DNA of 37,352 nt from a virus, in IMG/VR virus record IMGVR_UViG_3300046616_000099, positions 1-37,352 of that record. The stretch is one strand, 5' to 3'. A program made the position numbers and the translations under genes. The notes below the pieces were generated by a model. The model was given only the letters and a program-made list of their open reading frames with translations. It searched no databases and was not told where the DNA came from. Position 1 is the first letter of the stretch. Each line of letters opens with the position of its first letter. Below, one piece after another: positions 1 through 37,352 of the stretch.

Positions 1-122
1 TGGTGCGAAATCTGCGGGGGGGTGGTGCAGAATCTGCACCCCGCAAATTTTGCTCCCGTCGATCTGGTAGAGCGTGCTGCGGCCGGTCCTGAATTCACGG
101 CGCACAATGCCCAGCTTCTCGA
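1..122. repeat. Terminal direct repeat, left copy
   Basis: These 122 bases are identical to the last 122 bases of the window. The repeat lies inside the O-like replication gene and covers two of its iterons. A single short exact repeat at both contig ends that restores one reading frame is most simply an assembly overlap of a circular or circularly permuted molecule, not a true packaged terminal repeat. The genome unit is then about 37,230 bp. Confidence 0.95.
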
Positions 123-300
123 GGTCGGCGATATGGCCCTGCACGGTGCGCTCGCCCATGCTGCACTTCCTGGCGATCGTCGGGATCCCGGGATAGCACA
201 CGCCCTCGTCGCTCGCGTTGTCGCACAGCGCCAGCAGCACCATCTTCCGGCCAGACTGGAAATCAGACTTCCAGGCCAGGGTCATCAAAGTAATGCTCAT
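1..300 (-). CDS. O-like replication initiator, N-terminal part (split by window edge)
   Basis: Reading leftward from ATG at 300, the frame stays open to base 1 and continues in frame at 37230 down to the stop at 36697, giving a 277-aa protein across the circle joint. Residues 1 to about 75 form a winged helix-turn-helix of the HTH_36 type seen at the start of many phage replication proteins, with the recognisable segments YPGIPTIARKCSMGERTV and ADLEKLGIVRREF. The start has the ribosome site AGGAAA about five bases upstream. By analogy with lambda O this domain should bind the iterons that lie inside the same gene. Family assignment rests on pattern recognition of the HTH and on its position just upstream of a P-like gene. 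Confidence 0.8.
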   Translation of the reverse strand, partial: MSITLMTLAWKSDFQSGRKMVLLALCDNASDEGVCYPGIPTIARKCSMGERTVQGHIADLEKLGIVRREFRTGRSTLYQIDGSKICGVQILHHPPADFAP

Positions 301-316
301 CTGAATTTCCTATGTC

Positions 317-745
317 TCAGACCCGGAGCGCGCCCAGGCGGTCGAATTCGGCCGTCGCTTCGTGCGCGGCCCTCACGATCTTGATATGCGGGAGCGTGCG
401 CAGGTAGTCCATCGTCCTGCCCACGCCCTCGCGCAGCAGCTTCATCTGGTCGCCCGTCACGCCCAGCTTGCCGACCTCCTGCGCGCGCTTCTGGATGGCG
501 GCGATGCACTCGACCATCGACTGCGCCAGCGGCAGCAGTTCGTGGCCGTCGGGCGCCAGCCGGCGCACCATGTCGGCATTGCTCAAGATGTCATAGATGT
601 GCTGCTCTTCCAGATGCGACTGGCCCAGCGCCAGGCTGGCCGAGTAGCCCGGGAATTCCATCTTCTGCCGGTCGTGCAGCCCCAGCGGGATGGCCACCGG
701 CTTCTTGCGGTAGGCCTTGTCTCGGTTTTTCTTTTTGCTGCCCAT
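317..745 (-). CDS. Conserved phage protein of unknown function
   Basis: This gene encodes 142 aa starting with a very basic segment (GSKKKNRDKAYRKKP) followed by a mostly helical, soluble body. I recognise the pattern KPVAIPLGL..RQKMEFPGY and LGVTGDQMKLLREGV as recurring in phages of Betaproteobacteria, always without an assigned role. The start is supported by GGAG six bases upstream of the ATG. It lies between the fragment of the interrupted gene and the O-like initiator in the leftward early operon, 16 bases before the O-like ATG, so it is probably co-expressed with replication genes. No enzymatic motif is visible. Confidence 0.75.
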   Translation of the reverse strand: MGSKKKNRDKAYRKKPVAIPLGLHDRQKMEFPGYSASLALGQSHLEEQHIYDILSNADMVRRLAPDGHELLPLAQSMVECIAAIQKRAQEVGKLGVTGDQMKLLREGVGRTMDYLRTLPHIKIVRAAHEATAEFDRLGALRV

Positions 746-748
746 ACT

Positions 749-997
749 TCACTCCACAGGGAACATGTCCAACGTGTGTTTGTCTTCAATCGGAATCGGC
801 TGGCCGGCGAGAACGAACGCCGTGCAGCAGGGTTGCCCGTCCTTCCCGTATTGCCATTCCGCCGGATATTGCGGGTGGTCGATCTTGAGGAAGCTGCGGC
901 CGAGGATGTCGCATTTCTGGTTGTCGTCGCATTCCTCCAGCGGCATGCCTTCGCTCATGGCCAGGTCGCGCGCACACTCGCAGCACCAGCCCGACAT
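749..997 (-). CDS. C-terminal fragment of an interrupted Cys-rich phage protein
   Basis: The 82-aa frame from ATG 997 carries paired cysteines (WCCECARD near the start, then single Cys at about 23 and 29, CC near residue 57) and looks like a small zinc-binding protein. The frame is open upstream of the ATG as PKYQPSNGTEGAIF, back to the element boundary at 1037. That segment matches the YRPSNGTEG...F..WC..CARD pattern I know from intact phage proteins of this kind, so the ATG at 997 is internal to the original gene. The missing first 23 residues are at 2129-2198, beyond the DUF5131 element. Whether this remnant is still made from 997 is uncertain, because its ribosome site is poor. Confidence 0.7.
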   Translation of the reverse strand: MSGWCCECARDLAMSEGMPLEECDDNQKCDILGRSFLKIDHPQYPAEWQYGKDGQPCCTAFVLAGQPIPIEDKHTLDMFPVE

Positions 998-1029
998 GAA
1001 GATCGCGCCTTCGGTGCCGTTGCTCGGCT

Positions 1030-1037
1030 GGTATTTC
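1030..1037. repeat. 8-bp target-site duplication, left copy
   Basis: GGTATTTC here is repeated exactly at 2129-2136, directly outside both inverted ends of the 1038-2128 segment. Deleting the segment with one copy of this octamer joins the two halves of the split gene in frame, giving Q-K-Y-Q-P-S-N-G across the junction. Confidence 0.85.
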
Positions 1038-1062
1038 GGCTATCCGGATTAGTGTGTGGAAT
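1038..1062. repeat. Terminal inverted repeat, left end of DUF5131 element
   Basis: The 25 bases beginning GGCTATCCGGATTA match the reverse complement of 2104-2128 (beginning GGCTCTCCGGAATA) at 19 of 25 positions. The shared core is GGCT.TCCGGA.TA...TGTGGAA. It begins immediately inside the 8-bp duplication, as a transposon end should. Confidence 0.8.
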
Positions 1063-1067
1063 CGGCC

Positions 1068-2057
1068 TCATGGTTGGATGCCCATCTCGTGTGGGAACCC
1101 ATCGTGCGTCTGGCCATCAAGCAGGCGCCCCGCCGATTTCTTCCCGACCCGATAAAGGTCAGGCTGGTCGTCCACATGACCGCCGAAGCTGGCCAAGTTC
1201 TCACGCCCGAAACGCCACTCATCAACGAACCAGTGCGCGATGTCGACCGTTCCCTGGTTGCCGCTGACATTCTCACCAGGTGTCCATTCGCCCCATTGTT
1301 TGAACAAGAAGGGCACGTCGGCTTCTGCGCACTGCTCACGCAGGTCGCGCGCCCACTCAGGGTGCATTGGCCGGGCATTCGGACCACTCTCGCCTCCTAC
1401 GATGACCCAATCAATGCGGGGCAGGTCTGGCATACGATTGCCATCGTCGTCCTCGCAATCTGTGGTGACGGTCAGCGGATAAATCTCCCGATGGCCATCA
1501 ATGTCGATGTGCGAGAGGTCGACTGGACCCAGCAGCGGCTCCATGGACAGGAAGCGTACGCTTGCCTCTGTGCGCAGCAGCTTCGGGATGTCGCGGTCGG
1601 CTTCGGCTTGGTTGACGATAGTGGCGCCCAGCCATACGTTGTCCGGCACGCCATCGAGGAACATCGCTCGCAGCATGGCGCCAGCGTTGCCGATACGCTT
1701 AGTCAACAGCAGCCAGTCGAGGTGCGGCGTATCTTGAATCAGGTTAGCCAGGTCACTGCGCCATTCATCGGCGACAGCGTTGTCGAACACATCGGCCAGG
1801 CTGGAGCAGAACACGCGCTGCCGACGACCATGCTCAGCGAAGAACTGTTCGTGCTTCGAATTCCAGGCCAGCGGCTTGCGCCAGTTCGCCGGTTTCGTGC
1901 GCACGCGCTCACCATGCGCGCCCCACTGGACTACCTTGAGGCGGTTGGACATGTCCCGCTCGGCATAGCAATGGTCGCAGCCAGGCGGCACCTTCGTGCA
2001 GCCAATCCATGGATTAAACGTGCTATCGCACCATTCGATGTTAGTTTTCTCGCTCAT
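1068..2057 (-). CDS. DUF5131 (phage Gp37/Gp68 family) protein
   Basis: The 329-aa protein starts MSEKTNIEWCDSTFNPW and has the family's three-cysteine signature at C20, C27 and C30 (C-x6-C-x2-C, GCTKVPPGCDHCYAE), then the conserved FCSSLADVFD, WLLLTKR, SMEPLLG and WVIVGGESG segments. This is PF07505, a radical-SAM-like family of unknown reaction found in phages and mobile elements. The three cysteines probably hold an iron-sulfur cluster. I recall relatives paired with a TcmP partner; none is present here. ATG 2057 is preferred over GTG 2066 because GTGGAA lies just upstream of it. The gene is the sole content of an inverted-repeat-bounded insert and has no coupling with its neighbours. Confidence 0.9.
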   Translation of the reverse strand: MSEKTNIEWCDSTFNPWIGCTKVPPGCDHCYAERDMSNRLKVVQWGAHGERVRTKPANWRKPLAWNSKHEQFFAEHGRRQRVFCSSLADVFDNAVADEWRSDLANLIQDTPHLDWLLLTKRIGNAGAMLRAMFLDGVPDNVWLGATIVNQAEADRDIPKLLRTEASVRFLSMEPLLGPVDLSHIDIDGHREIYPLTVTTDCEDDDGNRMPDLPRIDWVIVGGESGPNARPMHPEWARDLREQCAEADVPFLFKQWGEWTPGENVSGNQGTVDIAHWFVDEWRFGRENLASFGGHVDDQPDLYRVGKKSAGRLLDGQTHDGFPHEMGIQP

Positions 2058-2059
2058 GA

Positions 2060-2078
2060 TTTCCACACGTTATTCCGG
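2060..2078. repeat. Internal second copy of the element end motif
   Basis: Read on the minus strand, this 19-bp stretch is CCGGAATAACGTGTGGAAA. It differs from the corresponding part of the right end (2104-2122) at one base and is in the same orientation, 44 bp inward. It ends at the DUF5131 start region and may be a second binding site for a transposase or a regulator. Confidence 0.75.
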
Positions 2079-2103
2079 TTTTTGAAATTGTTCATTCACG
2101 CGG

Positions 2104-2128
2104 TTTCCACAAGTTATTCCGGAGAGCC
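2104..2128. repeat. Terminal inverted repeat, right end of DUF5131 element
   Basis: Its reverse complement begins GGCTCTCCGGAATA and pairs with 1038-1062 (19 of 25 identical). The outer edge abuts the right copy of the 8-bp duplication at 2129. Confidence 0.8.
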
Positions 2129-2136
2129 GGTATTTC
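2129..2136. repeat. 8-bp target-site duplication, right copy
   Basis: Exact copy of the octamer GGTATTTC at 1030-1037, on the N-terminal side of the interrupted gene (minus-strand GAAATACC inside the Gln-Lys-Tyr codons). Confidence 0.85.
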
Positions 2137-2194
2137 TGGCCGGCGCGGTCGACCAGCATGGCCGCGAAGCTTTCCGGGTAGATGGGAATGGTCC

Positions 2195-2641
2195 TCATGC
2201 CGGTTCCCCTTCGACCTCGCGCACCGCCAGGATCACACACGGCTCGGCCGCGTATTTCTTCCGCACGGTCGTGACGACGATCTGCGCGTCATCGGCCCAC
2301 ACGATGCCGTTGCAGGCGTCGGTCACCGCCTTGAGCACGTTGTCGGCGTCGGGCTTCTTGGTGGCGCGCACCTTGCCGGCAGCCGCGGCGATCTGCTTTT
2401 TCTTCGACCAGCTGACCGGAATGGGCATGCGCAGTTCCATCAGCACCTCGATCGGGGCAATGCTCGGCGCGCGCGCGGACATCGCCACCTTCGCCAGGCG
2501 GCTGACCACTGCTTCGTAGGCGACCGTTTCCGATGGCGTGTAGAGGCTGACAAAATCCGGCTTGCCCGGCCCGCCCTTGATGATGCGGGCGCGCGGCCGG
2601 CCCTTCGGGACTGGCGCCCCGGGTATCGTGAACTGGATCAC
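2195..2641 (-). CDS. rusA: RusA-family Holliday junction resolvase
   Basis: The 148-aa protein has the RusA layout: an N-terminal PGAPVPKGRPRAR segment, then the acidic metal site KKPDADNVLKAVTDACNG followed by WADDAQI. The expected catalytic carboxylates are D98, D100 and D117/D118, with K104 nearby. RusA dimers cut four-way DNA junctions made during replication and recombination, so this enzyme should resolve branched intermediates before packaging. The start is a GTG that overlaps the upstream stop as GTGA. The gene sits in the early operon after the DUF1364 gene, an arrangement common in lambdoid nin-type regions. Confidence 0.93.
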   Translation of the reverse strand: MIQFTIPGAPVPKGRPRARIIKGGPGKPDFVSLYTPSETVAYEAVVSRLAKVAMSARAPSIAPIEVLMELRMPIPVSWSKKKQIAAAAGKVRATKKPDADNVLKAVTDACNGIVWADDAQIVVTTVRKKYAAEPCVILAVREVEGEPA

Positions 2642-3075
2642 ATGAGTCCTTTCTGTTTTAGTTTTTCATGGGTCAGGGCGACGCCCTTGTCGAACTTGGC
2701 CAGCATCGCCTCTTGCGTCAGCCCGGGCGGCAGCGGGCGCCGGCCGTCGACGACGTCATGGCAGTAGTGGCAGCCATACGCTGCCCGGGTGTCGGGCGCT
2801 TTCAATCCCATGCCCTTGCCGTCGGCCAGCTGGTTGGAGTGACACAGCACGGTGGTGGCCGGGTCATGGAAGCTGGTGCCCGGCAGCTGGATCAGGCAGT
2901 CTTCCCCACGCGCTGACTTACGGATCGGCGACATCTTCGGGCCGCGGCCGCGCAGCCCCTTGCGCTTCGTTTCCGGTTTCCCGCTGTCGAATGAGGCAGT
3001 GCGCAGCGTGCCAGTGCGCTGGATCGGCGCCTTCGCGCGCAGTGCTGTCTTGCGTTTCAGTTCGGTGCGCTTCAT
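2638..3075 (-). CDS. DUF1364 (YbcO-like) putative nuclease
   Basis: The 145-aa protein has a basic N-terminal 45 residues rich in Lys and Arg, then a compact zinc-finger-like domain with DCLIQLPG, the Cys-His CHSN segment and GCHYCHDVVDGR. This matches the DUF1364 family of lambda-type phages, which includes E. coli YbcO, reported as a structure-specific nuclease with an HNH-like fold. A role in processing recombination or replication intermediates together with RusA downstream is inferred from family and position. It overlaps both neighbours by four bases (ATGA with the methyltransferase, GTGA with rusA), so the three genes are translationally coupled. Confidence 0.85.
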   Translation of the reverse strand: MKRTELKRKTALRAKAPIQRTGTLRTASFDSGKPETKRKGLRGRGPKMSPIRKSARGEDCLIQLPGTSFHDPATTVLCHSNQLADGKGMGLKAPDTRAAYGCHYCHDVVDGRRPLPPGLTQEAMLAKFDKGVALTHEKLKQKGLM

Positions 3076-5048
3076 GCTGCCATCCCAGCGATCTGTCGTT
3101 CGTGCTGGAAGTTCGCCCGGATCAAGGCCGTGGCCAGCGGCGGGCAGACGCTATTCCCGCACATCCGGACCTGCGCCGACTTCGTCAGTTTGACGCGCGG
3201 CAGTTTCAGCGGGTCGCCCTCGGCTTGGTGCCCATTGGCGAAAAGGTGTTTCGGGTCGGGGATCTCGTCAATAACGTAATCCTCGGGGAACCCTTGCGCG
3301 CGGTATAGCTCATGCGGCGCCAACATGCGCAGGCCGATGTCGACGATCTCATAGTCCTGGCCCTGAATCGTCACCAGCCCAAACCGGTGCTTTGTGGTGA
3401 TGGTGTGTAACGGCTCTTCCAGTCTCGGGTCTTGATCGCTGCCGTAATACTTCACCAGAAAGGCCCGCACTTCAGCGTGGTGCTGGCCCTGCGCGCTTAT
3501 GGCCCCGATCGGCTCATTCGTCGCTGCTGCCGTCGACGTTCCGCGCAGCTTCACCAGGTTGCTGGTCACAAGGCGGTGATGGTCTACGGTGGTCACCGTG
3601 CTAATTGGCTTGTCGAGCGGCCAGCCCGGCGACTCGTTCCCGCCGAAGCTCTTTTCAAGGAACGCGACACTGAGCGCCTTGTTACCCTTCGCCGTCACCG
3701 TGCCCAGCGGTTCGTCGACCGGCTTGGCGCCGCTACCCCAGCGCTTCACCCCGCCGGGCGATTCTTCGCCGTGCGCCGCATCCACCAGGGTTGCCGACAC
3801 CATGCTGAAATGCCCACCCTTCACCTCCGCGCAAATCGTGCGTAGCGGTTTTTCCATCGACATGACGCGCTGCGTGCTGGCGTTGGCGTGCTCGCTGAGG
3901 AATGCCGTTACCAGTGCCGCCTTGTTCGATCCGACCACAGTACCGAGCGGCTTTTCGATGTCCAGCGCGCGCGGTGCTTGCCCTTCCCGTTCGCCATACC
4001 CGATCTGCACCATAGTGGCGGTGGCCAGCGCCTTCTCGCCGCGGTTTGCACCAGTGATAGTGCGGAATGGCTCATGCACGGATTCGCTGCGATCGCCGCC
4101 CTGGTGCGTCACAGGCACGATGGTCGGCACGACCACCGCCCGGTGGTTCTCCGTGGTCAGGGTGCCGATCGGCTGGTTTACGCTGACCGGCTTGCCCGAA
4201 TAGATCGGCCCGCCCTGGCCAACGATGAACGGCGTGGCCGAATTGACGACATAGCGCATGATGCCTTTGGCGATGCGGCGCAGCGTTGCCTCGGCCAGCG
4301 GCTTCTTACGATCGAAGATGGACGGACATGGCAGCGACCAGTCGATACACTCGGCCGCTGTGCGGTGCGGCTGCAGCTTCCCGGCGCGCACGGCTGGAGA
4401 ATCGGGCGCACCGTGCGACGCTTCCGGCCAAGCAATCGGGATTCCGTCGCGGCGCGCCACCAAGAAGAAGCGTTTCCGGATCGTCGGGGTGTCGTGCTCG
4501 CTGGCGCGCAACTCGCGGTAATCGACCTTGTAGCCGTGGCCCTCCAGCTGGCGCACGAAGCTGTCGAAGGTTTTTCCCTTCTTGGCCGGGTCGGGCATCC
4601 AGACTTCCTCTCCATCGACCAGCACCATCTTGAGAGGCCCCCACGTTTTGAACTCTTCGACGTTCTCAAGCATGATCACGCGCGGCTTGCACTTCGCCGC
4701 CCAGCGCAGTGTCACCCAGGCCAACCCGCGGATCTTCTTTTCCACCGGGCGCCCGCCCTTCGCCTTGCTGAAATGTTTGCAGTCGGGCGACAGCCACACA
4801 AGGCCCACCGGCCGGTTATCCGTCACCTTGATGGGGTCGATGTCCCACACGGATTCGCACAGATGGCGCGTGTAGGGGTGGTTTATCGCATGCATGGCCA
4901 GCGCTTCCGGGTCATGGTTGATCGCGATATCAACAGGCCGGCCAAACCAGGCTTCCAGTCCAGTGCTGGTGCCGCCGCCACCTGCAAAATTGTCGATGAT
5001 GAGTTCATGGCCAAGGTCCAGCTGCTGCGTGAACGTGTCGCGCTTCAT
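3072..5048 (-). CDS. DNA (cytosine-5) methyltransferase with eight internal repeats
   Basis: This 658-aa enzyme has C5-methyltransferase motifs in order: SAM loop FAGGGGTSTG at 21-30, the catalytic loop SPDCKHFS with C90, ENV at 128-130, RKRFFLVARR at 191-200, LRMLAPHELYRAQGFP at 573-588 and GNSV at 631-634. The catalytic loop reads PDC rather than the usual PPC/PC. Residues 290-555 hold eight copies of a P-[LI]-x-T-[IV]-[TV]-like motif spaced 32-46 residues apart, where the target-recognition domain belongs. It should methylate phage DNA, most likely to evade host restriction; no partner restriction enzyme is present. It is coupled by four-base overlaps to genes on both sides. Confidence 0.9.
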   Translation of the reverse strand: MKRDTFTQQLDLGHELIIDNFAGGGGTSTGLEAWFGRPVDIAINHDPEALAMHAINHPYTRHLCESVWDIDPIKVTDNRPVGLVWLSPDCKHFSKAKGGRPVEKKIRGLAWVTLRWAAKCKPRVIMLENVEEFKTWGPLKMVLVDGEEVWMPDPAKKGKTFDSFVRQLEGHGYKVDYRELRASEHDTPTIRKRFFLVARRDGIPIAWPEASHGAPDSPAVRAGKLQPHRTAAECIDWSLPCPSIFDRKKPLAEATLRRIAKGIMRYVVNSATPFIVGQGGPIYSGKPVSVNQPIGTLTTENHRAVVVPTIVPVTHQGGDRSESVHEPFRTITGANRGEKALATATMVQIGYGEREGQAPRALDIEKPLGTVVGSNKAALVTAFLSEHANASTQRVMSMEKPLRTICAEVKGGHFSMVSATLVDAAHGEESPGGVKRWGSGAKPVDEPLGTVTAKGNKALSVAFLEKSFGGNESPGWPLDKPISTVTTVDHHRLVTSNLVKLRGTSTAAATNEPIGAISAQGQHHAEVRAFLVKYYGSDQDPRLEEPLHTITTKHRFGLVTIQGQDYEIVDIGLRMLAPHELYRAQGFPEDYVIDEIPDPKHLFANGHQAEGDPLKLPRVKLTKSAQVRMCGNSVCPPLATALIRANFQHERQIAGMAA

Positions 5049-5572
5049 TTATGCGGTCTTTCGTATTGTTGGAGGATCGCCTCGATTCCTTCTTCGGCAG
5101 CCTGTGGCGCCGCGTTCGGGAACAGGTAGTGCTGCGCGTGCGGCTTGCGTAGGAACTCGATCACGCGGTCGTGGAATTCGCGCATGTCGTCTTCGCTGCA
5201 GCGGTTGAAGTCGATCGAGCGCGGCACAGGGAACACGCCACCCTTCGGGCCCGGCATCCAGTCGACGAAGCCGGCGCCCACCTTGAGCCACAGCCGGAAG
5301 GCTTCGAAGTCGTCGACGCGCTCCTGCGCTTTGAACACCTTGGAGATGAGGCCCATGTGCATCCGGTGGAACGGGCCGCTGCGCTGGCGCTGGATCTTGA
5401 GTTGGAAGAATTCACCCTGCGCCGCTTCGTCCATCGCGCGCACAAAACGATTCCAGGCGCGGGTGTCCTTGTCGGTGGCGCCGCTCAAGTTCTCCATCAG
5501 GAAGCGACGCACGACGGCCCGGTCCTCTTCGGACAGCTGCGCGTCGGTCTGCTTTACGAGAACGATTTCCAT
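5045..5572 (-). CDS. DUF1367-like phage protein
   Basis: The 175-aa protein has a central FHRMHMGLISKVF segment followed by FRLWLKVGAGFVDW and, near the end, the pattern SIDFNRCSEDDMREFHDRVIEFL. This resembles the DUF1367 family of lambdoid early regions (FHR..., SISF..M.E.EF...Y..VI..L). The family has no established activity. Its place between the GIY-YIG gene and the methyltransferase, ahead of DUF1364 and RusA, is that of nin-region recombination accessory genes. The stop overlaps the methyltransferase start (ATGA). Family membership is a motif judgement and moderately sure. Confidence 0.65.
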   Translation of the reverse strand: MEIVLVKQTDAQLSEEDRAVVRRFLMENLSGATDKDTRAWNRFVRAMDEAAQGEFFQLKIQRQRSGPFHRMHMGLISKVFKAQERVDDFEAFRLWLKVGAGFVDWMPGPKGGVFPVPRSIDFNRCSEDDMREFHDRVIEFLRKPHAQHYLFPNAAPQAAEEGIEAILQQYERPHK

Positions 5573-5573
5573 G

Positions 5574-6044
5574 TCAGGTCACCTCAATACCGTAGGCCGC
5601 CAGCTTCTTCATCGACAGGCCCAGACCCTTGCTAATCCGCCTGATGTCGCCCACGCCCAGAAGTTCGCCAGTCTCGCGGATCGTGCGCATGCGCGGCTTC
5701 GGGATCGAAGACAGAAACGCGGTCGCCTGATCGCTGCGGCCGGTCAGTCGTTTGAGCGCGTCAAGCTGAGGGTGCGCGTTGGTCGGCCACACTCGCCGAG
5801 TCTTCCGAACGGCGCCCGGGTTGTGCGCGAAGTTGTACCGGGGCCGTTCGGCCTTGATCGCCTGTTCCTCGGCCAGCAGCGCGGAGCGCGGGCTGTCGAA
5901 GTGCTGCAGGGTGATATTCGCGATTTCGCTGAACCATTCAGCGTTGGCGCTGTGCTGCGCCGTTCGGTCCAGGAAGCGGAGCGAGCAACCGACATACAGC
6001 AGTTCGCCGGCCGCCGAAAAGTGGCGGTACAGCACGGCTTTCAT
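5574..6044 (-). CDS. GIY-YIG-like nuclease domain protein
   Basis: The first 75 residues resemble a GIY-YIG nuclease: VLYRHFSAAGELLYVG in place of GIY...YIG, an arginine-containing helix after it, AEEQAIKAERP with the expected glutamate, and PRYN with the terminal asparagine. The GIY half reads LYR, so the motif is degenerate but the spacing fits. The last 80 residues look like a separate DNA-binding part ending in TGELLGVGDIRRISKGLGLS. It could cut DNA in early phage metabolism or be a domesticated homing nuclease. It overlaps the HTH gene upstream by four bases and is one base from the next gene downstream. Confidence 0.7.
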   Translation of the reverse strand: MKAVLYRHFSAAGELLYVGCSLRFLDRTAQHSANAEWFSEIANITLQHFDSPRSALLAEEQAIKAERPRYNFAHNPGAVRKTRRVWPTNAHPQLDALKRLTGRSDQATAFLSSIPKPRMRTIRETGELLGVGDIRRISKGLGLSMKKLAAYGIEVT

Positions 6045-6274
6045 GCTTGCGCCTGCAGCGGCGGCACGACGGTATCCAGGCGATTCACCGTCCAGTGGAA
6101 GCGGCGCATCACCTTCAGGCGCACCGAATCGCTGACCGGGAAGACCTGGTGCCGGATTTTGCTGACATCGGTAGGGCTGATCCCAAGTTCACGGCACAGG
6201 GCAGCGTCGTTTTTCAAGTTGTTTTCCTGAATCAACGTGTCGAACAGCGGATGCGGCGGCGGTACTTTTTTCAT
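6041..6274 (-). CDS. Small HTH (Cro-like) DNA-binding protein
   Basis: The 77-aa protein contains a helix-turn-helix: AALCRELGISPTDVSKIRHQVFPVSDSVRLKVMRRF resembles XRE/Cro folds. ATG 6274 is chosen over the TTG at 6289 because AAAGGA lies six bases upstream. It is the first gene of the leftward operon and sits at the divergent control region, the classic place for a Cro-type or repressor-type regulator. It is too short for a CI repressor with a cleavage domain. It most likely binds the dyad at 6324-6339, which overlaps its own promoter; that link is inference. Confidence 0.7.
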   Translation of the reverse strand: MKKVPPPHPLFDTLIQENNLKNDAALCRELGISPTDVSKIRHQVFPVSDSVRLKVMRRFHWTVNRLDTVVPPLQAQA

Positions 6275-6309
6275 CGGTTTTCCTTTCAATTTTGTGGAAG
6301 ATCAATTGA

Positions 6310-6338
6310 ATGCTAACACCAGAATTGTAGACGCACAA
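6310..6338 (-). promoter_or_regulatory. Candidate leftward early promoter
   Basis: On the minus strand TTGTGC (6333-6338) and TAGCAT (6310-6315) are separated by 17 bp. The -10 matches the sigma-70 consensus at four of six positions, the -35 at three. It would start transcription about 30 bp upstream of the HTH gene start. Confidence 0.45.
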
Positions 6339-6339
6339 T
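6324..6339. promoter_or_regulatory. Candidate operator dyad
   Basis: ATTGT-6 bp-ACAAT forms a 16-bp inverted repeat lying across the spacer and -35 of the leftward promoter. Binding there would repress the HTH gene and everything downstream. The assignment is by position and symmetry only. Confidence 0.4.
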
Positions 6340-6373
6340 ATCTTTAGTGGCATGTTGTGGTGAAAAATATTGG

Positions 6374-6402
6374 TTGACGCCCAACATACATGCACTTAAT
6401 CT
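6374..6402 (+). promoter_or_regulatory. Candidate rightward early promoter
   Basis: TTGACG at 6374-6379 is a five-of-six -35 box, followed after 17 bp by TAATCT at 6397-6402, a weaker -10. It lies 55 bp upstream of the first rightward gene. Confidence 0.5.
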
Positions 6403-6456
6403 CTTGTCTGTAGGCAGCGCGTGGGGCGCTTCCTCGGCAACAAAACAGGGGACAAG

Positions 6457-6633
6457 ATGAAACAAACCGCACAGAAGGCGGCGGCAGGCGACGCCCTGCT
6501 CACGCTTCAAGCAAGTCATATCCGGCGCGAACGGATTCTGAATCTGGCCAGCGCGCTGATGCTGCTGCACATGGAAGCGCAGCGCGACCACGGCAAGGCG
6601 ATCAACCAGCTGCCAAACGGTGGCATCCAATGA
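6457..6633 (+). CDS. Small hypothetical protein, first gene of rightward operon
   Basis: The 58-aa product (MKQTAQKAAAGDALL...) is predicted to be helical and soluble, with no motif I recognise. ATG 6457 has a strong ribosome site (AGGGGA five bases upstream), which favours it over the in-frame GTG at 6421. It overlaps the next gene by four bases (ATGA). As the first gene behind the rightward promoter it should be expressed earliest; such positions often carry host-directed proteins, but nothing in the sequence shows that. Confidence 0.65.
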   Translation: MKQTAQKAAAGDALLTLQASHIRRERILNLASALMLLHMEAQRDHGKAINQLPNGGIQ

Positions 6634-6917
6634 AGCGCGTCGACGGTGGCCCGGCTTTCGCCGGTGTCCAGCAGGGTCTGGTGGTGCCGGTCGAACTGGC
6701 AGGACAGGCCCAGGCGGTGAAGATCCCGCACAACGGGATGAGCGTGCGCGACTACTTCGCCGCGCATGCGCCGATCGACCTGATCGAAGCGCGCAACCAC
6801 TGGCACAAAATGCACGGCAACGGAAGCCGCCAGCCGACCTATGCAGACCTGTTCGACGCCCTGGCCATGCTGCGCGGTCAGTACGCCGATGCGATGACTG
6901 CGGAGCGTGCAGCATGA
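6630..6917 (+). CDS. Conserved phage protein with GMS-x-RDYFA motif
   Basis: The 95-aa protein begins with a GGPAF segment and contains GMSVRDYFAAHAPID, a pattern repeated in many phage and prophage small proteins annotated as hypothetical. The second half (YADLFDALAMLRGQYADAM) is helical. No catalytic residues are evident. It overlaps both neighbours by four bases, so it is translated in a coupled series with 6457 and 6914. Confidence 0.75.
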   Translation: MKRVDGGPAFAGVQQGLVVPVELAGQAQAVKIPHNGMSVRDYFAAHAPIDLIEARNHWHKMHGNGSRQPTYADLFDALAMLRGQYADAMTAERAA

Positions 6918-7126
6918 TCCGCACCGCCTATCGTTCCGTGCGCCGCGTGGCGCGCCGGGCCGCCAAACCGGCCTATCTCTGGCTCATCGCCCAGCAGCAG
7001 CGCAGCAGCGCACAGGAAGTGCGCCGCCTGGCCGACTTGCGCCACGCCCTGGTGCAGCTGGAAGTGACCGAAAGCCGGCGTATGGTTGAGCTCAACCTGC
7101 GCAGCCGCGAAGTCGCAAGGTGGTGA
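6914..7126 (+). CDS. Small basic hypothetical protein
   Basis: The 70-aa product is rich in arginine, with RSVRRVARRAAK near its start, followed by a long helix carrying many Gln, Arg and Glu residues. It starts at an ATGA overlap with the preceding gene. The charge pattern suggests nucleic-acid contact or a coiled coil, but no family is recognised. Its longer upstream in-frame extension overlaps the preceding gene and is disregarded. Confidence 0.6.
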   Translation: MIRTAYRSVRRVARRAAKPAYLWLIAQQQRSSAQEVRRLADLRHALVQLEVTESRRMVELNLRSREVARW

Positions 7127-7128
7127 CC

Positions 7129-7293
7129 ATGGCGATTCAACGATTCCGCACGAAGCCCACGCTGGTCCAGCGCATCGAGCGCAGCACACTGGCCTGCGTG
7201 GTCCTGCTGTTCGCCGCCCTGTTCGGCTTCATGGCCCTGGCAGAACTGGCATGCACCCTGCTGGGCGTGCCCTACGATCCGAGGATAGGATGA
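7129..7293 (+). CDS. Small single-span membrane protein
   Basis: ATG 7129 opens a 54-codon frame ending in TGA at 7293, which overlaps the nuclease start at 7290 (ATGA). The product has a basic N-terminus, one hydrophobic span (ACVVLLFAALFGFMALAEL) and a short tail. The start lies two bases after the preceding stop. Such small membrane proteins are frequent in phage early regions and usually uncharacterised. It is supported by position, coupling and the clean membrane segment. Confidence 0.6.
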   Translation: MAIQRFRTKPTLVQRIERSTLACVVLLFAALFGFMALAELACTLLGVPYDPRIG

Positions 7294-8093
7294 ACGAGAC
7301 CTACACCATCCGCGCCAGTTCGTTCGGCGGCCTGTTTGATTGTGCCTACCGCTTCGAAGGCGAACAGCTCATGAAGCTGTACCGGCCCAGCAGCTTGCGC
7401 GCCTGGCTGGGCACCAGCATCCACGCCAGCACCGCAGCGTTCGACCAGGCAGCGCTGGCCGGCGCGCCGATCAGCGCGAACGATGCGGCCGACGTGTTCA
7501 TGCAAACCCTGTACGAGCCCGGGGAAGACGTCGATTTTAAAGACCCGAAGCTGGCCCTGCGCGACGCCGAACGCATCGGCCTGACCCTGCACGCGCGCTA
7601 CTGCGCCGAGATCGCGCCGCTGATGCGTTACGAGTCGGTGGAAATGGGCCTGAAGCCGCTGGATATCGACTGCGGCGACGGCGTGATCGTGCGCCTGACC
7701 GGCACCATGGACCGGGCGCGCGTGGCGCGCACCAGCGCCGGCAAGGTGATCGCCGACCTGAAGACCGGCGGGCGCCTGATCTCCGAAGGCGTGGTCAGCA
7801 CCAAGGGCCGCGCCGCGCAGCTGGGCACCTATCAGCTGCTGTCCGAATACACCGACGGCCAGCCGACGGCCGGCGCGCAGATCCTGGCGCTGCAGACCAC
7901 CAGCACCACACAGGTCGGCATCAGCCATGTGTTTGACGCGAAGCGCCAGCTGGTCGGCACGCCCGAAGCGCCGGGCCTGATCGGCATGGCGGTCAAGATG
8001 TTCAAGGCCGGGCTGTTCCCGCCGAATCCGCAGTCGGTCCTATGCGACAAAAAATACTGCTCGCGCTGGAATACCTGCCCTTACCACGAATGA
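7290..8093 (+). CDS. PD-(D/E)XK exonuclease with Cas4/AddB-type Fe-S cysteines
   Basis: The 267-aa protein belongs to the RecB/Cas4-like nuclease superfamily. Visible elements are H45 in GTSIHAS, D141 in GTMDR, D156 and K158 in IADLKTG, and Q177 with Y181 in QLGTYQLL. One cysteine near the start (C18) and three at the end (C252, C257, C263) form the one-plus-three arrangement that holds a 4Fe-4S cluster in AddB and Cas4. It should degrade double-stranded ends to expose single strands. It lies directly before RecT, in the place where other phages have RecE or lambda exonuclease. The start overlaps the membrane-protein stop. Confidence 0.9.
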   Translation: MNETYTIRASSFGGLFDCAYRFEGEQLMKLYRPSSLRAWLGTSIHASTAAFDQAALAGAPISANDAADVFMQTLYEPGEDVDFKDPKLALRDAERIGLTLHARYCAEIAPLMRYESVEMGLKPLDIDCGDGVIVRLTGTMDRARVARTSAGKVIADLKTGGRLISEGVVSTKGRAAQLGTYQLLSEYTDGQPTAGAQILALQTTSTTQVGISHVFDAKRQLVGTPEAPGLIGMAVKMFKAGLFPPNPQSVLCDKKYCSRWNTCPYHE

Positions 8094-8118
8094 TCCATCA
8101 CCGAAGGAGAACCGCAGC

Positions 8119-9336
8119 ATGGCAACAAACCTGCAAGACCTGACCGCCGACCAGCAGGCCGGCACGAACGAGCTGGCCCGGCGCGCAGCTCACCCGATCA
8201 TCGGCAAGACCGACTTCCTGGAACAGCGCAAAAACCTGCTGGGCGCCGGCATCCCTGGCCACATGACGGTGGAACGCGAGATCCGCACCGCGACCGTGAT
8301 GCTGATGCAGTCGAAAGACCTGCAGGCCGCGAAGCCGCAATCGTTTTACGTGGCGGTCAGCATCGCCATCAACAGCGGGATCGGGCTGGGGAACGGCAAG
8401 GGCTATCTGGTCGCGTACAAGGGCAACGTGTCCTATGTGCCGGGCTGGAAGGGCCTGATCGACCTGGTGAACCGCACCGGCCGCGCCAGCGCCTGGACCG
8501 GCGTGGTCCGCAAGGGCGACCACTTCGCCTATCAGCTGGGCGACAGCCCGTTCCTGGAACACAGGCCTGGCGACAGCGAAGAGTTTGCCGACATTACGCA
8601 CTTCTACGCGATCGGCCGCGTGAAGGGTTCGGAGTGGCCGCACGTCGTCGTGTGGTCGATCGCGAAGGTGCACAAGCACCTGAAGGAATACAACAAGGTC
8701 GGCGGCAAGCACTACGCGGCGAAGAACGACGACAACTTCGAAGCCTACGGCCGCAAGGTCGTGCTGCTGCAGGTGATCAAATACCTGCCGACGTCGGTGG
8801 AACTGGAAAATGCGGTGGCGGCCGAGAACGCCAGCGCGGCCGGCAAGTCGGCCCACGTCGAAAACACGATCGACGGCAATTTCGTGTTCATCAATGACGA
8901 AGACGATGCTGCGGACCTGCAGGAAGAGCATCCGCGCACCGATACGCCAGCGTCGACGGCGGCCACCGAAGAGAAGCCCACGGCGAACGAACAGCGCCGC
9001 GCCGATGCCGAGACCGTCGAAGTGCGCGAAACCCAGCCGGCGGCCAGCAGCACGGCCAGCGCAGCCCAGAAGCCGGGCGCCCTCTCGCCAGAGGAATCCG
9101 AACAGTATGAACGCCTGATGGTCCAGCTGAATCGCGCCAGCAACCTGAATCAGCTGGCCGACGTGTACGAGCTGGTCGGCGACGTCCCGAACACGGAACT
9201 GCGCGCTGCCCTGAATACGCTCTACAAGCAGCGCCTGGCCGAAATGACGCCGAAGACCGCGCCGGCCGCCCAGGCGGCAGCACCGGCGGCGCCGGCCAAG
9301 CGCACCCGCGGCGCGCGCGGCACCGCGCCGGAATAA
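8119..9336 (+). CDS. recT: RecT-family single-strand annealing protein
   Basis: This 405-aa protein carries the RecT core in about residues 20-230: QKNLL-like N-terminus, the GKGYLVAYKGNVSYVPGWKGLIDL segment, the GDHFAYQLG strand and the YAIGRVKG strand. After residue 240 comes a long low-complexity acidic and Ala/Pro-rich tail ending in a basic AKRTRGARG motif. RecT proteins coat single-stranded DNA and anneal complementary strands. With the nuclease encoded just upstream it forms a two-part recombination system that can make concatemers for packaging. A clear AGGAG precedes the ATG. Confidence 0.94.
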   Translation: MATNLQDLTADQQAGTNELARRAAHPIIGKTDFLEQRKNLLGAGIPGHMTVEREIRTATVMLMQSKDLQAAKPQSFYVAVSIAINSGIGLGNGKGYLVAYKGNVSYVPGWKGLIDLVNRTGRASAWTGVVRKGDHFAYQLGDSPFLEHRPGDSEEFADITHFYAIGRVKGSEWPHVVVWSIAKVHKHLKEYNKVGGKHYAAKNDDNFEAYGRKVVLLQVIKYLPTSVELENAVAAENASAAGKSAHVENTIDGNFVFINDEDDAADLQEEHPRTDTPASTAATEEKPTANEQRRADAETVEVRETQPAASSTASAAQKPGALSPEESEQYERLMVQLNRASNLNQLADVYELVGDVPNTELRAALNTLYKQRLAEMTPKTAPAAQAAAPAAPAKRTRGARGTAPE

Positions 9337-9368
9337 CGATTTTTCACCACCACCCAGAAGGGAAAACA

Positions 9369-10211
9369 ATGTCCAAAATCGAGACATTCACGCTGCAAAA
9401 AGAGCGCTGCAAACTGGCGCACCTTAACCTGCGCAGCGAACTGCACGGCGAAGAGCATGCCAATGCGATCGACCTGAAGTTCGAATTTGACAGCGCGAAC
9501 AACGTGCTGGCCAAGCTGCACCCGGACCTGCGCGCCACGTATTACAAAAAGGACGATAACCGCGAGCTGATCGAATCGGACCACCTGCCGGCCCTGCGCT
9601 TCCCGCTGCTGGATCCGGTCGTGAAGTGGAAGGTGGAGATTCCGCGCACGCTGCTGCGCCTGCATACCGACAGCGGCGACGTCGTGCTGGCCGGCGGCAA
9701 GACCAACAATTTCCAGCTCACGCTGAAGGAAGGCGGCACCGTCAGCTGGCACTTCCGCGTTCAGTTCTCCAAGCCCGACCCGGCTGCGATTGCTGCGCTG
9801 TCTGGCCTGCTGCAGACGGTGGTGCCGGTCACGCTCGAGTGCCGCGACGAAGACGACGAAGGGACGGTCGACCTGTTCGACCAGGTGGAACAGCAGACCC
9901 AGCAGCCCATGAGCGCAGCGCGCCAGCAGGCCGAGGAAATGTTCGGTGCGTCGGGCACGGCGGTCGACACCCTGCCGGCGACGCTGGGCACGCCGGCAGG
10001 GGATCCGGACTTCCTGGAAGTGAAGGGTGCCGCGCAGGCCGACGACGTGGTGGACGCCGAGTTCGTGCCGGGCGATGGTGCGGCCGCGCCGGCTGCTGAC
10101 CCGATCCCGCTGAAGACCGACGACACGCCAGCCGCCAGCAACGTCGAGCCGATCGGCAAGTCGCGCCGCGGTGGGGCGAAGCGCACGGCCGGCGGCGGCA
10201 ACCTGGAATAA
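9369..10211 (+). CDS. Conserved protein of the RecT module, function unknown
   Basis: The 280-aa product has a folded N-terminal half of about 155 residues (starting MSKIETFTLQKERCKLAHLNLRS in outline) rich in beta-strand pattern, then a long Ala/Pro/Asp-rich disordered tail ending in KSRRGGAKRTAGG. I know proteins of this appearance next to recT in other betaproteobacterial phages but no function. The folded beta-rich half with an acidic tail and its position between an annealing protein and an SMC-like ATPase would suit a single-strand DNA-binding or recombination accessory role; this is inference. Translation starts after a purine-rich site (AGAAGGGAAAACA). Confidence 0.7.
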   Translation: MSKIETFTLQKERCKLAHLNLRSELHGEEHANAIDLKFEFDSANNVLAKLHPDLRATYYKKDDNRELIESDHLPALRFPLLDPVVKWKVEIPRTLLRLHTDSGDVVLAGGKTNNFQLTLKEGGTVSWHFRVQFSKPDPAAIAALSGLLQTVVPVTLECRDEDDEGTVDLFDQVEQQTQQPMSAARQQAEEMFGASGTAVDTLPATLGTPAGDPDFLEVKGAAQADDVVDAEFVPGDGAAAPAADPIPLKTDDTPAASNVEPIGKSRRGGAKRTAGGGNLE

Positions 10212-10272
10212 CAACAAACCGCAGGGCCGCCCGGTGCGGTCCTGCTACTCAAACCGATTGGAGAACAAGACA

Positions 10273-12075
10273 ATGAAGATCACCCGTATTCAAGCTGACA
10301 ATGTGCTGGGCCTGAAGAACGTCGACGTGCGCCTGCCGTCGCCGGTCGCGCTGTTCGCCGGCCGCAATGGCAGCGGCAAGAGCTCGATTCAGGAAGCGGT
10401 GCGCATGGCCATCACCCAGGACACCGTGCGCGACGTCAGCACGAAAAAGACCTACGGCATGCTGGTGCACGACGGCGCGACTGCCGGCGGCGCCGTGGTC
10501 ACGATCGACGGCGATGCCGACCAGTCCTTCGCGTTCAACATGCCCAAGGGCGAATTCGTCGGGCCAGAGATCAGCGAACCGATGCGCGTGGCCCTGTATG
10601 GCCAGCGCTTCGCCAGCATGACCGCCGACGAGCGCCGCACCTTCCTGTTCGGGCTGACCGGCCTGAAGCCGAAGGCCGACAACGTGAAGGCGCGCATGCT
10701 GGCGCGCGGATGCCAGGAAGTGAAGGTTGACGCGGTGCTGCCGCTGCTGCGCACCGGGTTCCCGGGCGTGTGCGAGCATGCCAAGAGCAAGGCGACCGAA
10801 GCGAAGGGCGCGTGGCGCCAGCTGACCGGCGAGACCTACGGCGCCGTCAAGGCGCAGAGCTGGGAAGCGCCGGTACCGGATCTGCCGCCGGGCGACGCGC
10901 AGGCGCTGGCCGACCAGGTGGCCGGGATCGATCGGAACATCGCGCTGCTGAATGAAAATCTCGGCCGCATCAAGTCGGTGGCGCTCGAGGCGCAGAAGGC
11001 GGTGCAGCGCCGCGAATCGCTGGCCGACAGCGCCGGCAAGGTGGCCAGCATCACCGACCAGCTGACCCGGGCGCGCGCCGAGCTGGCCGAGTACGAGCCG
11101 AAGGTGGCCGACCTGCGCCAGCGCGCCAGCGGCACCGTGCGCGTCGGCCTGGTTCACGACATGGCCAAGTTCATCGACACCCTGCAGCTGGCCGGGAAGG
11201 ACAAGACCGCCGCGAAGGCGACCGAACAGGCGAAGCTGCTGGCGGCCTACACGAAGGAACACGGCCAGCTGGACGCCGGCCAGCCCGATCCGGAAGCGAT
11301 CGCCACCCTGGCCGAGCATGAGAAGGGCCTGCAGGTGGTCCAGAACCGCGTGAAGAACCTGCAGCGCGACCTGGACGCTGCCACCCAGGCCAAGGGCCAG
11401 TTCGACGCCCTGGCGCCCGCTGCCGAGGTCGTGGACGCCAGCGCCGAGATCGCCGAAGTCGAAGGGATGCTGGCCAGCGCGAAGGCCGACCGCCAGGCCG
11501 CCGAGAACAAGCGCCTGGACATTACCGCCGCCCAGCAGAAGCGCGCCGATGCCGAGAAAAAGACCCGGGGCGCGGCCGCGCACCACGTCGACGTCGAAGA
11601 ATGGACGAAGGTGGCGGACGCCCTGGCGCCGCAGGGCATCCCGAACGAAATGCTGCTGGAAGCCTTGGCGCCGGTGAATGCCGCGCTGGCGCAGGCCGCA
11701 GTGGATACCGAGTGGATGACGGCGAAGATCGAACCGGACATGGCGATCACCGCAAACGGCCGCCCGTATCAGCTGCTGTCCGAGTCCGAACAATGGCGTG
11801 TCGATGCCATGGTGGCCCAGGTGGTCGCCGAGCTGTCTGGCCTGAAGGTGGTGATGCTCGATCGGGTCGACGTGCTGGACCTGCCGGGCCGCGCCCAGCT
11901 GCTGGACTGGATGGACGTGCTGGCCTTCGATGGCGTGATCGACACCGCCCTGCTGTTCGGCACGTTCAAGGCGATGCCGACCGGCCTGGCCGACACCATC
12001 ACCGCCTTCTGGGTCGAGAACGGCGGCATCACCGCCAGCACCACCGTCGACGGCACCGCGCAGGCGGCGGCCTAA
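10273..12075 (+). CDS. SMC/RecN/SbcC-like ATPase
   Basis: The 600-aa protein starts like RecF/SbcC (KITRIQADNVLGLKNVDV), with Walker A GRNGSGKSS at 30-38. Residues about 200-470 are charged and form the long coiled coil. An ABC-signature-like LLSESEQWR lies near 501-509 and Walker B VVMLDRVD at 526-533. The residue after the Walker B aspartate is Arg rather than Glu, so the catalytic acid is altered or displaced. Such proteins bind DNA ends and help nucleases; with PD-(D/E)XK, RecT and the DEDDh exonuclease downstream it would complete a recombination module. The start at 10273 follows a GGAG-like site. Confidence 0.88.
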   Translation: MKITRIQADNVLGLKNVDVRLPSPVALFAGRNGSGKSSIQEAVRMAITQDTVRDVSTKKTYGMLVHDGATAGGAVVTIDGDADQSFAFNMPKGEFVGPEISEPMRVALYGQRFASMTADERRTFLFGLTGLKPKADNVKARMLARGCQEVKVDAVLPLLRTGFPGVCEHAKSKATEAKGAWRQLTGETYGAVKAQSWEAPVPDLPPGDAQALADQVAGIDRNIALLNENLGRIKSVALEAQKAVQRRESLADSAGKVASITDQLTRARAELAEYEPKVADLRQRASGTVRVGLVHDMAKFIDTLQLAGKDKTAAKATEQAKLLAAYTKEHGQLDAGQPDPEAIATLAEHEKGLQVVQNRVKNLQRDLDAATQAKGQFDALAPAAEVVDASAEIAEVEGMLASAKADRQAAENKRLDITAAQQKRADAEKKTRGAAAHHVDVEEWTKVADALAPQGIPNEMLLEALAPVNAALAQAAVDTEWMTAKIEPDMAITANGRPYQLLSESEQWRVDAMVAQVVAELSGLKVVMLDRVDVLDLPGRAQLLDWMDVLAFDGVIDTALLFGTFKAMPTGLADTITAFWVENGGITASTTVDGTAQAAA

Positions 12076-12077
12076 GC

Positions 12078-12629
12078 ATGAAGCAGCGCGCGCCCATATA
12101 CACGCTCGATCACGGCATTGAAGTGATCGGCGAATATCCGGCGAAGGGGAAGAACCGATACGCGCGCCTGCGCATCAGGCCGCACCGATTCTTCCCCGGT
12201 GTGCCTGTCGTGTCCAATGGGATATATGTGCGCAAGAGCCGGGTTCTACTGGCTGCGAAGCTGGGCCGCGCGCTGAGCCCAGCCGAGCATGCGCACCACG
12301 ATGACGAAGACCGGACGAATGACACGGCTGAAAACATTAAACCTCTTTCCCCTGCTGAGCATAACCGGCATCACAAAACAGGAACGAAGCACCGCGACGA
12401 ATCGAAACAGAAAACCAGTGCTTCGCTAAAAAGAGCTTATGCGGAAGGCCGACATTCAAAGGCTATCTTGCCTGATCAATCTGGCGCGAATAATAGAAAC
12501 GCTAAATTGACAGCGGAACAGGCAATTGAAATACGTAATGCAGTTGGAACACAAAATGAAATCGCTGATCGTTATAACGTCAGCCGTTCAACTATTCGAT
12601 TAATTAAAAACGGAGTAACTTGGAAATGA
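12078..12629 (+). CDS. HNH homing endonuclease with C-terminal HTH
   Basis: The 183-aa protein has an HNH core at about 70-98: EHAHHDDEDRTNDTAEN with H73/H74, D75 and N86, then H95. The C-terminal 40 residues (LTAEQAIEIR...IADRYNVSRSTIRLIKNG) form the helix-turn-helix common in free-standing phage HNH enzymes. The 3' half of the gene (12330-12630) is clearly AT-richer than its neighbours, a sign of recent acquisition. It sits between the ATPase and exonuclease genes, starts two bases after the former's stop, and its last codons contain the GGAG that serves as ribosome site of the next gene. Its likely role is selfish spread into related phages. Confidence 0.88.
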   Translation: MKQRAPIYTLDHGIEVIGEYPAKGKNRYARLRIRPHRFFPGVPVVSNGIYVRKSRVLLAAKLGRALSPAEHAHHDDEDRTNDTAENIKPLSPAEHNRHHKTGTKHRDESKQKTSASLKRAYAEGRHSKAILPDQSGANNRNAKLTAEQAIEIRNAVGTQNEIADRYNVSRSTIRLIKNGVTWK

Positions 12630-13270
12630 AAACTATCCTTTTTTTCGATTGCGAGACAAACGGCCTTCCACTCTGGAACCTGCCGAGTGAGCATCCCGAA
12701 CAGCCCCACGTCACCCAGCTGGCCGCGCTGCTGTGCAACGAAGAGACCGGCGAAGAGCTGCAGCAGATGAACATGATCGTGCTGCCCGACGGCTGGGAAA
12801 TCCCGATTGAGCTGCAGGAAATGACCGGGATCACGATGGAACGCGCCCTGGCCGAAGGCGTCGCCGCCGACGTGGTGGTGGCCCACTTCATCGACATGTG
12901 GACGGAAGCCGACCAGCGCGCCGGCCACAACGAATCGTTCGATATGCGAATGCTGCGCATCGAGCTGATGCGCCACGCCGCCTACAGCATGCAGACCGTC
13001 GGCGACCCAGCGGTGCCGTTCGCTGATTACTGGAAGGCGGCGCCGGCCTACTGCACGCAAGGCAACAGCGTGAAGATCATCAACCTGCCGCCGACACCGA
13101 AGATGGTGGCCGCGCGCCGCAAGGGCCCGAAGTCGCCGAATCTCGGCGAAGCCTACGAGTTCTTCACCGGCCAGAAGCTGGAAGGCGCGCACGATGCGAT
13201 GAACGACGTCCGCGCCGCCAAAGCGGTCTATTACGGCATCAAGGCGCACCACGCGCAGGCCGCCGCGTAA
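12626..13270 (+). CDS. DnaQ-like DEDDh 3'-5' exonuclease
   Basis: The 214-aa enzyme has the DEDDh residues: D8 and E10 in FFDCETNG, D106 in HNESFDMRML, H189 and D194 in GAHDAMNDVRA. It should remove nucleotides from 3' ends of DNA. Stand-alone members in phages act in recombination or proofreading in trans; this phage has no polymerase of its own, so association with the host polymerase or with the RecT/ATPase module is possible. The ATG at 12626 overlaps the HNH stop and uses GGAG inside the HNH gene. Confidence 0.92.
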   Translation: MKTILFFDCETNGLPLWNLPSEHPEQPHVTQLAALLCNEETGEELQQMNMIVLPDGWEIPIELQEMTGITMERALAEGVAADVVVAHFIDMWTEADQRAGHNESFDMRMLRIELMRHAAYSMQTVGDPAVPFADYWKAAPAYCTQGNSVKIINLPPTPKMVAARRKGPKSPNLGEAYEFFTGQKLEGAHDAMNDVRAAKAVYYGIKAHHAQAAA

Positions 13271-13284
13271 CTCGGCAATAATCG

Positions 13285-13311
13285 GGGCGCGCTGGTCCAG
13301 CTGGCGCGCCC
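13285..13311. terminator. Intercistronic GC-rich hairpin, no U-tract
   Basis: GGGCGCGC (13285-13292) pairs with GCGCGCCC (13304-13311) around an 11-base loop that can itself form CTGG/CCAG pairs. It lies in the 66-bp gap after the exonuclease gene. The bases following (TGTTCAAC) are not a U-run, so it is more likely a transcript-stabilising or partially attenuating structure than a full terminator. Confidence 0.4.
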
Positions 13312-13336
13312 TGTTCAACACATGAGGATTGAGACA

Positions 13337-14245
13337 ATGAACGATACTCCGAACCGCCGCAAGGATGACGCCCGCCCGGCCGTGGCCCTGCAGTGGGGCG
13401 AACGCCCCGATCAATGGACCCTGCTGCTGACTGGCCCGACTGCGGGCGTGATCGGCCCGCTGGGCAGCACCTGGCCGAACCATCCGGCCGAGCTCGAGCG
13501 CGTCGACGTGTGCGTGCGCCGCAAGGATGGCCCGGCGGTCGTGTACCGCACCGGCGGCGAAGGCGCCACCACCTGGCACCAGTTCTATCCGTGCACTTCC
13601 GCCGAACCGCTGCGCGATGGCGAAATGCTATACCGGGAAGGCGCGGTGCCGAAGCTGGATAACATCGAACTTTACCGCCTGCAGATGGCCGGCATCAGTG
13701 CCGCCAGCTTGGGCCACTGGAAACTGGGCGACAGCATCCATCCGGATTACGACACCGTGCCGCTGCGCGACGTCGCCGCCCTGTATGTGAAGTATGAAGA
13801 GCTGTTCAAGTTCCGCGAATCGGTGCGCGGCATGGTCCATCTGCTGAAGAACCGCGAGTGGGCCGAAGATCTGGGCGCCACCGGCGACGCGGCCGAGCTG
13901 CAGGCCGTGATCACCGAGCTGGTCGGCGCCCGTCTGGAACTGTTGGACACGTTAATCGACAAGTTCGACGGCTGGGCAGATGCTTCCGGCGACCGGGCCG
14001 CGCACGAAGGGCGCGACGTGCTGTGCTGCGAGAACTCGCGCGCCAACGCAATCTATTCGTGTATCGAGACCTTGAAGGAACTGCACCCGGCCTATGCGAA
14101 GAGACAGGCGGCGCCCGATGCCGTCGACGCGGCCATGCGGGATGCGGTGGTGAACGGAACCGGCGCCTTCCGCGTGCATGCCGACGGCAGCACCGAGCAC
14201 GTCGACCTGTACCAGGCGCCAACGACGGAAGGCGGCCCGGCATGA
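13337..14245 (+). CDS. Hypothetical phage protein
   Basis: The 302-aa product has three parts: an N-terminal beta-rich region to about residue 100, a middle section (residues 105-150), and a helical C-terminal region with several cysteines (CCENSRANAIYSC around 235-250). I do not recognise the family. The start ATG 13337 follows GAGGATTGAGACA, which is a better fit than the in-frame upstream start at 13322. It stands alone after an intercistronic hairpin, and its stop overlaps the next gene, so it heads the last cluster of accessory genes in the rightward operon. Confidence 0.65.
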   Translation: MNDTPNRRKDDARPAVALQWGERPDQWTLLLTGPTAGVIGPLGSTWPNHPAELERVDVCVRRKDGPAVVYRTGGEGATTWHQFYPCTSAEPLRDGEMLYREGAVPKLDNIELYRLQMAGISAASLGHWKLGDSIHPDYDTVPLRDVAALYVKYEELFKFRESVRGMVHLLKNREWAEDLGATGDAAELQAVITELVGARLELLDTLIDKFDGWADASGDRAAHEGRDVLCCENSRANAIYSCIETLKELHPAYAKRQAAPDAVDAAMRDAVVNGTGAFRVHADGSTEHVDLYQAPTTEGGPA

Positions 14246-14370
14246 TGCACCCCTACCTGAACCCGTTCTTCCTGTTCCAGCTGCTGCTGGAAATGTGGCG
14301 CGCGGCGCCGTCCTGCTACTGCGACAGCAACCAGGGCCGAAAGCCGTGCACCTGCAAGGGTAACGCCTGA
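14242..14370 (+). CDS. Tiny Cys-rich hypothetical protein
   Basis: The 42-aa product has a hydrophobic first half (NPFFLFQLLLEMW) and a cysteine-rich end (C-Y-C...C-T-C). It begins at an ATGA overlap with the preceding stop and its own stop overlaps the next start (TGATG). The coupling on both sides supports expression. The four cysteines in a C-x-C ... C-x-C layout could bind a metal. Nothing more can be said from the sequence. Confidence 0.5.
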   Translation: MMHPYLNPFFLFQLLLEMWRAAPSCYCDSNQGRKPCTCKGNA

Positions 14371-14594
14371 TGTACGGGTACTTTGCCGCCCTTGCTGCGG
14401 CGGCGCTGGCCGAGACCGAAGCGCAGCTGCAGCAGGAAGCAGCCGAGCGCCAGGCCGCCGGGCAGGTGGAACGGTTCGACAACATAGCCAGGCGCCTGCG
14501 CGAAGCCGACCAGCGTAACGTGATCGACGTCGAAGCCCGCGAAGTTCCAGAGGCGCCCGCCCTGCCGCCCCCGGCGCGAAAGGAAAGCCAATGA
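14370..14594 (+). CDS. Small helical hypothetical protein
   Basis: The 74-aa product begins with an Ala-rich helix and continues with a strongly charged Glu/Gln/Arg helix (AETEAQLQQEAAERQAAG), ending in a proline-rich tail. It may be a coiled coil. It is coupled to both neighbours by overlapping stop and start codons. No family is recognised. Confidence 0.55.
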   Translation: MYGYFAALAAAALAETEAQLQQEAAERQAAGQVERFDNIARRLREADQRNVIDVEAREVPEAPALPPPARKESQ

Positions 14595-15214
14595 TTGACC
14601 CATTTTTTGCACTTGGCTGCGGGATCGGCATGCTTCCGCCTTCAGCTTTCACCAGTCAACAAACGGCCACGCGCGCCGGCCTCGAGGCGCGCACCACAAG
14701 GAATACTATGCAAACCACCCCGACCGCCCTCCGATTCATCGGTACCAAGATCATCAGGGCGCAGCCGATGACGCGCGGCGCCTACAACGCCTTCCGCGGC
14801 TGGACCATGCCGGCCGACGAAGTGGCCGATGAACCCGGCTATCTGGTCGAATACCTGGACGGCGGCAAGCCGAACCTGCCGACCCATGAAGGCTATGTGA
14901 CCTGGACGCCCAAGGAAGCGTTTGACGCTGCATACAGGCCCTGCGATGCGTTGAACTTCGGCCTGGCCATCGAAGCCTTGAAGAAGGGCCTGAAGGTCGC
15001 CAGGGCCGGCTGGAATGGCAAGGGCATGTTCGTGTACCTGGTGCCGGCGAACGCCTACCCGGCCAGCACGGCGGCCGCGCGCGAATTCTTCGGCCCTGAT
15101 GCGCTGGTACCGTATAACGCCTACCTGGCCCTGAAGGGTGTCGACGGCACCGTCAGCACTTGGGCGCCCAGCTGCAGCGACGCCCTGGCCGACGACTGGC
15201 AGATTGTCGAATAA
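14591..15214 (+). CDS. Two-domain protein with C-terminal Tad2 (DUF2829) anti-Thoeris domain
   Basis: The last 88 residues (120-207) match DUF2829: LNFGLAIEALKKGLKVARAGWNGKGMF, YLVPANAYPA, then YLALKGVDGTVSTWAPS and a terminal ADDWQIVE. This is the Tad2 family, shown to bind and sequester the signalling nucleotide of Thoeris defence. Residues 46-116 are a separate domain (KIIRAQPMTRGAYNAFRGWTM..YLVEYLDG..GYVTWTP..AF) also common in phages. Two starts have good ribosome sites: ATG 14591 (AAAGGA, overlapping the previous stop) giving 207 aa, and ATG 14708 (AAGGA) giving 168 aa. The extra 39 residues look unstructured, so the short form may be the main product. Anti-Thoeris activity here is inferred from the family. 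Confidence 0.85.
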   Translation: MIDPFFALGCGIGMLPPSAFTSQQTATRAGLEARTTRNTMQTTPTALRFIGTKIIRAQPMTRGAYNAFRGWTMPADEVADEPGYLVEYLDGGKPNLPTHEGYVTWTPKEAFDAAYRPCDALNFGLAIEALKKGLKVARAGWNGKGMFVYLVPANAYPASTAAAREFFGPDALVPYNAYLALKGVDGTVSTWAPSCSDALADDWQIVE

Positions 15215-15261
15215 CTGCGGCGCCGCAATCCCTCCATGCATGAGGTCGGTAGCATGAACCC

Positions 15262-15387
15262 ATGCGCCTGACCGACCTTATCCTGCTGGCCCTGCTGGGT
15301 TTCGCCCTCTTCGGTGCGGTGGACCCGGCAGCGGCATCTGATCTACTTGGCCACCTGGTCGACCGCCTGCGCGCTTTCCTGCCCTGA
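15262..15387 (+). CDS. Tiny single-span membrane protein
   Basis: ATG 15262 opens a 41-codon frame with a hydrophobic segment (LTDLILLALLGFALFGAV) and an amphipathic tail ending RLRAFLP. AGGTCGG lies 12-18 bases upstream, a loosely placed ribosome site. It fits neatly between the Tad2-type gene and the next gene in the same operon. It could be a small membrane toxin or an accessory peptide; there is no homology I can call. Confidence 0.45.
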   Translation: MRLTDLILLALLGFALFGAVDPAAASDLLGHLVDRLRAFLP

Positions 15388-15404
15388 TCATAGGAGCCGC
15401 GACC

Positions 15405-15719
15405 GTGAAACATCTTCCATTCGTCCAGGTGTACGACGTGGCCCTTGCGCGCCTGCGCGAAGCGGTCGACCAGCGATTCAGCACGCTGGAAGCGGCGAAG
15501 GTGACGCCCTTGGAGCGCCGGCAGCTTATGTGCGATTCAGTACACTGGATGACCGGCGCCATCCACCAATGGCACGCGACGCTACAGGTGCTGCATGTGC
15601 TGGCCACCGATGCGCCCGGGCTGGAACGCTCTGCTCTCGCCGCCAAGGTGGCAGTCGACCGGGGCCGCATCGAGCTCGAGATAGCCGGCCGCATGGACCG
15701 CCTGCACCGGGCACCATAA
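15405..15719 (+). CDS. Hypothetical protein, end of rightward operon
   Basis: The 104-aa product starts with GTG at 15405, preceded by AGGAG eight bases upstream. It is helical with several His and Trp residues (SVHWMTGAIHQWHATLQVLHVLA) and no recognised motif. It is the last well-supported rightward gene before the convergent terminator. Confidence 0.65.
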   Translation: MKHLPFVQVYDVALARLREAVDQRFSTLEAAKVTPLERRQLMCDSVHWMTGAIHQWHATLQVLHVLATDAPGLERSALAAKVAVDRGRIELEIAGRMDRLHRAP

Positions 15720-15720
15720 A

Positions 15721-15924
15721 GTGGGCAGCTTTCGGGAAGCGCTATGGTTCACGATTTACCAGCGCGCCGAAGTCGTTGATTCTGCTGGGGGCGACTGGAA
15801 AGCCCGGCGGCCGCGCGCGCGCCGCACCAAAGAAAAACGGCGCCGATTCCTCGAGCGCCGTTCAGGGTGGGACCGCCGCGCGCGCGTCGCTACGGTGTCT
15901 GCTTTTGAGGCGTGGCTGGCCTAG
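15721..15924 (+). CDS. Doubtful small basic ORF
   Basis: A 67-codon frame starts with GTG two bases after the preceding stop and encodes a very Arg-rich product. It runs through the minus-strand terminator hairpin at 15836-15862 and overlaps the end of the convergent late operon, so it may be an artefact of GC-rich sequence. The close spacing to the upstream gene is the only point in favour. Confidence 0.2.
   Translation: MGSFREALWFTIYQRAEVVDSAGGDWKARRPRARRTKEKRRRFLERRSGWDRRARVATVSAFEAWLA
15829..15862 (-). terminator. Intrinsic terminator of the late operon
   Basis: Read on the minus strand, AACGGCGC and GCGCCGTT (15855-15862 and 15836-15843) form an eight-pair stem with an 11-base loop, followed by TTTCTTT. 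It lies just past the last leftward late gene, where the two operons converge. Confidence 0.8.
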
Positions 15925-16042
15925 TAGGCGGCGGCACGATCACCGGCCGACCACCGACCACGCGCACGACGACTTCGGAGCCGCGCGACGTGATCACGGC
16001 CAGGTCCAGCACCCGGCCTACTTCGTGTTCAGCGCGGCCCAT
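15890..16042 (-). CDS. Small hypothetical protein at end of late operon
   Basis: ATG 16042 lies inside the end of the 84-aa gene and opens a 50-codon frame stopping at 15890, overlapping that gene by 25 bases. The product has a strand-rich middle (ITSRGSEVVVRVVGGRPVIV) and a proline-rich end (PPPTRPATPQKQTP). It is followed 28 bases later by the operon terminator. The sensible amino-acid composition and position argue for a real gene, but it is short and has no recognised homologue. Confidence 0.4.
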   Translation of the reverse strand: MGRAEHEVGRVLDLAVITSRGSEVVVRVVGGRPVIVPPPTRPATPQKQTP

Positions 16043-16272
16043 TCGTCGTGCGTAGCCTGGATGCCGTGCCCGATGCTGGTGAACAGCTGGGCCAGCGCTT
16101 CGGCGGTCATGGTGCGCGCCTGCTGCATTTGCGCGGCAGCGGTCAGCAGCTGCACGATGAAGGGCGCCAGGGCGACGGCGGCCGCAATCTTCGGGTCGGT
16201 GCTGGCGATCGCGCTGGCGGTTTCCAGCGCCGTCTTCAGGACGGTTTGCGCGGTGTCGGTGGCGGTGCTCAT
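16018..16272 (-). CDS. Small hydrophobic hypothetical protein of lysis region
   Basis: The 84-aa product has a long apolar helix (IAAAVALAPFIVQLLTAAAQM) flanked by polar ends. It starts at an ATGA overlap with the lipoprotein stop. It could be a second membrane component of lysis or a peripheral helix protein; no family is recognised. Confidence 0.55.
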   Translation of the reverse strand: MSTATDTAQTVLKTALETASAIASTDPKIAAAVALAPFIVQLLTAAAQMQQARTMTAEALAQLFTSIGHGIQATHDEWAALNTK

Positions 16273-16598
16273 TTCAGGGTCTCCAGGATGGTCAGGGAAG
16301 TCACGGCGGCGGTGATCTGCTGCGTGGCGGCGCTGGCGTCGGCCGGCAGCGGGCCGGTGCAGATCGGGGTGATCTGGCCGTCCAGCAGCGTCACCTGGCC
16401 GATCTGGACCTGATTCAGCTTGTTGGCCTTGCGCAGCTGCAGCACGCCCGCAAAAGCGGCGCCGTAGGCTGCGCAGGCCTGCGCATAGGTGACCTGCACG
16501 ACTGGCGCCGTGGGGGCCGACGTCGGCGGCGGCAGGGTACAGCCGGCGACGGAAATGGCGATCGCCAGCATGGAGATCATCAGTAGTTGTTTTTTCAC
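16269..16598 (-). CDS. Outer-membrane lipoprotein of the lysis cassette
   Basis: The 109-aa precursor has a basic start, a hydrophobic stretch and the lipobox SVAGC near residue 20, so it is a signal-peptidase-II lipoprotein. The mature part begins with a proline-rich segment (TLPPPTSAPTAPV). It lies directly after the endolysin gene, where Gram-negative phages carry spanins, and may act as the outer-membrane spanin or an unrelated exclusion-type lipoprotein. I do not see an inner-membrane spanin partner. The start is GTG 16598 with AAAGG seven bases upstream. Confidence 0.7.
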   Translation of the reverse strand: MKKQLLMISMLAIAISVAGCTLPPPTSAPTAPVVQVTYAQACAAYGAAFAGVLQLRKANKLNQVQIGQVTLLDGQITPICTGPLPADASAATQQITAAVTSLTILETLK

Positions 16599-16622
16599 GG
16601 TCTACCTTTCAGGGTGATGTTC

Positions 16623-16641
16623 TGGCCGCGGTGCGCGGCCA
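16623..16641. other. Intercistronic hairpin after endolysin
   Basis: TGGCCGC and GCGGCCA (7 pairs, 5-base loop) lie in the 48-bp gap between the endolysin stop and the lipoprotein start. No U-tract follows on the transcribed strand, so it probably stabilises or processes the mRNA. Confidence 0.35.
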
Positions 16642-16646
16642 TCGGG

Positions 16647-17123
16647 TTACGCCGGCACCTTCGCCGGCAAGTCGTACTGCGCCATATTCCGACCGCCTGG
16701 ACGATTGCCCATTACTGCGATCAGGCTGGCTGCGTAGTTCGGGTCAGTCGCGTAGCCGGCGGCCGCCACCGCGCGCGCCCAGCCTTCGCCGGTGGTCTCG
16801 CGGAAGCAAGCCCGGTACCGCGGGTTCGCCTTGAAGAACGCGGCGTGGTCGGCCATGCATTCCGACCAGGTGGCATAGGCGCGGAACTTGTCGGTGATCG
16901 CGATGCGCTGGCCCTTCACGACTTCATGGGTCGGCACGTCGACGGTCGGGCCCTTCCAGGCTGCATCCGCCTTGATGCCGAACAGGTTGTTGCCGGGGCA
17001 GCGCGCGCCCCATCCGGATTCCAGCGCGGCCTGCGCCAGCGTGAAGGAAGCGGGGATCCCGGTGGCACGCTGGCAGGCCTGCGCGGGGCCGACCATCAGG
17101 GCAAGGAAGGCGCTAGGCGGCAT
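16647..17123 (-). CDS. Endolysin, glucosaminidase (FlgJ-like) domain
   Basis: The 158-aa enzyme has the glucosaminidase core starting at about residue 20: SFTLAQAALESGWG with the catalytic E35, NNLFGIKA, then FRAYATWSECMADHAAFF and a C-terminal YATDPNYAASLIAVM. This corresponds to the FlgJ/GH73-like peptidoglycan hydrolases. No signal peptide is evident, so export depends on the holin encoded just upstream, whose 3' end it overlaps by 11 bases. It should cut the glycan chain of the host wall at the end of infection. Confidence 0.9.
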   Translation of the reverse strand: MPPSAFLALMVGPAQACQRATGIPASFTLAQAALESGWGARCPGNNLFGIKADAAWKGPTVDVPTHEVVKGQRIAITDKFRAYATWSECMADHAAFFKANPRYRACFRETTGEGWARAVAAAGYATDPNYAASLIAVMGNRPGGRNMAQYDLPAKVPA

Positions 17124-17484
17124 GGTCTTCCCCCTTCGCCTGGCCGGTGACGGTCGGCGGCAGGTTGAACTTCGTGTCGACCAGCGCCTCGAGCTTGAAC
17201 AGCGCGCGGCTGCCCATGTGCGACGAAATGCCGACCAGCGCAGCGGTCAGCTGCGGCGGGTAGTTCAGCCAGGCGCACAGGTTATAGGTGATGATCCCGG
17301 TCAGGCCGGCGGCGGTCAGCTCACCTATCAGTTCCGTGAAGTTCCAGGCGCGCGCGTGCCCGGCTTTCATCTTGCGCAGGAACGACGCGAAGCCGCCCAG
17401 CAGGGAAAGGCCGATGACCCAGGCCCAGGTGATAATGCCGGCCAGGTCCGAAAAGACGGGCGGCGGTGGGGTTTTATCGAGCAT
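17113..17484 (-). CDS. Holin, LydA-like
   Basis: The 123-aa protein has three hydrophobic segments at about 12-34 (DLAGIITWAWVIGLSLLGGF), 52-73 (LIGELTAAGLTGIITYNLC) and 78-90, with the SSHMGSRALFKLE end typical of the LydA/phage_holin_3_3 family. It would form inner-membrane lesions that release the endolysin. No ribosome site is visible before ATG 17484; the upstream bases are AT-rich and purine-poor, which would keep holin production low and delay lysis. The gene follows the tailspike by 23 bases and overlaps the endolysin. Confidence 0.88.
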   Translation of the reverse strand: MLDKTPPPPVFSDLAGIITWAWVIGLSLLGGFASFLRKMKAGHARAWNFTELIGELTAAGLTGIITYNLCAWLNYPPQLTAALVGISSHMGSRALFKLEALVDTKFNLPPTVTGQAKGEDHAA

Positions 17485-17507
17485 AGTTTTGGACTGTGGT
17501 TATAGTT

Positions 17508-19289
17508 TTAGGTGTTGTAGATCGGAACCCAGCCGAAAACGGTGCCGTTTACGTCACAAACTGGGTACTTGTTGATCATCGCGCCCACTGGCGCCGCGCC
17601 GTCGCCATTGGTCACTATCTGGGTCAGCCCAATGGTGCCGGCCGCCGTGATCGTGGCGCCGGCATCCTTGCTAATACGGCCAGCGGTCACCAGCTTCCAC
17701 CAGTTGAACGCGGAAGTGATCTGGGACGTGTTGAACGCGGCCAGGCCATAGCCGACACCATCGAACACGTTGTTCTGGGTGAAGACTTGGGCCGTCGTGG
17801 ATGCGAGCACGCCGAACGAACCGTCGCGCAGGCGGCATCCGATCACCTGGTGCCCGGTGCCGGCGTTGAACTGAATGCAGGCGTCGGTAGTGCCGGAAAC
17901 GTCGGAGTTTTCCACGCGGACGTCCGTACCACGCTGCACTATCACGCCCTGCGTCGCGGCGCCCTTCACGCGCAGGTTAGAGATCGTGACGCCCTTCACT
18001 TCGCCGAATCCGGCGGTGCCGCTGACCAGCACCGCAGGACCAGGGCCACCGTATGCTGGGCGCTCGGCGATGATGGTCACGTTGGCGATCTTCGATTCCA
18101 GCAGGTTCCCGGTATAGCCGCCAGGAATACCGATCTGCACGGCGCCGACCGATCCAAACCAGTCGTACACGGTCACGCCGTCGATGATGTTGCCCGACTT
18201 GTCCGAGTTGTTCGCGCTGGTGATGCCGGCGCCAGCGCCACAGAAGCGCGCCGTGCATGCGGAAATAACACTCTGATTGGACGACTCGATAACGAAGCCG
18301 GTGTCGGTGCAGTTGGCAGCGATACAGCCGGTAATTACGTTCTGTTCGCCGGAAGTAAAGATGGCATCTGCATCGGTGGCCGGCGCGTTGCCGGCGTCGC
18401 CACAGTCGGAAATGGTGCAGCCGTCGACCCTGCACCGGATCGACCCGCCAGCTGCGGCGATGCCGACCGCCGACACGCCGCCATAACCGCGTGCACCCTT
18501 CACGCGCACGCCGATCGCTTCGCATTCGGTGCACCCGATGAATCCCAGGCCCATGAACCGGACATTTTGCGTCGCGGCGCGTGCGTCTTTGTTGGCGTCG
18601 AATTTCAGGCCCTCCACGGTCACGCCGGTGCGGCCGATGGCCTTCATCATGTATTCGAAGTTGGTGCCGGCCTTCGCGTTGATGCGGCCCTTGCCATGAA
18701 TACGAATGTTGTCCTGCTTGATGATCAATTCGCTGTCGATCAGGAAGGTTCCGTTGATCTCGAGTTCACCGTATGCCGGCACAACATCGAGTGCCGCCTG
18801 CAGGCCCTTCGTGCTGACGATGATGCCGGTCGGGTCCACCCGGTCGCCGTCTTGGCCATTGGCGAAAAAGTCGGTCACGGCCAGCCATTCGCGCACCTTG
18901 TCCTGCAGGCTGCGCGCCTTCGCGCCGGCCGCGTTCTGGATGAAGCCGACCAGGGCGGCGCCGGCCTGCGCCGCCAGCTGGGTCAGCATGCCCCAGACGC
19001 CAGCCGGGTCGGTGTTGTAGTTGTCGACCGAGTACACCAGGTTGCCGAGTCCGTCGCGCAACTCGACGCGGTAGTTCCCGCTCCAATAGATCGCGCTGGG
19101 CGGTTCGCCGCGCAGGTTCAGCGTGATCGGGTTTTCGTGCGGCGTCGTTCCGGCGGCATCGGTGAACGTCGCCTTCGGGTTGGATCCGCCTGCGGCGAAG
19201 GTGTAGACCTTGCCGCCCAGCAGTGGCGTCCCAAGGGCAGTTTCAAAGCGCAGCTTTGGCGGCGGCATCAGGGTAGTGGTGGTGGGCAT
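17508..19289 (-). CDS. Tailspike with parallel beta-helix
   Basis: The 593-aa protein starts with a virion-binding-type region (residues 10-90: KLRFETALGTPLLGGKVYTFAAG, then NYRVELRDGLGNLVYSVDNY), a linker helix (about 115-145), and from residue 165 to the end repeated short strands with Gly, Asn, Val and Cys (VEGLKFDANK, VDGCTISDCG, ITGCIAANCT), the look of a right-handed parallel beta-helix. Such spikes bind or cleave host surface polysaccharide and set host range. Catalytic residues cannot be assigned. AAGGA precedes the ATG. It is the last structural gene before lysis, as in P22. Confidence 0.88.
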   Translation of the reverse strand: MPTTTTLMPPPKLRFETALGTPLLGGKVYTFAAGGSNPKATFTDAAGTTPHENPITLNLRGEPPSAIYWSGNYRVELRDGLGNLVYSVDNYNTDPAGVWGMLTQLAAQAGAALVGFIQNAAGAKARSLQDKVREWLAVTDFFANGQDGDRVDPTGIIVSTKGLQAALDVVPAYGELEINGTFLIDSELIIKQDNIRIHGKGRINAKAGTNFEYMMKAIGRTGVTVEGLKFDANKDARAATQNVRFMGLGFIGCTECEAIGVRVKGARGYGGVSAVGIAAAGGSIRCRVDGCTISDCGDAGNAPATDADAIFTSGEQNVITGCIAANCTDTGFVIESSNQSVISACTARFCGAGAGITSANNSDKSGNIIDGVTVYDWFGSVGAVQIGIPGGYTGNLLESKIANVTIIAERPAYGGPGPAVLVSGTAGFGEVKGVTISNLRVKGAATQGVIVQRGTDVRVENSDVSGTTDACIQFNAGTGHQVIGCRLRDGSFGVLASTTAQVFTQNNVFDGVGYGLAAFNTSQITSAFNWWKLVTAGRISKDAGATITAAGTIGLTQIVTNGDGAAPVGAMINKYPVCDVNGTVFGWVPIYNT

Positions 19290-19298
19290 CAGGGTTCC

Positions 19299-19628
19299 TT
19301 AAACGAAGTCGGTGGCGGTGTACTTGAAGGTCAGGCCAGCACCCAGCGCCTGCACCGTTCCACCAGGGCCCAGCCCTTGGGTGATCAGCTCGGGGCAGGG
19401 GTAGGACTCGCCGGCAGCGATCGGGCGGGCGCTGATCAGGATGTTGCCGGGGCCAGGGGCGCCGCCTGCCGGGACCAGGTGCACCGATGCGGACACCGGC
19501 GCGGCGGTCGGGTTCGTGATCGTGGCCGCCTTGATCACGCGCTTGGTCAGGATGGGCACTGCTGCCCCTTGCACTTCAGCGGCGACCGCAAGCACTTGGG
19601 GATCGGGAATGTACGGAGTAATTGCCAT
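19299..19628 (-). CDS. Small hypothetical virion-region protein
   Basis: The 109-aa product is beta-rich (VIKAATITNPTAAPVSASVHLV) with a proline and glycine-rich centre, resembling small all-beta phage proteins near tail fibres. AAAGG lies seven bases upstream of ATG 19628. Its place between the needle-like protein and the tailspike suggests a small tail or adhesin-associated component; the family is not recognised. Confidence 0.6.
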   Translation of the reverse strand: MAITPYIPDPQVLAVAAEVQGAAVPILTKRVIKAATITNPTAAPVSASVHLVPAGGAPGPGNILISARPIAAGESYPCPELITQGLGPGGTVQALGAGLTFKYTATDFV

Positions 19629-19648
19629 GGACGGGCCTTTCGTTGTGG

Positions 19649-20332
19649 TTATGGGGTGGTGTCGTTGATGATCAGCCCGCTGCCGACCAGGGCGGCCAGA
19701 AGTGATAGCGTCAGCGGCGTGTTTCCAGTACGGGCGCCGGTCACGCTTTGCGGCGTGAGCTTTGCCTGTCGGCTGGCGTCGGTCGGGTGAACGTGATCGG
19801 CGCGCGCATAGCGCTCGCTTCCGCCCGGCGCAGCAATCGCACCGTTCGACAGCGGCGCGGTGTCGCCGGCCTGGTTCAGTACAAACTTGGTGGTGGCCAG
19901 CTGGTCGGTGTCGGTGTCCAGTGCCGCCGTTGGCGCGGTCGGGATGCCCTTGAAATGCGGCGACAGCAGGCTGGCGTAATTCGTCAGGAAATACCGCACT
20001 GCCGCCGCAGGGTCTTCGATCATGGCCAGCTCGACGCGCATGGCTTCGATCTGCCGGTGCAGCGCCAGTGTCGGCGCCACCTGCTCGATCATGGCGCGCA
20101 GCTCGGCCACTTCGGCGCGCAGCGCCAGCACCTGACCAGTCTGCGGGTCGCTCGATGCGAGCGCGGCCAGTTCGCCGTTGTCCATGCCCGATGCACCGCC
20201 CACGCGGGTCAACAGGTCGGCCAGCGCCCGGGAAAACTCGGTGGTCATCAAGACTTCATAGCGGCGACCATCCGGACCAGTCAGGCTCCCGATCGGGACG
20301 CGCGCAGGGAAGAGGTTCAGGGCGTTCGGCAT
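19649..20332 (-). CDS. Tail needle or fibre-like protein
   Basis: The 227-aa product has a short N-terminal segment (LNLFPARVPIGSLT), a predicted coiled coil at about 75-115 (RAEVAELRAMIEQVAPTLALHRQIEAM) and a fibre-type C-terminus with DTDQLATTKFVLNQ and YARADHVHPT, phrases common to phage fibre tips. P22 gp26, the 233-aa tail needle, is also a trimeric coiled coil and also follows gp10; length, order and coiled coil fit that role here. The motif YARADHVHPT would equally suit a fibre. It starts at a TGATG overlap with the gp10-like stop; the longer upstream frame lies in that gene. Confidence 0.7.
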   Translation of the reverse strand: MPNALNLFPARVPIGSLTGPDGRRYEVLMTTEFSRALADLLTRVGGASGMDNGELAALASSDPQTGQVLALRAEVAELRAMIEQVAPTLALHRQIEAMRVELAMIEDPAAAVRYFLTNYASLLSPHFKGIPTAPTAALDTDTDQLATTKFVLNQAGDTAPLSNGAIAAPGGSERYARADHVHPTDASRQAKLTPQSVTGARTGNTPLTLSLLAALVGSGLIINDTTP

Positions 20333-21768
20333 CAGCCCTCCGGATTCAGCGCTGCGCCGATGATCACGCGGCGCACCGGGTCGGTGATGGTCAGCCGGTA
20401 CACCCGATCGCGTGCGCGGCCCAGGCGGGTCCAGCGCACGCGCGCGGCGTACTGGCCTTGCTTGCCGATGGATGCCGGGTGTTGGTTGCCCCATGTGTGG
20501 CCGCCGTCGTTCGACCAGTCCAGAAGGGCAACGGGCGCGCTTGCAAAGCCGGATTCAAGCCCCCAGCCCACTTCCATGTCGATCTGCAGGCAGTTGTGAA
20601 TGACCCACTGATAATCCGGACCAGAGACATGCGCCGCGGCGCGGACCGACGGCATGGGCGCGGCGCCGTCGTAGTGGTAGTCCAGATCGAGCGCGTACAG
20701 GTCGCCGGTGCTGAAGTCGCCGACGATGTGCAGGCCGCCGTAGTAGCCGTGGCAGCTGGAACGGTGCCGGCCAAGCTGTCCAGTGCTCGGGTCCAGGTAG
20801 GCCCGCTGATGCCACAGCTGCGTCGCGGCGTCGTAGCACCACGTCGCGCCAGCGCTGGGGAAGGTCAGCATGTAGAAGGTGTGGCCCTCCTGCTGGTAGG
20901 CGTAGCCCACGGCGTCGGAAATATCGCCATAGCTGGCGATCGCGTATTCGATGGCGTCGGTAGAAACGCGCTGCGGCGTGTAGCCGTTCAGGCGCCAGAC
21001 GATGCCGCCGCCCTCTGCGGCCGCGCCGATCCAGAACACGCTGTTGTCCATCGAGACCGCCGACCAGGGCGCGGCGCATCCTTGCTCGATCGCGGCGTTG
21101 GAGTCGCGAGAAAATGGGAAATCAATATCGCCAGTGGCGCGCCAGATCTCGGTGACCGACCGCTTGAAAATTACAATGTCGCTGTGGTTCACCAGCAGGC
21201 GCACGATCGGTTCGGCATTGCTTTCGGCGCTGGCAAAGTCCAGGGCGTCGAAGGTGATATCGTTCGATCCCGAAATGTAGAACTGGTTGGTGCCGGGCCG
21301 GTTGAAGATCGCGAAGGTGGTCAGGATATCGACGCTGGTGGCACCATAGAAGGCTTCGTCGTTGATCCTGGTGACGGTATCAGCGCCCAGGTCGATCACG
21401 TAGCCGTTCGCGCCGGTGACGATTACAGCCTGCGTGCCGTTGTCGGTGATGGCCACCGGCGTCGTGCCCGGGTCGATGCTGCCGATCTTGTTCACGATAG
21501 GCGGCTGGTTCAGGCCGATCGCGATGCGGTAGACACTGGCGCCGCTGACCACGATCAGGTGGCCGCCGTCGGTGGGCGGGTGGATAGCCCGCACCGGCGC
21601 GTCGTCCAGCAGCACCAGCGGGCGCGTGCCGGGCGTGCTGTACAGCGCGCTGACCGCCTTGGCGGTGCCCGATTCGCCCAGCACCGGGAAGAGGTTAATG
21701 CAGGCCTGCGCGTCCAGGTTCTTGCTGCGGGCCTGGTAGGACGCACCGACGAATGGAATCTGCGGCAT
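20332..21768 (-). CDS. Packaged DNA stabilisation protein, gp10-like
   Basis: The 478-aa protein begins PQIPFVGASYQARS with AQACINLFPV shortly after, the start of the Phage_stabilise (P22 gp10) family, and continues as repeated strands like a propeller (GHLIVVSGASVYRI, FWIGAAAEGGGIVWRL). In P22 gp10 is a tail accessory factor that closes the portal vertex and connects to the needle. Start and stop overlap the flanking genes by one or two bases, so it is translated with its partners. In P22 it precedes the ejection genes; here it follows them. Confidence 0.9.
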   Translation of the reverse strand: MPQIPFVGASYQARSKNLDAQACINLFPVLGESGTAKAVSALYSTPGTRPLVLLDDAPVRAIHPPTDGGHLIVVSGASVYRIAIGLNQPPIVNKIGSIDPGTTPVAITDNGTQAVIVTGANGYVIDLGADTVTRINDEAFYGATSVDILTTFAIFNRPGTNQFYISGSNDITFDALDFASAESNAEPIVRLLVNHSDIVIFKRSVTEIWRATGDIDFPFSRDSNAAIEQGCAAPWSAVSMDNSVFWIGAAAEGGGIVWRLNGYTPQRVSTDAIEYAIASYGDISDAVGYAYQQEGHTFYMLTFPSAGATWCYDAATQLWHQRAYLDPSTGQLGRHRSSCHGYYGGLHIVGDFSTGDLYALDLDYHYDGAAPMPSVRAAAHVSGPDYQWVIHNCLQIDMEVGWGLESGFASAPVALLDWSNDGGHTWGNQHPASIGKQGQYAARVRWTRLGRARDRVYRLTITDPVRRVIIGAALNPEG

Positions 21769-23777
21769 CAGTTGCCCCCTTTCCCGGCCAGGTCTTTCAG
21801 GTTCGGATTGATCGCGTCGCGCACCTTGCGGCGGGTGTTGGCCGACTTGATGGCCTGCGCGGTGTAGTTCACCGCCTTGCCGATGATCGGCGTGCCCTTG
21901 GCATAGCCCGCAATGTCGTCCAGCTTGCGCATCAGGGCGCTGGCGGTGTTGGAGCTGTTCACGGTGCCGGTCGGGCTGGTGTAAATGTCGATCGCCACGT
22001 CGCGCAGGTCGCGCACTTTCTCGGCGCCGGCCTTCCCGAAGATCACGTCCAGCTTTCCATCCTTGTCGAGCTCACGCACCAGGGCGTCGATCTTGGCGGG
22101 CGATCCGGTGCGGGCGCCGGTGCTGTCCACATTCAGGTTCTTCTGCATCTCATCCTTGATGTGGTTGACCACCGCACCGCGCAGGTCTTTCGCGGCCTGC
22201 TGGCCAGCGGCAACCACTTCCGGCGCCGTGCCGACCGGGTGGGCCTCGAGCACGCGGAAGACGTGGCGCACGTCGTCGGTGCTGCCGTTCAGGATGGAAT
22301 GCTTGAACACGTCTTCATAGGCCACGGCGCGGTCCTTCGTGCCCGGTTTCGTGCGCAGGGCCTTGTCGATCACGTCGCGGTTCGTGAACTCGTTGCTGTA
22401 GTTCTCGTAGGCCCGGCGCGCCTGCTTGAACAGGTCGCCGCCCTTGCCTTCCTGCGCGGCGTCGATCAGGGCCTTGGCTTCTTTCCCGAACACGACGTTC
22501 GGCGTGCCGGGTTCGGCCAGCTTGTTGATCGCCTGGCGCAGGTCTTCCGATGCGTCCAGCGTCATCACCGTGCGCTTCGGCTTCGGGGTCAGGGTCAGGT
22601 TATCCAGGCCACCGCCTTCCACCTTGGCATTCTGCTTTAGCTCGTTTTCGATGGCGGTCACGATCGGCGCCAGCTTGTCCTTCCCCTTGTTTTTCGCGAC
22701 CCATTCGGCCAGTCCGGACACGTCCACCTGGTTCTGCATTTCGCCGGCCGTGCGCGCTTGCTGGTACAGGTCGCGGATCTCTGCCTTCTTGGCCGCATCC
22801 TTCGCTTCCAGGGCCGCCACGACAGACTTGCCGACCTGGCGCTGGCTGTACGCTTCGGCGCCGGTCGCGTCGGCACCTTCGTCCAGCTTTTGCATAAACC
22901 GTGCGTTCTGGTCCTCGTAGTGGGCGTTCAGTGGCGCGCCCTCCTTCTGCTTGGCGGTCTCGCGTTCGAACGCGATCTGTTGACGATCGCGGGTCAGTTG
23001 GCCTTTCGTCGGCGGGATGTCGAATTGCTGGAAGCGTGCAGCGCGCTGCGCAACCTGCGATGTTTCGGCCGCACCGACACCGGACAGCTGCGACGGCGCG
23101 CGCACCAGGTCGCGCAGGCTCGGGCCCTTCGCGGCCACGGCAGCGGCGTCGGCGGCGTTCTGGGTCGCTGCGGTGGCCGCTGCAGCACCGCGCACGGCGC
23201 GCGTGGCGTTGCCGGCGGCGTTGGCCATGGCGTTCAGCTCGGGCAGCGCCAGGCCGCCCACACCGCTGTCCTGCGCCGCCTGGCCGATCAGCTGGGACAG
23301 CTTGGCGCCGGTCTGGGTGCGCGGCTGGTAGGTCATCGAGTTGGCCACGCCTTCGACGGTCTTGTTAATCTCGGCGTCGCTCGATCCCTTCCCGGTCGTG
23401 ATTTTCTTGGCCGCAGCCTTCCCCAGCCCGGCGACTGCACCGGCCAGGCCGCCAGCGATGCCGGTGGCCATCGTGATCGGCGTTTCAACCACGCCCAGCA
23501 CCTTGTCGAACACGTCGCCGGGCAGGCCTTTCCGGCCCATGGCGACGTCGACGCCGTTTATTGGTCGCTCTTCCTGCACTGGCGCACGCGCGGCCTCTGG
23601 ACGGCCCTGCGCGTCGTAGCCAGGCACGCCAGCCAGTTGCGGATTCGGTGCGGCCGCAGCCGGCGCGGCGGCAAGTTGCTGCTGCAGGATGCCGAAGGCC
23701 TGCTCCTTCGTCGCACCGTCAGGGCCCTGGATGCGGTATTTCTTGCCCTCGGGTGACGTGAATTCGAAGGTGGGCAT
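21768..23777 (-). CDS. Large internal virion (ejection) protein
   Basis: The 669-aa protein starts PTFEFTSPEGKKYRIQGPDG, followed by a TKEQAF helix, an N-terminus I know from large podovirus internal proteins. Around residues 98-125 is a glycine-rich hydrophobic segment (TPITMATGIAGGLAGAVAGLG) that could enter a membrane; the rest is long charged helices. It lies in the place of the P22 ejection proteins gp20/gp16 and should be expelled with the DNA to form the conduit across the envelope. Overlapping start and stop codons link it to the next virion genes. Function is inferred from order and composition. Confidence 0.75.
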   Translation of the reverse strand: MPTFEFTSPEGKKYRIQGPDGATKEQAFGILQQQLAAAPAAAAPNPQLAGVPGYDAQGRPEAARAPVQEERPINGVDVAMGRKGLPGDVFDKVLGVVETPITMATGIAGGLAGAVAGLGKAAAKKITTGKGSSDAEINKTVEGVANSMTYQPRTQTGAKLSQLIGQAAQDSGVGGLALPELNAMANAAGNATRAVRGAAAATAATQNAADAAAVAAKGPSLRDLVRAPSQLSGVGAAETSQVAQRAARFQQFDIPPTKGQLTRDRQQIAFERETAKQKEGAPLNAHYEDQNARFMQKLDEGADATGAEAYSQRQVGKSVVAALEAKDAAKKAEIRDLYQQARTAGEMQNQVDVSGLAEWVAKNKGKDKLAPIVTAIENELKQNAKVEGGGLDNLTLTPKPKRTVMTLDASEDLRQAINKLAEPGTPNVVFGKEAKALIDAAQEGKGGDLFKQARRAYENYSNEFTNRDVIDKALRTKPGTKDRAVAYEDVFKHSILNGSTDDVRHVFRVLEAHPVGTAPEVVAAGQQAAKDLRGAVVNHIKDEMQKNLNVDSTGARTGSPAKIDALVRELDKDGKLDVIFGKAGAEKVRDLRDVAIDIYTSPTGTVNSSNTASALMRKLDDIAGYAKGTPIIGKAVNYTAQAIKSANTRRKVRDAINPNLKDLAGKGGN

Positions 23778-25198
23778 CAGTGGACCTCCTGCACCGACCA
23801 GCCGGTAGGCACCGCAGGCGCAGCAGCTGCCGGCGCCGCGCCGTGGCCACCCTTGCCGCTGATCTGGCCGCGCAAGTTGTCACGGACGTGCTGCGGCGCC
23901 GCCTTGGCCGCTTTGATCTCCTGCTGCATCTGGTCCACGATCGCCTCGTAGGCCTGTTGGCTCTTCGCCGTCGACAGCATTTCACGCGCATGCTCGTTGT
24001 CCGACACGGTGGCCTTGCCGCCTCGAGCCATGGCGCCCGCGTAGGCGGTGGCCAGGCCGATGTTTGCGGTCGCGAAGCGGTTCATGTCCGGATCGTTGGT
24101 CTGGTTGTTGAAGAGCACCTGCGCGCGGCCGAACGGCAGGAAGCCAGAGCGCGACACCTTGCGGCCGGCCTCGATCGCCAGCGGCGCCAGCTGGTCGGCC
24201 TCGGCGGCGGCGTTTTCGATCCGCGCGCTGATGGTGCCCGACGTGCGCAGCCCGGCCTTCTGACCCTGGTAGTCAGCGTTGACGGCGGCCAGGTCGGCGC
24301 CGGTCATTCCACGCTTCTGCGCTTCGTCGGCGACGGCACCGCGCAGCGCCAGCAGGTTCGCGGCGCCCTGCTTGCCGCGGCCCAGGTTCTGATAAACGGT
24401 GGTGTCGCCCTTCAGGGCCTGGTCGACCATGAAGGCCAGCCGTTTCGGGTCGATATTCGCTTCGGTGTCGCTGCCGTCGTTGCGGTCGCTGACCATCTGC
24501 GTCACCTTGACCTGGTTGGCGCGGTTGGCCACGCCCTCGGCGGCGATGCGCTGGTTCGTTGCGATGTTGTCGGGGCTCTGGGTCTTGGCCAGCGTCGACA
24601 GGGTGGTGGTCTGGTTGGTGATCGGGTTGGTGCCCTGCGTGACGATCTGCCCGCCGGCGTCTTTGGTCTCGATCTTCGAAAGCTGGTCTTTCGCTGCCAC
24701 GGCCGACTGGAATGCCTGCGTGGCCAGGCCCTGGATCTGCTCGGGCGTCGCCGCGTCGATCTTGGCCAGGTGGTCGGCGACGTGATCGGGCGTCAGCACG
24801 CCATTCTGGCCCAGCCAGTTCACGGCGGCCGCCGCGTTTTCCTTGGTCGGGAACTGGCGCACGTAGCCGAAGGCCTGGCCAGCCAGGTCGATCTGCTTGT
24901 GGGCGGTTTCCAGCTGCTTCGCGCGGGTCTCGGCGCCGGTCTTGTCCAGATCCGCTTGGCGCTTCGCTTCCGCGCTGTAGGCAGCGGGCGACACGCCGGC
25001 CAGGGCGGACAGACGGGCAGCGCCGTCGGTCGGGTTGGCAGCGAAGGCGGCGCGGGCGGCCTGGTCATCGGTGCGCGACTGGTCAGAGGCTTGCGCCTTC
25101 GCTGCCAGGTCGCGCAGCGTGTACGCCTTGGACTGCAGGGTGACCGGGTCTTCGAACTGCGGCATGGTCGCCTGAAGTGCTACGAGTGGTTGCGGCAT
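23777..25198 (-). CDS. Internal virion (ejection) protein
   Basis: The 473-aa protein is almost entirely helical, rich in Ala and Gln, with the start PQPLVALQATMPQFEDPVTL. ATG 25198 has GAGGAA six bases upstream and is preferred over an earlier TTG. Repeated Gln-rich helices and the place directly after the p32/gp7-like gene correspond to the middle ejection protein of P22-like phages (gp20 position). It has no enzymatic motif. The stop overlaps the next start as TGATG. Confidence 0.7.
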   Translation of the reverse strand: MPQPLVALQATMPQFEDPVTLQSKAYTLRDLAAKAQASDQSRTDDQAARAAFAANPTDGAARLSALAGVSPAAYSAEAKRQADLDKTGAETRAKQLETAHKQIDLAGQAFGYVRQFPTKENAAAAVNWLGQNGVLTPDHVADHLAKIDAATPEQIQGLATQAFQSAVAAKDQLSKIETKDAGGQIVTQGTNPITNQTTTLSTLAKTQSPDNIATNQRIAAEGVANRANQVKVTQMVSDRNDGSDTEANIDPKRLAFMVDQALKGDTTVYQNLGRGKQGAANLLALRGAVADEAQKRGMTGADLAAVNADYQGQKAGLRTSGTISARIENAAAEADQLAPLAIEAGRKVSRSGFLPFGRAQVLFNNQTNDPDMNRFATANIGLATAYAGAMARGGKATVSDNEHAREMLSTAKSQQAYEAIVDQMQQEIKAAKAAPQHVRDNLRGQISGKGGHGAAPAAAAPAVPTGWSVQEVH

Positions 25199-25209
25199 GG
25201 TGGTTCCTC

Positions 25210-25905
25210 TCAATACAGGACGTTGGCGACCGAACCGCTGGCGGCACCGGCGACAGGGGCCTTCGGCAGCAGCGAATTCAGCATGTAGTAGTTGCCGATC
25301 TGGCCCACGGCGCCGTTCACGGCGTTGGCGGTACCGACGTATCCGGACGCGCGCGCGGTGCCGGCGCTCTGGATCGCGTCGCCAGCCTGTGTGGCGTAGG
25401 CCTGGCCGGCGGCGCTGGTCGCGTTGGTGGCGGTCTGGCCGACACCGGCGACACTGGCCAGGCGGTTGAACCTGGTGCTGACGTCGTTGTTGTAGCGGTC
25501 GTAGGCCTTGCCGTATTCCTGGCTTGCCTGGTCGCTGTTGAAGCGCGCCAGTGCCTTCAGGGTGGCGCCGGAATAGCGCGAACCGCGCGCGGCCGCCGCG
25601 TTGTTGATGCCCTTCTCGCCCTGATCCAGCCGGAACTGATAGCCCGGGTCGGCCTGGTAGTCGGCCATGGTGAACGACTTCGTGAACTCGCCGCCCGGGG
25701 CCAGGCCGCCACTCAGAGACGAAAGCGCGGTGCTACCGGCCGCGCGCCATGGCGCCTGGTCTTCGCGGGTTTGCAGATACTGCTGGTATGACAGTTCGCC
25801 GGCCTTGTCGGCGGCGGCGGCCTGCGTGTTGGCGGCGCTCTTTGATGCGCTGGAACTGATCAGGGCGCCCCCGATCGAGCCAGCTACTACTGCGGCAGCT
25901 ACCAT
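25210..25905 (-). CDS. DNA transfer protein, p32/gp7-like
   Basis: The 231-aa protein begins with a Gly/Ala membrane-active segment (AAAVVAGSIGGALISSSASKSA), then AANTQAAAADKAGELSYQQYLQTREDQAPWR and GYQFRLDQGEKGINNAAAARG, patterns typical of proteins annotated DNA transfer protein p32 in podovirus-like phages and of P22 gp7-type ejection proteins. It should be packaged inside the head and injected first. GGAG lies six bases before the ATG, which is one base after the GNAT stop. Confidence 0.82.
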   Translation of the reverse strand: MVAAAVVAGSIGGALISSSASKSAANTQAAAADKAGELSYQQYLQTREDQAPWRAAGSTALSSLSGGLAPGGEFTKSFTMADYQADPGYQFRLDQGEKGINNAAAARGSRYSGATLKALARFNSDQASQEYGKAYDRYNNDVSTRFNRLASVAGVGQTATNATSAAGQAYATQAGDAIQSAGTARASGYVGTANAVNGAVGQIGNYYMLNSLLPKAPVAGAASGSVANVLY

Positions 25906-25906
25906 G

Positions 25907-26362
25907 TCACTCTCCGATCCATTTGCTGTAATAGGTTTCCACCGGCGCGGCGCCGATGCGTTTGAACAGCGCGCTGGCGTCGGCCTGGATCTTCGAACCC
26001 ATGAACCAGCGCTGCACGCCGCGGCGGCGTAATTCGGTCTCCACGAAGCGGAACATGCGCACGCCAGCGCTGCCGGTGCGCTTGTCGGGGTGGACGTAGA
26101 AAATGTCCATCGTGCAGGTCAGGCAGGTGCTGTAATGCAGGCCCGGGGCGATGAAGCCGATGAAGTAGCCGACCAGCTGGCCGGCGTCGCGCAGGGTGAC
26201 GAACAGCAGGCCGCCGGCACGCTCGCGGTCGATGTAATCGCCATAGCGCGGCGACAGCGGCACCTTGTCCTGGTTCAGGGCCAGCTCGCGGTAGTGCAGC
26301 GGCAGCAGTACCTGCAGCTCGGCCAGCCGTTCTTCGAACGATTCGACGTGGCAGGTGATCAT
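25907..26362 (-). CDS. GNAT-family N-acetyltransferase
   Basis: The 151-aa protein (from ATG 26362) has a GNAT fold outline: an N-terminal helix pair, the strand GGLLFVTLRDAGQLVGYFIGFIA, the strand TCTMDIFYVHPDKRTGSAGVRMFRFVE with the acetyl-CoA loop RTGSAG in the Q/R-x-x-G-x-G/A position, and a final YYSKWI. It would transfer an acetyl group to an unknown amine. Its ATG overlaps the stop of the hydroxylase-like gene (ATGA), so the two enzymes are made together inside the virion operon, suggesting that they modify a virion or host protein during assembly. Substrate unknown. Confidence 0.82.
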   Translation of the reverse strand: MITCHVESFEERLAELQVLLPLHYRELALNQDKVPLSPRYGDYIDRERAGGLLFVTLRDAGQLVGYFIGFIAPGLHYSTCLTCTMDIFYVHPDKRTGSAGVRMFRFVETELRRRGVQRWFMGSKIQADASALFKRIGAAPVETYYSKWIGE

Positions 26363-26928
26363 TTGGACGTCCTGATATCCACGATCATGTGGATCCGGTC
26401 TTCGGCGCTGTTGTTGATGACTTCGTGTTCTTCGCTGTTGTCGAACCACCAGACTTCACCGGGCGCCATGTAGACCTGCTCATCACCAGCACGGAAGACC
26501 ACGCCCGGCTTGCTCTGCAGGACAATGTGGAAGCGGTCGTAGTAGTCGGCGTGCGCCGCGGTGTCGCGGTGCGGGTAGATCACGCCGCCCGGGGCGATCT
26601 TGTTGATCATCACGCGGCCCAGGCGTTCGCCGCCCACGTAGGTCATCAGGTCCATCACCAGCGGGCGCGCCTCGGGCAGCAGCTTGTAGGCCGGGTAGTC
26701 CACGTTTTCGTGCTGGTCGTAGGTGGCCAGGTGCTGCTGCAGCGCTTCCTCGGTTTCGTGCACGGTCTTGACCGGGAAGCGCAGCATGATCGACTCGATC
26801 GCGGCAAATGGGCCCTGCGGGTAGTCGCGCAGGTAGGTGTCTTCCTTCCAGAGTTCGGGTCGACGCTGGATGGCCAGCAGCAGGCGGGTGACGTCGAGAC
26901 CGCCGGAAAGGCGCAGGAAGTTTTTCAT
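26359..26928 (-). CDS. Aspartyl/asparaginyl beta-hydroxylase-like 2-oxoglutarate oxygenase
   Basis: The 189-aa protein (from ATG 26928, AGGAC upstream) carries the iron and 2-oxoglutarate site of PF05118: H120 and D122 in YPHRDT, HIVLQSKPG, the WWFDNSEEHEV segment with H168, and R178 in DRIHMIVDI. All three iron ligands and the Arg are present, so it is probably active. The family hydroxylates Asp or Asn side chains, though small bacterial and phage members have largely unknown targets. It is coupled to the GNAT gene downstream and lies between the adaptor and ejection protein genes; a virion protein is a plausible substrate, by inference only. Confidence 0.88.
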   Translation of the reverse strand: MKNFLRLSGGLDVTRLLLAIQRRPELWKEDTYLRDYPQGPFAAIESIMLRFPVKTVHETEEALQQHLATYDQHENVDYPAYKLLPEARPLVMDLMTYVGGERLGRVMINKIAPGGVIYPHRDTAAHADYYDRFHIVLQSKPGVVFRAGDEQVYMAPGEVWWFDNSEEHEVINNSAEDRIHMIVDIRTSK

Positions 26929-26956
26929 GTGGTGTCCTATGTTTGAATGTCGGCGG

Positions 26957-27673
26957 TCAGGTGCCTGCGCGCCAGTCCCAGCCGCCTCCGCCGCCGGATG
27001 CGTCCAGCTCGGCGGATTCGTGGGAAAGCGTGGCGGGCTCGATGTTGGCGCGCTTGATGCTACCGAGGGCACCAGCCACGTCGTCCTTCAAGTTCTGCAG
27101 CTCCTGCGCGCCCAGGCCCGGGTAGTCGGTGCGCAGCTCCCAGGTCAGCATGAGGCGGATCAGGCGCCGATAGCCGGGCGGCAGGTCGAACGTGTCGGTC
27201 AGGGCGCTGGCTGCGGTGAATTGCTTGCGCTGGCTGATCGTCAGCACGCCGGCCTGGTAAGGCACCGGGTACAGCTGCACCGTCGCGTTCGGATAGCCGT
27301 TATCGAAGGCCATCCATTCAGGGACGCCGGTGGTCTGCTTCACTGCCAGAGCGTCGTATTCGGCCTGCGGCACGACGTCGACCGGGTAATCCACGCCCAA
27401 GTAAGTCACGCGGGCCGAGTCGATCGAGTTCATGCCCAGCGGACGCTGGCCGACGCCGCCGGGGCCGATCAGGTAGGTCGATTGGTTGGCCACCAGCGGC
27501 ACCACGGCGTCGACGCTCGCGAACACGGCCAGGTTCTGGATCGAAAGCGCCTCGAGCACGTCGTTGAACTTGTCCAGGGCGTCCGTCGTCATGTCGGGGC
27601 CCGGGGTCTCGCCGACGGCGAGCGCCTTGACGCTTACCAGTGCTGCCGTGATCAGGTCCAGAACCGCGGCCAT
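26957..27673 (-). CDS. Head-to-tail adaptor, gp4-like tail accessory factor candidate
   Basis: The 238-aa protein starts with two helices (ALVSVKALAVGETPGPDMTTDALDKF), then short strands and the segment FDLPPGYRRLIRLMLTWELR, followed by a long helix and a glycine-rich tail ending GGGGWDW. The order (after coat, before ejection genes) and the helical bundle match P22 gp4, the first protein to bind the portal after packaging, though this one is longer (gp4 is 166 aa). The start lies three bases after the previous stop. Confidence 0.65.
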   Translation of the reverse strand: MAAVLDLITAALVSVKALAVGETPGPDMTTDALDKFNDVLEALSIQNLAVFASVDAVVPLVANQSTYLIGPGGVGQRPLGMNSIDSARVTYLGVDYPVDVVPQAEYDALAVKQTTGVPEWMAFDNGYPNATVQLYPVPYQAGVLTISQRKQFTAASALTDTFDLPPGYRRLIRLMLTWELRTDYPGLGAQELQNLKDDVAGALGSIKRANIEPATLSHESAELDASGGGGGWDWRAGT

Positions 27674-27676
27674 GAT

Positions 27677-28270
27677 TTACGCGCCTTCCTTGGTGCCGCG
27701 CGTGCGCTTGGCAGGTGCTGCCGGCAGCGTCGCGGCGTCGCCAGTTGCTGCGCCCTCTGCAGCTGGCGAAGCGGCGCCGGTGTCGCCACCGATATCGCCA
27801 GTTCCTGCGGTGGTGCCGGCGCCGGCCGCGCGCTGCGCTTCGAATTCGGCACGCTCGCGGGTCAGGGCTTCACGGTCCTGCTTGATCGCTTCGCGCTCCT
27901 GAACAAACTGCACAGCGTATTTCGACACGTTCTCTTCGTGCGCGGTGCGGTCAGCGGCCAACTGCGTGCGCAGGGCGGTCAGGCGGTTTTCTTCGGCCTG
28001 CACATGGGCGGTGAACTCGTCCACGGCTTCGTCCAGGGACTGGCGGCGCTCGGCTTCATCGGCGATCGCGGTGCTGTTGTCGCCGGTGCCGGCGTCCAGG
28101 TTCACGCCAGGAATCGCGGCTGCAGCGGTAACGACGGCCGGCGCGCCGCCGATGGCTTCGGGCAGATACTCTTCGGGCATCTGGGCCAGTTGCTCGGCGT
28201 TGGCCACCACCACCTGCGCGTGCGGGTTGCTGCGGTGGGTCAGGGTCATCGGAAATTGCAGGGTTTGCAT
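27677..28270 (-). CDS. Hypothetical coiled-coil virion-region protein
   Basis: The 197-aa product (ATG 28270, GGAG eight bases upstream) has an N-terminal TLQFPMTLTHRSNPHAQVVV segment, a predicted coiled coil at about 90-155 (EENRLTALRTQLAADRTAHEEN, QEREAIKQDREALTRERAEF) and an Ala/Gly-rich tail ending PAKRTRGTKEGA. The longer upstream frame runs through two hairpins and is not coding. It lies after the terminator-like hairpin that follows the coat cluster, so it is expected to be made at lower level than coat. Function unknown. Confidence 0.6.
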   Translation of the reverse strand: MQTLQFPMTLTHRSNPHAQVVVANAEQLAQMPEEYLPEAIGGAPAVVTAAAAIPGVNLDAGTGDNSTAIADEAERRQSLDEAVDEFTAHVQAEENRLTALRTQLAADRTAHEENVSKYAVQFVQEREAIKQDREALTRERAEFEAQRAAGAGTTAGTGDIGGDTGAASPAAEGAATGDAATLPAAPAKRTRGTKEGA

Positions 28271-28282
28271 GTGCGTTGCTCC

Positions 28283-28317
28283 AAAAATGCCCGGCGCATC
28301 GTGGTGATGGGCCGGGC
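28283..28317 (-). terminator. Terminator-like hairpin downstream of coat cluster
   Basis: On the minus strand GCCCGGC.CATC and its complement (28289-28317) form a stem of about eleven pairs with one mismatch and a five-base loop, followed by ATTTTTGG. It ends a few bases before the GGAG of the next gene. It could end most transcripts after the coat-adjacent gene and thereby set the high coat-to-adaptor ratio. Confidence 0.7.
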
Positions 28318-28328
28318 CGGGTGGGGGG

Positions 28329-28346
28329 TTCCCGCTTACGCGGGAA
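28329..28346. repeat. REP-like inverted repeat
   Basis: TTCCCGC-TTAC-GCGGGAA is a perfect seven-pair hairpin of the ATTCCCGCG..AGCGGGAA type that occurs dispersed between genes in many beta- and gammaproteobacterial chromosomes. Its usual spurious translation (HSRVSGNP) appears in the unused upstream frame. It lies just after the stop of the coat-adjacent gene. Confidence 0.6.
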
Positions 28347-28350
28347 TGCT

Positions 28351-28749
28351 TCAGTTGGCGACGGTCAGGCCCGGGGTCGCGATAATGACCCAATCCACGA
28401 TCACCGCCGCAGTCGCGTTGGCGTTGCCGTAGATGGTCACGGAGCCAGCGGCCGGCACGATGCGCACCAGGCTTGTCAGGGTGCCGTCGGCGGCGGCCTG
28501 CGCGATGTTCGCGGATACTTTCGTGTTCGCGTCGACGTACTGGTTGGTGATGGTCACCGAACCGGCGCCAGCCGGGATAGCGACGGTGCCGGTCATCAGG
28601 TTGGCCGTGACGTTGCCAGGGGTGACGTTGGCCTTGAGCGCGGCAGATGCCAAGCCTTGGGCAATGAGGGCGTTCTCGAGGCTGGAAGCGGTCGCGGTGA
28701 TGGTGCCGGCCAGCAGGCCCATGTAGCTGCGATTGAGGGTGATTGCCAT
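28351..28749 (-). CDS. Small coat-adjacent protein, possible decoration protein
   Basis: The 132-aa protein (ATG 28749, AGGAA upstream) is beta-rich and low in charge: repeated VTITNQYVDANTKV, SVTIYGNANATAAVIVDWVIIA. It follows the coat gene by 70 bp and is enclosed with it between a UUCG hairpin and the terminator at 28283-28317. Size, strand-rich composition and position suit a head decoration or stabilisation protein, but no family is recognised. Confidence 0.6.
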   Translation of the reverse strand: MAITLNRSYMGLLAGTITATASSLENALIAQGLASAALKANVTPGNVTANLMTGTVAIPAGAGSVTITNQYVDANTKVSANIAQAAADGTLTSLVRIVPAAGSVTIYGNANATAAVIVDWVIIATPGLTVAN

Positions 28750-28783
28750 GTTGCGGTTCCTTCGAAAAAAGGGGATGGATTGC

Positions 28784-28801
28784 GCGGGGCCGAAGCCCCG
28801 C
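28784..28801 (-). other. UUCG-tetraloop hairpin after coat gene
   Basis: On the minus strand GCGGGGC-TTCG-GCCCCGC is a perfect seven-pair stem with an exceptionally stable UUCG loop, in the 70-bp gap after the coat stop. A CCCCTTTTTT run follows eight bases later. It may protect coat mRNA from 3' exonucleases or partly terminate transcription. Confidence 0.65.
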
Positions 28802-28819
28802 ATTCGACTACCAGGCCTA

Positions 28820-30034
28820 TCAGACCGTGTAGTACTTGGCCGACAGCTCGGGGTAGGTGGCGGCCCAGCCGAACAGCACGTCGATACGCATGATCGACAC
28901 GTCGTTCGTGCCGTCGTAGTAGTCGGTGACCTTCAGCGTGAAGCCTTCGTTGGTCTCCTGGTGCGCCATGGCGCCGGTGCCGGCCTGCGGCATGGCCATC
29001 GGGACCATCGCCAGGGTGAACGCATCCTTGTGATAGGCCACGTTGGTCTGGTAGCTGGTCGACGCGGCGCCCACGATCAGGAAGTTCTGGCCGTTGGTCG
29101 GCGATGCTGTCACGTTCTGGAAGTTGCCCGATGGGACCAGTGCCGGCGAGACCGGGATTGCGGTGGCGCCAGCGGCCAGGTCGGCGGTCACCACGAACTG
29201 CGCCAGCACGCCGGTGCTGTTGCGGTTCTGCGGGTTGACGGCGAACACGCCCGGCCAGGTGATGACGGTGCCGCGGGTGATGGTGCCGCCCAGCGCTGCG
29301 ACGTTAATGGTGCTGCCGGTCTGGTTCGCACCGTTGACGGCGGTGCCGGTGACGACTTGCGTGCCGTTGGTGTGGCTGTCCACGTTCTGGTCCATGCCCA
29401 GGTTCAGGCCGAACGACGGCACCAGCAGGCCGCTGCTGTTCTGGTCCGTGATCATCTTCTGGCCGTTGAACAGGCCGGCCAGACCCTGCACCATGTAGCC
29501 GTTCGGGCGCGGTGCGGTGATCAGGGTGCGCTGGCCCTTGACGCGCGGCGCGCCCATTTCGTCCAGGCGGGCGTTCAGGTCGGTCATACCCTGGATCGCC
29601 AGCGCCTGGCTGTTCGGGGCGACGCCGGTGGGGTTCAGGGCGTTGAAGGTCGCGTAGTGCGCCAGCTGCAGGCCCTGACGGTCGATCTCGTTGGTGACGG
29701 TTTCCAGCGCGGCGGCGATCTTGTCTTCCAGCTTGGTCAGCGACAGGGTGCGCTCGTTGGTGTTGAACTGCAGATCGCAACCACCCTGCTGCAGGGTCAG
29801 CGGGATGGTCGGCTCGACGGTCGCCTGCGGGGTGGCGACGCGGCCGGCGCGGTATTGGTAGCGCGGCGGTTTCTTGATCTGGATGGTCTGGCCGGGCGCG
29901 TAGCCGCGGGCCATGTTCTCGGTGAACTCGTCCTCCCAATCGCGGTTCACGTTCTTGGAGAACGTGACCATGTTTTTGAGGATGTTCAGGGCTGCTTTCG
30001 AAACGATGCTCGAGGTGGCAAGTACGTTGGACAT
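28820..30034 (-). CDS. Major coat protein, P22-like
   Basis: The 404-aa protein matches the P22 coat family in outline: an N-terminal helix SSIVSKAALNILKNMVTFSKNVNRDWEDEF, then GQTIQIKKPPRY, the LTLQQGG..LQFNTNERTLSL stretch, EIDRQGLQLA, and a C-terminal IDVLFGWAATYPELSAKY. P22 coat is 430 aa. It should form the icosahedral shell on the scaffold and contain the extra inserted domain typical of the family at about residues 220-340. GGAA lies six bases upstream. Highest expression in the operon is expected from the flanking hairpins. Confidence 0.93.
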   Translation of the reverse strand: MSNVLATSSIVSKAALNILKNMVTFSKNVNRDWEDEFTENMARGYAPGQTIQIKKPPRYQYRAGRVATPQATVEPTIPLTLQQGGCDLQFNTNERTLSLTKLEDKIAAALETVTNEIDRQGLQLAHYATFNALNPTGVAPNSQALAIQGMTDLNARLDEMGAPRVKGQRTLITAPRPNGYMVQGLAGLFNGQKMITDQNSSGLLVPSFGLNLGMDQNVDSHTNGTQVVTGTAVNGANQTGSTINVAALGGTITRGTVITWPGVFAVNPQNRNSTGVLAQFVVTADLAAGATAIPVSPALVPSGNFQNVTASPTNGQNFLIVGAASTSYQTNVAYHKDAFTLAMVPMAMPQAGTGAMAHQETNEGFTLKVTDYYDGTNDVSIMRIDVLFGWAATYPELSAKYYTV

Positions 30035-30067
30035 GAAGGGTTCCGTTTCTATCTGGGTTGGGGTGGA

Positions 30068-31012
30068 TTACTGATACTTCGAACCGTTGGCGCGGGCCCA
30101 GGCTGCAAATTCATCCAGGGTCATTTTTGCCGGATCGGTGTTGGGTGGCGCCGCGCCTTGGCTGCCAGTAGCAGCGGGCGGCGGGGCGCTGGTGGTGCGT
30201 GCAGCAGGTGCAGCGGCAGCTGCGGGTGCCGAACCGCTGGCGGGCGTGCTGGTTGCCTTGGCGGCAGCCGTGGCTTCCATTGCGCCCAGCGCCATGTACA
30301 TCTGCGCAGCCGGCAGGGCGGCGATGCGCGCGGCTTCGGCGGGGTTCTTGGCCAGCTCGTACACGATATCGGGGCCGTGTGCGCTCTGCTTCAGGGCGCC
30401 CAGCATGTCGTGCGTGATCTGAATATCGGCCTCACCCACGACTTTCACGAAGTCAGGGATGCGGCGGGCCGCCTCCTGCGCGCGCTGGTCATAGGTGGCG
30501 TCGGTTGCACCTTCGGCGTCCTGCTGATATTGCTCTGCGGCCTGCTTGGCGTTGGCAGCGGCCTGCTGGCGCGCGCGTTCATCGATACGGTGATCGAGTA
30601 GCGCGGCCTGGTAGTCCTCATCCGTAGCGAATTCATGGGCTTGGGGCGCCGGGGTAGCCTTCTGGCTCCCTTCGGCGATCGAGCGCCAGCGGGCGGCTTC
30701 ACGTTCCGCTGCATGGCGCGCATGGGTCAGCTCATCTATGCGCTTCTGGATCTTGGACTTGAATCGGCCAGCTTCGTCGCGCTCGGCTTCGGTGCTGGTG
30801 GTGCCGTCGGCCTGGCCTTGCTGGCCCTGCTGCGTGCCCTGGTCGGCGTTCTGGCCATCTGCGGGTGCTGCGGTGCCGGCTGGCTGACTCGTACCTGCAG
30901 CACCATCCTGGCCGCTGGCCGGCGGCGTGGTGGTCTGCGTGGTCGTGGTCACCTGGCCGGCTGGCGCGGTGGCGGTGGTGTCGACTGCTGGGGCGGTGGT
31001 TTCAGTTTGCAT
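30068..31012 (-). CDS. Scaffolding protein
   Basis: The 314-aa product is low in complexity at both ends (Thr/Ala-rich N-terminus; Ala/Pro-rich near the C-terminus) with a charged helical centre (about 75-230: EAERDEAGRFKSKIQKRIDEL, HAAEREAARWRSIAEG) and a C-terminus KMTLDEFAAWARANGSKYQ likely to bind coat. It lies between portal and coat as in P22 gp8. ATG 31012 has GGGA five bases upstream; the ATG two codons earlier at 31018 is also possible. It should guide procapsid assembly and leave before maturation. Confidence 0.85.
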   Translation of the reverse strand: MQTETTAPAVDTTATAPAGQVTTTTQTTTPPASGQDGAAGTSQPAGTAAPADGQNADQGTQQGQQGQADGTTSTEAERDEAGRFKSKIQKRIDELTHARHAAEREAARWRSIAEGSQKATPAPQAHEFATDEDYQAALLDHRIDERARQQAAANAKQAAEQYQQDAEGATDATYDQRAQEAARRIPDFVKVVGEADIQITHDMLGALKQSAHGPDIVYELAKNPAEAARIAALPAAQMYMALGAMEATAAAKATSTPASGSAPAAAAAPAARTTSAPPPAATGSQGAAPPNTDPAKMTLDEFAAWARANGSKYQ

Positions 31013-31040
31013 GGTCATCCCAAGAATTTAGAACCCGGAA

Positions 31041-33161
31041 TCACTCCGGTTGGGCCGTGGTTTGCGCCTGTTCCACTGCTTGGCTGGCAGCGGGGCGGGA
31101 TTCTGCGGTTTGGCCGGCGGCAGCGGCCAGGGCGGGCGGCGGCTGCATGTGCTGCAGCAGCAGGGCGATCATTCCCTTGATCTCTTCGGCATCGGCCTTG
31201 CCTTGCGAATTGATGCGGGCGACTTCCTCGCGGCTGGCGGCGTCCAGCTGGGCCTTGTCCAGCATCGCCTGGTGGCCGGCCTGCGCCTCTGCCAGCTGCT
31301 GCTGCAGTTGTTCGATGAACTGATCGGCCTGCTGAATGTGCTGCTCGATCTCGGGCGGCAGCGGCGGCGGGCCGGATGGCTTGCCGTCTTCGCCTTCGTC
31401 GCCTGCGGTGATCTGCTGCGGGATGGTCGCCTTCAGGCGCCGTGCGATCTTTTCGGCCTGCGGCCAGTCCATGCTTTCCACGGCGATATCGCCAGCGACG
31501 TCCAGCAGCTTCGTCCACTTGCCACCCAGCTCGAGGATCGCGGCCTTGGTCTCTTCGCGCTGGGTGGCGAAGCTCGGGCCGGCGTCGAAGGTCACGCCGT
31601 ACTGGCCGATCGTCACGTCGTTCAGGATGGCTTGGGTCTGTGCGACCGTATCCACGATGGGCTGGCCATCCTTGTCGACCGGCTGGCCGGCTTCGTCGGT
31701 CGCCGGCTGGTTGATGGCCATGGCTTCCACCTTGCCGTTCTCGCGCATGATCTCGACCACGCGCGCGGCGTCGTAGTACCTCGGGATCATGTCGACTAGG
31801 CAGCGGCCGCAATGGCGGATCGAGCGGCGTAGGTTGTCGATGAAGTGGAAGTTGGCCACGTCGCCCTGGCGCTGCTGCTCGCGTTCCTGGATGCCGCTGG
31901 TGGCATTGCCGCGCGCGCCCAAGCTCGAGTCGAACAGGCCGGTGACGGCCTTGATATTGTCGGCGGCGTGCATGGCCATTTGCAGCATGCCCACCGGGAC
32001 GTCGGCCATCGGCTGGCGTTGCGGCGGCGGGGCCAGCAGGCCATCGACGGTGACCGGCTTGTATTTCAGGGTGCTGTAATTCTTCGTGTTGGCGCTGGCC
32101 CACTGCTTTTCGTGGCCTTCGTCCTGGCCTTCCGCCATCACCCATGGCGATTTGGAGCGCGAACCGACCTCTTCGGTGGCTTGCGTCATCCAGAAGTTGT
32201 ACATCTGGGCCGGGTCTTTCGCGTCGCGGATGATGCCCTTGCGGATCACCTGGCCCTGAATGTCGATCTCGTCGCCCCAGACCGGGAAGACGGGAATCCA
32301 CTTGCACATAATGTCCGTGCGCTCGAGCACGGCGCCAGCGCAGGCCTTCACCCACTTCAGCTGGGGGATCTGGGTTTCGCGCTTGTTCACCACCTGCGCG
32401 CCGGCTGGCGGGTTCGTCGTGGTCGTGCCGTCGCCCAGCAGGTACAGCGTCGCGGCCTTGTATTCGAAGTAGTAGTACTCGACCACGCGCACCATGCTGT
32501 CGGTCATCCACCCGGGCTGGACCTGGTTGCCGATCGCGTGTACGGCGGTCCTGCATGCGTCCAGCTTGCCCGGGTAGGTGCGTTCGAACTCGGCCTTTGG
32601 CATATCCGACACGATCACGCATTGCTTCGCGTCTGAACCATCGGCTTCGACGCTGGCCGGGTCGAAATAGACCTTCAGGGCGTCGCGCATGCGCTGGAAC
32701 TTGATCACCTGGTTGAAGCTGGTGGCGCTCTCGTATTCGGTCACCAGGCGCCAGAAGCCGAAGCCGATGCCGGCCGCGCTGTTCACGGCAGTGTCGTAGG
32801 CCACGTCCGCGTTGCTGCTGTCCTCGATGCGGCGAATCATGCCCTGGTAGATCTCGGCGCCTTTCTTGTCCGCGCCTTCGCCGACCGGGTGAACCTGAAT
32901 GCCCACCTGATCCTGGCGCTGGTCGTTGGTGACCTGGTGCAGGTAGGTCGGCAGGCGGTTGAAGGTCAGGCAGGGGCGCTTTTGCAGCTGGCGTTCGCGC
33001 TTGATGTTCTCGGGCCACTGGTCGCCGGCCAGGAATTTCAAGTCGGCCACGGCCTCGAGGCGGTTCCCGTTGTCGCCCTTGATGGCCGAATCGGTGAACT
33101 CGCGGATCTGCTTCAGCAGGGTGGCGTCGCTTCCGGCGCCGGTGTTGTTACTCATGCTCAT
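31041..33161 (-). CDS. Portal protein, P22-like
   Basis: The 706-aa protein matches the large P22-type portal (gp1, 725 aa): DATLLKQIREFTDSAIKGDNGNR, LKFLAGDQWP, KRPCLTFNRLPTYLHQVTNDQRQ, AGIGFGFWRLVTEYE, then a stem and crown followed by a long Gln-rich C-terminal helix (about 590-660) like the barrel of P22 portal. Twelve copies form the DNA entry ring. It overlaps the GNAT-like gene by 14 bases. Very long open frames on overlapping registers here are artefacts of GC-rich codon use. Confidence 0.94.
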   Translation of the reverse strand: MSMSNNTGAGSDATLLKQIREFTDSAIKGDNGNRLEAVADLKFLAGDQWPENIKRERQLQKRPCLTFNRLPTYLHQVTNDQRQDQVGIQVHPVGEGADKKGAEIYQGMIRRIEDSSNADVAYDTAVNSAAGIGFGFWRLVTEYESATSFNQVIKFQRMRDALKVYFDPASVEADGSDAKQCVIVSDMPKAEFERTYPGKLDACRTAVHAIGNQVQPGWMTDSMVRVVEYYYFEYKAATLYLLGDGTTTTNPPAGAQVVNKRETQIPQLKWVKACAGAVLERTDIMCKWIPVFPVWGDEIDIQGQVIRKGIIRDAKDPAQMYNFWMTQATEEVGSRSKSPWVMAEGQDEGHEKQWASANTKNYSTLKYKPVTVDGLLAPPPQRQPMADVPVGMLQMAMHAADNIKAVTGLFDSSLGARGNATSGIQEREQQRQGDVANFHFIDNLRRSIRHCGRCLVDMIPRYYDAARVVEIMRENGKVEAMAINQPATDEAGQPVDKDGQPIVDTVAQTQAILNDVTIGQYGVTFDAGPSFATQREETKAAILELGGKWTKLLDVAGDIAVESMDWPQAEKIARRLKATIPQQITAGDEGEDGKPSGPPPLPPEIEQHIQQADQFIEQLQQQLAEAQAGHQAMLDKAQLDAASREEVARINSQGKADAEEIKGMIALLLQHMQPPPALAAAAGQTAESRPAASQAVEQAQTTAQPE

Positions 33162-33588
33162 GCGCAGCTGCCCATTGTTGCGCCGCGGTGCGCGGCAGTC
33201 GGATCAAAATGACTTTGGGGGTGCTTTGGAGGGTGGTGAACCCAAAACGGCGGGTGTACCAGTCGACCAGCTGGGCGGTAGTCGGTCCGCCTTGGTCGAA
33301 CGCCTCGGGCATGAGCAAAAGCAGCTTGTTCGCCTGGTCGGCTTGCTCGCAAACATCTTGCATCAAGGAATGGGCATGATTATTGCCTCTTTCCTGCCGT
33401 AAAGTAAACAAGTTTGATATTTCCAGCACGCGGTCGCGGTCGGCCGCTGGCACGATGCCGCTGTAACTAAGGTCCAGACTGGCCGCGCCCAGCGCGATCC
33501 GGCCCGGCTTCAGCGCCCGGGTGTCGGTGGTAATGCTGGCCAGCGCAGCGGCGGCCAGTGCGGTCGGTTTCAGGGTCATCCCATCCAT
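33148..33588 (-). CDS. GNAT-like protein between terminase and portal
   Basis: The 146-aa product (ATG 33588, AGGAG seven bases upstream) has a C-terminal GNAT signature: RGNNHAHSLMQDVCEQADQANKLLLLMPEAF, then LVDWYTRRFGFTTLQ and a final strand PKVILIRL. In GNATs the RG-x-x-x region loops around the acetyl-CoA pyrophosphate and the WYxxxGF helix closes the fold. The N-terminal 40 residues are atypical. It may be an acetyltransferase or a degenerate fold used structurally. A second GNAT gene is in the same operon (25907-26362). Confidence 0.7.
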   Translation of the reverse strand: MDGMTLKPTALAAAALASITTDTRALKPGRIALGAASLDLSYSGIVPAADRDRVLEISNLFTLRQERGNNHAHSLMQDVCEQADQANKLLLLMPEAFDQGGPTTAQLVDWYTRRFGFTTLQSTPKVILIRLPRTAAQQWAAAHEHE

Positions 33589-34982
33589 GCGCCTTCTCCT
33601 TGGTAGTGGTCTTCTTCGATGGCTTGCGCCGGTTTCTTGGGTGGCTTGACCAGTGCCGGGAACAGTTCGGCCAGGGCCCAGACGTGCGCATCGGCGCGGT
33701 TCGGTGATCGCGGGCCGGTGTAGCCCGACGTGGAAAAGGCGCACAGCTCGTCCTCGAGCTTCGGGAACAGGCCGACGTGGCGCACCTTGCCCTGGTCGTA
33801 CAGGACGCTGAAGGGCTCGGCGCGCTGGGCCTTGCCGCGGCTGGCGGTGACCATCTTGAAGTTCACACGCATGCCCAGCTTCGCGGCGGCCGCCTGCACC
33901 ACGAACTTGACCATGCCACCGCCGAAGTTGACCTCGCCCACGATGGCGTCGGCGCTGTGCCGCTGGTACGCCTGCACGGCGACGGCGCCCCAGGTGGTGG
34001 GGCCGGCCTTCACGGTCAGGTCTTCCAGCAGGTACGCATTGCCATCGACGCCCAGGCCCTCGACGGTGATGCCCACTTCGTCGTTGTCGGCGTTCTGGGC
34101 ATCGTCGCTGGCGCCGCTCGGGTCGACGGACACCACCACGCGCACCAGCGCCGGCACGTCTTCGGGATCGGCGCGCCAGCGGTCGACCACCGCTTCATCG
34201 AACAGGGCGTTGGGCGTGGCCTCGGAGAACTCGCCACGTTCGAAGCGGCGCCGCATGCGTTCGGACAGGCCGGCCAGGGTGGCTAGGTATTCCGGCGACA
34301 GATTGGCCTCGTTGTCGCGCGGGTTCATCTGGAAGCTGTCGTAGTTGTCCGGATTGGCCAGCGGCTTTTTCGTTTCAGGGTCCAGCTTCTGCTTGAAGAC
34401 CTTGAAGGTCCAATGCATCTTGCTCGGCGGGTTGCAGTCGAACAGGTACCGCAGCTTCAGGGGCTGGGCGACGCCGTTGATGACCTGCATGCAGCGCTGC
34501 GCCAGGCGGGTCAGCAGCAGCTGCACGCCTTCCCACTGGATCTGGCTGGCCTCGTTCACGTAGATGGTCGCGAACTCCATGCCCAGCACCTTTTCCATGC
34601 GGTCCTTGTCGTCCAGGCCCAGGAACCAGATCTCGGACCATACCGGCTGACCCTTGTCATCCACGCCGGTGCGGATCTTGGCGAAGCCCTCGGTCATGTT
34701 GATGTCCCAGCCGTCGCCCTTCACCAGATCGGGATAGCAAACCCGCATCACCTTCGGGAAGGTGTCGCGCATGATCGACGCCTTCAGGTGGTTGAACCGC
34801 CACCGCACGATCAGGTGGCGCGACCCGGGCGCCTTCAGCGCGCGCAGGATGATGTTCCGGACAACCAGGAAGGTTTTGCCCGACCGGCCACCGCCAAACA
34901 GCATGATCCAAGTGCAGGCGCTGGCCAGCACCTGCTGCGCCAGCAGCTGCCGCGGGGTCGGCTTGAAGCCGGTCGTGGTCAC
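33576..34982 (-). CDS. terL: Terminase large subunit
   Basis: The 468-aa protein has the packaging ATPase in the N-terminal half: Walker A GGGRSGKT at 30-37 and Walker B with catalytic glutamate TIYVNEAS at 139-146 (E144). The nuclease half follows with D287 in VVSVDPSG, DEVGI and a C-terminal RADAHVWALAELF aspartate. It pumps DNA into the procapsid and cuts the concatemer. The start is GTG 34982 in a GTGA overlap with the small subunit stop; an upstream ATG lies within that gene and is not used. A headful-type mechanism is expected for a P22-like phage. Confidence 0.95.
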   Translation of the reverse strand: MTTTGFKPTPRQLLAQQVLASACTWIMLFGGGRSGKTFLVVRNIILRALKAPGSRHLIVRWRFNHLKASIMRDTFPKVMRVCYPDLVKGDGWDINMTEGFAKIRTGVDDKGQPVWSEIWFLGLDDKDRMEKVLGMEFATIYVNEASQIQWEGVQLLLTRLAQRCMQVINGVAQPLKLRYLFDCNPPSKMHWTFKVFKQKLDPETKKPLANPDNYDSFQMNPRDNEANLSPEYLATLAGLSERMRRRFERGEFSEATPNALFDEAVVDRWRADPEDVPALVRVVVSVDPSGASDDAQNADNDEVGITVEGLGVDGNAYLLEDLTVKAGPTTWGAVAVQAYQRHSADAIVGEVNFGGGMVKFVVQAAAAKLGMRVNFKMVTASRGKAQRAEPFSVLYDQGKVRHVGLFPKLEDELCAFSTSGYTGPRSPNRADAHVWALAELFPALVKPPKKPAQAIEEDHYQGEGAWMG

Positions 34983-35419
34983 AGGTCTGCGTCCGTCGCG
35001 CTGAATTGCATCTGGATCGGGCCACCGTTCGCGCCGGTCAGCTCCTGGCGGATCGACTCGCCGTACTTCTTCGGCGCCCACTTGGACAGCAGTTTTAGCC
35101 GGGTCTCAACCTGCAGCTTCCGGTGGCCCAGCATGTCCTCGCGCTTGATCTTTTTGCCGTCCGCGCTGGTTTCCTCGGTCTCGCCGATCATCGGGGTGTC
35201 GGCGATCTCGAGCGCCTCTTCGGCAATGGCGTCGAAGCCCAGCTCGCGCGCACGCGCGATGCGTTCGGCAAACTTGGGTTGGGCCTCGATCCATCCATAC
35301 ACGGTTTGCCATGCGGGCATGTGGTCATCACGGCAAATTTGGCGCAGTGGCTGACCTTCGGCCATGCGGCGGCAAATCTCGGCTGCTGCCTTTTCCGTGT
35401 ATGTCGTCTTGCGCCCCAT
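34979..35419 (-). CDS. terS: Terminase small subunit, Sf6-type
   Basis: The 146-aa protein (ATG 35419, AGGGGA five bases upstream) starts GRKTTYTEKAAAEICRRMAEG, with the helix-turn-helix PLRQICRDDHMPAWQTVYGWIE and the oligomerisation helices following; the GHRKLQVETRLKLLSKWAPKKYG segment is a hallmark of Sf6-type small terminases. It recognises the pac site and forms a ring feeding the large subunit. It is the first gene of the late operon, about 30 bp below the late promoter. The in-frame start at 35470 lies within the promoter and is rejected. Confidence 0.92.
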   Translation of the reverse strand: MGRKTTYTEKAAAEICRRMAEGQPLRQICRDDHMPAWQTVYGWIEAQPKFAERIARARELGFDAIAEEALEIADTPMIGETEETSADGKKIKREDMLGHRKLQVETRLKLLSKWAPKKYGESIRQELTGANGGPIQMQFSATDADL

Positions 35420-35448
35420 GTCATTCCCCTGTTCGTGATTCCCGGTGG

Positions 35449-35477
35449 AATGTATTTCTGCGCGGAACAAAAGTCAA
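35449..35477 (-). promoter_or_regulatory. Late promoter
   Basis: On the minus strand TTGACT (35472-35477) and TACATT (35449-35454) are separated by exactly 17 bp, a five-of-six -35 and four-of-six -10. It lies 30 bp upstream of terS. Just upstream, at 35532-35566, two related 15-mers (TTTATGCGGAATCGG and TTTATGCAGATGCGG) repeat at a 20-bp interval and could bind an activator. Confidence 0.65.
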
Positions 35478-35580
35478 CGGATGAGCGTATTTAGTTCAAA
35501 AACAGGTGCGGAATGTCATGGCAATGCGGTTTTTATGCGGAATCGGGCGAATTTATGCAGATGCGGCGATCGGCTGCGCC

Positions 35581-35620
35581 GAAAGAAGAAGGGCCGCCGA
35601 TGCTTTCGCAAGGGCGGCCC
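35581..35620 (-). terminator. Intrinsic terminator after replication operon
   Basis: On the minus strand GGGCCGCC and GGCGGCCC (35613-35620 and 35591-35598) form a perfect eight-pair stem with a 14-base loop, followed by TTCTTCTTTC. It lies 66 bp after the 68-aa HTH gene and before the late promoter, separating early from late transcription. Confidence 0.75.
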
Positions 35621-35685
35621 GAAGGATGGGGATTGGAGACAGTCGGCAGCGCTGGGGACCGGCGACGTGTCCAATGTACGGCGGA

Positions 35686-35892
35686 CTATTCCCTCTTGTC
35701 AACACATTCCGGCGTGTTGGCCAGGACGTCGCGGCGGGTCCGGTAGGTGCAGATATCGCGGGCGGTCGATATGCCACAGCCGAACCGGGCGGCCAGGGTT
35801 TCATATCCGACCTTGCCGGGGACGTGGGCGGCGCGCATCTGGCGCACCTGGTCGGCGGTCAGGATGGCGCGGTGGTGCTGCTTCTGCGTCAT
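35686..35892 (-). CDS. Small HTH protein
   Basis: The 68-aa protein contains ILTADQVRQMRAAHV..YETLAARFGCGISTARDICTYRTRRDV, a helix-turn-helix of the kind found at the C-terminus of phage HNH enzymes and in small stand-alone regulators. It starts at an ATGA overlap with the P-like gene and is the last gene before the early terminator. It may regulate the late promoter that lies 200 bp downstream, or be a remnant of an HNH gene. Neither is shown by the sequence. Confidence 0.6.
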   Translation of the reverse strand: MTQKQHHRAILTADQVRQMRAAHVPGKVGYETLAARFGCGISTARDICTYRTRRDVLANTPECVDKRE

Positions 35893-36704
35893 GGCTGGCC
35901 CGCCTTCTCGGCGCGCTCGCCCTCGGCCCGGGTAACCTGCACCTGGTCGGCCAGCTTGGCGAACCGCTGGTACTCGGCCACGCGCTGGTTCAGGTTGCGC
36001 TTGAACTCGGCCTCGGTCTCGTTGCGGGCGTCTACCTTGGCCTGCAGCCGGCTTTCCCGTTCGGCGGCGCTTTCGGCCAGCATCTGCTTCACCTTGGCCA
36101 GCTGGGCGCGCGCATCAGGGGAAAGTGCCAGTTCTGGCACTTCTGGCGGTGGCAGCAGGCCGGCCACGCTGGGCGCCGGCAGCAGGCCCTGGTCGGTGGC
36201 GCGCTGCAGCACCTGCGCCTGCATGGCCTTGTCCCAGCCCAGGTGGGCCGACCAGACCACCGGGCGGCGCTGGGCACGCGAAGCGGCGATCAGGCGCGTG
36301 TAAGTCTCGGTGAAGGTCTTGCGGGCGCTGATCGGGCCGCTGGTCTCCATCACCGGGCGCGCTACCGTCCAGGCCTGCGCGGTCTCCGACGTCCACACCA
36401 CCGTGTCGCGCTCGTCCTGGCTGGCCAGCGCGATCGCCCAGGCCTCTTCCGGACCAGGGCGGCCGTCGCCGTTGGTGCTGGCCTCGATGTGATCCACGAT
36501 ATCGCCGGGCGTGGGCGTGAACTTGCCGCGCTTGACGTGCGCACCGATCGCTGCCCGAACCAGCGGCAGGGGATACTCGGCCAGCGCCTGGAAGAACAGC
36601 GCCTTGGCGGTCGGGCTGACCACCTTGGCCGCGGGCGTCTTGCCGAGAATGTCGAAGGCAGCGTCCAGCAGCTGGGAAAATTCGTCAAAGTCGTTCTCAC
36701 GCAT
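35889..36704 (-). CDS. P-like replication protein, helicase loader candidate
   Basis: The 271-aa protein (ATG 36704, GGAG nine bases upstream, overlapping the O-like stop by eight bases) begins RENDFDEFSQLLDAAFDILGKTP and has KALFFQALAEYPLPLVRAAIGAH..GKFTPTPGDIVDHIE, a segment I associate with phage replication proteins paired with O-like initiators. The second half is a long charged helix (LAKVKQMLAESAAERESRLQAKVDARNE). By analogy with lambda P it would bring the host DnaB helicase to the initiator. Longer upstream starts lie inside the O-like gene. Assignment rests on order and the domain pattern. Confidence 0.75.
   Translation of the reverse strand: MRENDFDEFSQLLDAAFDILGKTPAAKVVSPTAKALFFQALAEYPLPLVRAAIGAHVKRGKFTPTPGDIVDHIEASTNGDGRPGPEEAWAIALASQDERDTVVWTSETAQAWTVARPVMETSGPISARKTFTETYTRLIAASRAQRRPVVWSAHLGWDKAMQAQVLQRATDQGLLPAPSVAGLLPPPEVPELALSPDARAQLAKVKQMLAESAAERESRLQAKVDARNETEAEFKRNLNQRVAEYQRFAKLADQVQVTRAEGERAEKAGQP
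36123..36142. repeat. Perfect 9-bp dyad inside P-like gene
   Basis: AAGTGCCAG-TT-CTGGCACTT is an exact inverted repeat with a two-base centre. It could be a protein-binding dyad; as an RNA hairpin its loop is too small. No equivalent copy was found elsewhere by eye. Confidence 0.6.
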
Positions 36705-37352
36705 TTTCAAGTACTCCATCATCGACTTCATCGGCAGGCGCCGGGGTGCCGAACAGCAGGCGCTTCGCCTCGGCGCTGTTGGCTGCGTTCTGTTCGGCGA
36801 CCGACTTGCCGGCGGCGGGCTGGCCAGCAACGGCGCCAGGCTTCGGGGTCAGCGGGTTGCGCTGCATGCGTTCGGCCAGCGTGTTCCACTTCTCGCGCAG
36901 CTTGGCCGGCGACTGGATATTCGCGCACCAGAACGAATCCTTTTTGGCCCACAGGAACAGCTCGCACACTTCGGCATGCGTGCGGCCGTCGATCTCGCGC
37001 ATCAAGCGGATTTCATTGGCCCACACGTCGAAGTTCGCCGCTCGAGCGGTCGGGTTCACCTTGCGCACCAGGTCGAACATCCAGCGCGCCGCCTTGTAGT
37101 CGTCATCAGTTCCATGATGCTTTTTCGCCGTTTTCCCAGGGGTTGGGTTAACTGGTGGTTCATCTGATGATTCAGTGATGGTTATGGGTGCGGAATCTGC
37201 GGGGGTGGGGTGCGGATTCTGCGGGGGGGGTGGTGCGAAATCTGCGGGGGGGTGGTGCAGAATCTGCACCCCGCAAATTTTGCTCCCGTCGATCTGGTAG
37301 AGCGTGCTGCGGCCGGTCCTGAATTCACGGCGCACAATGCCCAGCTTCTCGA
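36697..37352 (-). CDS. O-like replication initiator, C-terminal part (runs off window end)
   Basis: This frame enters from the window's right edge and continues the 1-300 piece. Residues 88-114 of the joined protein are encoded by four iterons and form a Pro-rich linker (HHPPADFAPPPPQNPHPTPADS). Residues 144-225 form a helical domain (YKAARWMFDLVRKVNPTARAANFD and YVCELFLWAKKDSFWCANIQSPAKLREKW in outline), a pattern common in phage O-like proteins and probably the contact surface for the P-like partner. The stop overlaps the P-like start. The protein would open the origin inside its own gene and recruit the helicase loader. Confidence 0.85.
   Translation of the reverse strand, partial: EKLGIVRREFRTGRSTLYQIDGSKICGVQILHHPPADFAPPPPQNPHPTPADSAPITITESSDEPPVNPTPGKTAKKHHGTDDDYKAARWMFDLVRKVNPTARAANFDVWANEIRLMREIDGRTHAEVCELFLWAKKDSFWCANIQSPAKLREKWNTLAERMQRNPLTPKPGAVAGQPAAGKSVAEQNAANSAEAKRLLFGTPAPADEVDDGVLENA
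37188..37267. repeat. Four iterons: candidate replication origin inside O-like gene
   Basis: The 13-mer GTGCGRAWTCTGC occurs at 37188, 37210, 37233 and 37255 (the fourth as GTGCAGAATCTGC), spaced 22, 23 and 22 bp, about two helical turns, with G-runs between. The last two copies recur at 3-15 and 25-37 because of the terminal repeat. Below 37188 the sequence turns AT-richer (37100-37187), as in the lambda origin, where four iterons and an AT-rich block lie in gene O. Confidence 0.8.
37231..37352. repeat. Terminal direct repeat, right copy
   Basis: Exact copy of bases 1-122, marking the circle joint. It lies in the middle of the iteron array, where short repeats are likely to have determined the assembly breakpoint. 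Confidence 0.95.

Follow-up and report, generated by a model that had tools for sequence, protein, structure and literature searches.

Analysis of a 37,352-bp viral record (this whole stretch of DNA is termed the window) revealed a 1,091-bp mobile element at positions 1038 to 2128 that is, with high confidence, a mobile insertion cassette of the ISL3 family lacking a transposase of its own and probably mobilized in trans by an ISL3 transposase. The element carries one gene, encoding a DUF5131 protein, and is positioned within a cysteine-rich phage gene. The following features were assigned in this region.

749 to 1029, minus strand: interrupted cysteine-rich phage gene, distal part; joined product intact in L121 to L123
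1030 to 1037, no strand: left target-site duplication GGTATTTC, an exact octamer with the AT-rich pattern of other elements
1038 to 1062, plus strand: B end, terminal inverted repeat GGCTATCCGGATTAGTGTGTGGAAT
1068 to 2066, minus strand: DUF5131 passenger gene; cysteine motif Cx6Cx2C, radical-SAM-type
1086 to 1100, plus strand: B end, short inner repeat around CGTGTGGGAACC, overlapping the final DUF5131 codons (..GFPHEMGIQP)
2060 to 2078, minus strand: A end, inner repeat CCGGAATAACGTGTGGAAA, a direct repeat starting about 51 to 52 bp from the tip
2104 to 2128, minus strand: A end, terminal inverted repeat GGCTCTCCGGAATAACTTGTGGAAA
2129 to 2136, no strand: right target-site duplication GGTATTTC
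2129 to 2198, minus strand: interrupted phage gene, proximal part, placed by the rejoined open reading frame (ORF) and the L121 alignment

The imperfect 25-bp inverted ends match at 19 of 25 positions, both beginning with GGCT, and the flanking octamer is exact, as the preliminary description of this DNA had claimed. GG-initial inverted ends (about 20 to 30 bp expected) and 8-bp direct repeats characterize ISL3-family ends, and both are present in the window. In silico excision of the segment together with one octamer restored a 116-amino-acid ORF with the junction QKYQPSNGTEG. This ORF aligned without a break to uninterrupted genes located at the same place on three viral contigs (amino acid identity of 85% in L121, 75% in L122, and 74% in L123). 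L121 is a close relative, with DNA identity of 82 to 95% in the flanking blocks. The alignment of the window with L121 breaks at the element and the octamer is common to both blocks, which indicates that the insertion is a real event in the lineage of the window phage. The insertion into the phage gene is thus confirmed. The preliminary description had expected the rejoined 116-codon gene with this junction and had named two observations that would speak against it, a joined protein lacking any intact homologue and related phages with DUF5131 at this position lacking inverted ends or duplication; three intact homologues were found, and the latter point did not overturn the insertion.

The octamers were further compared in a control with 37 elements that had been selected for octamer agreement of at least 7/8. 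Only 1 of 1,332 mismatched left/right flank pairings was exact versus 35 of the 37 own pairs. The imperfect inverted repeats (19/25) would allow the appearance of an insertion to be a chance product of two independent recombination or assembly events, but the two octamers are identical, three relatives retain an uninterrupted gene, and 34 other elements have the same structure. Such a coincidence is scarcely conceivable and is excluded by the empty site. The contig of L123, which has the intact gene, also bears another cassette of the family (L083, 4717 to 5122, 406 bp, duplication AAATTTTC), which adjoins a homologue of window positions 327 to 719.

Pattern scans with the element ends yielded 91 viral loci. 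Among them were 37 distinct elements, that of the window included, with both ends and with octamers agreeing at 7 or 8 positions; besides the window element, 34 distinct elements on viral contigs had the same ends and exact 8-bp duplications. The octamers are AT rich (76%, compared to 45% in the flanks). An ISL3 transposase gene or its remnant was present in 19 of the 44 elements whose layout was analyzed, so that some elements consist of an ISL3 transposase and a passenger, and others, such as that of the window, of a passenger alone. Two representative transposases matched DDE_Tnp_ISL3 in Pfam (5e-53 and 2.5e-54) as well as HTH_Tnp_ISL3 and Zn_ribbon_ISL3. An independent scan, anchored on the transposase and making no use of the element ends, identified 28 full-length transposase genes. 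For 22 of them, inverted repeats and an exact 8-bp duplication mark the element boundaries, and in each of these 22 elements passenger DNA of 382 to 1,509 bp lies upstream of the transposase, between it and the A end. The earlier remark that 8-bp duplications and GG ends recall ISL3 was borne out by these data: ISL3-type elements with matching ends, for which a search had been proposed, exist and share the inner repeats and 8-bp duplications. The first of two alternatives offered at that time, namely that an ISL3-type transposase acting in trans on these ends carries DUF5131, gains support from the same transposase-encoding elements.

Exact 8-bp duplications also flank more distantly related ISL3 elements in Vibrio phages K256, Seahorse, and Val-yong3, Escherichia phage Fraca, Caulobacter phage DMCA, and Bacillus phage BSP9, and one with a 7/8 duplication was found in Lysinibacillus phage LspM-01. 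The adjacent passenger in K256, BSP9, and LspM-01 is a DNA methyltransferase. A 71-bp A-end query gave no match among sequenced phages, and the strict end pattern gave none in 399 Burkholderiales genomes, which is too little DNA to call the ends phage only. A transposase search revealed elements 93 to 97% identical in Burkholderiaceae genomes, with prophage-like surroundings in one and unclear surroundings in the other. Genome G537 contains two prophage-like segments, L210 and L211, separated by about 50 kb. They have 10.1 kb in common at 99.95% identity, and each bears the same methyltransferase-plus-ISL3 element, with an identical duplication; one of the two transposase genes is frameshifted. 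Pseudomonas phage vB_Pae_HB2107-3I carries a tandem pair of ISL3 transposase genes, each with an upstream gene, one of which encodes a Rha-family regulator; no clean duplication was found there.

Comparison of the ends revealed a two-part organization. In most elements, a second copy of the core repeat starts at about position 52 to 54 of end A, and end B contains a shorter inner copy near position 50. Such a second copy, which the preliminary description did not contain, is present at each end of the window element. The A-end copy is identical to the family inner motif (17/17), and the B-end copy has the spacing of other B ends (about position 50). The A-end copy resembles a second binding site. 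The idea that the inner repeat represents a nested second element was rejected because it occupies the same position in most relatives.

The transposase gene, or what remains of it, reads from A to B in each of the 19 elements that have one. Judged by these layouts, the family is directional, with genes running from the A end to the B end, and the window fits this pattern. Several cargo proteins open with a common QKPEYRVET-like peptide encoded by the A-end inner repeat; many close in "FHT...STR" or "..PH..", encoded by the B end, with the stop codon 11 or 30 bp from the tip. Dissimilar cargo proteins in L086, L087, L083, L124, L171, and L136 share N- or C-terminal peptides because their ORFs run into the transposon ends, and in some of these the stop codon lies within the inverted repeat. 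The DUF5131 gene of the window stops 30 bp from the B tip, as do the cargo genes of L124, L136, L173, and L177. Since DUF5131 relatives differ at the C-terminal end beyond the last conserved FP, the last seven residues of the window protein probably derive from the transposon end. Two relatives are, by their gene order, deletion intermediates between a full element and a cassette: L077 has a C5-methyltransferase followed by an 88-amino-acid ORF fusing the N and C termini of the transposase, and L133 has a 210-amino-acid cargo followed by a 129-amino-acid transposase remnant.

The window has an exact 122-bp terminal direct repeat (positions 1 to 122 and 37231 to 37352) and on this basis looks like a complete circularized phage genome. 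Its early genes are lambda-like (O-like replication protein, NinB, RusA, and YbcO). Neither the element nor the rest of the 37,352-bp record yielded an ISL3 transposase. The earlier statement that DUF5131 is the sole gene, with no transposase inside, is in agreement with the PF07505 match and the transposase search. The element is therefore not an autonomous ISL3 insertion sequence (IS); it combines IS ends and a passenger coding sequence with the lack of a transposase, the features of a mobile insertion cassette. Regarding the term "self-contained mobile unit," the mobile unit stands, and "self-contained" does not, as the cassette is nonautonomous.

We infer the following course of events. 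An ISL3 transposase supplied by another element (in a coinfecting phage, a prophage, or the host) would have recognized the two-part ends, consisting of terminal and inner repeats, and inserted the 1,091-bp cassette into a phage gene of the early region, with duplication of 8 bp. The shared ends and layout suggest that the cassette descends by transposase loss from an element of the order A end, passenger, transposase, B end. No donor element with both DUF5131 and a transposase was found. The DUF5131 gene is a passenger and not part of the machinery; it is oriented like the phage operon, and read-through probably leads to its expression as a normal accessory gene of the phage. The cassette might instead be a dead relic that can no longer move, with DUF5131 as domesticated phage cargo. 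In the whole circularized genome no ISL3 transposase was found, nor was a second copy of the exact 1,091-bp cassette found, but all four repeats, terminal and inner, are in place and the DUF5131 frame is open, so that a cognate transposase should still be able to act on the cassette. We consider the relic unlikely.

The cargo protein was assigned to DUF5131 (PF07505) with an E value of 4.6e-93 and 311.6 bits (gathering cutoff, 28.9). The ORF opens at a GTG at position 2066, and the probable start is an ATG three codons in (..ATCATGAGCGAG). Residues Cys23, Cys30, and Cys33 are kept in an alignment of 66 DUF5131 sequences. A structure was predicted with a mean pLDDT of 89.8. Structure comparison placed spore photoproduct lyase at the top (Z score of 12.8 over 209 residues, root mean square deviation of 3.7, about 9% identity), well ahead of the radical-SAM enzymes ranked next, with Z scores of 9.9 and below. 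Foldseek also ranked spore photoproduct lyase first, with an E value of only 0.011, and a sequence search of the Protein Data Bank gave nothing meaningful. The predicted fold is that of radical-SAM enzymes, closest to spore photoproduct lyase, with which DUF5131 shares three conserved cysteines. In contrast to the usual Cx3Cx2C of radical-SAM proteins, the motif is Cx6Cx2C. Members of the radical-SAM superfamily have a partial TIM barrel in which three cysteines bind a 4Fe-4S cluster. DUF5131 also matches two PADLOC candidate-defense models, PDC-M41B and PDC-M30B. It is reasonable to hypothesize that DUF5131 is a radical-SAM enzyme with DNA or nucleotides as its target; the protein may use radical-SAM chemistry, possibly with DNA as the substrate.

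DUF5131 is a widespread family. Window-type ends were found in none of 96 relatives, which indicates that the family is not tied to the transposon and that this was just the route by which the window phage acquired its copy, and a general search for inverted repeats and a duplication flanking these relatives gave just three weak, unrelated matches. These results bear on the second earlier alternative, that DUF5131 takes part in the movement as transposition machinery, recombinase, or accessory factor. DUF5131 is the only gene of the element, and a near relative in NCBIfam is named radical SAM mobile pair protein A (TIGR04471), although the score of 47.5 bits against a cutoff of 355 places DUF5131 outside that family. 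However, the same ends enclose unrelated cargo (methyltransferases, DpdA, NADAR, and others), the relatives lack such ends, and the predicted fold is neither that of a nuclease nor that of a recombinase. A role in movement is therefore unsupported and highly improbable.

DNA methyltransferases accounted for 8 of 46 cargo ORFs and 6 of 444 neighboring ORFs (Fisher P = 6.5e-6), an approximate ratio because cargo was screened by Pfam or PHROG and neighbors by iterated phmmer. Other cargo comprised DpdA, NADAR (twice), a subthreshold Mom match, and many unknowns. By codon-model gene calls, 20 of 25 transposase-less cassettes were codirectional with the neighboring phage genes, compared to 7 of 17 transposase-bearing elements (Fisher P = 0.02, post hoc). 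With all elements pooled and a crude ORF picker, no orientation bias relative to phage genes was detected. The methyltransferase cargo of L080 (10596 to 11438), an element without matching octamers, contains the protein runs NNNNN and CCCCCCCGGGG, which resemble triplet repeats. In the transposase-bearing element L233, the passenger upstream of the transposase (4001 to 5155) is presumably PAPS-reductase-like, as judged by eye, and is possibly another nucleic acid modification cargo.

The family probably moves phage genes, often those for DNA-modifying enzymes, between phages. Because the cargo includes methyltransferases, DpdA, Mom-like, and NADAR proteins, it suggests selection for evading host defense. 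We tentatively propose, with slightly less than even confidence, a phage-specialized ISL3 clade that shuttles single accessory genes, above all those for DNA modification and restriction evasion, and whose transposase-less cassettes become phage operon genes. In that case, DUF5131 would share the function of this guild, being a radical-SAM enzyme that acts on DNA or nucleotides. Little is understood of how single genes pass between unrelated phages, and the family represents a concrete vehicle. Its recognizable ends, sequence-defined layout, and matched transposase family make this gene traffic mappable and testable, and the cargo pattern provides a functional lead for DUF5131, a family without assigned function.

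Literature searches revealed no paper on a phage-borne, passenger-carrying ISL3 clade and none on DUF5131 carried by a transposon; specialist IS reviews were little covered, so this absence is weak. Mobile insertion cassettes and passenger-bearing ISL3 elements are already known. The former term is explained in PMC3129680, and an example is the qnrS2 cassette of Aeromonas plasmid pAC3 (PMC5444012). Like the window element, these cassettes have IS-type ends around a passenger, have no transposase, and lie inside a gene, and they can be activated by the cognate transposase of a related IS (PMC5444012, PMC3129680). Unlike the pAC3 cassette, the window element has two-part, ISL3-type ends, is carried by a phage, and has a phage-type enzyme, not a resistance gene, as cargo. 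Passenger-bearing ISL3 elements are described as "transporter IS," e.g., ISPst2, which has ends GGGTATCCGGAATTTCTGGTTGAT, 8-bp repeats, and two passenger genes (PMC6305408). Elements of this type resemble the window family in their GG..CGGA ends, 8-bp duplications, and passengers beside an ISL3 transposase (PMC6305408). The window element differs from them in having no transposase, and the phage clade differs in its inner repeats, in cargo located upstream of the transposase when read from A to B, and in its cargo spectrum.
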